This document shows, piece by piece, positions 1 to 64,000 of a stretch of 64,000 nt of DNA. Each line of letters opens with the position of its first letter. The stretch's first letter is position 1. The stretch is from the NCBI RefSeq assembly GCF_018919395.1, contig NZ_JAHLME010000001.1, positions 682,001-746,000 of the forward strand. The letters are read 5' to 3'. The notes below the pieces were generated by a model. The model saw only the letters and a program-made list of their open reading frames with translations, was not told the DNA's origin and did no database searches. Position numbers and translations under genes: made by a program. This DNA is from Geomonas azotofigens. Its GTDB lineage: Bacteria; Desulfobacterota; Desulfuromonadia; Geobacterales; Geobacteraceae.

Positions 1-1641
1 TACGAGTCGGCGGCGATCGGCACCGAGTTCATCCTGGACATGGCGCTCATTGACCGGATCGAGATCATCCGCGGTCCCAGCTCCTCGCTCTACGGCGCCG
101 GCGCCTTTTTCGGCGTCATCAACGTCATCAGCAAGAGCGCGAAGCAGATCGAGGGGGTGGAGGTCGGCGGCGGCTGGGGGAGCCAACAGACCGGCTCCGG
201 GCGCATCAGCTACGGCAAGCTCTTCAACGGCGGCGAGTTCCTCGTCTCCGGTTCCGGCTACTCCAGCCGGGGTAACGACCGCCTCTTCTTTCCGGAGTTC
301 AACGATCCCGCCACCAACAACGGCATCGCCCGCGACATGGACCGCGACCGCAGCTACTCGCTGTTCGCCTCGGGGCATCTGCGCGACTTCACCCTGACCG
401 GCGCCCTCATCTCGCGCGACAAGAGGATCCCCACCGCCTCCTTCGGCACCATCTTCAACGATCCGCGCACCGACTCCAACGACCGCAGGAGCTTCCTCGA
501 CCTTCGCTACGAAAAGGCCATCGACGGCACCGGCGTCACCGCCCGGCTCTTCTACGACGAGTACCGCTTCACCGGCAATTTCGCGTACGAGAAAACCGGC
601 GACGATCCTCCCTTCTACCCGGCGAGCTACGTCAACCGCGATGACCACCTGGCGCGCTGGTGGGGCGCCGAGCTGCAGGCGAGCCGCCAGCTCCTGCCGC
701 GCCTGCAGCTGACCGGTGGGGTGAAGTTCCGCGACAACGTCCAGATAGAGATCCCCAACTACGACCTGGTGCCGGGAGGGCGCAGGCTCGACAACAACCG
801 CGAGGACGTCTTTTACGCCATGTTCGGCCAGGCCGAACTGCGCATCCTGGATACGCTGATCCTCAACGCGGGGATCCGCTACGATCACTACGAGACCTTC
901 GGCGGGGCCACCAGCCCGCGCCTGGCGCTGATCTACACCCCGGTCGAGGGGACCGTGTTCAAACTGATCTACGGGCAGGCCTTCCGGGCGCCCAACGCCT
1001 ACGAGCTGTACTACAACGACGTCTTCAACGGCTACGCCACCAGCCTGTCGCTCAAACCCGAGACGGTGCGCAGCTACGAGGCGATCTACGAGCAGTACTA
1101 CGGCGGCGTGGTGCGGACCAGCGCGAGCCTGTTCTACAACAAGATCGACAACCTGATCAGCTACCAGGACGTGTCGCCGACCCAGGTGGCCTTCGCCAAC
1201 ATCGGCCGGGTCCAGGCGATGGGGGGAGAGTTCGAGGTCGAGGGACAGTGGAGCAGCGGCTTCGCCGCGCGCGGCAGCTACGGCTTCGTCTCCGCCCGAA
1301 ACGAGGGGACCGAGCAGAGCCTGGACTACTCGCCGCGCCACCTGGTCAAGCTGAACCTGACCGCGCCCCTGTACCGCAAGAAGGTCTTCGGGGGGATCGA
1401 GCTGCAGGGGGTGAGCCGGCGCGAGTTCGCGCACAGCGGCGCCCAGGTCGCCTCCCCGGGGTACCTGGTCACCAACGCCACCCTTTCATCGACGGCGCTG
1501 CTCCCCGGGCTCGAGGCCTCGTTCTCGATCTACAACCTCCTGGACCGGCGCCTGGACGACCCGGCCACCACCGACCACGTGCAGAGCCTGATCCCGCAGG
1601 ACGGCAGGACCTACCGGCTCCTGTTCAGCTACCGGTTCTAG
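1..1641 (+). CDS. TonB-dependent outer-membrane receptor (5' truncated by window)
   Basis: The reading frame is open from base 1, so the signal peptide, TonB box and first part of the plug lie outside the window. The visible protein begins inside the plug domain, with the typical IEIIRGPSSSLYGAGAF segment followed by GVINVISK. It continues as about 480 residues of alternating polar/aromatic beta-strands and ends in an aromatic residue (YRLLFSYRF), as expected for a 22-strand barrel recognised by the BAM machinery. Family role: TonB/ExbBD-driven uptake of a siderophore, cobalamin, sugar or other ligand. The ligand cannot be read from sequence. A YfiR-like gene starts 13 bases downstream, so receptor and c-di-GMP genes are probably co-transcribed. 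This suggests the receptor could also act as a sensor. Confidence 0.93.
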   Translation, partial: YESAAIGTEFILDMALIDRIEIIRGPSSSLYGAGAFFGVINVISKSAKQIEGVEVGGGWGSQQTGSGRISYGKLFNGGEFLVSGSGYSSRGNDRLFFPEFNDPATNNGIARDMDRDRSYSLFASGHLRDFTLTGALISRDKRIPTASFGTIFNDPRTDSNDRRSFLDLRYEKAIDGTGVTARLFYDEYRFTGNFAYEKTGDDPPFYPASYVNRDDHLARWWGAELQASRQLLPRLQLTGGVKFRDNVQIEIPNYDLVPGGRRLDNNREDVFYAMFGQAELRILDTLILNAGIRYDHYETFGGATSPRLALIYTPVEGTVFKLIYGQAFRAPNAYELYYNDVFNGYATSLSLKPETVRSYEAIYEQYYGGVVRTSASLFYNKIDNLISYQDVSPTQVAFANIGRVQAMGGEFEVEGQWSSGFAARGSYGFVSARNEGTEQSLDYSPRHLVKLNLTAPLYRKKVFGGIELQGVSRREFAHSGAQVASPGYLVTNATLSSTALLPGLEASFSIYNLLDRRLDDPATTDHVQSLIPQDGRTYRLLFSYRF

Positions 1642-1653
1642 GAGAGGGTGCCG

Positions 1654-2220
1654 ATGCCAGCATTGCCACGCATACGGAGGTGCCGCCTGGGGCTTTTGCT
1701 CCCGGCCCTCCTTTGTCTTCTCCTCGGTACGCCCGGCAGCCCCGGCGCGGAAGCGCCCCAGGAGTACCAGGTGAAGGGGGCCATGGTCTTCAACATGGCC
1801 AAGTACATCGAGTGGCCCGCCGACGCCTTCTCGGGAGGGGGGGCGCCGCTCCTCGTCTGCAGCCTCGGGCGCGGCCCCTTCACGGCCGCGCTGGAGCAGT
1901 ACCGCGGCAAGACGGTGCTGGGGCATCCCCTGCAGGTGAAGCGGGTGCAGCCCGGCGAGGAGCTCGGGGAGTGCCACCTGCTGGTGGTGAGCGGCGTGGA
2001 GAAGCGCTACCTGGCCGGCATCCTCGACCAGGCGCGCAAGAGGTCGCTTTTGACGGTGAGCGACCACCCCGACTTCGCCCGGCTGGGCGGCATGATCGGT
2101 CTGGTCGAGATCGAGGGGAGGGTCCGCTTCGAGATCAACGTCAAGGCGGCGCAGCAGGCCCGCGTCAAGATAAGCTCCCAGCTTCTGAAGCTGGCCCGCA
2201 TCATCCGGGAGGGGGACTGA
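1654..2220 (+). CDS. YfiR-like periplasmic protein (DUF4154)
   Basis: Secreted protein of about 188 residues. A signal peptide (basic RIRRCR, then a Leu-rich core) precedes a mature domain beginning EYQVKGAMVFNMAKYIEWP, the hallmark of the YfiR/DUF4154 family. In Pseudomonas, YfiR binds the periplasmic part of the diguanylate cyclase YfiN and represses it. Two mature cysteines (about C69 and C107) are spaced like one disulfide pair of Pseudomonas YfiR, and the second pair is missing. ATG 1654 was chosen because GGAGAGG lies six bases upstream. A GTG at 1648 is in frame but overlaps the ribosome site. The stop is one base before the ATG of the GGDEF-EAL gene, so translational coupling is likely. 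Family assignment is firm; ligand and partner are inferred from context. Confidence 0.88.
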   Translation: MPALPRIRRCRLGLLLPALLCLLLGTPGSPGAEAPQEYQVKGAMVFNMAKYIEWPADAFSGGGAPLLVCSLGRGPFTAALEQYRGKTVLGHPLQVKRVQPGEELGECHLLVVSGVEKRYLAGILDQARKRSLLTVSDHPDFARLGGMIGLVEIEGRVRFEINVKAAQQARVKISSQLLKLARIIREGD

Positions 2221-2221
2221 G

Positions 2222-4393
2222 ATGAGCCGCCCGGGCGAAAAGTTCATCAGGAACCTCCCCCTGCAGCGCAAGCTGATGCTGATCATCATGAGCTGCTGCA
2301 CGGCGACCCTTTTTGTCTCCTCACTCTTCTTCGTCGCGCGCGAGGCGCAGGTCCTGTACCGGAACCAGCAGGAATACCTGGTTTCGCTGGCGGACATGAT
2401 CGGCAGGAACAGCGCTTCCGCCCTGGTGTTCAACGACCCCAAGGCGGCGCAGGACACCATCAGGCCCCTCACCGACAAGGGCAACATCCTGGCGGCCTAC
2501 ATCGTGAACAAGGACGGACGGCTGTTCGCGCGCTACCAGGCCGCCGGAGCGGTGCACGCCGCGCTCCCCCTGGAGGTCCTCCCCGACTGGGCCTCGCCGG
2601 ACGAGGTGGCCCAGGCGGTGCGGCAGGTGGCGCGGGAGGCCTACACCAGCTCGTTGCTGTCCGGCTACGCCAGCGTGGTGAAGCCGGTCGAGCTGGACGG
2701 CGAGCAGGTCGGCACCGTGGTGCTTCATGCCAACGCCAGGGGCTTCTTGCACAGCCTGCGCTACAACATCCTGGTGGCGCTCGGTTTCATGGGGGTGACC
2801 TTCCTCGTGTTCTGCCTCTTCTCGGCCCGGCTGCAGCTGATGATTTCCGCGCCGCTTTTGGCCCTTTTGGCCGCCATGAAGGAGATCTCCGCCGGCAAGA
2901 ACTTCGAGCTGCGCGTGGCGAGGCCCTGCGACGACGAGATCGGCCTCTTGTACGACGGCTTCAACGAGATGCTCCACGAGATCGAGGAGCGGGACCAGAT
3001 CCTGAGGCAGCGCCAGGCCCACCTGCAGCAGCTCGCCCACTACGACCCGCTGACCCGGCTCCCCAACCGGACCCTGTTCTACGACCGCCTGGCCCAGGCG
3101 CTGTACCATGCCGAGCGCTCCCGGGAGGCGGTCGCGGTCATCTTCATCGACCTGGACCACTTCAAGGACATCAACGACACCCTGGGGCACCGCACCGGCG
3201 ACCTGCTGCTCATCGAGGTGGCGGGGCGGCTGGCGACCGTGGTGCGCAGCTGCGACACGGTGGCGCGCCTTGGTGGTGACGAGTTCACCGTCTTCTGCCA
3301 GAACGTGGGCAACGCCGAGAACGCGGCCCTGGTGGCTCAGAAGCTGGTGGCACTGTTCGGCGCCCCCTTCCGGCTGGGCGCCAGCGAGATCCGGGTCACC
3401 GCGAGCGTCGGGGTGACCATCTTTCCCCACGACGGCAAGGGGGTGGACGAGCTGCTCATGAACGCGGACATCGCCATGTACCACGCCAAGGGGTGCGGCA
3501 AGAACGTGTACGCCCTGTTCGACAAGAAGATGAACGAAAACGCCAGCGAGCGGGTCACGCTCCTGGCCGACCTGCGCCAGGCCGTGGAGCAGGGGCAGTT
3601 CGAGCTGCACTACCAGCCCAAGGTCGACCTCATGACCGGCAAGGTCACCAGCGTTGAGTCGCTGGTGCGCTGGATGCACCCGAGGCTCGGCCTGCTGGCG
3701 CCCGACAAGTTCATCCGGCTCGCCGAGGAGGGGGGGATGATCGCTGAGCTGACCGACTGGGTCATGCGTACCGCCTGCCTGCAGGCCAGGGCGTGGCAGG
3801 AGGCGAACCTGGCGCCGGTCCGGGTGGCGGTGAACCTCTCCCCGTTCCACTTCCAGCGCCAGGACGTGAAACAGTCGGTCTGCGCGGTGCTGGAGTCGAC
3901 CGGGCTGGACCCGGCCCTGCTGGAGATCGAGATCACCGAGAGCGCCCTGATGCAGAACGACGAGTACACCTGCCGGGTGCTGTCCGAGCTGCGCGAGATG
4001 GGGATCACCATCTCCGTGGACGATTTCGGCACCGGCTACTCGTCGCTGTCGTACCTGCACCGCTTCCCGATCAACACGTTGAAGATCGACCGCACCTTCA
4101 TCCTGAACATGATGAAGAGCTCGGAGGATCAGGCCATCGTGACCGCCATCATCGCCATGGCCAGGAGCCTCAAGATGCAGATCGTTGCGGAGGGGGTGGA
4201 ATCGGTGGAGCAGCTGGAGACGCTGAAGGACCAGGGGTGCCACGAGATCCAGGGCTTCCTGGTGTCCCGGCCGGTGAACGCGGAGCGGGTCGCCCGGTTC
4301 TTCACCGACGAGGATCACCTGCAACCGCATAGCGCCGCCGCGGAGGCCCTGCAGGGGGGGACCGCGCGGCATCTGTTAAACGACAGGCCCTAG
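2222..4393 (+). CDS. YfiN-like membrane CHASE8-HAMP-GGDEF-EAL protein
   Basis: 723-residue inner-membrane c-di-GMP enzyme. TM1 is at about 18-40, a periplasmic CHASE8-like sensor at about 45-170, TM2 at about 181-202 and HAMP to about 256. A GGDEF domain follows (RLGGDEF near 349), then an EAL domain (about 445-695). An RxxD inhibitory site (RSCD) lies five residues before GGDEF, so product feedback on the cyclase is expected. The EAL signature reads ESL (near 478). The other phosphodiesterase residues are present: NLSP, EITES, VDDFGTGYSS, LKIDRTF and EGVES. Both activities are therefore possible, unlike Pseudomonas YfiN, which has no EAL. It immediately follows the YfiR-like gene, supporting periplasmic control through its CHASE8 domain. 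Which activity dominates cannot be told. Confidence 0.93.
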   Translation: MSRPGEKFIRNLPLQRKLMLIIMSCCTATLFVSSLFFVAREAQVLYRNQQEYLVSLADMIGRNSASALVFNDPKAAQDTIRPLTDKGNILAAYIVNKDGRLFARYQAAGAVHAALPLEVLPDWASPDEVAQAVRQVAREAYTSSLLSGYASVVKPVELDGEQVGTVVLHANARGFLHSLRYNILVALGFMGVTFLVFCLFSARLQLMISAPLLALLAAMKEISAGKNFELRVARPCDDEIGLLYDGFNEMLHEIEERDQILRQRQAHLQQLAHYDPLTRLPNRTLFYDRLAQALYHAERSREAVAVIFIDLDHFKDINDTLGHRTGDLLLIEVAGRLATVVRSCDTVARLGGDEFTVFCQNVGNAENAALVAQKLVALFGAPFRLGASEIRVTASVGVTIFPHDGKGVDELLMNADIAMYHAKGCGKNVYALFDKKMNENASERVTLLADLRQAVEQGQFELHYQPKVDLMTGKVTSVESLVRWMHPRLGLLAPDKFIRLAEEGGMIAELTDWVMRTACLQARAWQEANLAPVRVAVNLSPFHFQRQDVKQSVCAVLESTGLDPALLEIEITESALMQNDEYTCRVLSELREMGITISVDDFGTGYSSLSYLHRFPINTLKIDRTFILNMMKSSEDQAIVTAIIAMARSLKMQIVAEGVESVEQLETLKDQGCHEIQGFLVSRPVNAERVARFFTDEDHLQPHSAAAEALQGGTARHLLNDRP

Positions 4394-4411
4394 GCCTGCC
4401 GAGGGGGAAAC

Positions 4412-6652
4412 ATGAACGAACTTACCATCAAGCTGAAGACGGGGGACGAGATCAAGGGGGTGCTGACCCGTTCCTTCAAGTATCAGGATACCGACCTCGA
4501 GGTGTTGACCGAGGAAAACAAGGAGACGCTGGTCTTCTCCCTGGACGAGATCTGCTACATCCGCTTCTTGAGCCCGCCGGCCGGCATCGGGCGCGGCGGC
4601 CGGGGGACGCTGGAGGAGGTGCAGACCATCGCCGGCGAGACCTTCCAGGTCACCGTCCCCGCCAACGGCAAGTTCCTCAAGGGGTTCCTGGGGCTCTTGC
4701 CCGGGGAGAGCAACCAGACCATCTTCTTCACCGACTCCGGGGTGCGCTACCGCCAGGACGCCCGCTACACCGGGCAGATCCTCCACGACCAGGGACTGGT
4801 CTCCACCGACAAGCTCGAGGCGGCGCTGAAGCTGCAGGAGGAGCAGGCGCACCGGGGGGATGACGCCGCCATCCTGCTCGCCGACGCGGTGGACGAGGTG
4901 GATCCGCACGAGGCCCAACGGCACGAGATGCACCACGCCCGCGTGGGGGACATCCTGGTCGAGTCCGGGCTGGTGACCAGGGAACAGGTGGAGGCCGCCT
5001 TCAAGAGCCAGAAGGGGAAGAAGCTCCAGGTCGGCGAGCTCCTGATCATGAAGGGGCTGATCACCGAGGAGCAGCTCCTGTCTGCTTTGGCCACCAAGTT
5101 CCGGCTTCGCTTCGTGGACCTGGAGACGGTGATACCGAGCGAGGCCGCGCTGGGCGCGATCTCGGAGGGGCTCGCCACCCGCCTCAGGGTGTTCCCCATT
5201 TCGCTGGAGGGGAGGAAGCTGGTGGTTGCCACCTGCGCCCCCACCGACCTCACCATCGGGGACAACCTGAGGTTCTCCACCAATTTCGCGCCGGAACTGG
5301 TGGTGGCGCCCTCGCGCCAGATCCTCGCCGCCATCGACAAGTACTACCGAAACCGCGTCGAGACGGTGGACACCCTTTTGAACGCGATGAAGGGCGAGGC
5401 GGAGTCGGTGACCATCGAGGAGGAGGTGGACGACACCCGGCTCCTCTTCGAGCCCGACTCCAAGATCATCTCCCTGGTGAACCGGATCCTGATCGACGCC
5501 TACCGCCGCGGCGCCTCGGACATCCATTTCGAGCCCGGCGCCGGCAACGAGCCGCTCAACATCCGCTACCGGATCGACGGCGAGTGCGTCCACGCCCACA
5601 AGGTTTCCGCCTCCTACAAGGGCGCCATCACCGTGCGCATCAAGATCATGGCCGACCTGAACATCGCCGAGCGGCGCCGGCCGCAAAGCGGCAAGATCCT
5701 CTTGCGCTACCGGCAGCAGATGCTGGAGTACCGCGTCGAGATCACCCCCATGGTCGGCGGTCGCGAAGGGGCGGTGTTGAGGCTCCTGGCGGCGTCCAAG
5801 CCGCTGCCCCTGGCGGGGCTCGGGTTGTTGTCCCACAACCTGGAGCGCTTCATCGACATCCTGGACAAGCCGCACGGCATCATCCTCTGCGTCGGCCCCA
5901 CCGGTTCCGGCAAGACCACGACGCTGCACTCGGCCCTGGGGCACATCAACACCCAGGAGCGCAAGATCTGGACCGCGGAGGACCCGGTCGAGATCACCCA
6001 GGCGGGGCTGTGCCAGGTACAGGTCAACGCGAAGATCGGCTTCAACTTCGCCGAGGCGCTGCGCTCCTTCCTGCGCGCCGACCCGGACGTGATCATGATC
6101 GGCGAGATGCGCGACGCCGAGACCTCCAAGATCGCCATCGAGGCCTCGCTCACCGGCCACCTGGTCTTCTCCACGCTGCACACCAACTCCGCCCCCGAGG
6201 CGGCCGTGCGCCTGATCGAAATGGGGATGGACCCCTTCAACTTCTCCGACGCCCTGCTGGGCATCCTGGCCCAGCGCCTGGCCAAGCGGCTCTGCGCCGC
6301 CTGCAGGAAGCCGGCGCGCGACCAGCGCCAGCGCTACGACGAGGTGGTGGCCGCGCTGAGGCAGATCGCCGGCGACCGGGAAGGTGTCATCCCCGATTTC
6401 AAGGAGGCCAACTTCATGAAGGCGGTCGGGTGCGAGGAGTGCGCCGGCACCGGCTACAAAGGGCGCATCGCCCTGCACGAGCTGATGGTCGGGACGGAGA
6501 AGGTGAAGGTCGCGGTCAGGCGCGGCGTGGGGATGGACGAGCTGCGCTCCATAGCGATGGATGAGGGGATGTGGACCCTCAAGATGGACGGCCTGGTCAA
6601 GGTGCTGCGGGGTGAAACGGACCTGGAGCAGATCCTCAAGGTCTGCATGTGA
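4412..6652 (+). CDS. GspE/PilB-family ATPase with triple MshEN motifs
   Basis: 746-residue cytoplasmic assembly ATPase of the type II secretion / type IV pilus extension family. Residues 1-60 form a small domain I do not recognise. Three MshEN-type 24-residue motifs follow, near 119-142, 178-201 (RVGDILVESG...Q) and 205-228. Such motifs bind c-di-GMP in Vibrio MshE. The C-terminal ATPase has Walker A GPTGSGKTTT near 495, an Asp-box and Walker B region (RADPDVIMIGEMRD), the HTNSAPEA histidine box, and a four-cysteine zinc site (CAAC near 627 and CEEC near 673). No pilin, PilC or secretin gene lies nearby, so it is an orphan motor gene. It sits 18 bases after a c-di-GMP enzyme gene, which fits nucleotide control. 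AGGGGGAAAC precedes the ATG. Confidence 0.92.
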   Translation: MNELTIKLKTGDEIKGVLTRSFKYQDTDLEVLTEENKETLVFSLDEICYIRFLSPPAGIGRGGRGTLEEVQTIAGETFQVTVPANGKFLKGFLGLLPGESNQTIFFTDSGVRYRQDARYTGQILHDQGLVSTDKLEAALKLQEEQAHRGDDAAILLADAVDEVDPHEAQRHEMHHARVGDILVESGLVTREQVEAAFKSQKGKKLQVGELLIMKGLITEEQLLSALATKFRLRFVDLETVIPSEAALGAISEGLATRLRVFPISLEGRKLVVATCAPTDLTIGDNLRFSTNFAPELVVAPSRQILAAIDKYYRNRVETVDTLLNAMKGEAESVTIEEEVDDTRLLFEPDSKIISLVNRILIDAYRRGASDIHFEPGAGNEPLNIRYRIDGECVHAHKVSASYKGAITVRIKIMADLNIAERRRPQSGKILLRYRQQMLEYRVEITPMVGGREGAVLRLLAASKPLPLAGLGLLSHNLERFIDILDKPHGIILCVGPTGSGKTTTLHSALGHINTQERKIWTAEDPVEITQAGLCQVQVNAKIGFNFAEALRSFLRADPDVIMIGEMRDAETSKIAIEASLTGHLVFSTLHTNSAPEAAVRLIEMGMDPFNFSDALLGILAQRLAKRLCAACRKPARDQRQRYDEVVAALRQIAGDREGVIPDFKEANFMKAVGCEECAGTGYKGRIALHELMVGTEKVKVAVRRGVGMDELRSIAMDEGMWTLKMDGLVKVLRGETDLEQILKVCM

Positions 6653-6693
6653 CGGTGGCGGGGGAAGGCGGCGCGTGGCGGAGGGACTGAAAC

Positions 6694-9435
6694 ATGGCCC
6701 AGGGTGAGTTGCGTTCGAGTTGGAAAGCGATGCTGGCGGCGCTGTCGCTTCTGGCGGCCATCCCGTTCCTGCTCCTGGAGCTGTTCGGCTCCACGCTGTA
6801 CCTCGTGCTGGACGTTTCCACCTACCTCACCTTGCACAACACCGTCGAGCTTTTCAGCGTTTTTGTCTCCCTCTCCATCTTCGGGGTGGGGTGGTTCTCC
6901 TACAACCAAAGCCGCGACCGGCATACCCTGTTCCTCGCCGTGGCCTTTCTCGGCATCGGCCTCATGGACTTAATGCACACCCTGGCCTACCCGGGGATGC
7001 CCGACCTGATCACCCACAACTCCCCCAACAAGTCCACCCAGTTCTGGATCGTCGTGCGCACCTTCTCCGCCGCCGCCTTCCTTTTGAGCGCCTTCGTGGA
7101 CGAACAGTGCCGGTGCCGGTGGCTGGGGAGGCTGCCGCTCCTGGCGGGGGTGCTCGCCGTCGCCGCGATCTCCTTCTGGGCCATCATCTTTCATCCCGAC
7201 CTGGTGCCGGACACCTTCGTGCCGGGGGTGGGGCTCACCCCCTTCAAGAAGGCGTCCGAGCTGGTCATCATCGCCCTGCTGGTGCTGGCCGCCCTGGCCT
7301 ACCTGCGACGGCTGCGCAACTCCCGGGACGGCATCTACCTCTACTACCTGAGCGCCTTCATCCTCTGCATCGTAAGCGAGCTCGCCTTCACCGCCTACAA
7401 GAGCGCGTTCGACAGCTACAACGTCCTCGGGCACCTGTACAAGCTGTTCGCCTTCCTGCTGATCTACCAGGGCATCTTCGCCGCCGCGATCCAGCGCCCC
7501 TACCGGCAGTTCCGTCTCACCCTCGGGGAGTTGCGCCACACCAACGACCTCCTCGTGCACATCATGGACTCGATCCCGCACTGCATCTTCTGGAAGGACC
7601 GCGACAGCGTCTATCTTGGCTGCAATCGCGAGTTCGCCAGGAGCGCGGGATTGGCCGATCCCGCCGATATCGTGGGAAAATCCGACTACGACCTCCCCTG
7701 GAGCCGGGAGGAGTCCGAGGGGTACCTGGCCGACGACCGGGAGGTGATGCGGAGCAACCAGGCGAAGATGCACATCATCGAGAAGCTGACCCCGGCGGAC
7801 GGCAGCGTCATCTGGATCGACACCAGCAAGATGCCGCTGGTCGACGAGGAGGGCGCGGTGCGGGGGGTGCTCGGCATCTACGAGGACATCACGGCCAGAA
7901 AGCTCGCCGAGGAACGGCTCTCCGAGACGCTGCAGTTCAACCAGGAGATCATCAACTGCGCCCGGGAGGGGATCATCGTCTACGACCGGGAGTTGCGCTA
8001 CCTGGTCTGGAACCCGTACATGGAGGAGATCAGCGGCAAGCTGGCCGGCGAGGTCCTGGGCAGGCACCCCGCCGAGATCCTCCCCTGGCTCGTCGACAGC
8101 GGCGTGGTGTCCCGGCTGGAGCAGCTCGTGAGTGGCGCCGCCGTTCCCTCGGTGGTGGAATTCATGGCCACCGACCTCAGGGGGAAGACGATGTGGCTCT
8201 CCGACGCCTCCGCCCCCTTGCGCAGCAGCTCCGGTGACATCATCGGGATCATCGGCACGGTGCGCGACATCACCGAGCGGCGCGGCATCGAGGAGCAATT
8301 GCGCCAGGCCCAGAAGCTCGAGTCGGTGGGACGGCTGGCGGGCGGCGTGGCGCACGATTTCAACAACAAGCTCACCGTGATCATGGGGAGCGCCGAGTTG
8401 GCGTTGCGGCAGGCCCGGGACGCCTCGCTTTTGGAGTACCTGCGCCTGATCGTCAAGGCCGCGGAACAGTCCCGGGACATCACCACGCAGTTGCTCGCCT
8501 TCTCGCGCCAACAGGTGGTAACGCCCAGGAGCGTGCAGGTGAACAGCATGCTGCAGGAGTTCAAGAAGTCGCTCGGGCGCCTGATCGGGGAGGACATCGC
8601 CATCGTGCTGGCGCCGGGGGAGGAGCTCTGGAACATCAGCATCGACCCGGTGCAACTGGACCAGATCGTCATGAACCTCGTGGTGAACGCGCGCGACGCC
8701 ATGCCGCAGGGGGGAACCATCACCCTCGAGACGGCGAACGTGCAGTTCGAGGAGGCCCCCTCCCGGCACCCGGAGGCGCCGCCGGGAGCATACGTGAGGA
8801 TCACCTGCCGGGACACCGGCGTGGGGATCGACGCCGCGACCCGCGCCCATATCTTCGAGCCCTTCTACACCACCAAGGAGCAGGGGAAGGGGACCGGGCT
8901 CGGTCTCGCCACCGTGTACGGCATCGTCAGGCAAAACGGCGGCTTCATCGACCTCGAGACCACTCCGGGGTGCGGGAGCGCGTTCAGCATCTTGCTGCCG
9001 AGGTGCGTCGGCGGGGACGAGAACCACGAGCCGGTGCGGCGGTTGGAGCCGGGGCGGGGGGCGGGAACCGTGCTCCTGGTCGAGGACGAGGATATGGTGC
9101 GCGAGCTGACCGCGGGGCTCCTCGAAGCCCTGGGTTACCGCTGCCTGGCCACGGCCGATCCGCGGGAGGCGCTGGAGGTGGCGGCCAACCCCGAGGTCGC
9201 CATCGACCTGGTGCTCACCGACGTGCTCATGCCCGGCATGCGTGGACAGGAAATGATGGAGCGGATGCGGCGCCAGCGCCCCGGGATCAAGTGCATCTAC
9301 ATGTCCGGCTTCACCGACGCCATCCTCGACGGGCAAAGCGCGGGGCAGGAGGGGGCGGCTTTCCTGAAGAAGCCGTTCCAGATGGAAGAACTGGCGCAGA
9401 TGGTGGGGGCGGTGCTGGACGGGCGCCCGCGCTGA
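6694..9435 (+). CDS. MASE3-PAS-PAS hybrid histidine kinase with C-terminal receiver
   Basis: 913-residue membrane sensor kinase. The first 270 residues are a MASE3-type multi-helix membrane sensor (FLGIGLMDLMHTLAYPGM is characteristic). Two PAS domains follow (about 285-405 and 415-530). The dimerisation helix carries the phospho-histidine in GGVAHDFNNKL (about 552). The ATPase domain has the N-box NLVVNARDAM, DTGVGID and GTGLGLATVYG. A receiver domain from about 790 has its acceptor Asp in VLTDVLMPG and the conserved Lys in FLKKPF. No HPt or separate output regulator follows, so the receiver may act internally or pass phosphate elsewhere. GGAGG lies eight bases before the ATG. The gene starts 41 bases after the ATPase gene and may share its transcript. 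Confidence 0.93.
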   Translation: MAQGELRSSWKAMLAALSLLAAIPFLLLELFGSTLYLVLDVSTYLTLHNTVELFSVFVSLSIFGVGWFSYNQSRDRHTLFLAVAFLGIGLMDLMHTLAYPGMPDLITHNSPNKSTQFWIVVRTFSAAAFLLSAFVDEQCRCRWLGRLPLLAGVLAVAAISFWAIIFHPDLVPDTFVPGVGLTPFKKASELVIIALLVLAALAYLRRLRNSRDGIYLYYLSAFILCIVSELAFTAYKSAFDSYNVLGHLYKLFAFLLIYQGIFAAAIQRPYRQFRLTLGELRHTNDLLVHIMDSIPHCIFWKDRDSVYLGCNREFARSAGLADPADIVGKSDYDLPWSREESEGYLADDREVMRSNQAKMHIIEKLTPADGSVIWIDTSKMPLVDEEGAVRGVLGIYEDITARKLAEERLSETLQFNQEIINCAREGIIVYDRELRYLVWNPYMEEISGKLAGEVLGRHPAEILPWLVDSGVVSRLEQLVSGAAVPSVVEFMATDLRGKTMWLSDASAPLRSSSGDIIGIIGTVRDITERRGIEEQLRQAQKLESVGRLAGGVAHDFNNKLTVIMGSAELALRQARDASLLEYLRLIVKAAEQSRDITTQLLAFSRQQVVTPRSVQVNSMLQEFKKSLGRLIGEDIAIVLAPGEELWNISIDPVQLDQIVMNLVVNARDAMPQGGTITLETANVQFEEAPSRHPEAPPGAYVRITCRDTGVGIDAATRAHIFEPFYTTKEQGKGTGLGLATVYGIVRQNGGFIDLETTPGCGSAFSILLPRCVGGDENHEPVRRLEPGRGAGTVLLVEDEDMVRELTAGLLEALGYRCLATADPREALEVAANPEVAIDLVLTDVLMPGMRGQEMMERMRRQRPGIKCIYMSGFTDAILDGQSAGQEGAAFLKKPFQMEELAQMVGAVLDGRPR

Positions 9436-9457
9436 GGCTTCGCGGAGAGGGACGGAG

Positions 9458-9958
9458 TCAGCGGGGCGAGCCGAGCGAGCGCAGGAAGCGGACCAGCGGC
9501 CAGCGGTGGCCGGGTGGGACCACCCGTTCCAGTACCGGCTCGTGGCCGGTCCCGGTCAGCATGGCGCGCAGCAGTTGTCCGTCGCCGTAGGCGGCGATCC
9601 TAGGGAGGCGCAGGTCGGCGGGGCGGGGGACATAGCTGTTGCCGACCGGGCCGTCGCCGGCTCCGGTGTCGCCGTGGCAGAACGCGCAGTAATAGCCGTA
9701 GTAGACCCTCCCCTGCGTGATGGCGACCGGGGTCGCCGGGACCGGGTTGACCAGGGCTGCGGCCTCGGCCTCACCGGGAGCCCGGTCCGGCCGTGGCGTG
9801 ACACTCACCGTCCCCGGCGCCGGTGCCGGGAGCACCATCTGGAACTCCCGCACGTGGTGCTGCACCGTCATGCGCGGCCCGCGGACCAGGATGTACCCGA
9901 ACAGCACCGTCCCCAAGAGAGGGGGCGCCAGCACCATGAAGACCGCCAGCTTTTTCAT
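9458..9958 (-). CDS. Membrane-anchored monoheme cytochrome c (ActE-like)
   Basis: 166 residues. An uncleaved N-terminal anchor (LAVFMVLAPPLLGTVLFGYI) is followed by a Pro/Ala-rich linker and one class I cytochrome domain with the heme site CAFCH inside YYGYYCAFCHGDTGAGDGPVG. The position resembles ActE, the small cytochrome of alternative complex III. The usual distal methionine is not obvious: the region where a GxMP loop is expected reads GHEPVLERVVPPGHRW, so the sixth ligand could be a His. It is the last gene of the minus-strand respiratory operon and overlaps its upstream neighbour by four bases (ATGA). It probably carries electrons between complex III and the oxidase, but this is inferred from position. 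Confidence 0.85.
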   Translation of the reverse strand: MKKLAVFMVLAPPLLGTVLFGYILVRGPRMTVQHHVREFQMVLPAPAPGTVSVTPRPDRAPGEAEAAALVNPVPATPVAITQGRVYYGYYCAFCHGDTGAGDGPVGNSYVPRPADLRLPRIAAYGDGQLLRAMLTGTGHEPVLERVVPPGHRWPLVRFLRSLGSPR

Positions 9959-10242
9959 CTATTCCCCCCCTGTTTCCCCCTTGGCGTCGGCGGCAGCGGC
10001 ACCGCCTCCGGCAGCGGCAGGATCTGACGCTGCGCCTTTCGTTGCGGCTGCTCGCTGGAGTACATCGACTCCGCCGGGGCGTCCGGGAGCTGTCCGAAGT
10101 CCCAGCGCCGGGGCGCGTCCTGGACCAGCAGGTACACCAGGGAGCCGAACCCCATGATGGCGCCGCTGAAGGCGATCAGGATCACCCACTCCCAGGGGGA
10201 GCGCAGGTCCTGGTGCTCGTCGTAATCGGGCTTTTGTTCCAT
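9955..10242 (-). CDS. Small single-pass membrane protein of the ACIII/oxidase operon
   Basis: 95 residues, unrecognised. An acidic N-terminus (KPDYDEHQDL) leads into one hydrophobic helix (about 17-40), then a polar Pro/Gln-rich tail. It overlaps the following cytochrome gene by four bases and starts seven bases after the preceding gene ends, so it is translated as part of the respiratory operon. A small stabilising subunit of the oxidase or complex III is the simplest reading. No heme or metal motif is present. Confidence 0.75.
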   Translation of the reverse strand: MEQKPDYDEHQDLRSPWEWVILIAFSGAIMGFGSLVYLLVQDAPRRWDFGQLPDAPAESMYSSEQPQRKAQRQILPLPEAVPLPPTPRGKQGGNR

Positions 10243-10249
10243 GGTCGCC

Positions 10250-10531
10250 TCACCAGTTGGGGGGGACGGCGTGGTTTTGCGTGACCTCGAACAGGGTGAA
10301 CGCCATGCAGGCCCCGAACAGGATGATGATCACCCAGGGCATGAAGCTGCGCAGCCGGCGCAGGAAGCTAACCGGTCCGCGCACCTTGATCTTCTCGCTC
10401 TGCTTCTCGACGCCGCGCGGCAGCCAGAGCGCCTGGTAGGTGAGCGCCGTGAGCAGCACCAGCGCCGCCCCGGCGCAGAGGGCGATGACCAGCCACTGGT
10501 TCTGCAGCACGTACAGGTAGAGCATCAGCAT
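10250..10531 (-). CDS. Small two-helix membrane protein of the ACIII/oxidase operon
   Basis: 93 residues with two membrane helices: about 12-32 (LVIALCAGAALVLLTALTY) and about 68-86 (WVIIILFGACMAFTLFEV). They are joined by a basic cytoplasmic loop (RGVEKQSEKIKVRG). I do not recognise a family. Location inside the respiratory operon, between the CcoS-like gene and another small membrane protein, suggests an accessory subunit or assembly factor of the terminal oxidase. The minus-strand ATG is preceded by GGAGG. Confidence 0.75.
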   Translation of the reverse strand: MLMLYLYVLQNQWLVIALCAGAALVLLTALTYQALWLPRGVEKQSEKIKVRGPVSFLRRLRSFMPWVIIILFGACMAFTLFEVTQNHAVPPNW

Positions 10532-10568
10532 GACGTCCTCCTAACCACAATAGCCCTCGGCCTTGGGC

Positions 10569-10605
10569 TTCCCCCTCCCTAGCCCTCCCCCTCCAGGGGA
10601 GGGGA
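10569..10605. repeat. GC-rich palindromic repeat inside the CcoS-like tail (copy 1)
   Basis: TTCCCCCTCCCTAGCCCTCC CCCTCCAGGGGAGGGG. Its minus-strand reading supplies the last codons of the CcoS-like frame. Confidence 0.85.
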
Positions 10606-10917
10606 CGATGGACCTGCGCATGATCCACCAACTGCGCTTCGGAAGTCTCCACCTCTGCTGTCACTGCATTGCGCCTGGCCCCTTCCCCCGGAGGGGGGAG
10701 GTCGGGAGGGGGGGCTGTCGTCTTTGCTCCTGTTGCTGGTGCTATTACACTCCTCCGGTATGCCGCTATCCAGCGCCAGGTAGCGGGCCCGCTCCTGGTC
10801 CGCGAACTGTCCCGACCGCACCCCCCACAGGAAGAAGACGATCAGCATCCCGCACATCAAGAGCGGGAAGCACATCCAGATGAACAGGAAAGCCGGTGTA
10901 TCCAACGCGCTGTTCAT
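10579..10917 (-). CDS. CcoS-like oxidase maturation protein with repeat-derived tail
   Basis: The first 57 residues hold one membrane helix followed by FFLWGVRSGQFADQERAR, which strongly resembles CcoS, the small protein needed to insert cofactors into cbb3 oxidase. The start at 10917 (MNSALDTP) is preceded by GGAGAG; an upstream in-frame ATG at 10941 lacks such a site. The remaining 55 residues (Ser/Pro/Gly-rich, containing RPPPSGGRG and SPPLEGEG) are translated from two copies of the dispersed GC-rich repeat, so the natural stop has probably been lost or displaced. The apparent 3' end of the upstream ccoO-like frame overlaps this gene by about 150 bases, which is another sign that this junction is disturbed. 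Confidence 0.7.
   Translation of the reverse strand: MNSALDTPAFLFIWMCFPLLMCGMLIVFFLWGVRSGQFADQERARYLALDSGIPEECNSTSNRSKDDSPPSRPPPSGGRGQAQCSDSRGGDFRSAVGGSCAGPSSPPLEGEG
10679..10714. repeat. GC-rich palindromic repeat inside the CcoS-like tail (copy 2)
   Basis: CCCCTTCCCCCGGAGGGGGG AGGTCGGGAGGGGGGG. Opposite sense to copy 1, 73 bases away. Confidence 0.85.
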
Positions 10918-12082
10918 GTCTCTCTCCAGTTCCAGTCCCACTCCCCTTGCGGGAGGGGGTTAGGGGGGGCGGTGCCATCATAGTCATATGTGCGGCTTCA
11001 TCCATCTGCTCCTCCCCCCGGAGGGGGGAGGCTGGGAGGGGGGGCGCCAGCGACGTTCCCCCCCCCCCCCCCCCCCCCCCCCGGGGGGGGGGGCGAGGCG
11101 GGCCCGGCACCGCCGGGGGGGGGGGGGGGGTCTGCCATTCTCCCTCGTAGGAGGCGTCGATGCCGCGCGGTTCCGTGTTGGCGTCGGTATATCCCACGAA
11201 CGATACCGCCAGGTAATTGGCCAGGTCCCAGATCTTCTCGCTCTCCAGGTGCTTCTTGAAGTAGGGCATGGCGGTGCCGGTGATGCCGTTCATGATCTGG
11301 TAGTAGAAGATCCCGCCGATGTACCTGTTCTCCACCAGGTGCCGCCTCAGGATGGTGAAGTTCAAGGGGGGCGGCCCCAGGAAGGGGTGCGCCGGCCCGT
11401 TGCCGTCGCCGATCGGGCTATGGCAGTTGATACAGAGCTGCTGGTAGATCCTCTTGCCGCGCTGCAGCGCCGCCTCGGTGGCCGGGTAGGGGTTGGGCAT
11501 CCGGCGCCACGCCTCGGGGACCTGGGCGTGCAGCCACTCGATGTTGCGGTCCACCCCTCCTGCGTAGGCGGCCTGCGCCTTGCGCTTCCACTCGCGCTGG
11601 CGCTTTTGGCGCACATCCGCATCCTTCCCCCCGAGCGCCTGCACGTACGCCGCCAGCGCAGCGATCTCGTGGTTGGTCAGGAAGTCCCAGGCCGGCATCA
11701 GCGAGATGGGGGTGGTGTAGCGCGGGTTGGTGAAGTGGGCGATGTTCCAGTCGTCGCTGTGCTCACCCCCTTCCTGGGACAGGTCCGGGCCGGTCCGCTC
11801 GCTGCCGAGAATGGCGGGTTCGATCCCGGCGTAGTCTCCCGCACGGGCGATCCTTTCCGCCCCGATGTCCCAGTCGTTGACCCGGATGAAGAGGGAATGG
11901 CAGTAACTGCAGCCGTTTTTCACGTAGAGGCGGTGCCCCTCCCGCTCCAGGGGGGAAAGCGGCCGCCAGATGTCGCTGGGGGTGTCCTTCATGGTCAGCG
12001 AGGGGAGCCCGACGATGATGAAGGTGGAGGCCCAGAAGACCAGCAGCGCGCCGACGATGAGGAAGGCCGGTGTCATCTTCAT
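10766..12082 (-). CDS. ccoO: cbb3-type oxidase subunit II (CcoO-like) fused to a second monoheme domain; 3' end unreliable
   Basis: Residues 1-175 are CcoO-like: an N-terminal anchor helix, heme site CSYCH, then SERTGPDLSQEGG and SDDWNIAHFTNPR, ending in a Met ligand region (SLMPAW). Residues 200-310 add a second cytochrome domain with CINCH, GDGNGPAHPF and Met in TAMPYF, so one polypeptide covers CcoO and part of CcoP function. Similarity ends near residue 318 (YEGEWQ, about base 11130). Beyond that, the frame runs through G16, G11 and C25 homopolymers and two dispersed repeats, giving Pro/Gly runs and over 80 residues of low-complexity tail. The true stop is probably near 11130. The start overlaps ccoN by four bases (ATGA). 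Confidence 0.88.
   Translation of the reverse strand: MKMTPAFLIVGALLVFWASTFIIVGLPSLTMKDTPSDIWRPLSPLEREGHRLYVKNGCSYCHSLFIRVNDWDIGAERIARAGDYAGIEPAILGSERTGPDLSQEGGEHSDDWNIAHFTNPRYTTPISLMPAWDFLTNHEIAALAAYVQALGGKDADVRQKRQREWKRKAQAAYAGGVDRNIEWLHAQVPEAWRRMPNPYPATEAALQRGKRIYQQLCINCHSPIGDGNGPAHPFLGPPPLNFTILRRHLVENRYIGGIFYYQIMNGITGTAMPYFKKHLESEKIWDLANYLAVSFVGYTDANTEPRGIDASYEGEWQTPPPPPAVPGPPRPPPRGGGGGGGGTSLAPPLPASPLRGEEQMDEAAHMTMMAPPPLTPSRKGSGTGTGERHEQRVGYTGFPVHLDVLPALDVRDADRLLPVGGAVGTVRGPGAGPLPGAG
10937..10971. repeat. GC-rich repeat upstream of the CcoS-like gene
   Basis: CCCACTCCCCTTGCGGGAGG GGGTTAGGGGGGGCG, a diverged copy just before the ribosome site. Confidence 0.7.
11010..11045. repeat. GC-rich palindromic repeat in the ccoO 3' region
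   Basis: CTCCTCCCCCCGGAGGGGGG AGGCTGGGAGGGGGGG, twelve bases from the C25 homopolymer. Confidence 0.85.
11058..11130. repeat. C25-G11 and G16 homopolymer tracts
   Basis: 25 C (11058-11082) run directly into 11 G (11083-11093), and 16 G follow at 11115-11130. Nothing else in the window is comparable. Length errors here would shift the ccoO frame. Confidence 0.9.
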
Positions 12083-13464
12083 GCCGCCTCCTCGCCGCGC
12101 AGCAGTGGCTCTTCCTCCCGCGCCGGGCGCAGGGTCAGGTACAGGTTGGCCAGACCCACCAGCGAACCGGTAAGGATGAAGACCCCGAGCGCCGCCCGCA
12201 TCACCATGAAGGGTGACAACTGCGGCAGCACCCGCAGCACCGTCTCGCCGTTATGCCAGGCGCTCCCCTGCACCAGCCCGGCCATGGTCAAGACCACGAA
12301 GAACCCGGTCAGGCCGAAGGTGATCAGGCCGAACTGCAGGTTGATCAGCTTGTTGGAATAGACCGGGCGTCCGCTCACCAGGGGGAGCACGTGCCACATG
12401 GCGCCCAGCGCGATGTAGCCGCCGAAGCCGAGCATGGCGATATGGGCGTGCCCCACGGTCCAGTTGTTGAAATGGGTGACCCGCTGCAGGAAGGGGAGCG
12501 ACTGCAGCGGGCCCTGGATGCAGGTGATGATGTACCAGACGATCCCCCCCATCACCAGCCGGGCCGGCGGATCGTTCCAGACCCTCCCGCCGAAGCCGCG
12601 CGCGGTGAGCCAGAGGTTGATCACCACGATGGAGACGGGGAGGATCATGGAGACCGAGTCGACCACCGACACGGTCTTCAGCCAGTTGGGTATGGGGGAC
12701 TGCAGCACGTGATGGCCGCCGATGTGGCTGTAGAGCGCGATCAGGAACCAGAAGCCCAATAGCGACAGCGTGTGCGAGTTGAGCGGGGTGCGGGTGACCC
12801 GGGGGATCACGAAGTAGGCGGCGCCGGTGGCGAGCGGCGTGATCAGAAGCCCGGGGAGGTTGTGCCCCCAGAACCAGAGGAACAGGGAATCGATCAGCCC
12901 CGGCATGGCGCCGGTGGCGGGGTGCCACATCACGTTCCCCAAGGGATAGTTGCTGGCAGTCCAGAGGAAGGTGGCCATGAAGTACCAGATGGAGACGTAG
13001 AGCTGCGGCTCGCGGCGGTTCACGATGGTGAGCGCCGTGTTGACGATGAGGCAGGCGACGGCGATGACCAGCGAGACGTCGGCGAGCCAGACGTACTCGT
13101 TGTACTCGCGTCCCTGGGTGAACCCGAAGGCGAACCCCACCGGGCCGCTCAGCACGGTGAGGTTCCAGAACAGGAAGGCGACCCAGGCCAGGGGCTCCGA
13201 CCAGAGCCTGGTCTTGAGCAGGGCCGGGAGGTAGTAGAGGCCGACCCCGACCAGCATGGTGCCGGTGAAGCCATAGAGCATGGTGTTCACGTGCACCGGG
13301 CGCTCCCGCCCGAACACCAGGGGCGCCACGTGGGGCAGGAACTCCGGCGCCACCAGGTGGATCGCCGAGAACATGCCGTAGACGGCACCCACCACGAACC
13401 AGACCGCGCCCGCGACCATGAAGGCGAGCGCCGCACTCTGGGGTTTGTGGAAAAACTTGGTCAT
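12079..13464 (-). CDS. ccoN: cbb3-like cytochrome c oxidase catalytic subunit I
   Basis: 461-residue heme-copper oxidase core with about 12 membrane helices. Diagnostic C-family segments are GHNLPGLLITPLATGA, ALYSHIGGHHVLQSPIPNW and NNWTVGHAHIAMLGFGG. They provide the CuB histidines, the heme ligands and, at the same spacing as in Pseudomonas cbb3, a Tyr seven residues before the HH pair that could form the His-Tyr cross-link. Reduction of O2 at the inner membrane is therefore expected. It lies between the pentaheme actA gene and the ccoO-like gene, so its electrons probably come directly from alternative complex III. GAGGAA precedes the ATG. Subunits CcoP, CcoQ and the CcoGHI set are absent from the window. 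Confidence 0.92.
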   Translation of the reverse strand: MTKFFHKPQSAALAFMVAGAVWFVVGAVYGMFSAIHLVAPEFLPHVAPLVFGRERPVHVNTMLYGFTGTMLVGVGLYYLPALLKTRLWSEPLAWVAFLFWNLTVLSGPVGFAFGFTQGREYNEYVWLADVSLVIAVACLIVNTALTIVNRREPQLYVSIWYFMATFLWTASNYPLGNVMWHPATGAMPGLIDSLFLWFWGHNLPGLLITPLATGAAYFVIPRVTRTPLNSHTLSLLGFWFLIALYSHIGGHHVLQSPIPNWLKTVSVVDSVSMILPVSIVVINLWLTARGFGGRVWNDPPARLVMGGIVWYIITCIQGPLQSLPFLQRVTHFNNWTVGHAHIAMLGFGGYIALGAMWHVLPLVSGRPVYSNKLINLQFGLITFGLTGFFVVLTMAGLVQGSAWHNGETVLRVLPQLSPFMVMRAALGVFILTGSLVGLANLYLTLRPAREEEPLLRGEEAA

Positions 13465-13536
13465 GGAAGTTTCCTCAGATCCTCTGTTGCCCCGAAAGGG
13501 GACTGGCTCCGCAGGTGCCTGTCCCTTTGCGCCGTG

Positions 13537-13622
13537 CTCCCTCCCCCGGAGGGGGAGGGCTGGGGAGGGGGAAGCAGGCGGTTGCGTCCCCCCTCCCGAC
13601 CTCCCCCCTCCGGGGGGAGGAG
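13537..13622. repeat. Inverted pair of GC-rich palindromic repeats between actA and ccoN
   Basis: Copies at 13537-13573 and, in opposite sense, 13587-13622. They lie inside the operon, where a long hairpin could influence mRNA stability or relative expression. Confidence 0.85.
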
Positions 13623-13635
13623 GTAACGGCGCGGT

Positions 13636-14208
13636 TTATCTGTGGCAGACGAAGCAGTCGTGGGTGACCTTGTTTGCCTTGTGGCACCGGATGCAGAAAC
13701 CCATCTCGAACTTGACCGCCCCCGCCACCCGGTCCATCTGACGGATATCACCGTGACAGTGGCCGCAGTCGATGCCGCGGCGCAGGTGCATGGAGTGGTC
13801 GAAATAGACGAATTCCGGCAGCCAGTTGACCCGCTGCCAGACCACCGGCTGGTTCTGCGCCACCAGCTCCCGCAGCCGCGCGATGTAGGGGTAGGTGCGG
13901 ATGACGCGGGAGTGGCAGAGCAGGCAGGTCTGCAGCGGCGGGATCCCCGCCCGGGACGAGCGCGTGGCACTGTCGTGGCACATGAAACAGCTGATGTGCT
14001 TTATCCCCGCGTGCACCCGGTGGCTGAACGGGATGGGCTGGCGCGGGCCGAGCCCGACCGGGTAAAGCCGGTCCAGGTACACCAGCGCGGCCAGCGCAGC
14101 GCACAGGATCGCCCCGGCGGCGACGGCGTTGGCCCACAGGGGAAAACCCCGCGGAGGCCCCCCCTGCTGCGGAGCCTTCGGGCTCTCTTGAATCCCCGCC
14201 GCCGTCAT
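13636..14208 (-). CDS. actA: Pentaheme cytochrome c, alternative complex III subunit ActA
   Basis: 190 residues. One N-terminal membrane helix (AVAAGAILCAALAALVYL) anchors a periplasmic domain with exactly five heme sites: CFMCH, CLLCH, CGHCH, CIRCH and CFVCH. Five hemes plus one anchor is the composition described for ActA of alternative complex III. His-rich spacing (FSHRVHAGIKHI and YFDHSMHLRRG) supplies likely distal ligands. The start overlaps the ActF stop by four bases. The gene order is unusual, because in classical operons actA comes first. Two dispersed GC-rich repeats separate it from ccoN. Confidence 0.88.
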   Translation of the reverse strand: MTAAGIQESPKAPQQGGPPRGFPLWANAVAAGAILCAALAALVYLDRLYPVGLGPRQPIPFSHRVHAGIKHISCFMCHDSATRSSRAGIPPLQTCLLCHSRVIRTYPYIARLRELVAQNQPVVWQRVNWLPEFVYFDHSMHLRRGIDCGHCHGDIRQMDRVAGAVKFEMGFCIRCHKANKVTHDCFVCHR

Positions 14209-15260
14209 GGCCGTCCCCCGTCAACCCGGCGCATCCAGGTCATGCCGAGCCCGAGCACGCCGGCGAAGCCCGCGGCCAGGGAAAGTTCGTGCAGTCCCAG
14301 CCGGGGCACCTGGTCGAAGGTCGGCGCCACCAGCCACCAGCGCTCCAGCCACAGCCCGCACAGCACCACGAACGAGATGATCCCCAGGGCCAGGCTGTTC
14401 CGTTTGGCGCGGATGGGAAGGAGCAGCACCAGCGGGCCGAAGTAGACCAGGGCCAGCAGGAGCGCGCTCACCGGCCTCCACTGCGCCCCGTGCAGGCGCG
14501 GCACGATGAAGCGGACCTCGCGCGGCAGGTTCTCGTACCAAAACGGCAACAGGTGCGCGTACATGAGGTAGGTGGTCATCAGGCTGAAGGCGACCATCAG
14601 CTTGCCCAGGTCGTGGAGCAGGTCCGGCTCCGCGTCGGGTTGGCGCGCGGCGAGCAGCGCCCAGCAGGTGATGCCGATGTAGAGCCCGGACATGAAGAAG
14701 TAGCCGCCGGCGAGGTTGCTGTGCCAGTACGGGTCGAGCGCCATGACGAGGTCGAAGCCGAGCAGGGAGAATACCAGGGAGTAGACCAGCACCAGGACCG
14801 TGCCGCTCGCTTTCCCGTCCCCGGTGCGGCGCTCTTTGCGGTGGTACAGCGCCATGCTCCAGAAAAGGAGCAGCGCCGCCAGGTCCCGTCCCAGCAGGAA
14901 GTCGGGATGGAGCCAGATGCCCTGGTGGTAGTGGATCCCCTGCCACGGTGCCCACAGGCCGTTGCCGGCCCACAGGAGTACCAGGGCGGCCAGCGACGGA
15001 AGCGCGAAGGAAAGCCCCGCCGTGGCGAGGCGCTCCGCCTTCAGGTGCCAGCGGCCGTTGCACGCCGCCACCATTGCGGGCCAGACCACGATGCCGCCCG
15101 CCAGCGAGGTGAAGAACAGGAAGTTCATCAAAAGCGAGCGCCACGCCCTGCGCTCCTCGGGGCCGTTCACGAGCACGAGCCAGACCGCGAACCCGGCGAC
15201 GGCCAGGATGATCCAGAGCGGCAGCCAGAGCTTTGCCAAGGGACGCTCACTGGTGGACAT
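14205..15260 (-). CDS. actF: Alternative complex III membrane subunit ActF
   Basis: 351-residue polytopic protein with about ten hydrophobic helices, Trp/Leu-rich, including VVWPAMVAACNGRWH and LYHRKERR. It resembles ActF, the second large integral subunit of alternative complex III that pairs with ActC in the quinol-oxidising membrane arm. The start at 15260 (MSTSERPLAKLWL) is set by GGAGG six bases upstream; an in-frame ATG at 15281 lacks this. It overlaps the end of the actCD fusion by 14 bases and the start of actA by four, so the three genes are tightly coupled. Assignment rests on topology and context as well as similarity. Confidence 0.82.
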   Translation of the reverse strand: MSTSERPLAKLWLPLWIILAVAGFAVWLVLVNGPEERRAWRSLLMNFLFFTSLAGGIVVWPAMVAACNGRWHLKAERLATAGLSFALPSLAALVLLWAGNGLWAPWQGIHYHQGIWLHPDFLLGRDLAALLLFWSMALYHRKERRTGDGKASGTVLVLVYSLVFSLLGFDLVMALDPYWHSNLAGGYFFMSGLYIGITCWALLAARQPDAEPDLLHDLGKLMVAFSLMTTYLMYAHLLPFWYENLPREVRFIVPRLHGAQWRPVSALLLALVYFGPLVLLLPIRAKRNSLALGIISFVVLCGLWLERWWLVAPTFDQVPRLGLHELSLAAGFAGVLGLGMTWMRRVDGGRP

Positions 15261-17118
15261 GGAATTCCTCCGGTCGGGCAAAAGAGAGCCGCTCCTTGAG
15301 CGCTTCGACCTGCTCGGGTCCGCAGCTCACCAGCAGGCCGAACTTGTCGCGCGAGAAGCGCGGGTCGTAGAAGGGGAGCGTCTCCAGGCGGAACAGGCGG
15401 GCCAGCAGCGCGAGCCCCAGGAGGTTGGCAAGGCTCCCGATCAGTATGGTCCCCTCGAAGCCGACCACGCAGAACGGGATCCAGGACAGGGGCGGTTTGC
15501 CCCCCACGATCAGGCGGTTCACCAGGGCCGTGCCGCCGGCGAGCCAGAAGCCGCCGATCAGGCCGGAAACGGCGCCGGCCAGGGTGAAGAGCCGCACCGG
15601 GCTCTTCTTCAGCTTCAGGACCTCGGGGAGCTGTTCGATCTTCACCGGCGAGAAGGTTTCCATGATCTCGAAGCCGCTGTCGCAGCAAAGCTTGGCGGCC
15701 GTTACCAGGCTGCCGGCGTTGGAAAAGACGGCCAGCACGGTGGGGCGGTGCTGTGGCAGCCTTTGGGCGACCCGGTTCAGGCAGGGCTGGGTCGGGGGGA
15801 TCTCCTCCTCGGCGATCTGCCCTTTCAGTTCGCTGAGCGGAACGGTGGGGAGTCCCCTCGTGAAGAGGACGAAGAAGAGGAAGAAGAAGCCGAAAGAGCC
15901 GGCGGTGATGGTCACCTCGACCCAGGTGGGGAGGTAGCGCCCGAAGTTGTGGGGGAGGAAGTCGTGGCCCTGCGCGGTGTAGATGATCATCAGGCGCTCG
16001 TACCACATGCCGACGTTGACCAGCAGCGAGATGACGAAAAGCGGCAGGTAGTGCGTGCGCAGGCGTTTGAAGACGAAGAGCCAGGGGACCAGCACGTTGC
16101 AGACCACGCAGAGCCAGTACATCCAGGCTACCGGCCCCAACACGCGCCACTTGTAGTTCTGCCACTCGACGCGGTCGCCGGAGTACCAGGCGATGAAGGC
16201 TTCCACGGCGTAGGCGTAGCCGACGATGGTGGCGGTGAGGATGATGGTTTTGGCCAGCATCTCGAAGTGGCGCATCTCGACCAGGCGCTCCAGGTGCAGC
16301 AGCTTGCGCATCGGGATCAGCAGGGTGAGCACCATGGCGAGCCCGGAGTGGATGGCGCCGGCCACGAAGTAGGGGGGGAAGATGGCGCTGTGCCATCCCG
16401 GCAGGAGGCTCATGGCGAAGTCCCAGGAGACCACCGAGTGCACCGAGACCACCAGGGGCGTGGCCAGCGCCGCGAAGAAGAGGTAGGAGCGGCCGTAGTG
16501 GTGCCACTGGCTCCCCGAGCCGGACCACCCCAGGGAGAGGGCGCGGTAGATGCGGCTTTTCAGGTGTTCCGGGCCCAACTGGACGCGGTAGCGGTCCCGC
16601 GCCGCCGCGAGGTCCGGGATCATGCCGATGTACCAGAAGATGAGGCTCACGGTGAGGTAGGTGGAGACGGCGAGAACGTCCCAGACCAGCGGGCTCACGA
16701 AGTTGGGCCAGAGCTGTCGTTGCGAGGGATAGGGGACGATGTAGTAGCAGGCCCAGAGTCGGCCCAGGTGGATGAGCGGGAACAGGCCGGCGGTCATGAC
16801 GGCGAAGATGGTCATCGCCTCGGCCGAGCGCGACACGGCGTCGCGCCACTTGGCGCGCAGCAGGTAGAGGATGGCGGAGATCAGGGTCCCGGAGTGCGCG
16901 ATACCGACCCAGAAGACGAAGTTGGTGATGTAGACCGCCCAGCCGATGGGGCGGTTCAGACCGGTCACCCCCATGCCCGCCTGGGTCTGGTACATGAGGC
17001 AGAGCGCGCCGAGTCCCGCCAGGCCGGCCAGGGAGACCACGGCCAGGTAGAACGCGAAGCCGGGTTTCTCCATGGCGTTCAGCACGTCGTCGTTGATTTG
17101 GCCGTAGCTTGGCGGCAC
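15247..17118 (-). CDS. actC: Fused ActC-ActD subunit of alternative complex III
   Basis: 623 residues. Residues 1-435 form an NrfD/PsrC-type ten-helix domain (ActC) with the quinone-site segments WVGIAHSGTLISAILYLL and PLVVSVHSVVSWDF. Residues 440-623 form an ActD (DUF3341) domain: a Rossmann-like HRPTVLAVFSNAGSLVTAA part, then two helices and the LPFYDPRFSRDKFGL signature. ActC and ActD are normally separate proteins, so this is a fusion. The start codon is GTG (17118), seven bases after AGGAG. Function: binding and oxidation of menaquinol in the inner membrane together with ActB and ActF. Confidence 0.9.
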   Translation of the reverse strand: MPPSYGQINDDVLNAMEKPGFAFYLAVVSLAGLAGLGALCLMYQTQAGMGVTGLNRPIGWAVYITNFVFWVGIAHSGTLISAILYLLRAKWRDAVSRSAEAMTIFAVMTAGLFPLIHLGRLWACYYIVPYPSQRQLWPNFVSPLVWDVLAVSTYLTVSLIFWYIGMIPDLAAARDRYRVQLGPEHLKSRIYRALSLGWSGSGSQWHHYGRSYLFFAALATPLVVSVHSVVSWDFAMSLLPGWHSAIFPPYFVAGAIHSGLAMVLTLLIPMRKLLHLERLVEMRHFEMLAKTIILTATIVGYAYAVEAFIAWYSGDRVEWQNYKWRVLGPVAWMYWLCVVCNVLVPWLFVFKRLRTHYLPLFVISLLVNVGMWYERLMIIYTAQGHDFLPHNFGRYLPTWVEVTITAGSFGFFFLFFVLFTRGLPTVPLSELKGQIAEEEIPPTQPCLNRVAQRLPQHRPTVLAVFSNAGSLVTAAKLCCDSGFEIMETFSPVKIEQLPEVLKLKKSPVRLFTLAGAVSGLIGGFWLAGGTALVNRLIVGGKPPLSWIPFCVVGFEGTILIGSLANLLGLALLARLFRLETLPFYDPRFSRDKFGLLVSCGPEQVEALKERLSFARPEEFHVHQ

Positions 17119-17182
17119 AGGTGCTCTCCTTTGTCGGGCGTCGGACCGGTCAGACTAGGCTGGCTAGTCGGACCAATCTGAG

Positions 17183-20089
17183 TCAGACCAGGTCGTTGTC
17201 CACCCGCCGAAGGAACGTCACCGCGGGCTTGGTGTTCAGCTCGTGCAGCAGGTGGTAGCGGCGAGGGTCGCCGCGAGTGATCCTGGTGACCTGGGCGCCG
17301 GGGTCGAGCAGGTCGCCGAAGGTGAAGACCCCGGCCGGGCAGGTCTGGGCGCAGGCGGGGACCACCTCGCCGTCCGCGAGCTTGCGCCCCTCCCGCGCGG
17401 CACGGTACTCGGCCTGCCGGATGCGCTGCACGCAGAAGGTGCACTTCTCCATGACCCCGCGCTGGCGCACCGTCACCTCGGGGTTCAACTGCAAATCCAG
17501 GGGCTTTCTCCACTCCAGGTTGACCCAGTTGAAGCGGCGCACCTTGTAGGGGCAGTTGTTGGAGCAGTAGCGGGTGCCGATGCAGCGGTTGTAGATCTGG
17601 GCGTTCAGCCCCTCCTCGTTGTGCACGGCGGCGAACACGGGGCAGACCGGCTCGCACGGGGCTGCATCACAGTGCTGACAGTGCAGCGGCAGCCAGGCGT
17701 AGCGCCAGGGGCTCCCGGGGACCCGGTACGGGGGGACGCGCAGCCACGCCATCTCCCGGCCGTCCGCGACCAGCTCCGGGCCGATCACGGGGACGTTGTT
17801 TTCCGCGTAGCACGCGACGGCGCAGGCGCCGCAGCCGATGCAGCGCTGCAGGTCGATCACCATGGCCCAGCGGTGCTTGGCGTGTTCGTGCTTCGGGTAG
17901 AGGTCCCGGTCCGCGTGGTACCCCTCGGGGAGCGGGAGGTCGAATTCTGCCCTGGGCGGGTTGGCGGCGCGCAGCACCGACAGCGGTACCGACTGGAGCA
18001 GGTCGCGGTGCAACTGCTCCCGGCGCAGCGCGGTCCGTATCGGACGGGGGGCGTCGCCGGCGACCCGGCTGACCCGGCAGGGGGTGAAAAAACCGGACCG
18101 TTGCACGGCGTCGAGCAGGAGGAAGGCGTTCGACCCCACCCCCCTCGCGTTCTTGCCCAGGGCGCTGTGCCCCTGGCCGAGGCCGATGGCGGCGCTGAGC
18201 TCGTGGATCTCCGTGGTGAGGCGGGCCGGCGCCCGCAGCGAGCCGGCGACGGTGGTGAGCTGCACCAGGTCCCCCTCCTCGATGCCCAGCGCCGCTGCTT
18301 TCTTGGGATGCAGATCGATCCAGTTCCCCCAGACGATGAAGGTGATCGGGTCGGGCGCTTCCTGTAGCCACCCCCGGTTGGACAGGCGTCCGTCGTAGAG
18401 CATGATCGAGGCCCAGGGCCACAGTTCCACATCCTCGACCCGCGCCGTTGCCGGTGGCCGCTGCGCCTGGAAAGAGAGCCCTGCCAGGCGCGGGGCGGGC
18501 GCCGCGCCCACAGCTGGCAGCGTTGTAGGCCATGTCCCTCCCGTTCTGAGCGCGGCCTGCCAACCACGCTCCGCATCGTCACCTCCGCCCCCGAAACCGC
18601 GCCGTTCCTTGAGCCACTGCAGCAGGTCCGTTGGCCTCGTGCCGCGCGGGGTCCGAAGCGGCCTCCCCGCCTGCCGGGCCAGCGCGATCAGGATGTCGCC
18701 GGCGTTGCGGGAATCGTAGAGGCGCCCCATCACCGGCTGCATCAGGCCATCCACCCCAGGTTCAGGCTGGTATTCGCCCCACGATTCAAGCGGCGTGTCG
18801 GTCGGGAGCACCCAACGCGCCAGTTCCGCCGTCTCGTTCAGCTGGGTCCCCAGGTACACCACCATCCCGGCCCGCGCCAGCCGCTCCACGGCTCCCGTCC
18901 GGGAGTAGGCGGGGTTGGCGTCGAGGACGAAGAGGACGTCCTGCGGGGCCAGGGAGGACAAGAACAGCTCCAGTTCTGCCTCCCGGGCGCTGTTACTGAG
19001 GGCGTGGGGGCGGGAGAAATCCACCGTGGTGCCGATCGCCCCCACGGCGTAGTTGAGCAGGGCGGCGCAGAGGGCGGTGTCGGTGGCGGCCGGGCCGCTG
19101 CCGTACTGCGGTCCCGCCAGAGCGACGGGGCGGCGTGCCGAGCTGAAGCCGCGGGCGACCGTGACTAGGAGCTCTTGGTCCAGCGCGGGAAGGGGGGCGG
19201 ACTTGAGCAGGGCCTCCAGTGCCGGCCGGACCGGGCCCGGATCGTTCCTGTTCCAGCCCCGGTCCATGATCACCCTGAGCAGGGTCGCCGCCACCACCGG
19301 GAGCTGCCGGGGGGATACCTGGACGAAATGGTCGGCGTTGCTGGCGGTCATGGAGAGGCGCGGCCCCAGGTAGGCCATCCGGGCCGGCGAGCTCCCTTCC
19401 CGGTAGGCGCGGCCGTCGGAGAACTGCCGGGCCTGGCGCACCGGCGAACCCCACGTTTCCAGGAAATCCGCGGCAAAGCTCACGATGAAATCGCTCCCTT
19501 CCAAGTCGTAGCGGGGGATGACGGGGAGACCGAAGAGCTGCTGGTGGGCGGCGCGGAGGGCTTCGTAGTTGAAGGGTTCGTAGTAAAGGAGACGGTCCGA
19601 GCCGAAGGCCGCGGCAAAGGAGCGCAGCACCTCGGCCTGGGCTCCGGTCTGCAGGGTGGAGAGCAGCGCCACCCGCCCTCCTGAGGCGAGCCGGGTGGAG
19701 ATGGAGTCGAGGGCCTCCTGCCAGCTTTTCGGCCGCAGCTTCCTGCCGCTGCGGTAGAGCGGCGTGGTGACCCGGTCCGGGTCGTAGAGCCCCTGCAGCG
19801 AGGACTGTCCGCGCGGGCAGAGCGTACCCCGGTTGACCGGGTGCGCGGGGTTCCCCTCCGCCTTGGTGGCGCGGCCGTCGCGGTTGGCCACGTGCATGCC
19901 GCAGCCGGCGGGGCATTCCCGGCAGGTCGTGGCGTAATAGGTCCAGTCGCCAGGCATGATCTGCTCCGGCGGGATCACCTTGGGGATCAGCTTGTTGACC
20001 AGCTTGCGCGGCGGGTCAGTCGCCAGCGCGATGCTGCTCCCCCCGGTGATCCACAAGAAGGTGCGTCTGGACATCTCGGTCATCGGCAT
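17183..20089 (-). CDS. actB: Alternative complex III iron-sulfur/molybdopterin-like subunit ActB
   Basis: 968 residues. A Tat signal (SRRTFLWITGGSS) opens the protein. An N-terminal cluster motif follows (CRECPAGCGMHVANRDG ... CPRG), then a molybdopterin-oxidoreductase-like fold to about residue 690. A ferredoxin-like C-terminal part (ActB2) has several cysteine sets: CIGCGACAVAC, CQHCDAAPCEPVCPV, CIGTRYCSNNCPYKVR and CTFCVQRI. This B1-B2 fusion is standard for ActB, which normally binds Fe-S clusters but no molybdenum. The first gene of the minus-strand respiratory operon, it is preceded by a plausible promoter at 20146-20173. An alternative start at 20083 is in frame. Confidence 0.92.
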   Translation of the reverse strand: MPMTEMSRRTFLWITGGSSIALATDPPRKLVNKLIPKVIPPEQIMPGDWTYYATTCRECPAGCGMHVANRDGRATKAEGNPAHPVNRGTLCPRGQSSLQGLYDPDRVTTPLYRSGRKLRPKSWQEALDSISTRLASGGRVALLSTLQTGAQAEVLRSFAAAFGSDRLLYYEPFNYEALRAAHQQLFGLPVIPRYDLEGSDFIVSFAADFLETWGSPVRQARQFSDGRAYREGSSPARMAYLGPRLSMTASNADHFVQVSPRQLPVVAATLLRVIMDRGWNRNDPGPVRPALEALLKSAPLPALDQELLVTVARGFSSARRPVALAGPQYGSGPAATDTALCAALLNYAVGAIGTTVDFSRPHALSNSAREAELELFLSSLAPQDVLFVLDANPAYSRTGAVERLARAGMVVYLGTQLNETAELARWVLPTDTPLESWGEYQPEPGVDGLMQPVMGRLYDSRNAGDILIALARQAGRPLRTPRGTRPTDLLQWLKERRGFGGGGDDAERGWQAALRTGGTWPTTLPAVGAAPAPRLAGLSFQAQRPPATARVEDVELWPWASIMLYDGRLSNRGWLQEAPDPITFIVWGNWIDLHPKKAAALGIEEGDLVQLTTVAGSLRAPARLTTEIHELSAAIGLGQGHSALGKNARGVGSNAFLLLDAVQRSGFFTPCRVSRVAGDAPRPIRTALRREQLHRDLLQSVPLSVLRAANPPRAEFDLPLPEGYHADRDLYPKHEHAKHRWAMVIDLQRCIGCGACAVACYAENNVPVIGPELVADGREMAWLRVPPYRVPGSPWRYAWLPLHCQHCDAAPCEPVCPVFAAVHNEEGLNAQIYNRCIGTRYCSNNCPYKVRRFNWVNLEWRKPLDLQLNPEVTVRQRGVMEKCTFCVQRIRQAEYRAAREGRKLADGEVVPACAQTCPAGVFTFGDLLDPGAQVTRITRGDPRRYHLLHELNTKPAVTFLRRVDNDLV

Positions 20090-20145
20090 GCCCCCGGATG
20101 TTTCTCATCGCATCAATGAAAGGTAAGATGAAAAAAGATTAACCT

Positions 20146-20173
20146 TTTGTATCAAGGTCGCCCGCCTTGTCAA
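20146..20173 (-). promoter_or_regulatory. Putative sigma70 promoter of the actB operon
   Basis: Read on the minus strand: TTGACA (20173-20168), 16-base spacer, TACAAA (20151-20146). It lies 57 bases before the actB ATG, in a 186-base divergent intergenic region. Prediction by consensus only. Confidence 0.5.
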
Positions 20174-20202
20174 GGGCGCCCCCCAAAACGCGGCGTCCGC
20201 TG

Positions 20203-20230
20203 TTGACAACGAAAGTCCGGTTCCTAGACT
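20203..20230 (+). promoter_or_regulatory. Putative sigma70 promoter of the TPP-enzyme gene
   Basis: TTGACA (20203-20208), 16-base spacer, TAGACT (20225-20230), 45 bases before the ATG at 20276. It lies back to back with the actB promoter, so a regulator bound between them could affect both. Confidence 0.55.
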
Positions 20231-20275
20231 GTTAGGGTAATTAAAACAATTAAATCTAATGAGCAGGGAGGTCTC

Positions 20276-22066
20276 ATGACAAATGCCAGCGATTACCTGG
20301 TGCAACGTCTTTACGAATGGGGGGTGCGCAAGGTCTACGGCTACCCCGGCGACGGCATCAACGGCGTGATGGGCGCCTTGAACCGGGACAAGGAAAAGGT
20401 CACGTTCATCCAGACCCGCCACGAAGAGGAGGCGGCCTTCATGGCCTGCGCGCACGCCAAGTTCACCGGCGAGGTCGGGGTCTGCATCGCGACCTCCGGG
20501 CCCGGCGCAATCCACCTGTTGAACGGGCTCTACGACGCGAAGCTTGACCACCAGCCCGTGGTCGCCATCGTCGGGCAACAGGCAACGACCGCGCTTGGCG
20601 CCGACTATCAGCAGGAGGTCGATCTCCTGTCGCTGTTCAAGGACGTGGCCCACCATTACGTGCACATGGCGAGCAGCGCCGAGCAGGTCAGGCAGCTGGT
20701 CGACCGCGCCATCCGCATCGCCCTGGCCGAGCGCACCGTCACCTGCGTCATCTTCCCGACCGACGTGCAGGAGATGGATGCCGTTCCCTCGCCGGTGCGC
20801 AAGCACGGCTCCACATTTACCGGGCTTGGCTTCACCCAGCCGGAAATCATGCCGGCCCGGGACGATTTGAAACGTGCCGCCGACGTCCTGAACGCCGGCA
20901 AGAAGGTGGCCATGCTGATCGGCGCCGGTGCGCTCGGGGCGGGTGAGGAGGTCGCCATCGCGGCAGAGAAGCTGGGGGCGGGGGTGGCGAAGGCGCTGCT
21001 CGGTAAGGCGGCCCTCCCCGACACCCTCCCCTATGTCACCGGCTCCATAGGCCTTTTGGGCACCAAGCCGAGTTGGGAGATGATGAAGGAGTGCGACACG
21101 CTGCTCATGATCGGCAGCGGCTTCCCCTACGCCGAGTTCCTCCCCAAGGAGGGGCAGGCGCGCGGGGTGCAGATCGACATCAGCGCCCGGATGCTGGGCT
21201 TGCGCTACCCCATGGAGGTGAACCTGCAGGGGGACGCCCGGCTCACCCTGCGCGCCCTGATTCCGCTGCTCGAGCAGAAGCAGGACCGCGGCTGGCGCGA
21301 CGGCATTGAGCAGGGGGTCAAAGAGTGGTGGGAGGTCCTGGAGGCGCGCGCCAAGATCTCGGCGGACCCCATCAACCCGCAGCGCCTGTTCTGGGAACTC
21401 TCGGACCAACTGCCCGACAACTGCATCCTGACCTGCGATTCCGGGTCGTCCGCCAACTGGTACGCGCGGGATCTCAAGGTGAGGCAGGGGATGATGGCAT
21501 CGCTCTCGGGGGGGCTGGCCACCATGTGCCCCGGGGTCCCCTACGCCGTCGCCGCCAAGATGAACTTCCCGGACCGGCCCGTTATCGCCATGGTGGGTGA
21601 CGGCGCCATGCAGATGCAGGGGATCAACGGCCTGGTGAACATCGCCAAGTACTGGCAGGAATGGAGCAACCCGCAACTGGTGGTGCTGGTATTGAACAAC
21701 GGCGACCTGAACCAGGTGACCTGGGAGCAGCGCGTCATGAACGGCGACGCCAAGTTCAGTGCCTCGCAGGATATTCCGCAGTTCCCGTACGCCGGGTACG
21801 CGGAGATGCTCGGCCTGGAAGGGATCAGGCTCGACGACCCCGAGCAGATCCGCTCCGCGTGGAGGACCGCCCTTTCCGCGAAGAGGCCGGTGGTGATCGA
21901 CGCCCACTGCGATCCGGACGTGCCGCCGCTGCCGCCTCATATTACCTTTGAACAGGCCAAGGGGTTCCTCTCCTCCATCTTCAAGGGAGACCCCAACCTG
22001 GGAGGGATCGTGACCCAGTCGGCCAAGCAGATGATGTCGACGCTGTTGACCAGGAGCGAGAAGTAG
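20276..22066 (+). CDS. Thiamine-pyrophosphate enzyme, pyruvate oxidase/dehydrogenase-like
   Basis: 596 residues in the three-domain PoxB/acetolactate synthase architecture. The N-terminal Pyr domain carries the activating Glu (RHEEEAAFMA), the middle domain is Rossmann-like (VAMLIGAGALGAGEEV), and the C-terminal PP domain has the TPP motif GDGAMQMQG ... LVLNNGDLNQVTWEQR. Related enzymes decarboxylate pyruvate and pass electrons to quinone (PoxB) or oxygen, or condense to acetolactate; sequence alone does not decide. No membrane-binding tail like that of E. coli PoxB is evident. GGGAGG lies just upstream of the ATG. Divergent pairing with a quinol-oxidising operon favours a quinone-linked oxidase, which is inference. 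Confidence 0.85.
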   Translation: MTNASDYLVQRLYEWGVRKVYGYPGDGINGVMGALNRDKEKVTFIQTRHEEEAAFMACAHAKFTGEVGVCIATSGPGAIHLLNGLYDAKLDHQPVVAIVGQQATTALGADYQQEVDLLSLFKDVAHHYVHMASSAEQVRQLVDRAIRIALAERTVTCVIFPTDVQEMDAVPSPVRKHGSTFTGLGFTQPEIMPARDDLKRAADVLNAGKKVAMLIGAGALGAGEEVAIAAEKLGAGVAKALLGKAALPDTLPYVTGSIGLLGTKPSWEMMKECDTLLMIGSGFPYAEFLPKEGQARGVQIDISARMLGLRYPMEVNLQGDARLTLRALIPLLEQKQDRGWRDGIEQGVKEWWEVLEARAKISADPINPQRLFWELSDQLPDNCILTCDSGSSANWYARDLKVRQGMMASLSGGLATMCPGVPYAVAAKMNFPDRPVIAMVGDGAMQMQGINGLVNIAKYWQEWSNPQLVVLVLNNGDLNQVTWEQRVMNGDAKFSASQDIPQFPYAGYAEMLGLEGIRLDDPEQIRSAWRTALSAKRPVVIDAHCDPDVPPLPPHITFEQAKGFLSSIFKGDPNLGGIVTQSAKQMMSTLLTRSEK

Positions 22067-22118
22067 GGACGGCGATGGACAGTTGACAATGACCAATCGA
22101 CCACGAGCGCTATCACGG

Positions 22119-22148
22119 GGGACCGGCCTGCAGCGGCGGTCCCTTTTT
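22119..22148 (+). terminator. Rho-independent terminator after the TPP-enzyme gene
   Basis: GGGACCG (22119-22125) pairs with CGGTCCC (22137-22143), followed by five T. Confidence 0.75.
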
Positions 22149-22269
22149 CATCTTTGCGCGCACAAACTTCAGCAGGGCCTCCATCCAATGAGGGGCGCGG
22201 CTTTTGACTCTCATTGAAAAGCTGGCAATCTGCGTTAGCCTCAACAGTGTGGTCACAAAGGAGGCGCGG

Positions 22270-23139
22270 ATGAAGATTTCGACTGAGCAGTTCCGGGTTA
22301 AGCCAAAGGACGAGGTGGACCTGAAGAAGCGGCCGACCTGTGTTCCACCGTTTTACGGGTCCAAAGATGAGTACCTGGACCTGCTGAACGAACAGATCGA
22401 ACGGCTCAGTAAGCTGCAAGGGCTCCTCTACGCCAACAACAGTTGGTCCATCCTGCTCATCTTTCAGGCCATGGACGCGGCGGGCAAGGACAGCATGATC
22501 AAGCACGTCCTCTCCGGGATCAACCCGCAGGGGTGCGAGGTCTACTCGTTCAAGCATCCCAGTGCGGAAGAATTGGACCACGACTTTCTCTGGCGCAGCA
22601 TCCGCCGCCTGCCGGAACGGGGGCGCATCGGCATCTTCAACCGCTCCTACTACGAGGAGGTGCTCATCGTCCGGGTGCACCCGGAAATACTGGCGGCGGA
22701 GAGCCTCCCGGACAAACTGGCCTGTCACAAGAACATCTGGCGGGACCGCATGCGCTCAATGAACGACCTCGAAGCCCACCTGACCCGAAACGGCACCTGC
22801 ATCCTCAAGTTCTTCCTGCACGTCTCCAAGGAGGAGCAGCGCAAACGCTTCCTGGAGCGGATCGACAACCCGGAAAAGAACTGGAAATTCAACCGGGACG
22901 ACATCGAGGAGCGCAAACTCTGGAAGCAGTACATGCACGCCTACGAGGAGTGCCTGGGCGCCACCAGCAGCAAGGATGCCCCGTGGTACGTGGTGCCTGC
23001 GGATGACAAGAAGAACGCGAGGCTGATCGTGGCCCAGGTTGTCGTGAACCTGCTGGAAGAGCTGAAGATGAGCTACCCGGAAACCTCGGAGGAGAAGCGC
23101 CGGGAACTCCTTGCCATCAGGGACGAGTTGGTCAAATAG
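22270..23139 (+). CDS. ppk2: Polyphosphate kinase 2 family protein
   Basis: 289 residues. Walker A-like MDAAGKDS near 75 and lid/Walker B segments [19 protein letters not shown] and [18 protein letters not shown] are diagnostic for PPK2. The family uses polyphosphate to phosphorylate ADP/GDP or AMP. The single-domain length of about 290 residues fits class I or III, and class cannot be decided by eye. The ATG at 22270 follows AAGGAGG; an upstream in-frame ATG at 22204 has no such site. It is monocistronic, between its own upstream region and a minus-strand terminator. It probably regenerates nucleotides from polyphosphate during energy stress. Confidence 0.9.
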
Positions 23140-23151
23140 GAAGAGTGCGGA

Positions 23152-23178
23152 CAAACAAAAAGGCGGCTTGCGCCGCCT
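23152..23178 (-). terminator. Rho-independent terminator of the DUF1328 gene
   Basis: Minus-strand hairpin AGGCGGC / GCCGCCT (23161-23178, four-base loop) followed by TTTTTGTTTGT. It lies between the two converging genes. Confidence 0.8.
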
Positions 23179-23202
23179 CGATTGAAGGTCTTGCCAGATG
23201 CG

Positions 23203-23379
23203 TCAGCGTGTAATGCTCCGTCCTGCCAGAAGGCCTGCCACGAGCATAACAACTGCGACCACCAGGAACAAATAGAAGAGCAGTTTGGCGATACCGGCTG
23301 CCGCTGTTGCAATACCGCCGAAGCCGAACACCGCGGCTATTACGGCAATAATGAAGAAAATGATGGCCCAACGTAACAT
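23203..23379 (-). CDS. DUF1328 (YtjA/UPF0391-type) membrane peptide
   Basis: 58-residue hydrophobic protein: [20 protein letters not shown], then [18 protein letters not shown] and a second helix ending in LLAGRSITR. The opening [12 protein letters not shown] and the GFGG(I)A..AAGIAK centre are diagnostic for DUF1328. GGAGGT lies eight bases before the ATG, and a terminator follows directly. The family's function is unknown; homologues are often stress- or stationary-phase-induced. A longer antisense-frame reading of the same bases gives Cys/Arg-rich non-protein-like sequence and was rejected. Confidence 0.85.
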
Positions 23380-23500
23380 GATCGTTCACCTCCCCGTACA
23401 CTCATTAACTTCCCTAAACAAAGTGTATCATGGGAGACCTGCAGATTTACATCTTGTATTTTTTTTTAATTTCTTAGCTCCGCTCCCCCACACTCCTCAT

Positions 23501-26233
23501 CTACCGCTCCAGGTTCTCGATGCATTGCTCCAGGTCAATCCCCGGCCCCAGGACCCCCGCGAACAGGTCGCCCAGGTGTTCCAACCGTCCTGGCATGGTG
23601 GCGATGGTGAACTGGCTGGGATCAAGGCCCAGCTTCACCTCCTCCCATTTGAGCGGGGCGGACACGGTTGCGCCCGGCCTGGGACGGATGCTGTAGGGGG
23701 CGGCAAGGGTCTGGCCAGGCTTGTTCTGCAGGAAGTCGAGGTAGACCTTTTTCTGGCGCAGCTTTGGGCTGCGCAGGATGCTGGTGAACTCGGGGACCTT
23801 GTGGTGCACCAGGGTGGCGATGACCCGGGCGAACTCGCCCGCAGCGTCGTAGTCGTACTTGGCGCCCAGCGGGACGTAGATGTGAATGCCGGTTGCACCG
23901 GAGGTCTTGGGAAAGCTCGCCGCGCCGGCACGGTCCAGCACCTCCCGCACCGCCAAGGCCGTCTCGATCACCTTGGCGAAGGGGATATCCTCCGGGTCGA
24001 GGTCGATCACGAAGTAGTCCGGGGAGTCGAGGTTTTGCAGGCGTGACAGCCAGGGGTTGATTTCGATGCAGCCGAGGTTGGCCATATAGACCAGGGTCGC
24101 CTCGTCCTGGCAGACGAAGAACTTGATGTTCTTGTCCACGTGCTTGGAGTAGATCTCGCGGGTGGTGATCCAGGACGGCGGCAGTTCGCCCGCCTCCTTC
24201 TGGAAAAAGCCGGGCTCGCTGATCCCGTTAGGGGTGCGGTACAGGGACTCCGGGCGGTCCACCAGGTGGGGGAGCATGGCGTGGGCCATGGTCCGGTAGT
24301 AGTTGATGACGTCCCCCTTGGTGTACCCCTGCTCCGGCCAGAAGACCTTGTCCAGGTTGGAAAGCTCCAGCCGGTGGCCGTCCAGGATCAGCACTTCTTC
24401 CTGCCCTTTCTTGCCGCTCGTCCCTTTCTTGCGCTGACCGGTGCGCGGGCTGGGAGGGGACTCCGTTTCGGGCTCGGGGAGCGGAGGGGGAGCGGAGCCC
24501 ACGAGTTCGCGCACCACGGTTTTCGGGTCCTTGTCCTCCCTCAGCCCCAGGTAAATGGGCTGGCGCATCACGTTCTCGTCGGTCCACTCGGAAAACTCCA
24601 CCTCGCAGACCAGTTCCGGCCTCACCCAGGTGATCGGCATCTCGGACTTGACCGGCTGCTGGAAGGGGGAGTTATCCTGCACCAGCGGCTGCAGCAGGTC
24701 GTTCATCTCCTTGAGCCCCTTGTCGTCGAAGCCCCCGCCGGCGAAGCCGATGCAGACCAGGCGGTCGTCCTCGTAGACCCCGAGCACCAATGCGCCGAGA
24801 CCTTTGCGGCTTCGGCGCGGCTGGGTGAAGCCGCAGATGACCGCTTCCTGCTGGAACCGCACCTTGATTTTCAACCACTCCTTGCTTCTCTTGCCCGCCT
24901 GGTACAGGCCCGCGGCACGTTTGGCCAGGATCCCCTCCAGGTTGTTCTGGCGCGCAAGCTCGAAGAACTCCTTGCCGGACTCCATGACGTGGTCGCTGTA
25001 GCGGACTTCGGGGAGGTCGGGGAGCAGGGCACGCAGTCGCTCCTTGCGGGCCAAAAGCGGCTGGTTGCGCAGGTCCTCACCGTTGAGGTAGAGGAGGTCG
25101 AAGACGAAGTAGACGATGTTGCCGCGGCCGGTGCGCTGGTAGTTTTGCAGTAGTTGAAAATAGGAGCGGCCGCTTTCGTCGACGACCACCACCTCGCCGT
25201 CGAAGACGGCCTCGACACCGAGGGAGGCCAGCGCGGCGACGACCGTGGGAAACTTCTTGTTGAAGGATAGGTTGTTGCGCGAGTAGAGCGCGACGTGCTG
25301 CCCGGAAACTTCGGCGATGGCGCGGTAGCCGTCAAGCTTGATTTCAAAGAGCCAGTCGGGGTCGTCAAAGGGCTCGGCGGCGGAGGAGGCGAGCATGGGC
25401 GAAAGCTGGCGGCAGGCCCCGGCTGGAACGGTGGACCCGGTGGACCCGGTGGACCCGGTGGACCCGGTGGACCCGGTGGACGAAGTGGACCCGGTGGACC
25501 CGGTGGACTCGGTGGACTCGGTGGACCCGGGAGAGTTGGTGGAGATGGTGGAACTCATAGAAGCGGGGGGGGCGGGGATGGCTTGCTCCTCCCCCTGGAG
25601 GGGGGAGGGCGGGTGGGGGGAAGCCTGGTGGGCCTGGACTGGTGGGCGCTGCGGCAGCCTGCCGGCCCGCACGTCCTCGATGGTGGCGTTGCTCACCACT
25701 GAACGCTCCTGGAGGGTCACATCCTCGCTGCCGGCAAACCGGTCCTTTTTCTTGATCAGCAGCCACGAGTTCCCCTTGTCGCCCTTGATGCGCACCAGGG
25801 CGAACTCTCCGTTGAGCTTCTCGCCATGCAGGACGAACTTCAGATCCCCCTTCTGCAACCCCTCGCGCAAAAGCTTGAGACTCTGCTCACGTTCCTCACT
25901 CCCGACAGCATGGAAGGTGCCGGCATCCCAAATGATCACCTCGCCGGCGCCATAGTTCCCCTTGGGGATGACTCCCTCGAAATCCCCGTACTCGTACGGG
26001 TGGTCCTCCACCATCATGGCCAGACGCTTCACCGCAGGGTCGAGCGACGGCCCCTTGGGGATCGCCCAACTCTTCAAAACCCCGTCGATCTCCAGGCGGA
26101 AATCGTAATGCAGGTGGGAGGCGGCGTGCTTGTGGACCACGAAACGCAGCGCCCGCTCCGAACGCCCGCCTTTCCCATGCGGCTCAGGCGTTTTGCTCAG
26201 ATCCCTCTTGCGCTGATACTCCTCCAGTCCCAT
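23501..26233 (-). CDS. ligD: ATP-dependent DNA ligase D (PE-ligase-polymerase)
   Basis: 910-residue multifunctional end-joining enzyme. The order is 3'-phosphoesterase (about 1-160; HYDFRLE and VEDHPYEYGDFEG), a low-complexity linker (about 190-280), adenylating ligase (catalytic Lys in FEIKLDGYR, FDGEVVVVD and an OB-fold region), and an AEP-type polymerase (about 610-905, metal site VIDLDPED). The start at 26233 (MGLEEYQRKR) follows AGGAGG. The linker is unusual: eleven 9-bp units encode repeated Gly-Ser-Thr, and a copy of the dispersed GC-rich repeat encodes PPSPLQGEEQ. With Ku (44461-45237) it forms the bacterial NHEJ system. A related organisation occurs in many soil bacteria. Confidence 0.95.
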   Translation of the reverse strand: MGLEEYQRKRDLSKTPEPHGKGGRSERALRFVVHKHAASHLHYDFRLEIDGVLKSWAIPKGPSLDPAVKRLAMMVEDHPYEYGDFEGVIPKGNYGAGEVIIWDAGTFHAVGSEEREQSLKLLREGLQKGDLKFVLHGEKLNGEFALVRIKGDKGNSWLLIKKKDRFAGSEDVTLQERSVVSNATIEDVRAGRLPQRPPVQAHQASPHPPSPLQGEEQAIPAPPASMSSTISTNSPGSTESTESTGSTGSTSSTGSTGSTGSTGSTGSTVPAGACRQLSPMLASSAAEPFDDPDWLFEIKLDGYRAIAEVSGQHVALYSRNNLSFNKKFPTVVAALASLGVEAVFDGEVVVVDESGRSYFQLLQNYQRTGRGNIVYFVFDLLYLNGEDLRNQPLLARKERLRALLPDLPEVRYSDHVMESGKEFFELARQNNLEGILAKRAAGLYQAGKRSKEWLKIKVRFQQEAVICGFTQPRRSRKGLGALVLGVYEDDRLVCIGFAGGGFDDKGLKEMNDLLQPLVQDNSPFQQPVKSEMPITWVRPELVCEVEFSEWTDENVMRQPIYLGLREDKDPKTVVRELVGSAPPPLPEPETESPPSPRTGQRKKGTSGKKGQEEVLILDGHRLELSNLDKVFWPEQGYTKGDVINYYRTMAHAMLPHLVDRPESLYRTPNGISEPGFFQKEAGELPPSWITTREIYSKHVDKNIKFFVCQDEATLVYMANLGCIEINPWLSRLQNLDSPDYFVIDLDPEDIPFAKVIETALAVREVLDRAGAASFPKTSGATGIHIYVPLGAKYDYDAAGEFARVIATLVHHKVPEFTSILRSPKLRQKKVYLDFLQNKPGQTLAAPYSIRPRPGATVSAPLKWEEVKLGLDPSQFTIATMPGRLEHLGDLFAGVLGPGIDLEQCIENLER
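25430..25528. repeat. 9-bp minisatellite inside ligD (11 units)
   Basis: Eleven tandem copies of GGTGGACCC, with variants GGTGGACGA, AGTGGACCC and GGTGGACTC. The unit is a multiple of three, so copy-number change would lengthen or shorten the Gly-Ser-Thr linker without breaking the frame. Confidence 0.95.
25585..25621. repeat. GC-rich palindromic repeat inside the ligD linker
   Basis: CTCCTCCCCCTGGAGGGGGG AGGGCGGGTGGGGGGAA. On the minus strand it is translated as Pro/Ser/Pro-Leu-Gln-Gly-Glu-Glu within the LigD linker. Confidence 0.9.
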
Positions 26234-26378
26234 GAGAACACCTCCTTTGGCTGCACATGAGTCTATCACAGCAGCAGGAACCGGGAGATTGACAAAAGAA
26301 GACCGGCGGCTAGATTATTAGGCGTTGCCAATTTTGGCCCATTAAAGCCCGGACAGGGCACCAGAAAGGAGAAGAAGC

Positions 26379-26558
26379 ATGAAGGTCCAGGACATCAAGG
26401 AAATAGCCCAAGGGATGAACATCTCCTGCGGCAAGCTGAAAAAGGGCGAGCTCATCCGCCTCATCCAAACCAAAGAAGGGAACATCGCGTGTTTCGACTC
26501 GGGGCAGTCGTCCCAATGCGGGCAGCAGGGCTGCCTCTGGGCCGAGGACTGCAACTGA
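26379..26558 (+). CDS. Small SAP-type protein with four cysteines
   Basis: 59 residues. The first half, VQDIKEIAQGMNISCGKLKKGELIRLIQ (shown here as VQDIKEIAQGMN then KLKKGELIRLIQ), is a SAP-like helix-extension-helix, a fold used for DNA binding. The second half, NIACFDSGQSSQCG then GCLWAEDC, has three further cysteines. Similar short SAP proteins ending in CLWREDC occur in Geobacter relatives. AAAGGAGAAG precedes the ATG. It sits just upstream of another small gene and beside ligD, in divergent orientation. A DNA-associated stress role is possible but unproven. Confidence 0.75.
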   Translation: MKVQDIKEIAQGMNISCGKLKKGELIRLIQTKEGNIACFDSGQSSQCGQQGCLWAEDCN

Positions 26559-26584
26559 CAACCTGTCTGGAGAGGAGGCGCCAC

Positions 26585-26752
26585 ATGGACTTCGACTACA
26601 CCAAGTACATTTACCTGCCGGACTGCAAGGACGGCTGCGGCGCCATAACGGACTGGTTGAGCAGCAGGGAAATGGCGCGCGAGGCGGGGGAGAACCACCA
26701 CAAGTCGACGGGTCACGATTGGGTCCTGATCGAGAAGATGCGGGAGGAATAA
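26585..26752 (+). CDS. Small hypothetical protein
   Basis: 55 residues, acidic, with two cysteines (LPDCKDGCGAITDWL) and a His pair (GENHHKSTGHDW). No family recognised and no signal or membrane segment. The ATG at 26585 follows GGAGG by six bases, 26 bases after the SAP-type gene, so the two are probably co-transcribed. A longer frame starting at 26489 would overlap the SAP gene and lacks a ribosome site. Confidence 0.6.
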   Translation: MDFDYTKYIYLPDCKDGCGAITDWLSSREMAREAGENHHKSTGHDWVLIEKMREE

Positions 26753-26860
26753 GGTCGTCATGTTATCGCGTTGCATGCTGACTGCAGGGGGGGAGAGCGG
26801 TTTTCCCGCGGGATGTGAACCGCGTGCAAACAAATACCTAAAGCTGATCCGGAGGAAAGC

Positions 26861-27301
26861 ATGAACAGAGACGACATTCTCGACCAATTGGAAAAACTGA
26901 TCCAGCTTGACGTGGATGCCACCCACGCCTATGACCAGGCCATCAAGAACGTGAACGAGGTGGTCATCAAGGACAAGCTGATCCAGTTCCAGGCGGACCA
27001 CCGCAAGCACATCGACCTCCTCTCCGCGAAGATGCTGGAGCTGGGCGGGACCCCGCCGGAGCTGACCTCGGATTTCAAGGGGTTCCTGATCTCCGGCTTC
27101 ACGGCCCTGCGTAGCCTGACCGGCTCGAAAGGGGCGCTGGAGGCGATGGAGAGCAACGAGCGCCTGACCACCAGCCGCTACGAGGAGGCCGCGAAGCTCG
27201 ACTTCCCGGTGGACATCTCGGCCATAGTGCGCGCCAACTACGCCGACGAGCAGCGCCACCTCTCCTTCATCCGCGAAGCGATCCCCACCCTGCGCAAGTA
27301 A
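26861..27301 (+). CDS. PA2169-type four-helix-bundle protein (DUF2383)
   Basis: 146 residues, all helical. It contains ferritin-like Glu/His-bearing helices (DVDATHAYDQAIKNV, FQADHRKHIDLL and ANYADEQRHLSFI). The pattern fits the PA2169/DUF2383 family, whose members may bind metal ions in a four-helix bundle and are often induced by stress. CCGGAGGAAAGC precedes the ATG. A strong terminator follows at 27341. Whether it binds iron cannot be decided here. Confidence 0.8.
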   Translation: MNRDDILDQLEKLIQLDVDATHAYDQAIKNVNEVVIKDKLIQFQADHRKHIDLLSAKMLELGGTPPELTSDFKGFLISGFTALRSLTGSKGALEAMESNERLTTSRYEEAAKLDFPVDISAIVRANYADEQRHLSFIREAIPTLRK

Positions 27302-27340
27302 GGAAGACAACGGACAATTGACAATGGACGGTTGACAAGG

Positions 27341-27381
27341 AAACCACCGGGGCAGTCACCCAAGCGGTCCCGGTGGTTTTT
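27341..27381 (+). terminator. Terminator of the PA2169-type gene
   Basis: AAACCACCGGG (27341-27351) pairs with CCCGGTGGTTT (27369-27379), 17-base loop, then T run. Confidence 0.8.
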
Positions 27382-27430
27382 GCGTTAGCGCGGCGGTACG
27401 CCCGCCTGCGCTGAACCGTGTTTACGGAGC

Positions 27431-27463
27431 AGCCCGGATCCTAGGATCCGGGCTCTTTTTTTT
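27431..27463 (+). terminator. Second tandem terminator (perfect 24-base palindrome)
   Basis: AGCCCGGATCCTAGGATCCGGGCT is a perfect palindrome, followed by C and nine T. It stands 49 bases after the first terminator, so it either backs it up or ends a small separate RNA. Confidence 0.8.
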
Positions 27464-27519
27464 CATTAACAGCGCACCCTCCGGTCCTCATCTTCTGCGA
27501 AAGTGCGTCTCGCGGGACG

Positions 27520-27547
27520 TTGACATGAACAATCACTAATGTATCTT
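27520..27547 (+). promoter_or_regulatory. Putative promoter of the trehalose/glucan operon
   Basis: TTGACA (27520-27525), 16-base spacer, TATCTT (27542-27547), about 70 bases before the treZ ATG. Consensus-based prediction. Confidence 0.5.
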
Positions 27548-27617
27548 TGGTGAGTATTTTTTCATGTTGGCGGCGGCGATCTCATGAGTGGGGCCGCCAA
27601 GGCTGGCGGAGGTGGAT

Positions 27618-29510
27618 ATGGTAGCGAGTGGCTGGCGCGTCGAACTGGGGGCTACGGTCTTGAAGGAGGGGGGGACGCAGTTCCGGGTCTGGGCCCCCAA
27701 GTCCAAGACGGTCAATGTCCTGATCCTCTCCGGCAAGGCAACCGGGACGGTGGTCATGCAGCCGGAGGGAAAGGGATACTACTCGATCACCGTCCCCGGC
27801 GTGGACCACGGCGACCGCTATCTCTACCAGCTCGACTCCGGGAAGACCTATCCCGACCCGGTGTCGCGTTGCCAGCCCGATGGCGTCCATGAGGCCTCGC
27901 AGGTGGTCGACCCGGACCAGTTCCAGTGGACCGAGGAGGGGTGGCAGGGGATCCCGTTGGAACGGTACCGGATCTACGAGATCCATGTCGGCACCTTCAC
28001 CAAGGACGGGACCTTCGAATCGGTGATCCAGCACCTCGACTACCTGGTCGACCTGGGCATCACCGCGGTCGAACTGATGCCGGTTTCCCAATGCCCCGGC
28101 AAGCGCAACTGGGGCTACGACGGCGTGTACCACTTCGCGCCGCAGAGCAACTACGGCGGTCCGGAAGGGCTGAGAAGACTGGTGAACGCCTGCCATAGGA
28201 AAGGGCTCGCCGTGGTGCTGGACGTGGTCTACAACCACTTCGGCCCGGAAGGATGCTACCTCGACGATTTCGGCCCCTACTTCACCGACAAGTACCGCAC
28301 CCCCTGGGGGCGGGCCATCAACCTGGACGAAGCCGACAGCGACCCCGTCCTGGAATACTTCCTCGCCAACGCGGCGTATTGGATCAACGAGTTCCGCTTC
28401 GACGCGCTGCGGCTGGACGCCGTCGACTGGATCTTCGACCAGACTCCCAAGCCCCTTTTGCGCCGCCTGGCCGACGAGATCCACCAGCACCGGGAGCGGC
28501 TGGGGCGGCAGATCCATCTCTTCGCCGAGAACGACACCAACGACGTGCGCCTGATCAATTCACCGGACAAGTGCGGCTTCGGCCTCGATGCCCAATGGTG
28601 CGACAACTTCCACCATGCCCTGCGGGCGCTCCTCACCGGCGAGGTAACCGGTTATTACGAGGACTTCGGGCAGTTCAGCCAGTTGCAGAAGGCCTTCGAG
28701 GAGGCTTTCGTCTATACCGGCCAGTATTCCCGGTACCGCCGCCGGCGCCACGGCGGACCCACCGAGAACCATCCCGGGTCGCAGTTCGTGGTCTTCTCGC
28801 AGAACCACGACCAGGTCGGCAACAGAAAGTGCGGCGACCGGCTGAGCGCGACGCTCCCCCTGAACCAGCTCCTGTTGGCGGCCGCCACGGTAATACTCTC
28901 CCCCTACCTGCCGCTGCTCTTCATGGGGGAAGAGTACGGCGAGCGTGCCCCCTTCCACTACTTCATCGACCATGGCGACCCGGAACTCATCGACCTGGTG
29001 CGCAAGGGAAAGCAAGAGGAGCATGCATCGGGGATCTGCGAGGGGGAAATACCGGACCCAGCCGCCCTCTCCAGCTTCGAAGAGTCGATCATCGACCTGG
29101 CGACGCCGAAAGAGGGGGAGCAGGCGGTGATTCTCGCCTTTTACAAGAAGCTCTTCGCGCTGCGCGGGAGCCTCCCGGCGCTGCAGGTGTTCCAGCGCGA
29201 TGCCATGGCGGTCGCGGGCCTTCCCGAGCAGAAGGTCCTCTTTCTGAGGAGGTGGAGCGGCGACAATTCGGTCGTCTGCCTGTTCAGTTTCAGCAACATT
29301 CAGCAGGAAGTCCCTCTCGCGCTGCCGCAGGGGAGTTGGCAGCGGGTTCTCGATTCGTCCGGGCAGCAATGGCGCGGTCCGGGAGAAGAGGCGCCGGAAC
29401 GGGTGGAGGGGGGAGCGGAGGGGAGCCAAAGGACCATGATTACGATCAACCCGTTCAGCGTGGTGGTCTACAGCACAACAATTTCAGGAGGACGCCATGG
29501 AGCAAGCTAA
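27618..29510 (+). CDS. treZ: Malto-oligosyltrehalose trehalohydrolase
   Basis: 630-residue GH13 enzyme that releases trehalose from maltooligosyl-trehalose. A CBM48-like N-terminal domain (TQFRVWAPKSKTVNVLIL) precedes the catalytic barrel. The barrel shows DVVYNHFG, the nucleophile in FRFDALRLDAV, the acid/base Glu in HLFAENDTND and the substrate motif FSQNHDQVGN. The start at 27618 is set by GGAGG five bases upstream; a GTG at 27588 is in frame but lacks a site. It overlaps the GH57 gene by 14 bases. Together with TreY it makes trehalose from alpha-glucan. Length is normal for the family. Confidence 0.94.
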   Translation: MVASGWRVELGATVLKEGGTQFRVWAPKSKTVNVLILSGKATGTVVMQPEGKGYYSITVPGVDHGDRYLYQLDSGKTYPDPVSRCQPDGVHEASQVVDPDQFQWTEEGWQGIPLERYRIYEIHVGTFTKDGTFESVIQHLDYLVDLGITAVELMPVSQCPGKRNWGYDGVYHFAPQSNYGGPEGLRRLVNACHRKGLAVVLDVVYNHFGPEGCYLDDFGPYFTDKYRTPWGRAINLDEADSDPVLEYFLANAAYWINEFRFDALRLDAVDWIFDQTPKPLLRRLADEIHQHRERLGRQIHLFAENDTNDVRLINSPDKCGFGLDAQWCDNFHHALRALLTGEVTGYYEDFGQFSQLQKAFEEAFVYTGQYSRYRRRRHGGPTENHPGSQFVVFSQNHDQVGNRKCGDRLSATLPLNQLLLAAATVILSPYLPLLFMGEEYGERAPFHYFIDHGDPELIDLVRKGKQEEHASGICEGEIPDPAALSSFEESIIDLATPKEGEQAVILAFYKKLFALRGSLPALQVFQRDAMAVAGLPEQKVLFLRRWSGDNSVVCLFSFSNIQQEVPLALPQGSWQRVLDSSGQQWRGPGEEAPERVEGGAEGSQRTMITINPFSVVVYSTTISGGRHGAS

Positions 29511-31941
29511 GGAGCGTTTCGTCTGCATCCACGGGCACTTTTACCAGCCTCCCCGGGAAAACCCGTGGCTCGAGGCGGTGGAGATACAGGACTCCGCCTT
29601 TCCCTACCACGACTGGAACGAGCGCATCACCGCCGAGTGCTACGCCTCCAACTCGGCATCGCGCATCCTGGACGGCGACAGCCGCGTCATGGACATCACC
29701 AGCAATTACGCCAAGATCAGCTTCAACTTCGGCCCCACCGTCCTCTCCTGGATGGAACTGGCCGCGCCCAATATCTACAACGCCATCCTGGCGGCGGACA
29801 AGCAGAGCATGGAGTGGCGCTCCGGCCACGGCTCGGCCATCGCCCAGGTCTACAACCACATGATCATGCCGCTTGCCAACGCGCGCGACAAGCGCACCCA
29901 GGTGGTATGGGGCATCGCGGACTTCCAGAAGCGCTTCGGCCGCTTCCCCGAGGGGATGTGGCTCGCGGAGACCGCGGTCGACCTGGAGACCCTGGGAATA
30001 CTGGCCGAACAGGGGATCAAGTACACCGTGCTCGCGCCGCACCAGGCGGAAGCGTACCGCGCGCTGGGGACCGAGGAGTGGACCGAGGCCGAGATCGACC
30101 CGACCCGGTCCTACCTCTGCAAGCTCCCCTCCGGGCGCTCCATCACCCTGTTCTTCTACGACGGTCCCATATCGCGGGCGGTGGCCTTCGAGAACCTGCT
30201 CGACAGCGGCGAGGCCCTGGCCGGGCGGCTGGTCGGCGGCTTCACCGAGGACCGGGACTGGCCGCAACTGATGCACATCGCCACCGACGGCGAGACTTAC
30301 GGCCACCACCAGAAGTTCGGCGACATGGCGCTCGCTTCCTGCCTGAACCACATCGAGGGAAACAACCTGGCCCGCCTCACCAACTACGGCGAATACCTGG
30401 AACTCTGCCCCCCCGCCATGGAGGTGAGGGTCCGCGAGCGGACTTCCTGGAGTTGCGCCCACGGAGTCGAGCGCTGGAACAGCGACTGCGGCTGCTCGGG
30501 CGGCATCCAGGGATGGAACCAGCAGTGGCGCACCCCGCTGCGCGCCTCGCTGGACTGGCTGCGGGACCGGCTGGCCAAGACCTTCGAGCAGAAGGGGCGC
30601 GAACTGTTCAAGGACCCCTGGCAGGCGCGCGACGCCTACATCGAGGTGATCCTCGACCGCGGCATGGAGCAGGCCGAGCGCTTCCTGGCCCGGCACGCCT
30701 CGCGCGAGCTCTCCAAGGACGAGAAGATCATGGCGCTCAAGATGCTGGAGATGCAGCGCCACGCCATGCTCATGTACACGAGCTGCGGCTGGTTCTTCGA
30801 CGAGCTCTCCGGCCTTGAAACCGTGCAGGTGATCGACTACGCGAGCCGCGCCCTGCAGCTCTCCGAGGGGATCGCCGAAGGTAACGTGGAAAAGGCGTTC
30901 CTGGACCGCCTCAAGGAGGCGAAGAGCAACATCCCCGACCACCACGACGGGCTCTGGATCTACCAGAACTTCGTGCTCCCGACCCGGCTCGACCTGGTCA
31001 AGGTGGGGGCCCACTTCGCTTTCAGCTCTCTTTACGAGGAGTACGAGGAGCACTCGCAGATCTACTGCTACGCCATCGCCAGGGAGGAGTACCACAAGCT
31101 CTCCAGCGCCGACGCGGTAATGGCCATGGGGCGCATCCACGTGGCCAGCGAGATCACCGAGGAGGAGACCTGCCTCACCTTCTGCGTGATGCGCATCGGC
31201 AGCCATGACTTCAAGGGGGGCGTGAAGGAGGTCTGCGATGCGGGGGACTACGCCGCCATGCGCGAGGAGATGAGCGGCGCCTTCGACAAGGGGCTCTACA
31301 CCGACCTGGTCACCCTGATGGACCAGCACTTCGGCACCCACAGCTTCTCGTTAATCAACCTCTTCAGCGACGAGCAGCGCAAGATCATCAACCAGATCAT
31401 CAGGCAGAACATGGAGGAGGAGATCGCCAGCTACCAGGAGATGTACGAGCGTAGCCGGCCGCTCATGGAGTTCGTCAAGGAGACCCGGGTCCCGGTGCCG
31501 CAGATTTTCATGGCCGTGGCGCAGCCCGCCCTCAACGAGGCGCTCAGGCACGCCATGAGCGAGGAGGAGGTGGACGCGGACCAGGTGCGCCGGATCGTGG
31601 GGCAGATCCGGAGCTGGGGCGTCGCCATCGAGGAGCCCGGTACCGAATACTTCATGAGGCGTCGGCTGGAGGAGATGTCCGGCCAACTGGTGCAGGACCC
31701 CTCCGACCTGAAGTTGATCGCCCGGATGCAGAAGTACATGGACCTTTTGAACGAGATCCCCGTCAACGTGGTGCTCTGGCAGATGCAGAACCACTACTAC
31801 CAGCTCGCCAAGACCGTTTACCCGGAGTATCTCTCCCGCTCCGCCGCTGGGGAGGAAGGGGCCGGCATCTGGCTGGACGCATTCAGGAAGCTCGGGGAAA
31901 CCCTGCGCTTCAACCTGGGGGCGGTGCTGCCGCAGGCCTAG
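29497..31941 (+). CDS. GH57 family glycoside hydrolase (DUF3536)
   Basis: 814 residues. It opens with the GH57 signature HGHFYQPPRENPWLEAVE. The probable nucleophile is Glu in FPEGMWLAETAVD, and the probable acid/base is Asp in MHIATDGETYGHHQ. The C-terminal half is the helical DUF3536 region. GH57 enzymes act on alpha-glucans (amylase, branching or 4-alpha-glucanotransferase). Which one applies cannot be decided, but a position between treZ and treY suggests trimming or rearranging of the glucan that feeds TreY. AGGAGG precedes the ATG inside the treZ end, so translation is coupled. Confidence 0.88.
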   Translation: MEQAKERFVCIHGHFYQPPRENPWLEAVEIQDSAFPYHDWNERITAECYASNSASRILDGDSRVMDITSNYAKISFNFGPTVLSWMELAAPNIYNAILAADKQSMEWRSGHGSAIAQVYNHMIMPLANARDKRTQVVWGIADFQKRFGRFPEGMWLAETAVDLETLGILAEQGIKYTVLAPHQAEAYRALGTEEWTEAEIDPTRSYLCKLPSGRSITLFFYDGPISRAVAFENLLDSGEALAGRLVGGFTEDRDWPQLMHIATDGETYGHHQKFGDMALASCLNHIEGNNLARLTNYGEYLELCPPAMEVRVRERTSWSCAHGVERWNSDCGCSGGIQGWNQQWRTPLRASLDWLRDRLAKTFEQKGRELFKDPWQARDAYIEVILDRGMEQAERFLARHASRELSKDEKIMALKMLEMQRHAMLMYTSCGWFFDELSGLETVQVIDYASRALQLSEGIAEGNVEKAFLDRLKEAKSNIPDHHDGLWIYQNFVLPTRLDLVKVGAHFAFSSLYEEYEEHSQIYCYAIAREEYHKLSSADAVMAMGRIHVASEITEEETCLTFCVMRIGSHDFKGGVKEVCDAGDYAAMREEMSGAFDKGLYTDLVTLMDQHFGTHSFSLINLFSDEQRKIINQIIRQNMEEEIASYQEMYERSRPLMEFVKETRVPVPQIFMAVAQPALNEALRHAMSEEEVDADQVRRIVGQIRSWGVAIEEPGTEYFMRRRLEEMSGQLVQDPSDLKLIARMQKYMDLLNEIPVNVVLWQMQNHYYQLAKTVYPEYLSRSAAGEEGAGIWLDAFRKLGETLRFNLGAVLPQA

Positions 31942-31954
31942 ACCGGGGGGACGC

Positions 31955-34939
31955 ATGGGAGCACCTAACCTGCCCGAAGCGCGCATTCCCAGCGCGACCT
32001 ACCGGCTGCAGTTCAACGCCGGTTTCACCTTTGCCGACGCCACCAGGATCATCGGCTACCTGCACGATCTCGGCATCAGCGACGTGTATGCCTCCTCCTA
32101 CCTCGCCGCCAAGGAGGGGAGCGTGCACGGCTACGACGTGGTGAACCAGACCATCCTGAACAAGGAGGTCGGGGACGAGCAGAGCCACCATGCCATGGTC
32201 GACGAGCTCTCCCGTCACGGCATGGGGCACATCCTCGACTTCGTCCCGAACCACATGTGCATCGAGAGCACGGACAACATCTGGTGGATGGACGTCCTGG
32301 AAAACGGCATGAGTTCCCCCTACGCCCACTTCTTCGACATCGACTGGGAGCCGGTGAAAAAGGAGCTGACCGGCAAGGTGCTCCTGCCCCTTTTAGGCGA
32401 CCAGTACGGCAAGGTGCTGGAGGGAGGTGGACTGCAGCTTCTCTTCCGCGAGGGCGCCTTCTACGTGCAGTGCTATTCCCTGCAGATCCCGGTCGAGCCG
32501 CGTAGTTACCTCCGCATCCTGCAGCACCGCCTGGACAGCCTTAAAGAAAAGGTCCCCCCCGACGCCGGGCCGGTCCAGGAACTGTTGAGCATCGAGACCG
32601 GGCTGCAGCACCTGCCGCTGGCCACCGAGCGCGACCCGGAGCAGATGGGGGAGCGCAACCGGGAGAAGGAGATCATCAAGAAACGTCTCTGGCAGCTGTG
32701 CCAGGAGTCGCCGGAAGTTATGGAGTTCATCGCCGAGAACGTCAGGATTTTCAATGGCAGCAAGGGGGAACCCAACAGTTTCGATCTCCTGGACCAACTG
32801 CTGCGGGAGCAGGTGTACCGTCTCTCCTACTGGCGGGTCGCCACCGAGGAGATCAATTACCGGCGCTTTTTCGACATCAACGCGCTGGCGGCGATTCGCA
32901 TGGAAGACCAGGCGGTGTACGACCTGACCCATGCCCTGCTCTTCAAGCTGATCCGGGAGGGGAAGGTGACCGGGGTGCGCATCGACCACGTCGACGGCCT
33001 CTACGACCCGGTGTCCTACCTGCAGAACCTGCAAAAGAGCGCGTACGTGCAGTTGCGCGGATGCGAGCCGGGTGGTGAGGGGGGTGGTGAGGGGGGTGGT
33101 GAGGGGGGCAACGGAGCGGAGGCGGAGTACTTCCGCGAGCTGGCGCGCGATCCCTTCTACCAGCCGCTCTACGCCGTGGTGGAGAAGATCCTGATGAAGG
33201 GGGAGCAGCTCCCCGAACAGTGGCCGGTGGCCGGCAGCACCGGGTACGAGTTCCTGAACAGCGTGAACGGCATCTTTGTGGACACGGAGGCCGCCAAGCA
33301 GTTCGACCGCATCTACGACCGCTTCGTCCAGGGCACCTCCGACTTCACCGAGATCGTCTATGAAAAGAAGAAGCTGGTGATGCAGGTCTCGCTCTCGGGC
33401 GAGGTCAACATGCTGGCGCACCAGTTGAGCAAGATCGCCGAAGAGGACCGCCTCACCCGCGACTTCACCTTGAACAGCCTGGCCCGCGCCATCAGCGAAG
33501 TGATCGCCTGCTTCCCGGTGTACCGCACCTACGCCACTTCCGCCTCGGTGCGCGACAAGGACGTGCAGTACATCGAGGCGGCGGTCTCCAAGGCCAAGCG
33601 AAGAAACCCCGCCATCAGCGGCTCCGTGTTCGATTTCGTCAGGGACGTGCTCCTCTTGAAGGCGCCCGAGCGCGCCGGCGAGGAGAGCCGCCGCGCTTGG
33701 CTCTCTTTCGCGATGCGCTTCCAGCAGATCACCGGGCCGGTCATGGCCAAGGGGCTCGAGGACACCGCCTTCTACGTCTACCACCGGCTCATCTCCTTAA
33801 ACGACGTCGGCGGCATGCCGGGCAAGTTCGGCACCACGCTGGAGGCCTTCCACGGTCAGAACCTGGAGCGCAACAAGAACTTCCCCCACTCCATGATCGC
33901 CACCTCGACCCACGATTCCAAGCGCGGCGAGGACGTGCGCACCAGGATCGACGCCCTCTCCGAGCTTCCGGAGTTGTGGCAGAAGTCGGTGGTGCGCTGG
34001 AGCCGGATCAACAAGGGGCGGGGCAGCCTGATCGAAAACCAGCGCGTCCCGGGCCGCAACGAGGAATACCTGATCTACCAGACCTTGCTGGGTGCGTGGC
34101 CCGCGGGGGAGCTCGACCAGGCCGGGTACGATGCCTTCAGGGGGCGGATCAAGGAGTACATGGTCAAGGCGCTGCGGGAAGCCAAGGTCAACAGCAGTTG
34201 GGTGAGCCCCAACGCCGCCTACGAGGATGCGGTGCTCGGCTTCATCGACGGCATCCTGGAGCAGTCGCCGGGCAACCCGTTCCTGCGCGAGTTCCATCCG
34301 CTGCAGAGGCGGCTTTCCCGCTGCGGGCTGTTCAGCTCGCTGTCCCAGGCCCTTTTGAAGATGACCGCCCCCGGCGTTCCCGACTTCTACCAGGGGACGG
34401 AGCTGATCGAGTTCACCCTGGTCGATCCCGACAACCGCCGCCAGGTCGACTACGACGCCAGGATCGATGCGTTGCGGGAGCTCCGGGCGCGCGAGGCGGA
34501 GATCGGGGCGCAGGCCCTGTGCCGCGAGCTCTTGGATCAAGGGGAGAACGGCAGGATCAAGCTCTTCCTCATCTACCAGGTGCTCAATTTCCGCAGGGAG
34601 AACCGGGAGCTGTTCGACAGCGGCGAGTACCTGCCGCTCGAGGCTAGGGGGGCGCGGGAGCGGCACGTCTGCGCTTTCGCCAGGAAGGGGAGCCAGAAGA
34701 CGCTGATCGTGGCGGCGGCGCGGCTGGTGGCAACGCTGATGCCGGAGGAGGGGAGCAGCCCGCTGGGCGGGGCGGTCTGGCAGGACACCGTGCTGCTACT
34801 CCCGGAAGGGGCGGGCGAGCGCTTCCGCAACGTGGTCAATGGCCAGCAGGTGGCGGCGGAGCGGGGCGAGGGGCGGCTGGCGCTGCCGCTGGCCACCCTG
34901 TTCTCCGAGGTGAGCGTGGCGCTGCTGGAGCGCGTGTAG
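31955..34939 (+). CDS. treY: Malto-oligosyltrehalose synthase
   Basis: 994-residue GH13 intramolecular transglucosidase. It turns the reducing-end alpha-1,4 bond of a glucan into the alpha,alpha-1,1 bond of trehalose. Signatures are IPSATYRLQFNAGFTF at the N-terminus, HILDFVPNHM, nucleophile region GVRIDHVDGLYDP, STGYEFLN and STHDSKRGEDVR. An insertion of Gly/Glu repeats near residue 372 (bases 33071-33106) sits in a loop and may be species-specific. It starts 13 bases after the GH57 gene. TreZ then cuts off trehalose. Confidence 0.95.
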   Translation: MGAPNLPEARIPSATYRLQFNAGFTFADATRIIGYLHDLGISDVYASSYLAAKEGSVHGYDVVNQTILNKEVGDEQSHHAMVDELSRHGMGHILDFVPNHMCIESTDNIWWMDVLENGMSSPYAHFFDIDWEPVKKELTGKVLLPLLGDQYGKVLEGGGLQLLFREGAFYVQCYSLQIPVEPRSYLRILQHRLDSLKEKVPPDAGPVQELLSIETGLQHLPLATERDPEQMGERNREKEIIKKRLWQLCQESPEVMEFIAENVRIFNGSKGEPNSFDLLDQLLREQVYRLSYWRVATEEINYRRFFDINALAAIRMEDQAVYDLTHALLFKLIREGKVTGVRIDHVDGLYDPVSYLQNLQKSAYVQLRGCEPGGEGGGEGGGEGGNGAEAEYFRELARDPFYQPLYAVVEKILMKGEQLPEQWPVAGSTGYEFLNSVNGIFVDTEAAKQFDRIYDRFVQGTSDFTEIVYEKKKLVMQVSLSGEVNMLAHQLSKIAEEDRLTRDFTLNSLARAISEVIACFPVYRTYATSASVRDKDVQYIEAAVSKAKRRNPAISGSVFDFVRDVLLLKAPERAGEESRRAWLSFAMRFQQITGPVMAKGLEDTAFYVYHRLISLNDVGGMPGKFGTTLEAFHGQNLERNKNFPHSMIATSTHDSKRGEDVRTRIDALSELPELWQKSVVRWSRINKGRGSLIENQRVPGRNEEYLIYQTLLGAWPAGELDQAGYDAFRGRIKEYMVKALREAKVNSSWVSPNAAYEDAVLGFIDGILEQSPGNPFLREFHPLQRRLSRCGLFSSLSQALLKMTAPGVPDFYQGTELIEFTLVDPDNRRQVDYDARIDALRELRAREAEIGAQALCRELLDQGENGRIKLFLIYQVLNFRRENRELFDSGEYLPLEARGARERHVCAFARKGSQKTLIVAAARLVATLMPEEGSSPLGGAVWQDTVLLLPEGAGERFRNVVNGQQVAAERGEGRLALPLATLFSEVSVALLERV
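33071..33106. repeat. 12-bp triplicate inside treY
   Basis: Three perfect tandem copies of GGTGGTGAGGGG, encoding Gly-Gly-Glu-Gly repeats in an apparent surface loop. Confidence 0.9.
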
Positions 34940-34948
34940 GAGAAGATT

Positions 34949-34984
34949 TCCCCCTCCCCAGCCCTCCCCCTCCAGGGGAGGGAG
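34949..34984. repeat. GC-rich palindromic repeat, treY-glgE gap
   Basis: CCCCCTCCCCAGCCCTCCCC followed by CTCCAGGGGAGGG. Inverse orientation of the copy at 37066. Confidence 0.85.
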
Positions 34985-35003
34985 CTTGTAACGAGGTGAG
35001 CCT

Positions 35004-36983
35004 ATGGAAGGGAGAGCCCGGATAGCGATCGAGGCCGTGCACCCGCAGATCGACTGCGGCAGGTTCGCGGTGCAGCGGGTGACCGGCGACGAGATGGTTG
35101 TGCAGGCAGACATCTTCAGCGACGGTCACGACGAGGTCGTGGCGCTGCTCCTCTACCGCAGGATGGGCGAAGACGACTGGCAGGAGAAGGAGATGCGCCG
35201 CCTGGACAACGACCGCTGGGAGGGGAGCTTCGTCCTGGGGGAGCCGGGCTTCTACCAGTACACCCTGATGGGTTGGGTGGACCATTTCCGCACCTGGCAG
35301 AGGGACCTGCAAAAGAGGTTCGAGGCGGGACAGGACGTGGCGGTGGATCTGCAGATCGGCGCGAAGATCCTGGAGCAGGCCATCGGCGAGGCCAACGAGG
35401 AGGACGCGGCAAGGCTGCGCGAGGCGGTGGCGGCGCTCACGGCGGAAAAGGAGCAGGAGGGGGCGGTGGCACTGGGGATCGATAGCCGCCTCTCCGACCT
35501 GGTCAGCACCTGCTGTGCCCGCGGGCTCGCCACCCGTTACCACAAGGAACTGGTGGTCCGGGTAGACCGCAAGAAGGCGCTCTTCAGCAGCTGGTACGAG
35601 GTGTTCCCCCGCTCGCTCGGCGCAGAGGGGCGCCACGGCACGCTGCGCGACTGCATAGCGCTCCTTCCGGACGTGGCTGAACTCGGCTTCGACGTCCTTT
35701 ACCTCCCTCCGGTCCACCCCATCGGCTCCAGCAAAAGGAAGGGAAAGGCCAACGCCGTCGAGGCGCAGCCGGGCGATCCCGGTAGCCCCTGGGCCATCGG
35801 GTCGGAGCAGGGGGGACACAAGGCGGTGCACCCTGAACTGGGGACATTGGACGATTTCCGGGACCTGGTGCGCGAGGCGGAAAAGCAGGGCATCGAGATC
35901 GCCCTCGACCTCGCCTTCCAGTGCTCGCCGGACCATCCCTACCTAAAGGAACACCCGGAGTGGTTCAAGTGGCGCCCCGACGGCACCGTCCAGTACGCGG
36001 AGAATCCACCCAAGAAGTACCAGGACATCGTGCCGATCAACTTCGAGACCCCGCGGTGGGAGGAACTCTGGGAGGAGCTGAAGTCGATCGTCTTCTTCTG
36101 GATGGACCAGGGGGTGCGCATCTTCCGGGTGGATAACCCGCACACCAAACCGTTCCCGATGTGGGAGTGGCTGATCGACCAGGCGAAGGAGAAGTGCCAG
36201 AACGTCATCTTCCTGGCCGAAGCCTTCACCCGCCCGAAAATCATGGCCCGGCTGGCCAAGGGGGGCTTCACCCAGTCCTACAGCTACTTTTCCTGGCGCA
36301 ACAGCAAGGGGGAGCTGACCGAGTACCTGACCGAACTGACCTGCGGCGACACCAAGGAATTCATGCGCCCGAACTTCTGGCCCAACACGCCGGACATCCT
36401 CACCGAGTACCTGCAGTACGGCGGGCGTCCCGCCTTCATGATCCGGCTCGCGCTTGCGGCAACGCTTTCCTCCAGCTACGGCATCTACGGCCCGGCGTAC
36501 GAACTGTGCGTGGGGAAGCCGGAAAAGCCGGGTTCCGAGGAGTACATGGACGCGGAAAAGTACGAGATCCGCCAGTGGGACCGGAAGGCGCCGGGGAACA
36601 TCCGCGAGCTGATCATCACCCTGAACCGGATCCGCCGCGACCACGTCGCGCTGCAGCAGACCAACAACCTTACCTTCCTGCCGTCCGACGACGACAGCGT
36701 CATCTTCTACGCCAAGACCGCCAAACAGAAGAAGGGGTCGCTCTTGATCGCCGTGAACCTCGACCCGTTCCGGGTGCGCACGGCGCGCCTTAGCCTGCCG
36801 CTGGAGCTGTTCGGTGTCCTGCCGGGGCAGTCCTACCTGTTGCACGACCTGATCGGCGGCGATCATTCCATCTGGCAGGGTGACACCACCACCGTTCGGC
36901 TCGACCCGCAGGTGAACCCCGCCTGCATCTACCGGATCAGCACCTGGCAGCGCCGCGAGTCCGATTTCGACTACTACTTTTAG
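35004..36983 (+). CDS. glgE: Alpha-1,4-glucan:maltose-1-phosphate maltosyltransferase
   Basis: 659 residues. An N-terminal DUF3416 beta-sandwich (about 1-115) precedes a GH13 barrel. Family hallmarks are FYQYTLMGWVDHFRTWQRDL, ALDLAFQCSPDHPYL, nucleophile region GVRIFRVDNPHTKP, acid/base VIFLAEAFTRPK and PNTPDILTEYL. GlgE extends alpha-glucan with maltosyl units from maltose-1-phosphate. The next gene encodes TreS-maltokinase, which makes that substrate from trehalose, so the pair forms the GlgE pathway. The branching enzyme GlgB is not in the window. The GAGGTGA before the ATG is modest. Confidence 0.95.
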   Translation: MEGRARIAIEAVHPQIDCGRFAVQRVTGDEMVVQADIFSDGHDEVVALLLYRRMGEDDWQEKEMRRLDNDRWEGSFVLGEPGFYQYTLMGWVDHFRTWQRDLQKRFEAGQDVAVDLQIGAKILEQAIGEANEEDAARLREAVAALTAEKEQEGAVALGIDSRLSDLVSTCCARGLATRYHKELVVRVDRKKALFSSWYEVFPRSLGAEGRHGTLRDCIALLPDVAELGFDVLYLPPVHPIGSSKRKGKANAVEAQPGDPGSPWAIGSEQGGHKAVHPELGTLDDFRDLVREAEKQGIEIALDLAFQCSPDHPYLKEHPEWFKWRPDGTVQYAENPPKKYQDIVPINFETPRWEELWEELKSIVFFWMDQGVRIFRVDNPHTKPFPMWEWLIDQAKEKCQNVIFLAEAFTRPKIMARLAKGGFTQSYSYFSWRNSKGELTEYLTELTCGDTKEFMRPNFWPNTPDILTEYLQYGGRPAFMIRLALAATLSSSYGIYGPAYELCVGKPEKPGSEEYMDAEKYEIRQWDRKAPGNIRELIITLNRIRRDHVALQQTNNLTFLPSDDDSVIFYAKTAKQKKGSLLIAVNLDPFRVRTARLSLPLELFGVLPGQSYLLHDLIGGDHSIWQGDTTTVRLDPQVNPACIYRISTWQRRESDFDYYF

Positions 36984-37001
36984 CGATGTCTCCGTGTCCT
37001 G

Positions 37002-37139
37002 TCTCCCTCCCAAGGGGTTGGCGGGGGGCGTAGCCGCAGAAAGATAGCAAGACGGCAACAGTAATTCCCTCCCCCGGAGGGGGAGGGCTAGGGAGGGGGC
37101 TTCCGGATATCGGCACAGCGTCCCCCCTCCGGGAGGAGG
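37002..37139. repeat. Cluster of GC-rich palindromic repeats, glgE-treS gap
   Basis: A degenerate copy (37002-37028), a full copy CCCTCCCCCGGAGGGGGAGG GCTAGGGAGGGGG (37066-37100) and a half copy in the opposite sense (37120-37139). The inverted arrangement could form a long hairpin between the two genes. Confidence 0.85.
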
Positions 37140-37181
37140 AGCGAAAGTCCGGAGTTTGCAGCAGTTCTTGGGGGGGATGTC

Positions 37182-40100
37182 ATGCCATTTCGCAACGAGA
37201 AGAACCCGCTCTGGTTCAAGGACGCCGTCATTTACGAGGTGCACATCAGGAGTTTCTGCGATTCCAACGGGGACGGCATCGGCGATTTCCGCGGCCTTCT
37301 GCAGAAGCTCCCCTACCTGCGCGACCTGGGCATCACCGCCGTCTGGGTGCTCCCCTTCTACCCCTCGCCGCTCAGGGACGACGGCTACGACATCGCCGAC
37401 TACCGCAGCGTCCACCCCGACTACGGCACGCTGCGCGACTTCCAGGACTTTCTGAAGGGAGCCCACGCCCTGGGGATGCGGGTCATCACCGAGCTGGTGC
37501 TGAACCACACCTCGGACCAGCATCCCTGGTTCCAGAAGTCCAGAAACGCCAAGCCCGGCTCCCCCTGGCGCGATTTCTACGTCTGGAGCGACACCCCGGA
37601 CAAGTACCTGGACGCGCGCATCATCTTCAAGGATTTCGAGGTTTCCAACTGGACCCGCGACCCCGTCGCCAAGAGCTACTACTGGCACCGCTTCTATTCG
37701 CATCAGCCCGACCTGAACTACGACAACCCGCGGGTGCACGAAGCGATGTTCCGGGTCATCGACTTCTGGTTCGGCATGGGGGTGGACGGACTCAGACTGG
37801 ACGCGGTCCCCTACTTGTACGAGCGCGAGGGGACCAACTGCGAGAACCTCCCGGAGACCTACGAGTTCCTGAAGAAGCTGCGCGCCTACATCGACGCGAA
37901 GTACCCGGACAAGATGCTGCTCGCCGAGGCGAACCAGTGGCCCGAGGACGCCGCTTCCTACTTCGGAGGGGGCGCCGCCTGCCAGATGGCGTTCCACTTC
38001 CCGCTCATGCCTCGCATGTTCATGGCGCTGCAGATGGAGGACTCCTTCCCCATCATCAACATCATGCAGCAGACCCCGGCCATCCCCCCGCACTGCCAGT
38101 GGGCCATGTTCCTGAGAAACCACGACGAGCTCACCCTGGAGATGGTGACCGACGAGGAGCGGGACTACATGTACCGCATCTACGCCCGGGACCCGAGGGC
38201 CCGCATAAACCTCGGCATCCGGCGCCGGCTGGCGCCGCTCATGGGGGACGACCGGCGCAAGATCGAGCTGATGAACGTGCTCCTGTTCACCATGCCCGGC
38301 ACCCCCATCATCTACTACGGCGACGAGATCGGCATGGGGGACAACTACTACCTGGGCGACAGAAACGGGGTGCGCACGCCGATGCAGTGGAGCCCGGACA
38401 GAAACGCAGGCTTCTCCCCGGCCAACCCGCAAAAGCTCTACCTCCCGGCCATCATCGACCCGGAGTACCACTACGAGGCGCGTAACGTCGAGAACCAGGC
38501 CAAGAATCCCTCGTCGCTGCTCTGGTGGATGAAGCGCATGATCGACCTCAGAAAGAGGTTCCGAGCCTTCGGGTGGGGGACGCTGGAATTCATCACCCTG
38601 GACAACCCCAAGGTGCTCGCCATGCTGCGCCAGTACGAGGACCAGACCATCCTGGTGCTGATCAACCTCTCCCGCGCCACCCAGTTCGTGCAGGTGAACC
38701 AGCCCCGCTTCGTGGGGTTCTACCCGGAGGAGATGTTCAGCCGCAACCGCTTCCCCGCCATCAAGGACTCCCCCTACGGCGTCATCATGGGGCCGTACGA
38801 CTACCACCTGCTCCTTCTGACCGATGGTCGTGAGACGATCAAGCCGCGCGAGGAAGGGGTGCTGGAGGTGATCGCGGTGACGGGGGAGTGGGAGAACGTG
38901 CTCAGGGCGGCCGGGTTGCGCCAGTTGGAGCAATCGGTGCTGCCCGACTATCTCAGGAAGTCGCGCTGGTTCCAGGGCAAGAGCCGCATCATGGTGCGCT
39001 TCTCGGTGCTGGACCGGCTCTCGGTCCCCATCGACAGTTCTTCGGTCATGATCACCTTCCTGGAGGTCACCTACAGCGAAGGGGCTCCCGAGGTGTACCT
39101 GCTGCCGCTGCATTACCTACCCATGGACGGCGGGGGCGAAACCCTGCTCGGGGAGTCGCCGGAGGCGGTGATCTGCCTGCTCAAGGTCGGCGATCGCCCG
39201 GGCGTGCTCTACGACGGACTGCACAACTCCCACCTGCGCTGGATCCTCTTCGAGCTGATCTGGCGCCGCAAGACGCTGCGCGGCGACAGCGGCAGGCTGT
39301 CGGGGCGTCCCGCTTCCGGCATGGCCGCGCTCATGGAAGGGAAGCAGACTCCCTTCTCCTCCCAGGTGGGCAAGTCTGAGCAGAGCAACAGTTCGGTGCT
39401 CTTCGAGAAGAGCTTCTTCTTCAAGATGTACCGGCGCATGGAGGAGGGGGCCCATCCCGAGGTGGAGATCGGCACGTTCCTGGACCGGGTCCGCTTCCCG
39501 CACGTGGCGCCCCTGGCCGGCTCGCTGGAGTACCGGCGCAGCAACGGCGAGAGCTATGCCCTGGGACTCTTGCAGGGCTTCGTCCCCAACCAGGGCGACG
39601 CCTGGACCTTCACCCTGGGAGAGGTGGGACAGTTCGTGGACCGTGTCCTCGCCCAGCGCGAGGAGGCCAGGAAGTCGAAGCTGGAGCCGCACCCGGGCAA
39701 CGAATCCAGCGGCTACACGCAGCTCCTCTTGGAGCAGATCCAGGGGGTCTACCCGGAGATGGTGGCCCTGATCGGCAGGAGGACGGCGGAATTTCACCTG
39801 GCGCTTTCCTCGCGAAACGACGACCCCGGGTTCTCCGCAGAGCCGTTCGCGCTCCTGTACCAACGCTCGGTGTACCAGTCCATGCGCAGCCGCTGCAAGA
39901 AGGTCTTCGACCTCTTGCGCAAGAACATGGCCCGCATCCCGCAGCATGTGGCCGGCGAAGCGGAGGGGCTCCTGGCCATGGAGAACGACGTGCTCGCGGT
40001 GTTCCAGAAGTTCATGGTGCGCAAGTTCAGCGCCATGAAGACCCGCATCCACGGCGACTACCACCTCGGCCAACTGCTCTACACCGGTGACAACTTCCTC

Positions 40101-40541
40101 ATCATCGATCTCGAAGGGGAGCCGGTGAAATCGCTCAGCGAGCGCCGGATCAAGCAGTCGCCGCTGCGGGACGTGGCGGGGATGCTGCGTTCCTTCCACT
40201 ACGCCGCCCACGCGGTGATCATGCAGCGCACCCAGGTGCGCGACGAGGACATCGCCTACCTGCTCCCCTGGGTGCAGGCCTGGTATCGCTACAGCGCCTC
40301 GGTTTTCCTGCAGGCGTACAAGGAGGGGGTGGCCGGAGCCCGCTTCATGCCGACCGCGCCGGACGAGATCGAGATCATGTTGCAGACCTTCATGCTGGAC
40401 AAGGCGATTTACGAACTGGGTTACGAGCTCAACAACCGTCCGGAGTGGGTATCAATCCCGCTTACCGGCATTCTCGACCTCCTGGCCGTGGGGCCGGCGG
40501 CTGCCAGGCCGGAGGGCGCTGAAAAGGGGAGAACGTCATGA
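37182..40541 (+). CDS. treS: Trehalose synthase-maltokinase fusion
   Basis: 1119 residues. Residues 1-540 are TreS (GH13), interconverting maltose and trehalose. It shows FKDAVIYEVHIRSF, ITELVLNHTSDQHPWF, nucleophile region VDGLRLDAVPYL, LLAEANQWPED and FLRNHDELTLEM. Residues from about 580 form a maltokinase (Mak/Pep2) of the aminoglycoside-kinase fold, with catalytic loop IHGDYHLGQLL and metal loop IDLEGEP. The fusion channels trehalose through maltose to maltose-1-phosphate for GlgE. Such fusions are known. The stop overlaps the next gene by four bases. Confidence 0.95.
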   Translation: MPFRNEKNPLWFKDAVIYEVHIRSFCDSNGDGIGDFRGLLQKLPYLRDLGITAVWVLPFYPSPLRDDGYDIADYRSVHPDYGTLRDFQDFLKGAHALGMRVITELVLNHTSDQHPWFQKSRNAKPGSPWRDFYVWSDTPDKYLDARIIFKDFEVSNWTRDPVAKSYYWHRFYSHQPDLNYDNPRVHEAMFRVIDFWFGMGVDGLRLDAVPYLYEREGTNCENLPETYEFLKKLRAYIDAKYPDKMLLAEANQWPEDAASYFGGGAACQMAFHFPLMPRMFMALQMEDSFPIINIMQQTPAIPPHCQWAMFLRNHDELTLEMVTDEERDYMYRIYARDPRARINLGIRRRLAPLMGDDRRKIELMNVLLFTMPGTPIIYYGDEIGMGDNYYLGDRNGVRTPMQWSPDRNAGFSPANPQKLYLPAIIDPEYHYEARNVENQAKNPSSLLWWMKRMIDLRKRFRAFGWGTLEFITLDNPKVLAMLRQYEDQTILVLINLSRATQFVQVNQPRFVGFYPEEMFSRNRFPAIKDSPYGVIMGPYDYHLLLLTDGRETIKPREEGVLEVIAVTGEWENVLRAAGLRQLEQSVLPDYLRKSRWFQGKSRIMVRFSVLDRLSVPIDSSSVMITFLEVTYSEGAPEVYLLPLHYLPMDGGGETLLGESPEAVICLLKVGDRPGVLYDGLHNSHLRWILFELIWRRKTLRGDSGRLSGRPASGMAALMEGKQTPFSSQVGKSEQSNSSVLFEKSFFFKMYRRMEEGAHPEVEIGTFLDRVRFPHVAPLAGSLEYRRSNGESYALGLLQGFVPNQGDAWTFTLGEVGQFVDRVLAQREEARKSKLEPHPGNESSGYTQLLLEQIQGVYPEMVALIGRRTAEFHLALSSRNDDPGFSAEPFALLYQRSVYQSMRSRCKKVFDLLRKNMARIPQHVAGEAEGLLAMENDVLAVFQKFMVRKFSAMKTRIHGDYHLGQLLYTGDNFLIIDLEGEPVKSLSERRIKQSPLRDVAGMLRSFHYAAHAVIMQRTQVRDEDIAYLLPWVQAWYRYSASVFLQAYKEGVAGARFMPTAPDEIEIMLQTFMLDKAIYELGYELNNRPEWVSIPLTGILDLLAVGPAAARPEGAEKGRTS

Positions 40542-40996
40542 GGAAATGGCAGATGTCGATCGTAGTTACGGCTGTGCTGGCGGCCCTGCCGGCGGGGGCG
40601 GAGCAGAGGATTTTTCGGGCCAAGCTTTCGGGGCAGCAGGAGGTCCCGGCCGTGAAGACGCCGGCCCGCGGCGACCTCAAGATGATCTACAGGGATGGCG
40701 AGATGAGTTACGAGCTCAACGTGAGCAGGATAACCAGCCCGGTTGCGGCCCACATCCACCACGGCAAGCCGGGGCAGAACGGCCCGCCGCTGGTGGGGCT
40801 GTTCGGTGGCCCCACGAAGATGGGCAAGTTCAAGGGGATCCTATCCGAGGGGCTGATAACCAACGAAAATCTGATTGGAGAGCTGGAGGGGAAAACGGTC
40901 GAGGAGCTGGTGCGCATCATAGCTGCCGGCGAGGCCTATGTCGATGTGCCGACGGTGACCTACCCCATGGGCGAGATCCGGGGGCAGATACAGTAA
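40538..40996 (+). CDS. Secreted CHRD-domain protein
   Basis: 152 residues. A signal peptide (MRKWQMSIVVTAVLAALPAGA) is followed by a CHRD domain: FRAKLSGQQEVPAVKTPARG, VAAHIHHGKPGQNGPPLV and PMGEIRGQI. CHRD domains occur in chordin and in bacterial secreted proteins; their bacterial role is unknown. The conserved HIHHG may bind metal. The ATG overlaps the treS-mak stop (ATGA), so it is co-translated with the trehalose operon even though it works outside the cytoplasm. Confidence 0.87.
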   Translation: MRKWQMSIVVTAVLAALPAGAEQRIFRAKLSGQQEVPAVKTPARGDLKMIYRDGEMSYELNVSRITSPVAAHIHHGKPGQNGPPLVGLFGGPTKMGKFKGILSEGLITNENLIGELEGKTVEELVRIIAAGEAYVDVPTVTYPMGEIRGQIQ

Positions 40997-41028
40997 GTTT
41001 TTTCCGGCCGACCCTGTTGCCCCGGCGT

Positions 41029-41119
41029 TCCCTCCCCCGGAGGGGGAGGGACAGGGAGGGGGATTCCCGGCTCCCGCAACCTTCCCCCCTCCCAGCCTCC
41101 CCCCTCCGGGGGGAGGGGC
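41029..41119. repeat. Inverted pair of GC-rich palindromic repeats between convergent genes
   Basis: One copy at 41029-41064 and one in the opposite sense at 41081-41119. They fill the gap between the converging CHRD and YihY genes, where no ordinary T-tailed terminator is seen; the pair may serve that purpose. Confidence 0.85.
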
Positions 41120-41146
41120 TGTCGTCACCACTACGGTGTATGACCG

Positions 41147-42109
41147 CTACGACCTCGCCGCCTCTTCCTTCGCCTTCTGCTGCGATTCCCCCTTCGAATG
41201 GGTGCCGCGCTCCGCGGCGTGTTCCCCTTCCACCTTCTCACCAGGTTCCTTCCCTTCCTCAGAACTGTGCTCGATCACCGCGTTGATGACGGCACCCGCC
41301 AGGATGATCAATCCGCTCAGGTAGAGCCACAACAAGAGCACGATAACGGCGCCGATGCTGCCGTAGGTCTTGTCGTAGGAGCCGAAGTTGTTGATGTAGT
41401 AAGAAAAACCGAAGGACATGACGATCCAGCAGGGGATGGCCACCACCGCGCCCGGGCTGATCCATTTCCACTCGTGCTCCACGTCCGGCGTGAAGTAGTA
41501 AATGACAGCGACGGCGAGCACCAGGAGGAACAAGGTGACCGGGATGAGGCCGATTACGAAACCGACCTTGAAGGCAACACCGAAGTTGATTAGCCCCGCC
41601 ACGAAGTTCGCGATCTTCACCCCGAACATGAGCAGGACCATCGCCCCGAGGATCAGCAGCGAGAGACCGAGCACCAGCCCGATGGCGATCAGGCGCACCT
41701 TCCAGAACGGACGCCCCTCCTTGACGTCGTAGAGGTTGTTCATGGCGTCCATTACCGACACGATGGCGTTGGAGGAGGCCCACAAGGCCAGCAGAATGCC
41801 GAACGACAAAAGCCCCTGCTTCTTGTTCATGAACAGCGACCGGATGTTGCTCTCGATCAAGGAAAACGCCTCCGACGGGAGGAACCTGGCCGCGTTGTTC
41901 AGCATGTACTCCATGAGGTGGGGGATCGGGAGGTAGCCGATCAAGGTGGTGAGAAAGAGCAGGAAGGGGAACGACGCAAACAGGAAGTAGTAGGCCATGG
42001 CGGCGGCGTGTTCGGGGCAGTCCTCGTCGCTGAACTTGTGGTAGACCTTCTTCGCCAGATCGATGTAGCTGGTGTCACCCAGCTTGAAGTAGCTGCGCAG
42101 TGAGAACAT
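41147..42109 (-). CDS. YihY/BrkB family inner-membrane protein
   Basis: 320 residues with six membrane helices. The opening DEDCPEHAAAMAYYFLFASFPFLLFL is typical of YihY (formerly called RNase BN in error), and YDKTYGSIGAVIVLLLWLYLSG is the other conserved block. The cytoplasmic tail is highly charged (EEGKEPGEKVEGEHAAERG). Members are implicated in membrane or envelope functions, but no reaction is established. The SD is AGGAGGAG, close to the ATG at 42109. Similarity is clear; function is not. Confidence 0.9.
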   Translation of the reverse strand: MFSLRSYFKLGDTSYIDLAKKVYHKFSDEDCPEHAAAMAYYFLFASFPFLLFLTTLIGYLPIPHLMEYMLNNAARFLPSEAFSLIESNIRSLFMNKKQGLLSFGILLALWASSNAIVSVMDAMNNLYDVKEGRPFWKVRLIAIGLVLGLSLLILGAMVLLMFGVKIANFVAGLINFGVAFKVGFVIGLIPVTLFLLVLAVAVIYYFTPDVEHEWKWISPGAVVAIPCWIVMSFGFSYYINNFGSYDKTYGSIGAVIVLLLWLYLSGLIILAGAVINAVIEHSSEEGKEPGEKVEGEHAAERGTHSKGESQQKAKEEAARS

Positions 42110-42182
42110 GTCGGGCTCCTCCTCTTGCGAGGGTATCTGTTACCCCTCCATGGCGGCATGCCATGTGGGGTTGAGGGCGGGT

Positions 42183-43403
42183 CTATACGGCTCCCGCCTC
42201 TTCGATACCCGGCCTGGCGGTACGTGCCGACTCTTGGGGGTTCAACACGATTTTGATGCAGGAATCCTGCTTGTTCAGGAAGGTCTTGTAGGCGCCGGGC
42301 GCCTGCTCGAGCGGCAGGCGGTGCGTGATGATCGATGACGGGTTCAGTTGCTGCTCGGCGACCAGTTTGACCAGGTGCGGCAGGTACTTGTGTACATGGG
42401 CCTGTCCCGCGTGCAGGGTGAGCCCCTTGGCGAAGATGGCGCCCATGGGGAACTTGTCGATGAAGCCGCTGTAGACCCCGACGATGGAGAGTGTTCCACC
42501 CTTGCGGCAGGCCTTGGTCAGCTGGCGCAGCGCCGAGGCGCGGTCGTTTTCCAGCCGAAGCGTCTGCTTCACCGAGTCGTAGATCCCCTCGATGCCGGTT
42601 CCGACCGCCTCCAGCCCTACGGCGTCGATGCAGGAGTCCGGGCCGCGCCCGCCGGTCATATTTTGCAGTGCTTCCGCAACGTCCACTTCCTCGTAGTTGA
42701 GCACTTCGGCGCGGCATTGGGAGTGCGCCATCTGCAGACGGTCGGGGAAGCGGTCGATGCCGATCACCCGCTCGGCCCCGAGGTGCCGTGCCGACATCAT
42801 GGCCATCAACCCGACGGGGCCGCACCCCCAGACCGCGACGGTGTCGCCCGGGTTGATGTTGCAGTTGTCGGCAGCCTGGTAGCCGGTAGGGAAGATATCG
42901 GTCAGAAGCACCACCTGCTCGTAGGGTATGCCATCGGGAATTTTCTCCAGCCCGACATCGGCGAACGGGACCCGGACGTACTCCGCTTGGCCGCCGGAGA
43001 AGCCGCCGTACATGTGCGAATAGCCGAAGATGCCGCCGCCGGTGTCGCCGTAGAGGTGTTCCAGCATCCAGGAGTTGGGGTTGGAGTTGTCGCACAGAGA
43101 CCAGAGCTCGTGCTTGCAGTACCAGCAGACGCCGCAGGAGATCGGGAAGGGGACGATGACCCGGTCGCCGACATGGAAGCGTTTGACGCCGCTTCCCACT
43201 TCGATGATTTCCCCGACGAACTCGTGCCCCATGATGTCCCCTTTCTTCATGGTGGGGACGTAGCCGTTATACAGGTGCAGATCGGAGCCGCAGATGCAGG
43301 TCAGAGCGACCTTGACGATGACATCCCCCATACTGACGATTTGCGGGTCCGCCACCTCGTCAACCCGCACGTCGTGCTTGCCGTGCCAGCATACCGCCCT
43401 CAT
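42183..43403 (-). CDS. Zinc-dependent alcohol dehydrogenase (formaldehyde-dehydrogenase-like)
   Basis: 406-residue medium-chain dehydrogenase. The catalytic zinc site is CGSD / GHEFVGEI, and the structural zinc site has cysteines in CGVCWYCKHELWSLC. The nucleotide loop is VAVWGCGPVGLMAM, followed by an acidic residue (GIDRFPDRL), which favours NAD. The long form with an insert before the Rossmann fold resembles glutathione-independent formaldehyde dehydrogenases, but the substrate is unknown. GGAGGGTATATG precedes the start. It lies between YihY and an SRPBCC gene, all on the minus strand. Confidence 0.9.
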   Translation of the reverse strand: MRAVCWHGKHDVRVDEVADPQIVSMGDVIVKVALTCICGSDLHLYNGYVPTMKKGDIMGHEFVGEIIEVGSGVKRFHVGDRVIVPFPISCGVCWYCKHELWSLCDNSNPNSWMLEHLYGDTGGGIFGYSHMYGGFSGGQAEYVRVPFADVGLEKIPDGIPYEQVVLLTDIFPTGYQAADNCNINPGDTVAVWGCGPVGLMAMMSARHLGAERVIGIDRFPDRLQMAHSQCRAEVLNYEEVDVAEALQNMTGGRGPDSCIDAVGLEAVGTGIEGIYDSVKQTLRLENDRASALRQLTKACRKGGTLSIVGVYSGFIDKFPMGAIFAKGLTLHAGQAHVHKYLPHLVKLVAEQQLNPSSIITHRLPLEQAPGAYKTFLNKQDSCIKIVLNPQESARTARPGIEEAGAV

Positions 43404-43442
43404 ATACCCTCCTTGTCCACCGGGTGCCCGGCGGGATAGCGT

Positions 43443-44171
43443 TTATTCGACCGTGCGCCGTGCCGTCGTTTCTTCTCCCACTTCCAGGATCTGCTTGAGC
43501 CTTTTCAGGTCTTCCTCGAGCTGCTGGGCGTTGATCCCCTGGGCAAGCTTGGCCGCCACCTTCCCCGCACCGCCGCCGGGAGGATAGTAGTCGATGGTGA
43601 CCTTCACCTCGGTACCCCGGTGTCCCGGCGCCTCCTTGAACTCCACGCTCCCCTTGTTTGGTACGTCCGCCTCGCCCACCGAATGCCAGCTGATCTGCTG
43701 GCCCGGCGTGTCTTCCATCATCTCCGCGTCCCACTCGGCGCTGATGCCGCCCGGGCCGACCGCCTTCCAGTGCGAGGTGCGCGCCCCGGTCACCTGCACC
43801 GACTCCAGGTGTCTCATGAAGCGCGGTAGGTTCTCGAGGTTGCGCCAGAATTCGTAAACCTCCTGTGGCGGCAGACCGATGGTGACCGCCTTGGTTATGG
43901 TCAAGGCGGAGTTGTGCGTGTGCACGGTGTCGACCCCCATCGCGTCGTAGATGCCGCAGTGCCCGGTTTGGCCCCGGTACAGCAACATCCCTCCCGCGAT
44001 CATCATCGCCAGGCCCGAGGCGTAGTCCCTCTTGCTGATGCATCTGAGCCCCGATACCGCCAGGGCGGCCCCGCCGACCACGGATGCCTTCCTCTCGGCG
44101 GGACCTACGTTCACCCGCCGGTCTCTTCGCCATTCTCTCGACTGGCCGCGTTCGGTTTCACTCGGTTCCAT
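43443..44171 (-). CDS. SRPBCC-family protein with N-terminal membrane hairpin
   Basis: 242 residues. Residues 20-75 form a short DUF2892-like two-helix segment (VGGAALAVSGLRC, then GLAMMIAGGMLLYRG). From about 95 there is an SRPBCC / polyketide-cyclase-like domain: ALTITKAVTIGLPPQEVYEF, WRNLENLPRFM, HLESV and YYPPGGGAGKVAAKL. Related proteins are called cyclase/dehydrase or coenzyme Q-binding-like, with unknown ligands. AAGGAGG lies before the ATG. It starts 39 bases upstream of the alcohol dehydrogenase and is probably co-transcribed with it. Confidence 0.82.
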   Translation of the reverse strand: MEPSETERGQSREWRRDRRVNVGPAERKASVVGGAALAVSGLRCISKRDYASGLAMMIAGGMLLYRGQTGHCGIYDAMGVDTVHTHNSALTITKAVTIGLPPQEVYEFWRNLENLPRFMRHLESVQVTGARTSHWKAVGPGGISAEWDAEMMEDTPGQQISWHSVGEADVPNKGSVEFKEAPGHRGTEVKVTIDYYPPGGGAGKVAAKLAQGINAQQLEEDLKRLKQILEVGEETTARRTVE

Positions 44172-44460
44172 ACCTGATCCTCCTTGGAAGCTGTTGGCAC
44201 TCGCTCTTATTAAGACCGGTTTTTGAATTAGAACAAGCTAACATACGAAGACGGGATTGCAACGGGAGGGAGCGAATTATGGGAGTTGTAGGAGCGATGG
44301 GACCATGGAGTCATGGCAACCTAGGAGGGTATAAATAGGGGGCTGGGGAGAGCTGGGGAAAGTGTGCCGGGAGAATGTGGTGCGCGTGGAGCACCCTCCC
44401 CCGGAGGGGGAGGGCTGGGGAGGGGGAGGGGACTCTGCGCTGCGGTTTGCCAAGCGCCGG
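44172..44460. other. Intergenic region between SRPBCC gene and ku
   Basis: 289 bases without a credible gene. It contains the upstream region of the SRPBCC gene (AT-rich 44200-44260) and one GC-rich palindromic repeat at 44393-44430 just after the ku stop. No clear promoter consensus was found. Confidence 0.6.
44393..44430. repeat. GC-rich palindromic repeat after ku
   Basis: CCCTCCCCCGGAGGGGGAGG GCTGGGGAGGGGGAGG, a near-consensus copy 31 bases beyond the ku stop. Confidence 0.9.
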
Positions 44461-45237
44461 CTACGCCGCCTCTTTGCGTTTCTGCTTCAGGCTCTCCTTC
44501 AAGAGGGCCATCATGTCGGCCACCTTCGGCGGCGGTGCGGCCTTCACCGGGGCGGGCTGGCGACCCTGCGCCTTCTCTTCGATCATCCGCTTCAGGTCGT
44601 CGATGTACTGGTCCTTGTACTTGGCCGGGTCGAACTTCACCGTCAACTGGTCGATGAGCGACAACGCCAGGCTAACCTCCTGCTCCCGCACCTGCTCGTT
44701 GCCGGGCAGCTTAAGGTCGGAGGCGTCTCGCACCTCGGCGGCGTAGCGGATCTGGTTCAAGACCAGCAGGTCGTCCAGCGGACGGACGATGCCCAGGCTG
44801 CCGCGGTTTCTCAGCACGTAGTAAGCCACCCCCACCTTCCCGGAGCGTTTGAGCGCCTCCCTGAGTAGCGCATAGGCCTTGGGCCCGCTCTTGTCCGGCT
44901 CCAGGTAGTACGGCTTCTCGAAGTACCGGGTGTCGATCTCCTTTTCGTCGACGAAGTCGACGATGTCGATCAGGTGCGTCTTTTCCAGGCTCGCGCTCTC
45001 GAAATCCTTGTCGGTAAGCACGATGTACTCACCGTCACTGTACTCATACCCCTTGACGATCTCCTCGTAGGGGACTTCCTTGTTGTCGGTCTTGCAGACC
45101 CGCAGATACTTGATCGGGCAGAGGTCGTTCTTGCGCAGCATGTCCAGATCGAGCGAGTTGCTCTGCGAGCCACTGTAAAGTTTCACGGGGATGTTCACCA
45201 GGCCAAAGCTTATCGAACCGGACCACATCGCTCTCAT
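44461..45237 (-). CDS. ku: Ku DNA end-binding protein
   Basis: 258 residues. It opens MRAMWSGSISFGLVNIPVKLY, the hallmark of bacterial Ku, and retains the beta-barrel bridge region (ESASLEKTHLIDIVDFV, then YYLEPDKSG). Ku forms a ring dimer on double-strand ends and recruits LigD. The tail is Lys/Ala/Pro-rich (KAAPPPKVADMMALLKESL), the part that usually contacts LigD or DNA. The start at 45237 follows AGGAGG by six bases; a longer frame to 45315 is not supported. ligD lies 18 kb away in the same orientation, so the pair is not an operon. Confidence 0.95.
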   Translation of the reverse strand: MRAMWSGSISFGLVNIPVKLYSGSQSNSLDLDMLRKNDLCPIKYLRVCKTDNKEVPYEEIVKGYEYSDGEYIVLTDKDFESASLEKTHLIDIVDFVDEKEIDTRYFEKPYYLEPDKSGPKAYALLREALKRSGKVGVAYYVLRNRGSLGIVRPLDDLLVLNQIRYAAEVRDASDLKLPGNEQVREQEVSLALSLIDQLTVKFDPAKYKDQYIDDLKRMIEEKAQGRQPAPVKAAPPPKVADMMALLKESLKQKRKEAA

Positions 45238-45412
45238 AGTTAACCTCCTCGGGTGCAGACCTTTCCTTGCCGGCGTCTTGTTCTGGTACAGCTCGCATTT
45301 TACCATCATTGCCACAACGAGCCCATGAACATCACAGCGGCCTGTCTGGAAGCCCGCTCGTTTGCCGCGTCAATATTTGCGGTGGCGACAGGGCTTAAAG
45401 CGCCTGCCGCAA

Positions 45413-45440
45413 TTGACAAAGCAGGCGCACCGCATACATT
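45413..45440 (+). promoter_or_regulatory. Putative promoter of the DUF748 gene
   Basis: TTGACA (45413-45418), 16-base spacer, TACATT (45435-45440), 57 bases before the ATG at 45497. Confidence 0.5.
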
Positions 45441-45496
45441 TATTAGCGTGTTTTCATCATGGTTTAGTCCCTCTACCGTAACCCCTGGAGATCGTT

Positions 45497-47122
45497 ATGG
45501 TTGAACCGAACGAACCGGCGCTGGGTGGCGCCGACCGCGGAGTCGCGGTCCCCAAGGTGCTGCTCTGGATCGTGGGGATAATAGTATCCCTGGTGCTGAT
45601 TGTCTTCATCGCCAGCTTCTTCGTCGACGAGCCGCTCAGGCGCACCACGGAACGGAGGATGAACCAGAGCCTCAAGGGGTACAAGGTACGGCTCCCCAAG
45701 CTGCACTTCAGCCTGATCGGCCTCTCCATCACCTTGAAGGGGCTCACCATTTCCCAGGAGGCCCACCCCCAGCCGCCGGTGGCGGAGTTCCCCTACCTGA
45801 GGGCCAGCGTCCAGTGGCGCGAGATCCTGTCCGGCAAACTTGTCGGGGACATGAGGGTGGACGGCCCCAAGGTCCACGTCAACCTGCTGCAACTCAAATC
45901 AGAGGCGGCCAGCAAGGTCCCCATGAAGCAAAAGGGGTGGCAGCAGGCCTTCGAGGCCATCTACCCTCTGAAGATCAACCTCTTGAAGATCACCGACGGC
46001 AGTCTCACCTACATCGACCAGGACCCCAAGAGGCCGCTGAAACTCTCCAAACTGGACCTGACCGCGAACAATATTCGCAACATACATCTGCCCGACAAGG
46101 TGTACCCATCCGACTTCCAGCTGGAGACCGACATCTTCGGCAGCGGGCACGGCACCGTCAAGGGGAGGGCCAACTTCCTGGCCGAGCCGACCCCCGCGGT
46201 GAAGGCGGCCATAGAGCTCGCCAAGGTTCCCATCGCGCACTTCGCACCCATGGCGGCCCGCACCAACGTCAGGATCGAGGGGGGCGTCCTGAGCGCGAGT
46301 GGCAACGTGGAATACGGCCGCAAGGTGCAGACGGTCCGGCTCAAGAAGCTCTCCATCAACGGCGTGAAGCTCGACTACATCCACACCGCGGCGACGGCGG
46401 GGGCCGAGAAGAGAAGGGCCCGGAAGGTCAAAAAGGCAGCCAAGGAGGTCAGCAACAAGCCCGACCTCATCCTTACCGTCGAACACTTCAGCGTGACCGA
46501 GTCAAACCTCGGGTTCATCAACAACTACGGCGGCAAAAATGTCCGCCTGTTCCTATCCGACGCGAACCTCTACCTGGACAACTTCTCGAACCAGTTCTCC
46601 AAGGGACCGGCTACGGCGAGGCTGGCCGGTAAGTTCATGGGAAGCGGCATTACCGAGGCCAAGGCGACCTTCCGCCCCGAGGACAAGGGGCCGGACCTCG
46701 ACCTCTACCTGAAAATAACCAACACCCAGCTCGTCTCGCTGAACGACCTCCTGCGCAGCTACGGAAACTTCGACGTCACCGCCGGCACCTTCTCGCTGGT
46801 GACGGAGCTGCACGTGAAGAACAACAGGGTGAACGGCTACATCAAGCCCTTCTTCAAGGACATGAAGGTCTACGATCGGCGCCAGGACAAGAACAAGGGA
46901 TTCTTCCACAAGGTGTACGAGATGCTGGTCGGTGGCATAGCCAAGTTGCTGGAAAACAGGCCCCATGAGCAGGTCGCCACCAAGGCGGACATCTCCGGTC
47001 CGCTGCAGAACCCGAAGACCAGCACTTGGCAGGTGATCGTGGAACTGATCCGCAACGCCTTCATCAAGGCCATCCTGCCCACCTTCGAGAGGAACGTGGA
47101 TGCCCTAGGCAGACACAAGTGA
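45497..47122 (+). CDS. DUF748/AsmA-like envelope protein
   Basis: 541 residues. One N-terminal helix (VLLWIVGIIVSLVLIVFIAS) precedes a long beta-rich periplasmic region with repeated short blocks such as GLTISQEAHPQPPVAEFPYL and MRVDGPKVHVNLLQL, typical of DUF748 and related AsmA/TamB-like lipid-transport proteins. The C-terminus (NAFIKAILPTFERNVDAL) is amphipathic. A role in envelope lipid handling or stress is a family-level guess. TGGAG precedes the ATG. Three small stress-type genes follow on the same strand. Confidence 0.8.
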   Translation: MVEPNEPALGGADRGVAVPKVLLWIVGIIVSLVLIVFIASFFVDEPLRRTTERRMNQSLKGYKVRLPKLHFSLIGLSITLKGLTISQEAHPQPPVAEFPYLRASVQWREILSGKLVGDMRVDGPKVHVNLLQLKSEAASKVPMKQKGWQQAFEAIYPLKINLLKITDGSLTYIDQDPKRPLKLSKLDLTANNIRNIHLPDKVYPSDFQLETDIFGSGHGTVKGRANFLAEPTPAVKAAIELAKVPIAHFAPMAARTNVRIEGGVLSASGNVEYGRKVQTVRLKKLSINGVKLDYIHTAATAGAEKRRARKVKKAAKEVSNKPDLILTVEHFSVTESNLGFINNYGGKNVRLFLSDANLYLDNFSNQFSKGPATARLAGKFMGSGITEAKATFRPEDKGPDLDLYLKITNTQLVSLNDLLRSYGNFDVTAGTFSLVTELHVKNNRVNGYIKPFFKDMKVYDRRQDKNKGFFHKVYEMLVGGIAKLLENRPHEQVATKADISGPLQNPKTSTWQVIVELIRNAFIKAILPTFERNVDALGRHK

Positions 47123-47157
47123 TGCAACCGCAGGGGATTTCGTGAAAGGAGGAAGCC

Positions 47158-47310
47158 ATGAGACTGATTCTGCTGATAATCGTGATCTTGCTGCTCGTCG
47201 GTTCACTCCCCACCTGGCCTTACAGCGCGGGGTGGGGATACTACCCAAGCGGCGGCTTGGGCCTGGTCCTGCTGATCCTGCTGATCCTGGTGCTCCTGGG
47301 ACGGATCTAG
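47158..47310 (+). CDS. DUF3309-type membrane peptide
   Basis: 50 residues. Two hydrophobic helices (LILLIIVILLLVGSLP and GLGLVLLILLILVLLGRI) flank the conserved PTWPYSAGWGYYPSGG loop, the DUF3309 signature. AAAGGAGG precedes the ATG. Function unknown. It lies between the DUF748 gene and two more small genes, all on the + strand with short gaps. Confidence 0.85.
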   Translation: MRLILLIIVILLLVGSLPTWPYSAGWGYYPSGGLGLVLLILLILVLLGRI

Positions 47311-47329
47311 GGCGAAGGAGGAAACCTGA

Positions 47330-47515
47330 ATGGCCAAGTACGGGAAGAAGGCGCAGGAAACGGTGCATGAGGTGATGGACAAGTTCAAGAAGGGTGAGCT
47401 GAAAAGTGGTGGCAGCGGCAAGAAGGTGACCGACCGCAAGCAGGCGGTGGCGATCGGGCTTTCGGAGGCGCGCGAGAAGGGAGCCAAGGTGCCTGAGCCT
47501 CCGAAGAAGAAGTAA
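47330..47515 (+). CDS. Small Lys-rich DUF6496-type protein
   Basis: 61 residues, strongly basic. MAKYGKKAQETVHEVMDKFK leads to a Gly/Ser/Lys linker and DRKQAVAIGLSEAREKG. This pattern resembles DUF6496, short histone-like or ChaB-like stress peptides found in soil bacteria. AAGGAGG precedes the ATG. It may bind nucleic acid, but that is only a charge-based guess. Confidence 0.75.
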   Translation: MAKYGKKAQETVHEVMDKFKKGELKSGGSGKKVTDRKQAVAIGLSEAREKGAKVPEPPKKK

Positions 47516-47558
47516 GACGGGCACCGCAATCCGGCAGTACCAGAAAAGGAGGCCTGAC

Positions 47559-48122
47559 ATGGCAAAGAACACGGCAGTTTTCGGCATCTACCGCAGCCGC
47601 GACAGCGTCGAGCAGGCAGTCGACTCGCTGCGCGCGGCGGACTTCCGTAACACCGACATCTCGGTGCTGTTCTCCGAGAACGTCGGCACCAAGGATTTCG
47701 CCCACGAAAAGCACACCAAGGTCCCGGAAGGGTCGACCGCGGGCGCGAGTACCGGTGCGGTGATCGGCGGTGCGCTCGGCTGGCTCTCCGGTATCGGCGC
47801 ACTGGCCATCCCGGGCGTCGGCCCCTTCATCGCCGCGGGCCCGATCGTCGCGGCCCTGGCAGGTGTTGGCGCAGGCGGGGTCATCGGCGGGGTCGCGGGG
47901 GCGCTCATCGGCATGGGCATCCCCGAGTACGAGGCCAAGCGCTACGAGGGACGCGTCAAGGAAGGGGGTATCCTCCTTTCGGTGCACTGCGACAACGCGG
48001 ACTGGAAAAAGCGCGCCATCGAGATCCTGAAGCAAACCGGTGCGACCGATATCGGGTCCGAGGGGGAGTCCAAGGCGGACTTCGCCAGCTCCGATAAGCC
48101 AAAGCCGAGGGGCATGGCGTAG
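47559..48122 (+). CDS. General-stress-type protein with glycine-rich hydrophobic core
   Basis: 187 residues. The N-terminal part (FGIYRSRDSVEQAVDSLRAA) and C-terminal part (GGILLSVHCDNADWKKRAIE) form a ferredoxin-like alpha/beta domain as in YflT/DUF3341-like stress proteins. Between them is a Gly/Ala/Ile-rich segment (about 60-120, two helical hairpins) that may insert into the membrane. AAAGGAGG precedes the ATG. Function unknown; context suggests envelope stress. Confidence 0.75.
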   Translation: MAKNTAVFGIYRSRDSVEQAVDSLRAADFRNTDISVLFSENVGTKDFAHEKHTKVPEGSTAGASTGAVIGGALGWLSGIGALAIPGVGPFIAAGPIVAALAGVGAGGVIGGVAGALIGMGIPEYEAKRYEGRVKEGGILLSVHCDNADWKKRAIEILKQTGATDIGSEGESKADFASSDKPKPRGMA

Positions 48123-48153
48123 GAGCAGTAAAAAAACAGGTAGTTGCAACGCG

Positions 48154-48175
48154 GGGGCGAACGCAAGTTCGCCCC
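48154..48175. repeat. Short palindrome related to the MITE at 63211
   Basis: GGGGCGAAC, GCAA loop, GTTCGCCCC, then TACA. It is a single-hairpin version of the GGGGCGAA...TTCGCCCCTACA element. Confidence 0.75.
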
Positions 48176-48221
48176 TACATGTATCGGCGCAAGATGACGT
48201 GGCGCCCAAAGGAGACACGAG

Positions 48222-48734
48222 ATGCCAACAAGCCAGAAGACGAGCGAGTCGCACAGCCGTGCGGAGATGACCATCTTCGACGTGCTGAAACAGGACCATG
48301 AAAAGGCACGCTACCTTTTCGACAAGGCGCAGAAGGCAGGCAAGAAGGACGTCGCCTCCCTGCAGAAACTGTTCTCGCAGCTGGAGGAAGAGCTCGATCT
48401 GCACATGGAAGGCGAAGAGCGCTTCTTCTACAGCGTGCTGGAGCAGAACGAGGAGATGCGCGACAAGGTGCTGCAGGCGTTCGAGGAGCACCAGGTGGCC
48501 AAGACCATGCTGGGAACCTTCCAGTCCCTCGCGGTGGATGACGAACGCTGGATGGCCAAGCTGCAGGTACTCGGCGAGATCGTGGAGCACCACATGCAGG
48601 AAGAGGAGAAGGAGGTGTTCACGCTGGCCAGGAAAGCGTTGGGCAAGGAGCAGCAGCACGAAATCGCCCTTGCCTTCCAAAGAAGCAAGCGGGAAGGACG
48701 CAGGCCCTCACGCGGGGCGCCGGTTGAGGGGTAG
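48222..48734 (+). CDS. Hemerythrin-domain protein
   Basis: 170 residues, all helical. The HHE cation-binding pattern is present: FDVLKQDHEKARYLF, ELDLHMEGEERFFY, FEEHQVAKTML and EIVEHHMQEEEKEVF. These His/Glu residues can hold a di-iron centre that binds O2 or handles reactive oxygen or nitrogen species. The ATG chosen follows AAAGGAGACACG; a later Met (TIFDVL, about residue 16) is possible. A very strong terminator follows. Confidence 0.88.
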   Translation: MPTSQKTSESHSRAEMTIFDVLKQDHEKARYLFDKAQKAGKKDVASLQKLFSQLEEELDLHMEGEERFFYSVLEQNEEMRDKVLQAFEEHQVAKTMLGTFQSLAVDDERWMAKLQVLGEIVEHHMQEEEKEVFTLARKALGKEQQHEIALAFQRSKREGRRPSRGAPVEG

Positions 48735-48757
48735 GAGCGACCGATGTGCACAAGATT

Positions 48758-48798
48758 GACGCCGCGCCAGTGTAAAGTCACTGGCGCGGCGTCTTTTT
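48758..48798 (+). terminator. Strong terminator after the hemerythrin gene
   Basis: Perfect 15-bp stem GACGCCGCGCCAGTG / CACTGGCGCGGCGTC with a six-base loop, followed by five T. Confidence 0.9.
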
Positions 48799-49152
48799 GT
48801 ACGACTTTCGAAATTTCCTACTTGTGTATTGGTTAATGTATGATATAAAATTATGCTTGGCTCAGAGGGTGGCGGTGTTAGTGTCACTGGCGGCGCGACG
48901 ACTCACACTCAGTTTTCTTCATCAAGCCATGGTCGCGGCTGTTTCGGCGAAATGGCAGCCTGTGAGAGACGACCCGATCACCCAATACGGGAATGCGAGA
49001 AACAACTAGAGCTGCTGTGGTAGCGATTATTACCCGCTAAATTATAATGACAGATGATGAATCAAATTTAATATTGCCAATGCGATTGCCGTCGAATCAC
49101 CACCACCTGTTTGACAGTCAAAGGACCCTGAACCGCAGTTTTGGGAGGCGCT
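48799..49152. other. Intergenic region upstream of the response regulator
   Basis: 354 bases, more AT-rich than the surroundings (for example 48830-48860 and 49035-49080). One open frame (48797-49009) has no ribosome site and no protein-like composition. A TTGACA at 49113-49118 has no matching -10. I see no gene here. Confidence 0.6.
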
Positions 49153-49536
49153 ATGCAAGAAGCTGAGATTTTGTTGGTCGAAGATAACAGCAATTGCGAA
49201 GAACTCGCCTTGCGGGCCCTGAAGAAAGCGGGCTACGACAAGGTCGTGGTGGCGCGCGATGGGGCTGAAGCGCTGGGGATGCTCCTGGGAGAGGGAATTG
49301 ACAGGGACGAGCACCATGAGCCCAACTTCGTGCTCCTGGACATGAAGCTGCCGAAAATCGACGGGGTGGGGGTGTTACAGCGGCTGCGCAGCGATGAGCG
49401 CACCAGGGGGCTCAAGGTCTTCGCGCTCTCCTCATCCGAAGATCCCAAGGATCTGGAGCAGTGCAGGAGCCTGGGGGTGCTGGCCGTGCTGCCCAAGCCG
49501 CTCAACCCGGAGCTGTTGAAGCGGTGGCTGCACTGA
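49153..49536 (+). CDS. Stand-alone receiver-domain response regulator
   Basis: 127 residues, a single REC domain. It shows ILLVEDNSNCEELALRAL, the acceptor Asp in FVLLDMKLPKIDG, Ser in FALSSSED and Lys in VLPKPLNPE. The Rcp1-like loop before the acceptor (EGIDRDEHHEPN) is typical of regulators that pair with phytochrome-like or hybrid kinases. There is no output domain. GGGAGG lies just before the ATG. A similar protein is at 52836. Confidence 0.9.
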   Translation: MQEAEILLVEDNSNCEELALRALKKAGYDKVVVARDGAEALGMLLGEGIDRDEHHEPNFVLLDMKLPKIDGVGVLQRLRSDERTRGLKVFALSSSEDPKDLEQCRSLGVLAVLPKPLNPELLKRWLH

Positions 49537-49557
49537 GCGCAGCCACCTCCGGGATCG

Positions 49558-50409
49558 CTATTCCGCTGACAGGGGGACGGTGAGCGCGTCCTCGATGACG
49601 ATCTCCAGTTCCGCCAGGGCCGTCTCCTTAAGGCCCAGCACCTGCGCCTCGCCCGTAGCGAAGAGCAGGACCGCCGGGTCGCGGTTCATGCCGATGCCCA
49701 ACTTGTGGCAGGCAAGGTTCGCCAGCCGCACCATCGCCAGCAGCACGTTGCCCTGGTCCCAGCGCTCCTGTTGGTGTCCGGCGACGATGTCGCAGTAGAG
49801 CTGCGGCATCTGCCACTGCACCATGAGCTGGTACCCCTGCTCCACATGGAGCGTGGAGAGCACCTCCCTCAACACCGCCTGGCTGGTCACCCCGTTGAAA
49901 TGCTGTTCGCGGCAGACGTCCTCCATGCACTTCAGGAGGAAGAGCTTGCCCAGGTCGTGCAGCAGCCCCCCCAGGAACGCCTCCTGCGCCTGCGCCGCGA
50001 ACCCCACCTTTTGCGCCAGCCACCTGCTTCCCACCGCGCAGCAAAACGAATGTTTCCAGAGCGTCTGCATCACCGCGTTGTACCGGGTGTCTTTGGATCG
50101 GTAGAGGTCCTGCTGCGTCGTGAGCATGGCGAGGCTGGCCACCTCGTTGGCTCCCAGCCTGATGATCGCCTCGCGGATGGTGCTGACCTTGGTGAGCCCG
50201 GCATAGAAGGCTGAGTTGGCGGCCCTGAGGACCCCGGTCGCGATGCCGGGGTCGGCGTTGAGGAGCTGGTGCACCTCCTTGATGTCGAAATCCGGGCGGG
50301 CCAGCGCCTGCTGCAGCCTCACGGCCACCGCGTGGAAGACGGGAATGCTGAGGGTCCCTTCCGCGAGCCGAGCCTTGACCACCTCAACGATCGAGGTTTG
50401 CTGGTTCAT
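49558..50409 (-). CDS. HDOD-domain signalling protein
   Basis: 283 residues. The HDOD fold spans most of the protein: LLNADPGIATGVLRAANSAFY, then REAIIRLGANEVASLAML and GGLLHDLGKLFLL. HDOD proteins are regulatory relatives of HD phosphohydrolases and usually lack catalytic metal residues; here an HD pair remains in LLHDLGK, but other ligands are not evident. The start is uncertain: 50409 (AAGGAG ten bases away) or 50436 (GAGGGGG eight bases away). It follows the MshEN ATPase gene on the same strand, 40 bases downstream, so the two are likely co-expressed. Confidence 0.88.
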   Translation of the reverse strand: MNQQTSIVEVVKARLAEGTLSIPVFHAVAVRLQQALARPDFDIKEVHQLLNADPGIATGVLRAANSAFYAGLTKVSTIREAIIRLGANEVASLAMLTTQQDLYRSKDTRYNAVMQTLWKHSFCCAVGSRWLAQKVGFAAQAQEAFLGGLLHDLGKLFLLKCMEDVCREQHFNGVTSQAVLREVLSTLHVEQGYQLMVQWQMPQLYCDIVAGHQQERWDQGNVLLAMVRLANLACHKLGIGMNRDPAVLLFATGEAQVLGLKETALAELEIVIEDALTVPLSAE

Positions 50410-50449
50410 GTCAGCTGTTCTCCTTGCCGAATGCATCTGGTGTTCCCCC

Positions 50450-52354
50450 TCAGTAGCCAAGCAGGCGCCGCAGCTCCATGAGCGGCCTCGGTGTCCCGAT
50501 GCGGGGGAGGTCGCGCAGCACCTCCTGGAGCGAGATCAGGCCGTTGGCCGACTTGACCAGTCCGTCCTCGAACAGGGTCACCAGCCCGGAAGTCTCCATG
50601 CTCAGCCTGCGGATCTCGGCCGATGACCTGTTTTGCAGGATCGCCTCCTTCACCGGCTCGTTCAGGACCAGGAGCTCGAAGACGGCGCTCCTTCCCTTGA
50701 ACCCGGTGAAACGGCAGTTGGTGCAGCCACGGCCTGCGCGGAAGTTGGCTCCGGCCAGGTCCTTGGCCGATAATCCCATGCGGCCGTACTCGGCCGGCGC
50801 GGGGATGTAGGGCTCCGCGCAGTCGTTGCAGACCAGGCGCAGCAGACGCTGGGCGACCACGCAGACCACGGTGGAGGAGATCAGGAACGACTCGATCTGC
50901 ATGTTCATCAGGCGCAGCAGGCCGCCGATGCTGTCCTCGGTGTGGAAGGTGGTGAGCACCTTGTGCCCGGTGAGCGCGGCCTGGATCGCCGTCTCGGCGG
51001 AAAAGGTGTCGCGGATCTCACCCAGGACGATCACGTCCGGGTCCTGGCGTACCATGTGGCGCAGCGTCTCCTCGAAGGTCACCCCGATCTTCTGGTTGAT
51101 GGAGCACTGGGCTACCCCTTCGATGACGTACTCAACCGGATCCTCGGCGGTGATGATGCTGGTGTTGATGTTGTTCAGGTGGCTGACGCAGCCGTAGAGG
51201 GTGGAGGTCTTGCCGCTGCCGGTGGGGCCGGTGATGATCATGACCCCCGACGGGGTCTCCAGGGCGTCCTCCATGAACTGCTTGAGCATGCGCGGCGCCA
51301 TGCCGATCTGCGACACCTCGAGGATCGCCTCCTTCTTGTTCAAAAGGCGCAGCACGATCTTCTCGCCGAAGATGGTGATGTAGAAGGAGACGCGCATGTC
51401 GAGGTTGAAGCCGTGCAGCCGGCTCTCGTAGATGATGCGGCCGTCCTGGTGGCGCCGTTTCTCGGCGATGTCGGCCTGGGCCATGACCTTGATGCGCGAG
51501 GAGAGCTGCGGTGCCAGGTCGAGCGACAGCTCCATGTGCGGCATCATGACGCCGTCGTGCCGCAGCCGTATGCGCAGCCGGTCCCTGAGCGGCTCGATGT
51601 GGATGTCGCTCGCCCCCATGGTCATGGCGTCGTCGAAGAGCTTGTTGATCATGCCGACCACCGTGGTCTCGTCCGGCACTGCGGCGTCGTCCCCGGCGGT
51701 CTTTTGGGCGGCGACGATGGCGGAGAGGATGGCGGTACGGGTGGCAATGGCCGGCTTCACGTTCCTGCCGAAGATCTTCTCGGCGGAGAGGCGCGAGTAC
51801 TTCTCCAGGGGGTTGGCGAAGGCAACCAGGGTCGCGCCCTCCTCGTCAACGGAGTAGGGTACGAACAACTCGTCCCGGAACACCTCGAAGGGCGCCTTGG
51901 CGAAGAGCTTGCGGTCCAGCTTGCGGAATTCCAGCTCCGCCATCGGGAAGCCGAGCTGGAAGGAAAGCACCTCGGTCAGCCGCCGCTCCTCGATGAAACC
52001 CTTCTCGACGATGATGTCGCCGAGCATCTTGCGCGGGCTCCCCACCTCCTTTTGCAGGTTCAGGGCGGTGAGCAGTTCGCTTTGCTTCAGGTAGCCGAGC
52101 TCGACCAGCAGGTCCCCGATGCGGATGGAGAGGCTGTTCTCGCGCAGGGTGCGCACCACGTCCTCGCGCTTGATGTACTCGAGCTCCTGGAGCACGTCGA
52201 TCAGCGTCTTGGGGGACTGCAGCTTGCCGTGCACCCGCTGGGCGTAGAGGAGCTGCTTCGTGGTGATGACGCCGGTGGCGACCAGCAGTTCCACGATTTG
52301 TCCGGCGCCTTGGACGGATGGGACGTCCTTGTGATCCTTGTGAGGTTTTTTCAT
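50450..52354 (-). CDS. GspE/PilB-family ATPase with MshEN domain
   Basis: 634 residues. Two good MshEN c-di-GMP-binding motifs lie at 78-101 (RIGDLLVELG ... LNLQ) and 110-133 (MLGDIIVEKG ... LSFQ), with two weaker helical copies before them. The ATPase core has Walker A GPTGSGKTST (about 376), RQDPDVIVLGEIRD, a TFHTEDS histidine box and a zinc site (CNDC ... CTNC). Like the protein at 4412 it is an orphan motor ATPase with no pilus genes nearby. The start at 52354 (MKKPHKDHKD) has only a weak ribosome site; TTG 52399 is possible but lies in the tatA terminator region. Confidence 0.92.
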   Translation of the reverse strand: MKKPHKDHKDVPSVQGAGQIVELLVATGVITTKQLLYAQRVHGKLQSPKTLIDVLQELEYIKREDVVRTLRENSLSIRIGDLLVELGYLKQSELLTALNLQKEVGSPRKMLGDIIVEKGFIEERRLTEVLSFQLGFPMAELEFRKLDRKLFAKAPFEVFRDELFVPYSVDEEGATLVAFANPLEKYSRLSAEKIFGRNVKPAIATRTAILSAIVAAQKTAGDDAAVPDETTVVGMINKLFDDAMTMGASDIHIEPLRDRLRIRLRHDGVMMPHMELSLDLAPQLSSRIKVMAQADIAEKRRHQDGRIIYESRLHGFNLDMRVSFYITIFGEKIVLRLLNKKEAILEVSQIGMAPRMLKQFMEDALETPSGVMIITGPTGSGKTSTLYGCVSHLNNINTSIITAEDPVEYVIEGVAQCSINQKIGVTFEETLRHMVRQDPDVIVLGEIRDTFSAETAIQAALTGHKVLTTFHTEDSIGGLLRLMNMQIESFLISSTVVCVVAQRLLRLVCNDCAEPYIPAPAEYGRMGLSAKDLAGANFRAGRGCTNCRFTGFKGRSAVFELLVLNEPVKEAILQNRSSAEIRRLSMETSGLVTLFEDGLVKSANGLISLQEVLRDLPRIGTPRPLMELRRLLGY

Positions 52355-52390
52355 GAAAGTTCCGTTGTGACTGCCTGGACTGCCGTTATG

Positions 52391-52437
52391 CCGCGCCAAA
52401 AAAACAAAAAGGCCCCCGCAAGCTGCAGCGGGGACCT
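52391..52437 (-). terminator. Terminator of tatA
   Basis: Minus-strand stem AGGTCCCCGC / GCGGGGGCCT (52437-52410) followed by TTTTTGTTTTTTT. Confidence 0.85.
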
Positions 52438-52470
52438 CGTAACCGACGGGCGCAAACTAATGAGCTGGAG

Positions 52471-52662
52471 CTAGCTCCCTTTCTTATCGTCATCGGGGCG
52501 GCTGGCTTTAATCTCAATTTCATCCTTGCCGCTGGAAGCCTTCTTGAAGTTCCTGATGCTCTTACCGAGCGCGCCACCGATCTCCGGGAGCCGGCCGGCG
52601 CCGAACACCACGAGCACGATCACCAGGATAATAATGAGCTCCGGCATGCCGAATCCAAACAT
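52471..52662 (-). CDS. tatA: Twin-arginine translocase subunit TatA/E
   Basis: 63 residues. [20 protein letters not shown] gives the membrane helix and [21 protein letters not shown] the hinge and amphipathic helix; the FGxxxLPExG motif is diagnostic. The tail is short and charged ([12 protein letters not shown]). It builds the Tat pore for folded proteins; the Tat-signal protein ActB in this window is a likely client. The start at 52662 follows GGGAGGT. It is monocistronic with its own terminator; tatC is not in the window. Confidence 0.93.
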
Positions 52663-52835
52663 GTGACCTCCCTTTGTGAATGCGTAAGATGCTGCAGTAT
52701 GGCATAGGGACGGCGCAAAAATCAACTGTTGGATTGATTCTCAGGTAAGAAGGATATTATTAAAATATTATTGCCAAAATTGAGAAGATTTGTTACAAAC
52801 TTGCTGCCCCTCTCTCTCTAACAAGGAGGACTCAG

Positions 52836-53282
52836 ATGAACAAGATGATCCTGCTGGTCGAGGACAATCCTGATGACGAGGCTCTGACTCTTAGGGCGAT
52901 ACGCAAGCACATGCCGTACGGCATCGTGGTGGCCCGCGACGGTGCCGAGGCGCTGGAACACCTGTTCGGCACCGGGCGCAGCGGAACCGAGCCGGCGCCG
53001 ACCCCTCTTCTGGTGCTGCTCGATCTGAAGCTCCCCAAGGTGAACGGGCTGGAGGTGCTGCGCCGCATGAGGGAGGAGGCGAGGACGCGCTCCATCCCGG
53101 TGATCGTCTTCACCTCTTCCACCGAGGAGCAGGACATCCTGGACAGCTACCGCCTGGGCGCCAACAGCTACATCCGCAAACCGGTGGATTACGGCCAGTT
53201 CTGCGAAAACATGAAGCAGGTGATGAACTACTGGTTGACCGTCAACCAGCTCCCTCCCCACCGGACCTGCGCCGCGGCCTGA
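52836..53282 (+). CDS. Stand-alone receiver-domain response regulator (Rcp1-like)
   Basis: 148 residues, one REC domain. It has ILLVEDNPDDEALTLRAI, acceptor Asp in VLLDLKLPKVNG, Thr/Ser in IVFTSSTEEQD and Lys in YIRKPVD. This DNPDDE / LDLKLPK pattern is typical of Rcp1-type regulators partnered by hybrid or phytochrome-like kinases. The C-terminus is extended by about 20 residues (VNQLPPHRTCAAA). AAGGAGG precedes the ATG. No kinase lies adjacent. Confidence 0.92.
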   Translation: MNKMILLVEDNPDDEALTLRAIRKHMPYGIVVARDGAEALEHLFGTGRSGTEPAPTPLLVLLDLKLPKVNGLEVLRRMREEARTRSIPVIVFTSSTEEQDILDSYRLGANSYIRKPVDYGQFCENMKQVMNYWLTVNQLPPHRTCAAA

Positions 53283-53290
53283 TCCCCCTG

Positions 53291-53320
53291 TTGCCAAGGC
53301 GCACCTCATCCTGTTAATAT
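53291..53320 (+). promoter_or_regulatory. Putative promoter of uvrB
   Basis: TTGCCA (53291-53296), 18-base spacer, TAATAT (53315-53320). Its -10 ends eight bases before the ATG, so a transcript from here would be nearly leaderless. Confidence 0.4.
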
Positions 53321-53327
53321 CCTGCGC

Positions 53328-55316
<1,989 letters not shown>

Positions 55317-55333
55317 TAAGTAGAAATTATCGC

Positions 55334-55431
55334 TAACCCCTCTCCCTCCCGGAGAGGGTGCCCGAAGGGGGGGTGAGGGAGGTCGTCGCACCGATCCCCT
55401 CACCCTAGCCCTCTCCCAAAGGGAGAGGGGA
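55334..55431. repeat. Variant GC-rich repeats after uvrB
   Basis: Two related elements, CCCTCTCCCTCCCGGAGAGGG with GGGGGGGTGAGGGAGG (55334-55382) and CCCTCACCCTAGCCCTCTCC with AAAGGGAGAGGGG (55395-55431), in opposite sense. They differ from the main family in having CTCTCC cores. Confidence 0.75.
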
Positions 55432-55453
55432 CGATGGACAACTGGCAACGAAA

Positions 55454-55490
55454 AAGCCCCTCGATCCGTGACGGACGAGGGGCTTCTTTA
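55454..55490. terminator. Bidirectional terminator between uvrB and pcnB
   Basis: AAGCCCCTCG (55454-55463) pairs with CGAGGGGCTT (55476-55485), with an inner TCCG/CGGA stem. A-run before and T-run after make it usable on both strands for the converging genes. Confidence 0.85.
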
Positions 55491-55558
55491 TTTCCTGCAA
55501 CTTTCTCCGCCGTGGCCGGCTTAGATGCTTCCTTCCACATGGCTGGAGCTTCGAAGAC

Positions 55559-55587
55559 TCCTTCCCCTGGAGGGGGGGAGGGGGACG
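55559..55587. repeat. GC-rich palindromic repeat after pcnB
   Basis: CCTTCCCCTGGAGGGGGGGA GGGGGACG, partial copy just downstream of the pcnB stop. Confidence 0.75.
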
Positions 55588-55595
55588 TCGTCCGC

Positions 55596-57032
55596 TTATT
55601 CCGGCGCACCACCAGGCTTTCTCCGCCGCCGTCTCCGGCGCCGCTTCTTCTTCGGCGCCTCGGCGGCTCCCGCTTCGCCCTTGGGCGGGGGCGCGGACTC
55701 CACCCCTTCCGATTGCTGCGCGGCGAACCGTTCCCACCAATCCGCCAGCGACCTTTTCGGCGGGGTGAGCTGCTCCATGAAACGAAGGTACTGCAGGGCG
55801 TCGCGGAAGGCGAGACGAGCAACCACGCCGCGGCCGTTCCTCCCCGGGGTCTTCTGGAAGCGCTGCTGCATGTTCAGGATGTCGCGCACCGCGACCAGCA
55901 CCCGGTTCGGCACGGAAACGGTGGGAGCGAGCTCTCCGGCGAAGGCGGCTACGGCGGCGTCGGTGGCCTGCTGTGGCGGAAGCCCCTCGTCGCGCAACAG
56001 AGCCACCTTCTCCTCCAGGTACTCCCCGAACATCAGGGTGATCAACAGCGGAGGGGTGACGGCGATACCCTGGCCGATCTGCTCGTCGGCCCACTCCAGT
56101 GCCTTACCCACGCGGACGTGAGGGTAGCAGTCGGACTCGCGGGAGAGCCAGGCGTCGAAATGGGGAAAGAGCGGCTCGAACAGCCCGCTGTGGCGCATCA
56201 TCTGGTAGGTGCGCTCGCCGGCCCCCATGAGGAGCAGCTTCAGCACTTCCTCGTAAAGGCGCGGCGGCGTGGCCTTGTTGATGGTGCCGCACAGCGCCTC
56301 GATGGCGGCCTCGGTGCGCGGCTCGATGTTGAAGCCGAGCATGGACGCGAACCGGATGGCGCGGATCATGCGGACCGGGTCCTCGGTGAAGCGGACCATG
56401 GGGTCGCCGATGGTGCGGATTAGACCGTTTCTCAGATCCTCCATCCCGCCGACGTGGTCGATGATGGAGAAGTCGGCGATGTTGTAGAACAGGGCGTTGA
56501 CGGTGAAGTCGCGACGTACCGCGTCCTCCTCGGGGGTGCCGAAGACGTTGTCCCTGAGCACCATGCCGTCTTCGCTCTTCAGGATAGGGGGACCGTGGTG
56601 GTGCCGGCGCCTTCTCCGGTCGCGCTCATCCTCGAGCTGTTCCGCCTCGGTAGGAGCCTCGACGGTCTCTTCGGGCAAGGCCTCGGCGAATTCTTCCTGG
56701 GCTGCTTCAGCGGCATCGACAGTGGAGCGGAAGGTGGCGACCTCGATGATCTCGTCGTGGAAATGAATGTGGGCGAGACGGAAACGGCGGCCGATCAAGC
56801 GGCAGTTGCGGAACAGCTTCTTGAGCTGGTTGGGCGTGGCGTCGGTGACGACGTCGAAGTCCTTGGGCTCGCGCCCCAGGAGCAGATCCCGGACGCCGCC
56901 CCCCACCAGGTAGGCGATGAAGCCGTGCTCCCTGAGCTTGTAGAGCACCTTTACGCCGTTGGGGCTGAGCAACGAGCGGGAGATGGAGTGCTCCGCGCGC
57001 GGGATGATGACTTTTTCCATGTTAGTGTTCAT
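55596..57032 (-). CDS. pcnB: Poly(A) polymerase I
   Basis: 478 residues. The nucleotidyltransferase head has YLVGGGVRDLLLGREPKDFD with the DxD pair, then IEVATFRS and RRDFTVNALFYN, followed by GGMEDLRNGLIRTIGDP and RMIRAIRFA. Length and the Lys/Arg-rich tail (KKKRRRRRRRRKPGGAPE) fit PcnB, not the CCA-adding enzyme. PcnB adds 3' A tails that promote RNA decay. An insert of about 40 residues rich in Glu then Arg/His (EERDR-type and RRRRRHHHG) interrupts the palm. The start is 57032 or 57020 (MEKVIIPR); neither has a clear ribosome site. A repeat copy lies just after the stop. Confidence 0.93.
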   Translation of the reverse strand: MNTNMEKVIIPRAEHSISRSLLSPNGVKVLYKLREHGFIAYLVGGGVRDLLLGREPKDFDVVTDATPNQLKKLFRNCRLIGRRFRLAHIHFHDEIIEVATFRSTVDAAEAAQEEFAEALPEETVEAPTEAEQLEDERDRRRRRHHHGPPILKSEDGMVLRDNVFGTPEEDAVRRDFTVNALFYNIADFSIIDHVGGMEDLRNGLIRTIGDPMVRFTEDPVRMIRAIRFASMLGFNIEPRTEAAIEALCGTINKATPPRLYEEVLKLLLMGAGERTYQMMRHSGLFEPLFPHFDAWLSRESDCYPHVRVGKALEWADEQIGQGIAVTPPLLITLMFGEYLEEKVALLRDEGLPPQQATDAAVAAFAGELAPTVSVPNRVLVAVRDILNMQQRFQKTPGRNGRGVVARLAFRDALQYLRFMEQLTPPKRSLADWWERFAAQQSEGVESAPPPKGEAGAAEAPKKKRRRRRRRRKPGGAPE

Positions 57033-57137
57033 TCGCGGGAAATTAACACAAATTCGACGCAAAGGCAAAGGGTGTGGAGTTGATTTTATTGACTTTGGTC
57101 ATGACGAAAGGTGATTTGTTCTGCTATTGTGGCGACC

Positions 57138-57440
57138 ATGGAAAAGAGAGCAAAGCAGGAAAAAGATATCAGGGTGCTGGAGACCTTCATCGGCTGCTAC
57201 TGCAGAAGCAAGCACAAAAGCCCCAAGGGCGTGCTCTGCGAGGAGTGCTCTGAGCTTCTGGCCTACGCCAAGACGAAGCGGGAGAAATGCCCCCTCGACC
57301 CTAAGCCGACCTGCAAGCACTGTCACGTCCATTGCTACGGCAAGGCGCAGCGCGCCCGGATTCGCGAGATCATGGCCTACTCCGGCAAACACCTGCTGCT
57401 GCGCGGGCGCCTCGATCTGCTCTGGCACTACTTTTTTTAG
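57138..57440 (+). CDS. Nitrous-oxide-stimulated-promoter family protein
   Basis: 100 residues, Cys-rich. The pattern FIGCYCRSKHKSP, LCEECSELLAYA, CPLDPKPTCKHCHVHCYG and REIMAYSGKHLLLR matches the small family named nitrous-oxide-stimulated promoter. Eight cysteines and two histidines suggest zinc binding, but no function is known. The start at 57138 (MEKRAKQEK) has a weak ribosome site; a GTG at 57129 is possible. It precedes the ferredoxin gene by 20 bases and is probably co-transcribed. Confidence 0.8.
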   Translation: MEKRAKQEKDIRVLETFIGCYCRSKHKSPKGVLCEECSELLAYAKTKREKCPLDPKPTCKHCHVHCYGKAQRARIREIMAYSGKHLLLRGRLDLLWHYFF

Positions 57441-57460
57441 CAAATTTCAGGAGGTTAAGG

Positions 57461-58243
<783 letters not shown>

Positions 58244-58317
58244 AGGGTGCTGCGTAGGAGGAAACGGACCTTCCAAATGGCTTAAAGGACAAATAGGACG
58301 CTTTTTATCTTTTTTGA

Positions 58318-58346
58318 TTGACACGGGATTGGACCGCTGGTAGAGT
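58318..58346 (+). promoter_or_regulatory. Putative promoter of the peroxiredoxin gene
   Basis: TTGACA (58318-58323), 17-base spacer, TAGAGT (58341-58346), 44 bases before the ATG at 58391. Confidence 0.65.
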
Positions 58347-58390
58347 TGCTCACATTAGAATCCCAATCAGCCGAAAGGAGAACAACACCT

Positions 58391-58996
58391 ATGAGTCTTA
58401 CTACCTTGGTAACTAAGGAAGCCCCCGATTTCACGGCGCAGGCGGTAATGCCCGATAACTCCTTCGCAGAGCTCACTCTGTCCAAATATCGCGGCAAGTA
58501 CGTCGTCCTCTTTTTCTACCCGCTCGACTTCACCTTCGTTTGCCCCTCCGAGATCCTCGCCTTCGATAAGAGGGTGGCGGAATTCAAGGAGAAGAACTGC
58601 GAGGTAGTCGGCGTCTCCGTGGACTCCAGGTTCACCCATCTTGCCTGGAAGAACACCGCGGTAGAAAACGGCGGCATCGGCAACGTGCAGTATCCGCTGG
58701 TCGAGGACCTCGACAAGTCCATCGCCAGGAGCTACGGGATCCTGCTGAACGAGTCGGTTGCGCTGCGCGGACTCTTCCTCATCGATACCAAGGGCGTGGT
58801 ACGCCACTCCGTCATCAACGATCTGCCGCTGGGGCGCAGCGTCGGCGAGGCCCTGAGGATGCTGGACGCGCTCCAGTTCGTCGAAACCCACGGCGGCGAA
58901 GTCTGCCCCGCCAACTGGCAGGAAGGTGAGGAGTCTATGAAGGCTTCCACTTCTGGCGTCGCCGAGTATCTCGCCAAGAAGCACGGCAAGAAGTAA
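58391..58996 (+). CDS. Typical 2-Cys peroxiredoxin
   Basis: 201 residues. The peroxidatic Cys lies in FYPLDFTFVCPSEI and the resolving Cys in GGEVCPANWQEG, with the catalytic Arg in RHSVINDLPLGRS. AhpC/Prx1-type enzymes reduce H2O2 and organic peroxides. The GGIGN stretch and tail past the resolving Cys match sensitive (robust-type hinge) forms, but this is not tested. AAGGAG lies ten bases upstream. It has its own promoter and terminator. The electron donor (thioredoxin or AhpF-like) is not in the window. Confidence 0.96.
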   Translation: MSLTTLVTKEAPDFTAQAVMPDNSFAELTLSKYRGKYVVLFFYPLDFTFVCPSEILAFDKRVAEFKEKNCEVVGVSVDSRFTHLAWKNTAVENGGIGNVQYPLVEDLDKSIARSYGILLNESVALRGLFLIDTKGVVRHSVINDLPLGRSVGEALRMLDALQFVETHGGEVCPANWQEGEESMKASTSGVAEYLAKKHGKK

Positions 58997-59022
58997 TCTC
59001 GAGCCACAGGTTGTGAATAAAG

Positions 59023-59054
59023 AAAAGGCGCGGTTTTTCAACCGCGCCTTTTTG
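59023..59054 (+). terminator. Terminator of the peroxiredoxin gene
   Basis: AAAAGGCGCGGTT / AACCGCGCCTTTT with a four-base TTTC loop, then T. Confidence 0.9.
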
Positions 59055-59089
59055 TTGTTCATGTCTACAATGATAGAGGTAGTGCTGTC

Positions 59090-59118
59090 TTGCCAATGAA
59101 AGCCATCTATGTTACAAG
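59090..59118 (+). promoter_or_regulatory. Putative promoter of the TIGR04073-type pair
   Basis: TTGCCA (59090-59095), 17-base spacer, TACAAG (59113-59118), 41 bases before the ATG at 59160. Confidence 0.55.
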
Positions 59119-59159
59119 ATCATAGCATTTACCGATATGTAGCTCGAAAAGGAGTGGAC

Positions 59160-59570
59160 ATGCGTACCAAGGCGACCTTGTTTTCCCTGTTGCTGCTCAT
59201 GGTTTTTGCCACGTCTTCGTTTGCTCTGGAAGGTCAGCAGCCGGAGGCAATCGCCGAGAAGATGGCTTTCAAGCTGGTTCGCGGGGTGACTAACACGGCG
59301 ACCTCCATCGTCGAGGTGCCCAAGCAGTCCTACCTGATGGTGCGGGACCGTGGCGGCATCGGCTACGTGGTCGGTCCGCTCAAGGGTGTCGGCATGGCCT
59401 TTTATCGCTTGCTGACCGGACTGACCGAGACCGTATTTTTCGCCGTGCCCCAACCCGGCTATTACGATCCCATGATCACCCCCGAATTCGTGTGGGAAGG
59501 TTGGGAAGAAAAGCGGGTCGAACCGAGAGGCCAGAGCGAGGCTCAGCCAGTTCCGGCCAAGGGAGAATAG
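59160..59570 (+). CDS. Secreted TIGR04073-type protein, copy 1
   Basis: 136 residues. A signal peptide (MRTKATLFSLLLLMVFATSS) is followed by a conserved core: AEKMAFKLVRGVTNTATSIVE, then VVGPLKGVGMAFYRLLTGLTET and PGYYDPMITPEFVW. This matches the family described as exosortase-system-associated (TIGR04073), present in many Geobacter relatives. AAGGAG precedes the ATG. Its function is unknown. It is immediately followed by a paralogue, with stop and start adjacent. Confidence 0.75.
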   Translation: MRTKATLFSLLLLMVFATSSFALEGQQPEAIAEKMAFKLVRGVTNTATSIVEVPKQSYLMVRDRGGIGYVVGPLKGVGMAFYRLLTGLTETVFFAVPQPGYYDPMITPEFVWEGWEEKRVEPRGQSEAQPVPAKGE

Positions 59571-59945
59571 ATGATGCGGAAGAAGTTTGTTTTTCTGGCC
59601 ATCCTGGCGCTGGCCATGGTGCTGACAGCAGAAAAAGGGCATGCGGGCGATTCCCGCACCGTCGATACCGCCTCGCCGCAGGAGGTGGTGGACGGCATGG
59701 CCAATAAGCTGGTTAGAGGTGTCGCCAATGTCGCGACTGGATGGCTGGAGTTTCCGAAGCAGATATACATGACCTGTAAAGAAGAAGGGGTTGGCAAGTG
59801 TGTCACCGTCGGACCCTTGAAAGGGCTTGGCATGACCCTGGTGCGCACCGCATCGGGTCTCGGCGAAACCGCCACCTTCTTCCTGGCCTATCCCGGCTTC
59901 TACGATCCCTACCTCGATCCGGCCTACGCCTGGCAAAAGGAGTAG
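59571..59945 (+). CDS. Secreted TIGR04073-type protein, copy 2
   Basis: 124 residues, paralogue of the preceding gene. Signal peptide MRKKFVFLAILALAMVLTAE; core MANKLVRGVANVATGWLEFP, TVGPLKGLGMTLVRTASGL and PGFYDPYLDPAYAW. The shared motif order LVRGV-N-AT, VGPLKG-GM, PG-YDP shows a tandem duplication. Two extra cysteines (MTCKEEGVGKC) could form a disulfide. Start could be 59571 or 59574 (ATGATG). A terminator follows at 59974. Confidence 0.75.
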   Translation: MMRKKFVFLAILALAMVLTAEKGHAGDSRTVDTASPQEVVDGMANKLVRGVANVATGWLEFPKQIYMTCKEEGVGKCVTVGPLKGLGMTLVRTASGLGETATFFLAYPGFYDPYLDPAYAWQKE

Positions 59946-59973
59946 CGGACCGAACACCGCTTCCAAAAGTGCG

Positions 59974-60021
59974 AAAAGATCCAGGGCATGTTCCGCGACC
60001 GGAACCCTTGGATCTTTTTTT
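59974..60021 (+). terminator. Terminator of the TIGR04073-type pair
   Basis: AAAAGATCCA (59974-59983) pairs with TGGATCTTTT (60009-60018), with an inner GGG/CCC stem, ending in seven T. Confidence 0.75.
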
Positions 60022-60049
60022 GTTCCCGAAGTCGAAGTCGGCCGGTCTA

Positions 60050-60084
60050 TCCCTTCGCCCGCCGGGAGAGGGGCAGGGGTGAGG
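60050..60084. repeat. Degenerate GC-rich repeat before the Lys/Ala-rich gene
   Basis: CCCTTCGCCCGCCGGGAGAG GGGCAGGGGTGAGG, weaker match to the variant seen after uvrB. Confidence 0.55.
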
Positions 60085-60133
60085 AAGCTTGGGCGTGACG
60101 GCAATCTCGCCGGGTGTTTGCTTTGTTGGAAAT

Positions 60134-60165
60134 AAAAAAAGGCCGCATCGTGAGATGCGGCCTTT
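60134..60165 (-). terminator. Terminator of the Lys/Ala-rich gene
   Basis: Minus-strand stem AAAGGCCGCATC / GATGCGGCCTTT (60165-60138, four-base loop), followed by a T run. Confidence 0.9.
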
Positions 60166-60188
60166 CGCAATTACCCGTTAAGGGGAAA

Positions 60189-60419
60189 TTACTTTGCAGC
60201 CGGAGCAGCCGGAGCTTCTTCTTTCTTCTCTTCTTTCTTAGCAGCGGCTTTCTTAGCAGCTTTTTTCTTCTTCGGAGCAGCTTTCTTAGCCGGAGCTTTC
60301 TCTTCTTTCTTAGCCTCTGCAGCCGGAGCAGCAGCCGGAGCAGCGTCAGCAGCGAAAACAACACCAGCGAAAGCAACAGCAACGAGAGCGGCAACTACGG
60401 AGGACAGAACTTTTTTCAT
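60189..60419 (-). CDS. Secreted Lys/Ala/Glu-rich small protein
   Basis: 76 residues. A clear signal peptide (MKKVLSSVVAALVAVAFAGVVFA) precedes a mature part of only Ala, Lys, Glu and Pro, in blocks such as KKAAPKKKKAAKKAAAKKEE. No fold is expected. Such histone-H1-like tails may bind nucleic acid or polyanions outside the inner membrane. The start at 60419 follows AAGGAG. A perfect TATAAT -10 and a strong terminator suggest high expression. Confidence 0.88.
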   Translation of the reverse strand: MKKVLSSVVAALVAVAFAGVVFAADAAPAAAPAAEAKKEEKAPAKKAAPKKKKAAKKAAAKKEEKKEEAPAAPAAK

Positions 60420-60483
60420 GGTAATTCTCCTTGTACAAAATGGGTTGGTATCTGACGTAGAGCAGGTTGCGTGCCAACCTCTC

Positions 60484-60489
60484 ATTATA
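60484..60489 (-). promoter_or_regulatory. Consensus -10 box of the Lys/Ala-rich gene
   Basis: TATAAT on the minus strand, about 65 bases before the ATG. A T-rich stretch upstream gives only a poor -35. Confidence 0.5.
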
Positions 60490-60629
60490 ACCGTAAACAC
60501 TGAAAAAATCGTGACGCGGCCCCAGGAAGGACCCGGTCTCTCATGATAATGTCGCCGCATATGCTCCAATGAGTGCCGCATATGCGGTATGCTTTGTGGC
60601 GATCCAGGCCGGAGCCAAGGGTATATTGC

Positions 60630-60659
60630 TTGCCAGCGCTTCGAATATTTTGTTATTAT
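60630..60659 (+). promoter_or_regulatory. Putative promoter of the radical SAM / RNase E-G genes
   Basis: TTGCCA (60630-60635), 18-base spacer, TATTAT (60654-60659) with an extended TG at 60651. The TTG start codon lies 38 bases downstream. Confidence 0.6.
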
Positions 60660-60696
60660 GTCCGGTCACGGCTGAGCCGGGCTATCTGGGGGATTT

Positions 60697-63186
60697 TTGA
60701 GCAATAACATACTTTTGTCAGTGGAAAAACCCGCCCGCTACATGGGTGGGGAGATGGGAACAGTTGCCGACCGGGAAGGAGCGCTCCGCTTTGTGCTCGC
60801 GTTCCCTGACGTATATGAGATAGGGATGAGTCATCTCGGGCTGCAGGTCCTGTACGGCGTCCTGAAAGAGGTACCGTGGGTCATGCCCGAGCGCGCCTAC
60901 GCGCCGTGGCCCGACCTCGAGGCGTCGCTGCGCGCCGAGGAGAAGCCCCTGGTCACGCTGGAGGCGGGAACTCCCCTGGCACAGGCCGACATCCTGGGCT
61001 TCACCCTGCAGTACGAGCTTTCCTACACCAATATCCTGAACATGCTGGACCTTTCCGGGATCCCGCTGCTCGCCTGCGACAGGCCCGAAGGGTATCCGCT
61101 CGTCATCGCGGGCGGCCCCTGCGCCTACAACCCGGAACCCCTGGCCGACTTCTTCGACGCCTTCCTGATCGGCGACGGCGAGGAGGCGGTAATCGAGCTG
61201 GCCGACTGCGTGCGGACCGCGAAGACCGAGGGTATCGCCAAGGCCGAGCTCCTGGAGCGCCTGGCGCGGATCGAAGGGGTCTACGTCCCCTCGCTGTTCG
61301 AGGTGAGCTATCACGACGACGGCAGGGTCGCCGCGATCACCCCCAAGAAAGAGTGGTACCAGGGCGTGCGCAGGCGCTTCGTGGCCGACCTGGAGACCGC
61401 ATACTACCCGACCTCCCCCATCGTGCCGTTCCTAAAGACGGTGCACGACCGGGTCAGCGTGGAGATTTCCCGAGGCTGCACGAGGGGTTGCAGGTTCTGT
61501 CAGGCGGGGTATATTTATCGGCCTGTGCGCGAGCGGAGCCCCGAGCGGGTCTTCGAGATCATGGAAGAGGCGCTGCACAACACGGGCTACGACGAGATTT
61601 CCCTCCTCTCCCTCTCCACCGGCGACTACGGCTGCCTGACCCCGCTGCTCAAGGGGCTCATGGACCGCTACTCGGCCCAGAAGAAGGCTGTCTCGCTCCC
61701 GTCGATGCGGGTCGGGAGCCTGAGCGACGAGATGGCGGAGGAGATCCGCCGGGTGCGCAAGACCGGCTTCACCCTCGCCCCCGAGGCCGGCAGCGAGCGG
61801 CTCAGGAGCGTGATCAACAAGGGGATCACCGAACAGGCGCTCCTGGAGAACGCGGGCTCGGTGTACCGCAACGGCTGGCGTCTCATCAAGCTCTACTTCA
61901 TGATCGGCCTGCCGACCGAGACCATGGAGGATGTGGACGGGATCGTGGAGTTGTCCCGCGAGGTGAAGCGGCAGGGGAAATTCGCCGGCAACGGCGGCGA
62001 CGTCAACGTCTCCGTGTCGAGCTTCGTGCCCAAGCCGCACACCCCGTTCCAGTGGGAGCCGCAGATAAGCGAAGCCGAGATCGTGGAGAAGCAGCGCTAT
62101 CTGCGCGATGCCCTCAAGAAAAAGAAGCTGATCATGAAGTGGCAGGACGCCTCGCTGTCCGGCATGGAAGGGGTCTTCGCCCGCGGCGACCGCCGTCTTG
62201 CCAAGCTGCTCATCGAGGCGCATCGCCTTGGCTGCCGTTTCGACGGCTGGTGGGAACACTTCGATCGCCTCAAGTGGGTGCAGGCCTTCGAGAACGCCGG
62301 CGTCGACGCGAGCTTTTACCTCAGGCGCCGCGAACTGGACGAGGTGCTCCCCTGGGATCACATCGATTGCGGCGTGACCAAGTCGTTCCTTTTCAAGGAG
62401 CGCGAGGCGGCGCTCGTCGGTGCCGCCACCCCGGACTGCCGCTTCGATCGCTGCACCGGTTGCGGGGTCTGCGATTTCAAGGAGATAAAGCTGCGGCTCA
62501 ACGAGCCGGTTCCCTTTGGGACCTACGCCAGCCAGTCCGCGGTTCCGGAGCCGACCGAAGACGCGCAGAGGATCCGGATCCGTTTCGAGAAGGTGGGGAG
62601 GATGCGTTTCCTGAGCCACCTGGAGATGCTGACCCTGTTCACCAGGGCGGTGGGGCGCTCCGGCATCCCGATCCGTTTTTCGCAGGGATTCCATCCCCAC
62701 CCGAAGTTCTCCTTTGCCACAGCACTCTCCGTCGGCATCGAGTCCTACGCGGAGTACATGGACTTCGAGGTTGACGCCGGATATACGGCAGCCCAGTTGC
62801 AGCAGGCGCTGAACGCGACCCTCCCGGCGGGGGTGCGGGTGCTTGAGGCCGATGAGATCGCGCTGCGGGCGCCGGCGTTGTCCGTGATCATGGACAAGGT
62901 GCGCTACCGCGTGACCCTGCCCGAGGAGTTGGCGCTCGACCTGGAGGCGAAGGCGGCAGCATTCCTCGCCCTGGAGTCGTTGCCGGTAAAGCGCGAGAAG
63001 AAGGGGAAGTCGAGCGAGTTCGACCTGCGCCACGAACTGGTCGATCTGAAGGTAGATGGGCGGACCCTGGAGATGGTGGCCGGTCGCGGCAAACTGCTCG
63101 AGTTCGTCGGCGCCATCCTCGGCGTCCAAAACGACGCACTCAAAGACGCGCGGCTGGAGAAGCTGGAAGTGCTCTTCAAGGAATAA
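60697..63186 (+). CDS. TIGR03960-type B12-binding/radical SAM protein with DUF2344 domain
   Basis: 829 residues. The N-terminal 230 residues resemble a B12-binding fold (FVLAFPDVYEIGMSHLGLQV). The radical SAM domain has the cluster motif CTRGCRFC near 265. The C-terminal part (from about 625) is DUF2344: IRFEKVGRMRFLSHLEML and FSQGFHPHPKFSFA. A further cysteine set (CRFDRCTGCGVC) lies between them. The start is taken as TTG 60697, because GGGGGA lies upstream and homologues begin shortly before VEKPARY; the first ATG (60742) would remove that conserved block. Function is unknown. Conserved adjacency to RNase E/G suggests an RNA or ribosome role. Confidence 0.92.
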   Translation: MSNNILLSVEKPARYMGGEMGTVADREGALRFVLAFPDVYEIGMSHLGLQVLYGVLKEVPWVMPERAYAPWPDLEASLRAEEKPLVTLEAGTPLAQADILGFTLQYELSYTNILNMLDLSGIPLLACDRPEGYPLVIAGGPCAYNPEPLADFFDAFLIGDGEEAVIELADCVRTAKTEGIAKAELLERLARIEGVYVPSLFEVSYHDDGRVAAITPKKEWYQGVRRRFVADLETAYYPTSPIVPFLKTVHDRVSVEISRGCTRGCRFCQAGYIYRPVRERSPERVFEIMEEALHNTGYDEISLLSLSTGDYGCLTPLLKGLMDRYSAQKKAVSLPSMRVGSLSDEMAEEIRRVRKTGFTLAPEAGSERLRSVINKGITEQALLENAGSVYRNGWRLIKLYFMIGLPTETMEDVDGIVELSREVKRQGKFAGNGGDVNVSVSSFVPKPHTPFQWEPQISEAEIVEKQRYLRDALKKKKLIMKWQDASLSGMEGVFARGDRRLAKLLIEAHRLGCRFDGWWEHFDRLKWVQAFENAGVDASFYLRRRELDEVLPWDHIDCGVTKSFLFKEREAALVGAATPDCRFDRCTGCGVCDFKEIKLRLNEPVPFGTYASQSAVPEPTEDAQRIRIRFEKVGRMRFLSHLEMLTLFTRAVGRSGIPIRFSQGFHPHPKFSFATALSVGIESYAEYMDFEVDAGYTAAQLQQALNATLPAGVRVLEADEIALRAPALSVIMDKVRYRVTLPEELALDLEAKAAAFLALESLPVKREKKGKSSEFDLRHELVDLKVDGRTLEMVAGRGKLLEFVGAILGVQNDALKDARLEKLEVLFKE

Positions 63187-63210
63187 ATCAGCTGCGTCCT
63201 GTGTGGCAAT

Positions 63211-63321
63211 TGTAGGGGCGAATAATCATTCGCCCTGTCACAGGTGCCACGTGGTCAGGCTGCCGCCGCAGATGTGCCGGTGGCGGCAACAGCGGCTGGG
63301 CGAATATTATTCGCCCCTACA
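63211..63321. mobile_element. MITE-like element with 16-bp terminal inverted repeats
   Basis: 111 bases bounded by TGTAGGGGCGAATAAT and its exact inverse ATTATTCGCCCCTACA. Each end also folds on itself (GGGCGAAT...ATTCGCCC). No coding frame inside. It occupies most of the 201-base gap before the RNase E/G gene. Target-site duplication is not evident. Confidence 0.8.
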
Positions 63322-63387
63322 GGACGGGCCTATAGAATTTTGAAACAGTTTTGCTTTTGAATTTAATAGATACAGGAAGGGGTTAGC

Positions 63388-64000
63388 ATGGGAAACGAGT
63401 TGGTCATCAACACCACCTCCCACGAAACCCGCATCGCGCTCATCGAGAACGGCACCATAGCGGAGCTGTACGTCGAGAGGAGCAGGGTGAAGGGGATCAT
63501 CGGCAACATCTACAAGGGTAAGGTGGTCCGGGTGCTGCCGGGAATGCAGGCGGCGTTCGTGGACATCGGGCTGGAAAAAGCGGCATTTCTCTACGTGGCG
63601 GACGTCTTCGACGCCATGGACGAGTATGACAGTTACATCGAGCCGGAGGAGGGGGAGGAGCCGGTGCCGCACCCGCTGCACCCCATCGAGGAACTCTTGC
63701 AGGAAGGGCAGGAACTCCTTGTGCAGATCTCCAAGGAGCCGATCGGCACCAAGGGGGCGCGCATCACGGCCCATATTTCGCTGCCGGGTCGGCACCTGGT
63801 CTACATGCCGACCGTGGATCACGTCGGTATCTCCCGCCGCATCGAGGACGAGGTCGAGCGGGAGCGCCTAAAGGAGATCGTGGACCGCATCAAGCCGGTC
63901 GGCGGCGGCTTTATCGTCCGGACCGTCTCCGAAGGCAAGAGCGAGGAGGACCTGGTCGCCGACCTGCACTACCTCACCAAGCTCTGGGACGAGATCGCCA
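63388..64000 (+). CDS. rng: Ribonuclease E/G (3' truncated by window)
   Basis: 204 residues visible. MGNELVINTTSHETRIALIENG is the RNase E/G N-terminus. The S1 domain has GNIYKGKVVRVLPGMQAAF and FVDIGLEKAAFLYVADV; the RNase H-like part begins after GTKGARITAHISLPGR. The catalytic aspartates and zinc link lie beyond the window, so RNase G and RNase E cannot be separated. An acidic insert (EPEEGEEPVPHPLHP) occurs in the S1 region as in related species. AAGGGG precedes the ATG. The enzyme processes rRNA and decays mRNA. Confidence 0.95.
   Translation, partial: MGNELVINTTSHETRIALIENGTIAELYVERSRVKGIIGNIYKGKVVRVLPGMQAAFVDIGLEKAAFLYVADVFDAMDEYDSYIEPEEGEEPVPHPLHPIEELLQEGQELLVQISKEPIGTKGARITAHISLPGRHLVYMPTVDHVGISRRIEDEVERERLKEIVDRIKPVGGGFIVRTVSEGKSEEDLVADLHYLTKLWDEIA

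Follow-up and report, generated by a model that had tools for sequence, protein, structure and literature searches.

We found a ten-gene cassette in Geomonas azotofigens that probably encodes a dedicated menaquinol:oxygen oxidoreductase. The predicted enzyme would join an alternative complex III (ACIII) and a C-family oxidase of a separate lineage in one unit that works without a soluble cytochrome c. Geobacter-type bacteria are best known for metal respiration. If true, this reading would give a direct quinol-to-oxygen route to metal-respiring and other mostly anaerobic Desulfobacterota. It would also add C-family oxidases to the A-family partners of ACIII supercomplexes and give its own name to a CcoN lineage filed as ordinary cbb3.

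Gene content of the cassette

The window is the whole 64,000-nucleotide stretch analysed (NZ_JAHLME010000001.1, 682,001 to 746,000, forward strand), and all coordinates are positions in it. All ten minus-strand genes proposed by an earlier sequence-only reading were found where it had put them. They are listed in cassette order, followed by two noncoding features.

17183..20089, minus strand: ActB, a molybdopterin-oxidoreductase-like domain fused to an iron-sulfur domain (Pfam)
15247..17118, minus strand: ActC (NrfD-type quinol subunit) fused to ActD (PDB, Pfam)
14205..15260, minus strand: putative ActF, assigned from its position and orthology as a second NrfD-like membrane subunit
13636..14208, minus strand: ActA, a pentaheme c-type cytochrome (PDB 8k9e_A, 6f0k_A, 6lod_A, 6btm_A)
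12079..13464, minus strand: CcoN of a separate C-family lineage (PDB cbb3 CcoN chains, alignment, trees)
11117..12082, minus strand: diheme CcoO with a fused second cytochrome c domain (Pfam FixO and Cytochrome_CBB3)
10753..10917, minus strand: CcoS-like assembly protein, conserved part (TIGR00847, 34.5 bits against a cut-off of 28.35)
10250..10531, minus strand: first small protein, probably two membrane helices (same-slot open reading frames in nine distant loci)
9955..10242, minus strand: second small protein with a single hydrophobic stretch (a WDFGQLPDTPAESIYST-like part is conserved)
9458..9958, minus strand: monoheme ActE-like cytochrome c (profile match to 6f0k_E)
13535..13622, no strand: G+C-rich repeat element between actA and ccoN
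20146..20173, minus strand: sigma-70-like promoter TTGACA-16-TACAAA before actB (consensus match only)

The act half encodes most of the subunits that mark an ACIII. ActB carries the fused molybdoenzyme-like and iron-sulfur domains, and its best PDB matches are solved ACIII ActB chains, with 6f0k_B at the top (3.3e-132). Near its start is SRRTFL, which we take to be a twin-arginine-like motif. ActC and ActD homologues are present in one fused protein, with residues 24-438 matching 6f0k_C (2.3e-133) and residues 461-605 matching 6lod_D and Pfam ActD (129.8 bits). ActF gave no match in Pfam and NCBIfam searches; its profile picks out the same slot in the loci of relatives. ActA is pentaheme, as in an ACIII, with five CxxCH motifs and a single hydrophobic N-terminal stretch (residues 27-45).

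The cco half encodes a predicted C-family haem-copper oxygen reductase in the broad sense. CcoN keeps the six metal-ligand histidines (His58, 201, 251, 252, 339, and 341) and the active-site tyrosine (Tyr245). This tyrosine, whose absence would mark a NorB, was present in 46/46 locus rows and 120/120 listed database rows. The sequence-only reading had called the oxidase cbb3-like and suggested a CcoN phylogeny. The tree moves it out of ordinary cbb3. The cassette lineage forms one clade with support of 100/99, recovered in all 200 bootstrap trees, and lies outside the canonical CcoN clade (the trees used 35 and 20 sampled database rows out of the 120 listed). The protein scored 247.4 bits against the TIGR00780 ccoN equivalog, below the curated cut-off of 583.15, and shares 30% identity with the canonical CcoN that the genome also encodes. 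It has His247 where canonical rows carry Trp. Databases currently label this lineage as ordinary cbb3. Two other leads were dropped. The Gln317 that replaces the active-site Glu of cbb3 does not mark the lineage, since the canonical CcoN of the phylum has Gln in 10/15 rows, and an orphan CcoN from Sinorhizobium branches outside it on a long branch.

CcoO contains two CxxCH motifs, and no FixP (CcoP) match was found by Pfam among the ten cassette proteins. A poly-C/poly-G stretch (11058-11131) lies in the CcoO frame, which continues to 10766. The stretch is missing from the four near relatives compared, so the last CcoO residues are unreliable. The CcoS-like reading frame extends past its conserved part to 10579.

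Conservation and other ACIII clusters

We compared 48 loci; in each of the 46 with both genes, actA immediately precedes ccoN. The order ActB-C-D-F-A-CcoN-O-S-x-x-ActE was found on one strand with all 11 domains in 25 loci, and 16 more have all but a diverged first small protein. Five others were cut by contig ends, one (L124) gave no match to either small protein, and one has a deletion. The gene-order comparison proposed by the sequence-only reading thus returned one block, one strand, and one order, contig ends and a single deletion apart. That reading had described actA as moved next to a C-family oxidase. The adjacency stands, but it is no lineage-specific rearrangement, as distant families of the phylum share the order, and it is no peculiarity of Geobacter. 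(L066 to L074 were left out as named copies of genomes already in the set; L077 was left out of the cassette profiles but served the trees as one of the canonical rows.)

This CcoN was found in 21/395 genomes of the phylum. ActD was also present in 20 of the 21, compared with 59/395 overall (hypergeometric 2.5e-17, relatedness not corrected), and in the remaining genome the contig breaks off at actA. Geomonas propionica has a deletion that removes most of the act half and leaves the cco and ActE-like genes, so the two halves can separate. Outside Geobacterales plus L075, ActA has only four CxxCH motifs, and three in the cut locus L128. Linkage outside the phylum was followed by protein labels only (Planctomycetes, Hydrogenedentes, and Calditrichia) and in locus L075, which may lie outside it. 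The viral_contigs scan returned 28 pattern matches with no relative among them, and the plasmid search returned 379 records, every one below 60% identity.

The phylum also contains 41 ActD matches outside the cassette (39 genomes), of which we fetched 20 (19 genomes). As the sequence-only reading had it, classical clusters start with actA; this was true for 17 of the 18 such loci with ActA visible. The 18th (L176) runs B-C-D-F-A up to the contig end and looks like a cut cassette. The association with caa3-type oxidases was also seen, as a strong CoxA match downstream in 5 of the 20 clusters. Within the window, a candidate second ACIII was rejected: the weak ActD match at 47577-48053 (29.8 bits) lies in a glycine-rich protein of 187 amino acids, whose neighbours were viewed as a list of open reading frames.

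The CcoN, ActC, and ActB trees agree in grouping Geobacterales with L075, a pattern that transfer or inheritance of the intact block would give. The cassette ActB and ActC were not recovered as single clades, and a classical group falls in between. The ActC and ActB trees left out L053, L059, L128, and rows shorter than 300 residues.

Proposed electron path and alternatives

The ACIII and oxidase of the cassette likely form a supercomplex. By analogy with ACIII and cbb3 enzymes of solved structure, quinol would bind to ActC, the ActB iron-sulfur clusters would take the electrons, and the ActA haem wire would carry them onward. From ActA they may pass, directly or past ActE, to the additional cytochrome c domain of CcoO, which would stand in for CcoP, and CcoN would reduce oxygen. 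The two small membrane proteins may be structural subunits or assembly factors, and ActE may be a structural or side-path subunit. A bolder version seems to us somewhat less than an even bet. It would make this a third C-family oxygen reductase lineage, one that occurs solely as one half of an integrated menaquinol:oxygen oxidase. The ActA haem wire would dock on the diheme CcoO that replaces CcoP, cytochrome c would be abolished, and ActE would have changed from an electron carrier to a structural or sensing haem with altered ligation.

The dedicated quinol:oxygen module of the sequence-only reading gains from the act and cco genes being kept as one block. Against one unit, synteny shows co-selection, not physical contact.

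The cassette may serve less for respiratory growth than for removing oxygen from a largely anaerobic cell, or for a short route from pyruvate to oxygen. We consider this emphasis rather doubtful, and it would fit alongside a dedicated oxidoreductase, not oppose it. The genome encodes several oxidases, and a gene for a TPP-dependent pyruvate-oxidase-like protein (PRK08273) lies divergently upstream in 18/24 Geobacterales loci with ActB. However, the PRK08273 label names a TPP-requiring protein only and no substrate, and the gene had no match in the stretch fetched for 6/24 loci, L075, and L076. Upstream of actB, 21 of these 24 loci were scanned for promoters. Sigma-70-like sites were found in 18/21 stretches (consensus match only). 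No sigma-54-like site was found there in the window, with stray matches in 3/21 rows, and no FNR-like site in the window or in any of the 21 rows.

It is also unlikely that the cluster encodes two separate, co-regulated enzymes, with the ACIII reducing soluble or membrane-bound cytochromes c that serve this and other oxidases. Other possible partners are present elsewhere in the genome (two cytochrome b matches, a CoxA-like protein, a canonical CcoN, and two cytochrome bd), and G. propionica lacks most of the act half. The junctions bear on this too. Overlaps had been said to tie most of the genes together; we found them at only 4 of 9 junctions. They measure 14 bases at ActCD/ActF (counted from the ATG at 15260) and 4 bases at ActF/ActA, CcoN/CcoO, and second small protein/ActE-like. 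Gaps of 64 and 7 bases separate ActB from ActCD and the two small genes from each other. G+C-rich repeats break the cluster at three junctions, ActA/CcoN (171 bases), CcoO/CcoS, and CcoS/first small protein, so the transcript could be split. These repeats recur in the genome, with at least 71 matches (40 of 101 candidates scored), and a consensus scan gave one terminator-like site at a repeat-bearing junction (10569-10552). Against separate enzymes, the gene order is held over 48 loci, CcoO has a second haem domain instead of CcoP, and the ten genes include none for a soluble cytochrome.

Nitric oxide as the substrate is very improbable: CcoN and NO reductases belong to one superfamily, this CcoN lineage is divergent, and NO reduction is a side activity of some canonical cbb3 enzymes, but Tyr245 is as in oxygen reductases, the NorB-like COX1-family protein of the same genome (L004) has Phe, and the partner CcoO and CcoS are of cbb3 type.

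Known systems and the ActE-like cytochrome

The predicted oxidoreductase has relatives among described systems. In known ACIII-oxidase cases, no soluble carrier is needed to bring electrons from quinol to the oxidase (passages of PMC5928083 and PMC8552683). Passages of PMC5928083 report or propose that ACIII forms supercomplexes with aa3 or caa3 oxidases and that ActE donates directly. The cassette shares homologous ActA, B, C, D, and E, and act genes beside oxygen-reductase genes, with ACIII-caa3 of Rhodothermus marinus and ACIII-aa3 of Flavobacterium johnsoniae. It differs in its C-family CcoN and CcoO (theirs are A-family), its order BCDFA-NOS-x-x-E (theirs has actA first), its fused ActC-D, and an ActE without the usual Met. 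With canonical cbb3 (P. stutzeri 3MK7) it shares the CcoN family, metal ligands, Tyr, CcoO, and CcoS, but it has a separate CcoN lineage, no CcoP, a diheme CcoO, and His247 for Trp. In the Acidobacteria superoperon an oxidase operon likewise directly follows the ACIII genes, but that oxidase is an A2 caa3, and the passages of PMC8407424 do not place cbb3 operons with ACIII.

We did not find a description of the whole cassette in the literature searched, and parts of it are already published. Passages of PMC2996986 name Gbem_0121-0120 of G. bemidjiensis "cytochrome cbb3/bb3" and cover oxidase genes only. The ACIII of Geobacter sp. M21 is said to lack ActE (passages of PMC8552683, citing Refojo 2013), whereas the cassette ends with an ActE relative. 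Both are probably the same locus in close relatives. A tree legend in PMC5492636 names an "Unknown group" of haem-copper oxidases (Muntyan et al. 2015), which may be the cassette CcoN lineage; passages of the same paper call Glu mandatory in authentic cbb3.

The last gene had been read as a monoheme ActE-like cytochrome. A 14-row profile agrees, with its best match to ActE 6f0k_E (E=6.8e-19). The cassette ActE keeps CxxCH. Met occupies the aligned column in 1/44 readable cassette rows, compared with 13/13 classical ActE rows, and the cassette protein would thus lack the His/Met haem of an ACIII ActE. The comparison left out L116 and L117 (cut contigs, misplaced matches), L126 (unreadable), and classical matches below 40 bits; L115 had no match. 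This apparent loss of Met with the haem motif kept is new. The near cassette-wide loss of the usual ligand argues that ActA can donate directly, and the cassette thus makes a testable prediction on the place of ActE in the electron path. ActE is treated as not universal in ACIII in passages of PMC8552683.

The two small proteins gained no support from Pfam or PDB as CcoP or CcoQ remnants. The second is labelled FixQ, FixH, or a cbb3 subunit by some sources.

The act-cco cassette and its conserved order

The cassette pairs alternative complex III (ACIII) with a C-family oxidase of a separate lineage; the pairing is real and conserved, and it is under-described. It lies in a genome of 4.97 Mb. 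All ten genes are present on the minus strand, in the order that the sequence-only reading had given. That reading also had overlaps tying most of the genes together, which does not hold, as overlaps occur at 4 of the 9 junctions.

20089 to 9458, minus strand: cassette of ActB, ActC-ActD fusion, ActF, ActA, CcoN, CcoO, CcoS, two small membrane proteins, and a monoheme cytochrome

ActB, ActC, ActD, and ActA match chains of solved ACIII (four subunits). The final gene has ActE (6f0k_E) as its best match (6.8e-19 in a 14-row profile search). ActF had zero matches in the family library and is named by its place. CcoN matches cbb3 CcoN chains and scores 247.4 against the cutoff of 583.15 for canonical ccoN; its nearest named matches are from Geomonas, with G. 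anaerohicana CcoN at 98% identity. CcoO combines FixO with an additional cytochrome c domain. None of the ten proteins matched CcoP.

Close CcoN proteins were found in 26 of 97 genomes (its own and 96 relatives), 25 of them at 75 to 98% identity besides the window's own. The matches near 30% identity are canonical CcoN. Across the phylum, the cassette CcoN lineage occurs in 21 of 395 genomes, own included. We compared 48 loci: the window, the 25 relatives, two added named loci (L075, without a stated phylum, and L076), and 20 drawn from the phylum's other families. All 11 domains occur in identical order on a single strand in 25 of these, and 16 more contain everything except the first small protein, which its profile missed. 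In the nine such loci read, that slot holds an open reading frame of 87 to 119 residues, measured from stop to stop, in which two hydrophobic stretches can be made out by eye. L124 has no profile match for either small protein. Contig ends cut five loci (L059, L115, L116, L117, and L128). L116 and L117 were scored as broken order, where the ActE profile most likely matched the CcoO cytochrome domain. ActA immediately precedes CcoN in all 46 loci holding both. ActC and ActD are a single protein in Geobacterales and L075 and separate elsewhere. The order, which the sequence-only reading had proposed comparing across Geobacterales, recurs there and reaches other families of the phylum.

In the Geomonas propionica locus L053, tblastn found no ActB, ActD, ActF, or ActA. 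Its ActF profile match is probably the related ActC. At 8789-11377 of L053 (same genome as L068), ActC (fusion residues 18 to 413) runs in frame into CcoN in an 862-aa reading frame, and the genes from CcoO through the ActE-like gene are kept. Either a real deletion or an assembly fault may account for the act loss.

ActD was found in 59 of 395 phylum genomes. The classical ACIII clusters (act clusters of the phylum outside the cassette set) were represented by 20 of the 41 ActD matches outside that set. Since actA heads the act run in 17 of the 18 classical loci with ActA visible, the contrast drawn by the sequence-only reading was right: classical clusters open with actA, and the cassette type does not. 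The 18th (L176) reads B-C-D-F-A up to a contig cut and is therefore probably of the cassette type. The contigs of L164 and L179 stop short of ActA. CoxA lies downstream in five classical loci (L163 and L165-L168), with one weak match (L177). ActD is present in 20 of the 21 genomes with cassette CcoN (2.5e-17, hypergeometric, relatedness ignored); the sole exception is G136, whose contig breaks off at actA (L128).

Our literature search, with subscription papers mostly outside its scope, found no description of the cassette, and earlier notice is quite possible. In the available text of these sources, Gbem_0121-0120 is listed as one of two additional cbb3 operons in G. bemidjiensis (PMC2996986), the Geobacter sp. 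M21 ACIII cluster seems to be without ActE (PMC8552683, citing Refojo 2013), ACIII-A2 caa3 superoperons are described (PMC8407424), an "unknown group" is attributed to Muntyan 2015 (PMC5492636), and a pair of ACIII-like clusters that lie far away from the oxidase loci are taken as unrelated to oxygen (PMC9386147).

CcoN lineage and inheritance

In a 98-row tree, a starred branch separates cassette CcoN from both canonical groups. With Rhizobium, Sinorhizobium, and Azoarcus CcoN added, the phylogeny that had been proposed as a check still gives a separate clade (100/99 support, 200 of 200 bootstrap trees). Its sister group is unsure because the tree tool warns of long branches meeting. Among 7998 candidates scored, 1200 database relatives had E values of at most 1e-40, and the best 120 come in part from sources with the labels Planctomycetes, Hydrogenedentes, and Calditrichia.

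Residue offsets were taken from the alignment to 3MK7. Cassette CcoN rows keep the six ligand histidines; the exceptions among the best 120 database rows are one Tyr at 251 and one gap at 58. Tyr245 is also kept. Position 247 is His in 46/46 locus rows and in 120/120 of the best database rows, and Trp in 15/15 canonical rows. Elsewhere it is Trp in two named FixN, Phe in orphan Sinorhizobium and Rhizobium gallicum, and Gln in Azoarcus. Sinorhizobium meliloti pSymA carries an orphan cbb3-like pair (L185, 8815-11930), with GroEL, SCO, and heavy-metal ATPase genes encoded nearby. In the CcoN of this pair, Gly replaces the conserved Trp, matching the CcoN variant described for Nitrospina and Sinorhizobium in the available text of PMC3578206.

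All three trees (CcoN, ActC, and ActB) place Geobacterales and L075 in one group. The remaining families make up a second one for ActC and ActB and join at an unresolved fork for CcoN. With middling support, the ActB and ActC trees put a classical group in the middle, between the two groups of cassettes, so the ACIII half may have had more than one origin. Geobacterales CcoN rows are interspersed with database rows, some labelled as other phyla, which suggests transfer.

ActE and a proposed electron path

CxxCH is kept in all cassette ActE rows with a profile match. One column has Met in 13/13 classical ActE rows and in 1/44 readable cassette rows (L124). This region reads GH[E/Q/G]P in Geobacterales and L075 and R[H/Q/S]P in other cassette rows. 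According to the available text of PMC5928083, R. marinus ActE has a His/Met haem and is regarded as donating directly to caa3. Given that haem and the alignment to 6f0k_E, the classical Met would be a haem ligand. L113, L128, and L129 have Met three residues further on, so another ligand is possible in ActE. We infer a supercomplex, its electron path, and its substrate for the cassette; ActA may be able to pass electrons to CcoO.

Promoter-like sites, junctions, and other oxidases

20173-20146: promoter-like site TTGACA-16-TACAAA upstream of actB
20203-20230: promoter-like site TTGACA-16-TAGACT of the pyruvate-oxidase-like gene
20276-22066: TPP-dependent pyruvate-oxidase-like gene (PRK08273), divergent from actB
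10571-10722, 11007-11092, 13535-13622: G+C-rich inverted repeat family between cassette genes, also elsewhere in the genome
11058-11131: ccoO 3' end, with runs of poly-C (25 on the plus strand) and poly-G (16)

Sites similar to that of actB occur in 18/21 Geobacterales upstream stretches tested. The window and its nearest relatives have a near-palindrome, AAAAGGTTAATCTTTT (20133-20148), at this site, a possible operator. A PRK08273-type gene lies divergent upstream in 18/24 Geobacterales loci with ActB. As a guess, its product might supply the cassette with quinol.

The repeats sit in three cassette junctions. A genome search with one repeat, in which 40 of 101 candidates were scored, listed 71 matches, many of them the two strands of a single place. 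With gene starts approximate, the median ActA/CcoN gap is 53 outside Geobacterales versus 145.5 inside, and the median CcoO/CcoS gap is -21 versus 130.5. Because the gaps are shorter outside, the repeats seem to have entered an already tightly packed block at a late stage. Where the window has the poly-C and poly-G runs, the sequence of four near relatives (L036, L037, L038, and L052) is ordinary and includes a stop codon. An assembly fault probably produced the runs and displaced the ccoO stop codon from its usual place. A consensus scan found 11 terminator-like sites versus 5.5 expected; one (10569-10552) is at a repeat-bearing junction, and several more are inside genes.

The same genome also encodes a CoxA-like protein, a canonical CcoN, and two further COX1-family proteins. 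One (L004) is NorB-like, given Phe at the Tyr site, and the other (L005) is in an 806-residue frame. Cytochrome bd and cytochrome b have two matches each, and one of those to cytochrome b contains an internal stop. At 47559-48122, the window encodes a glycine-rich 187-aa protein with a weak ActD score (29.8 bits).
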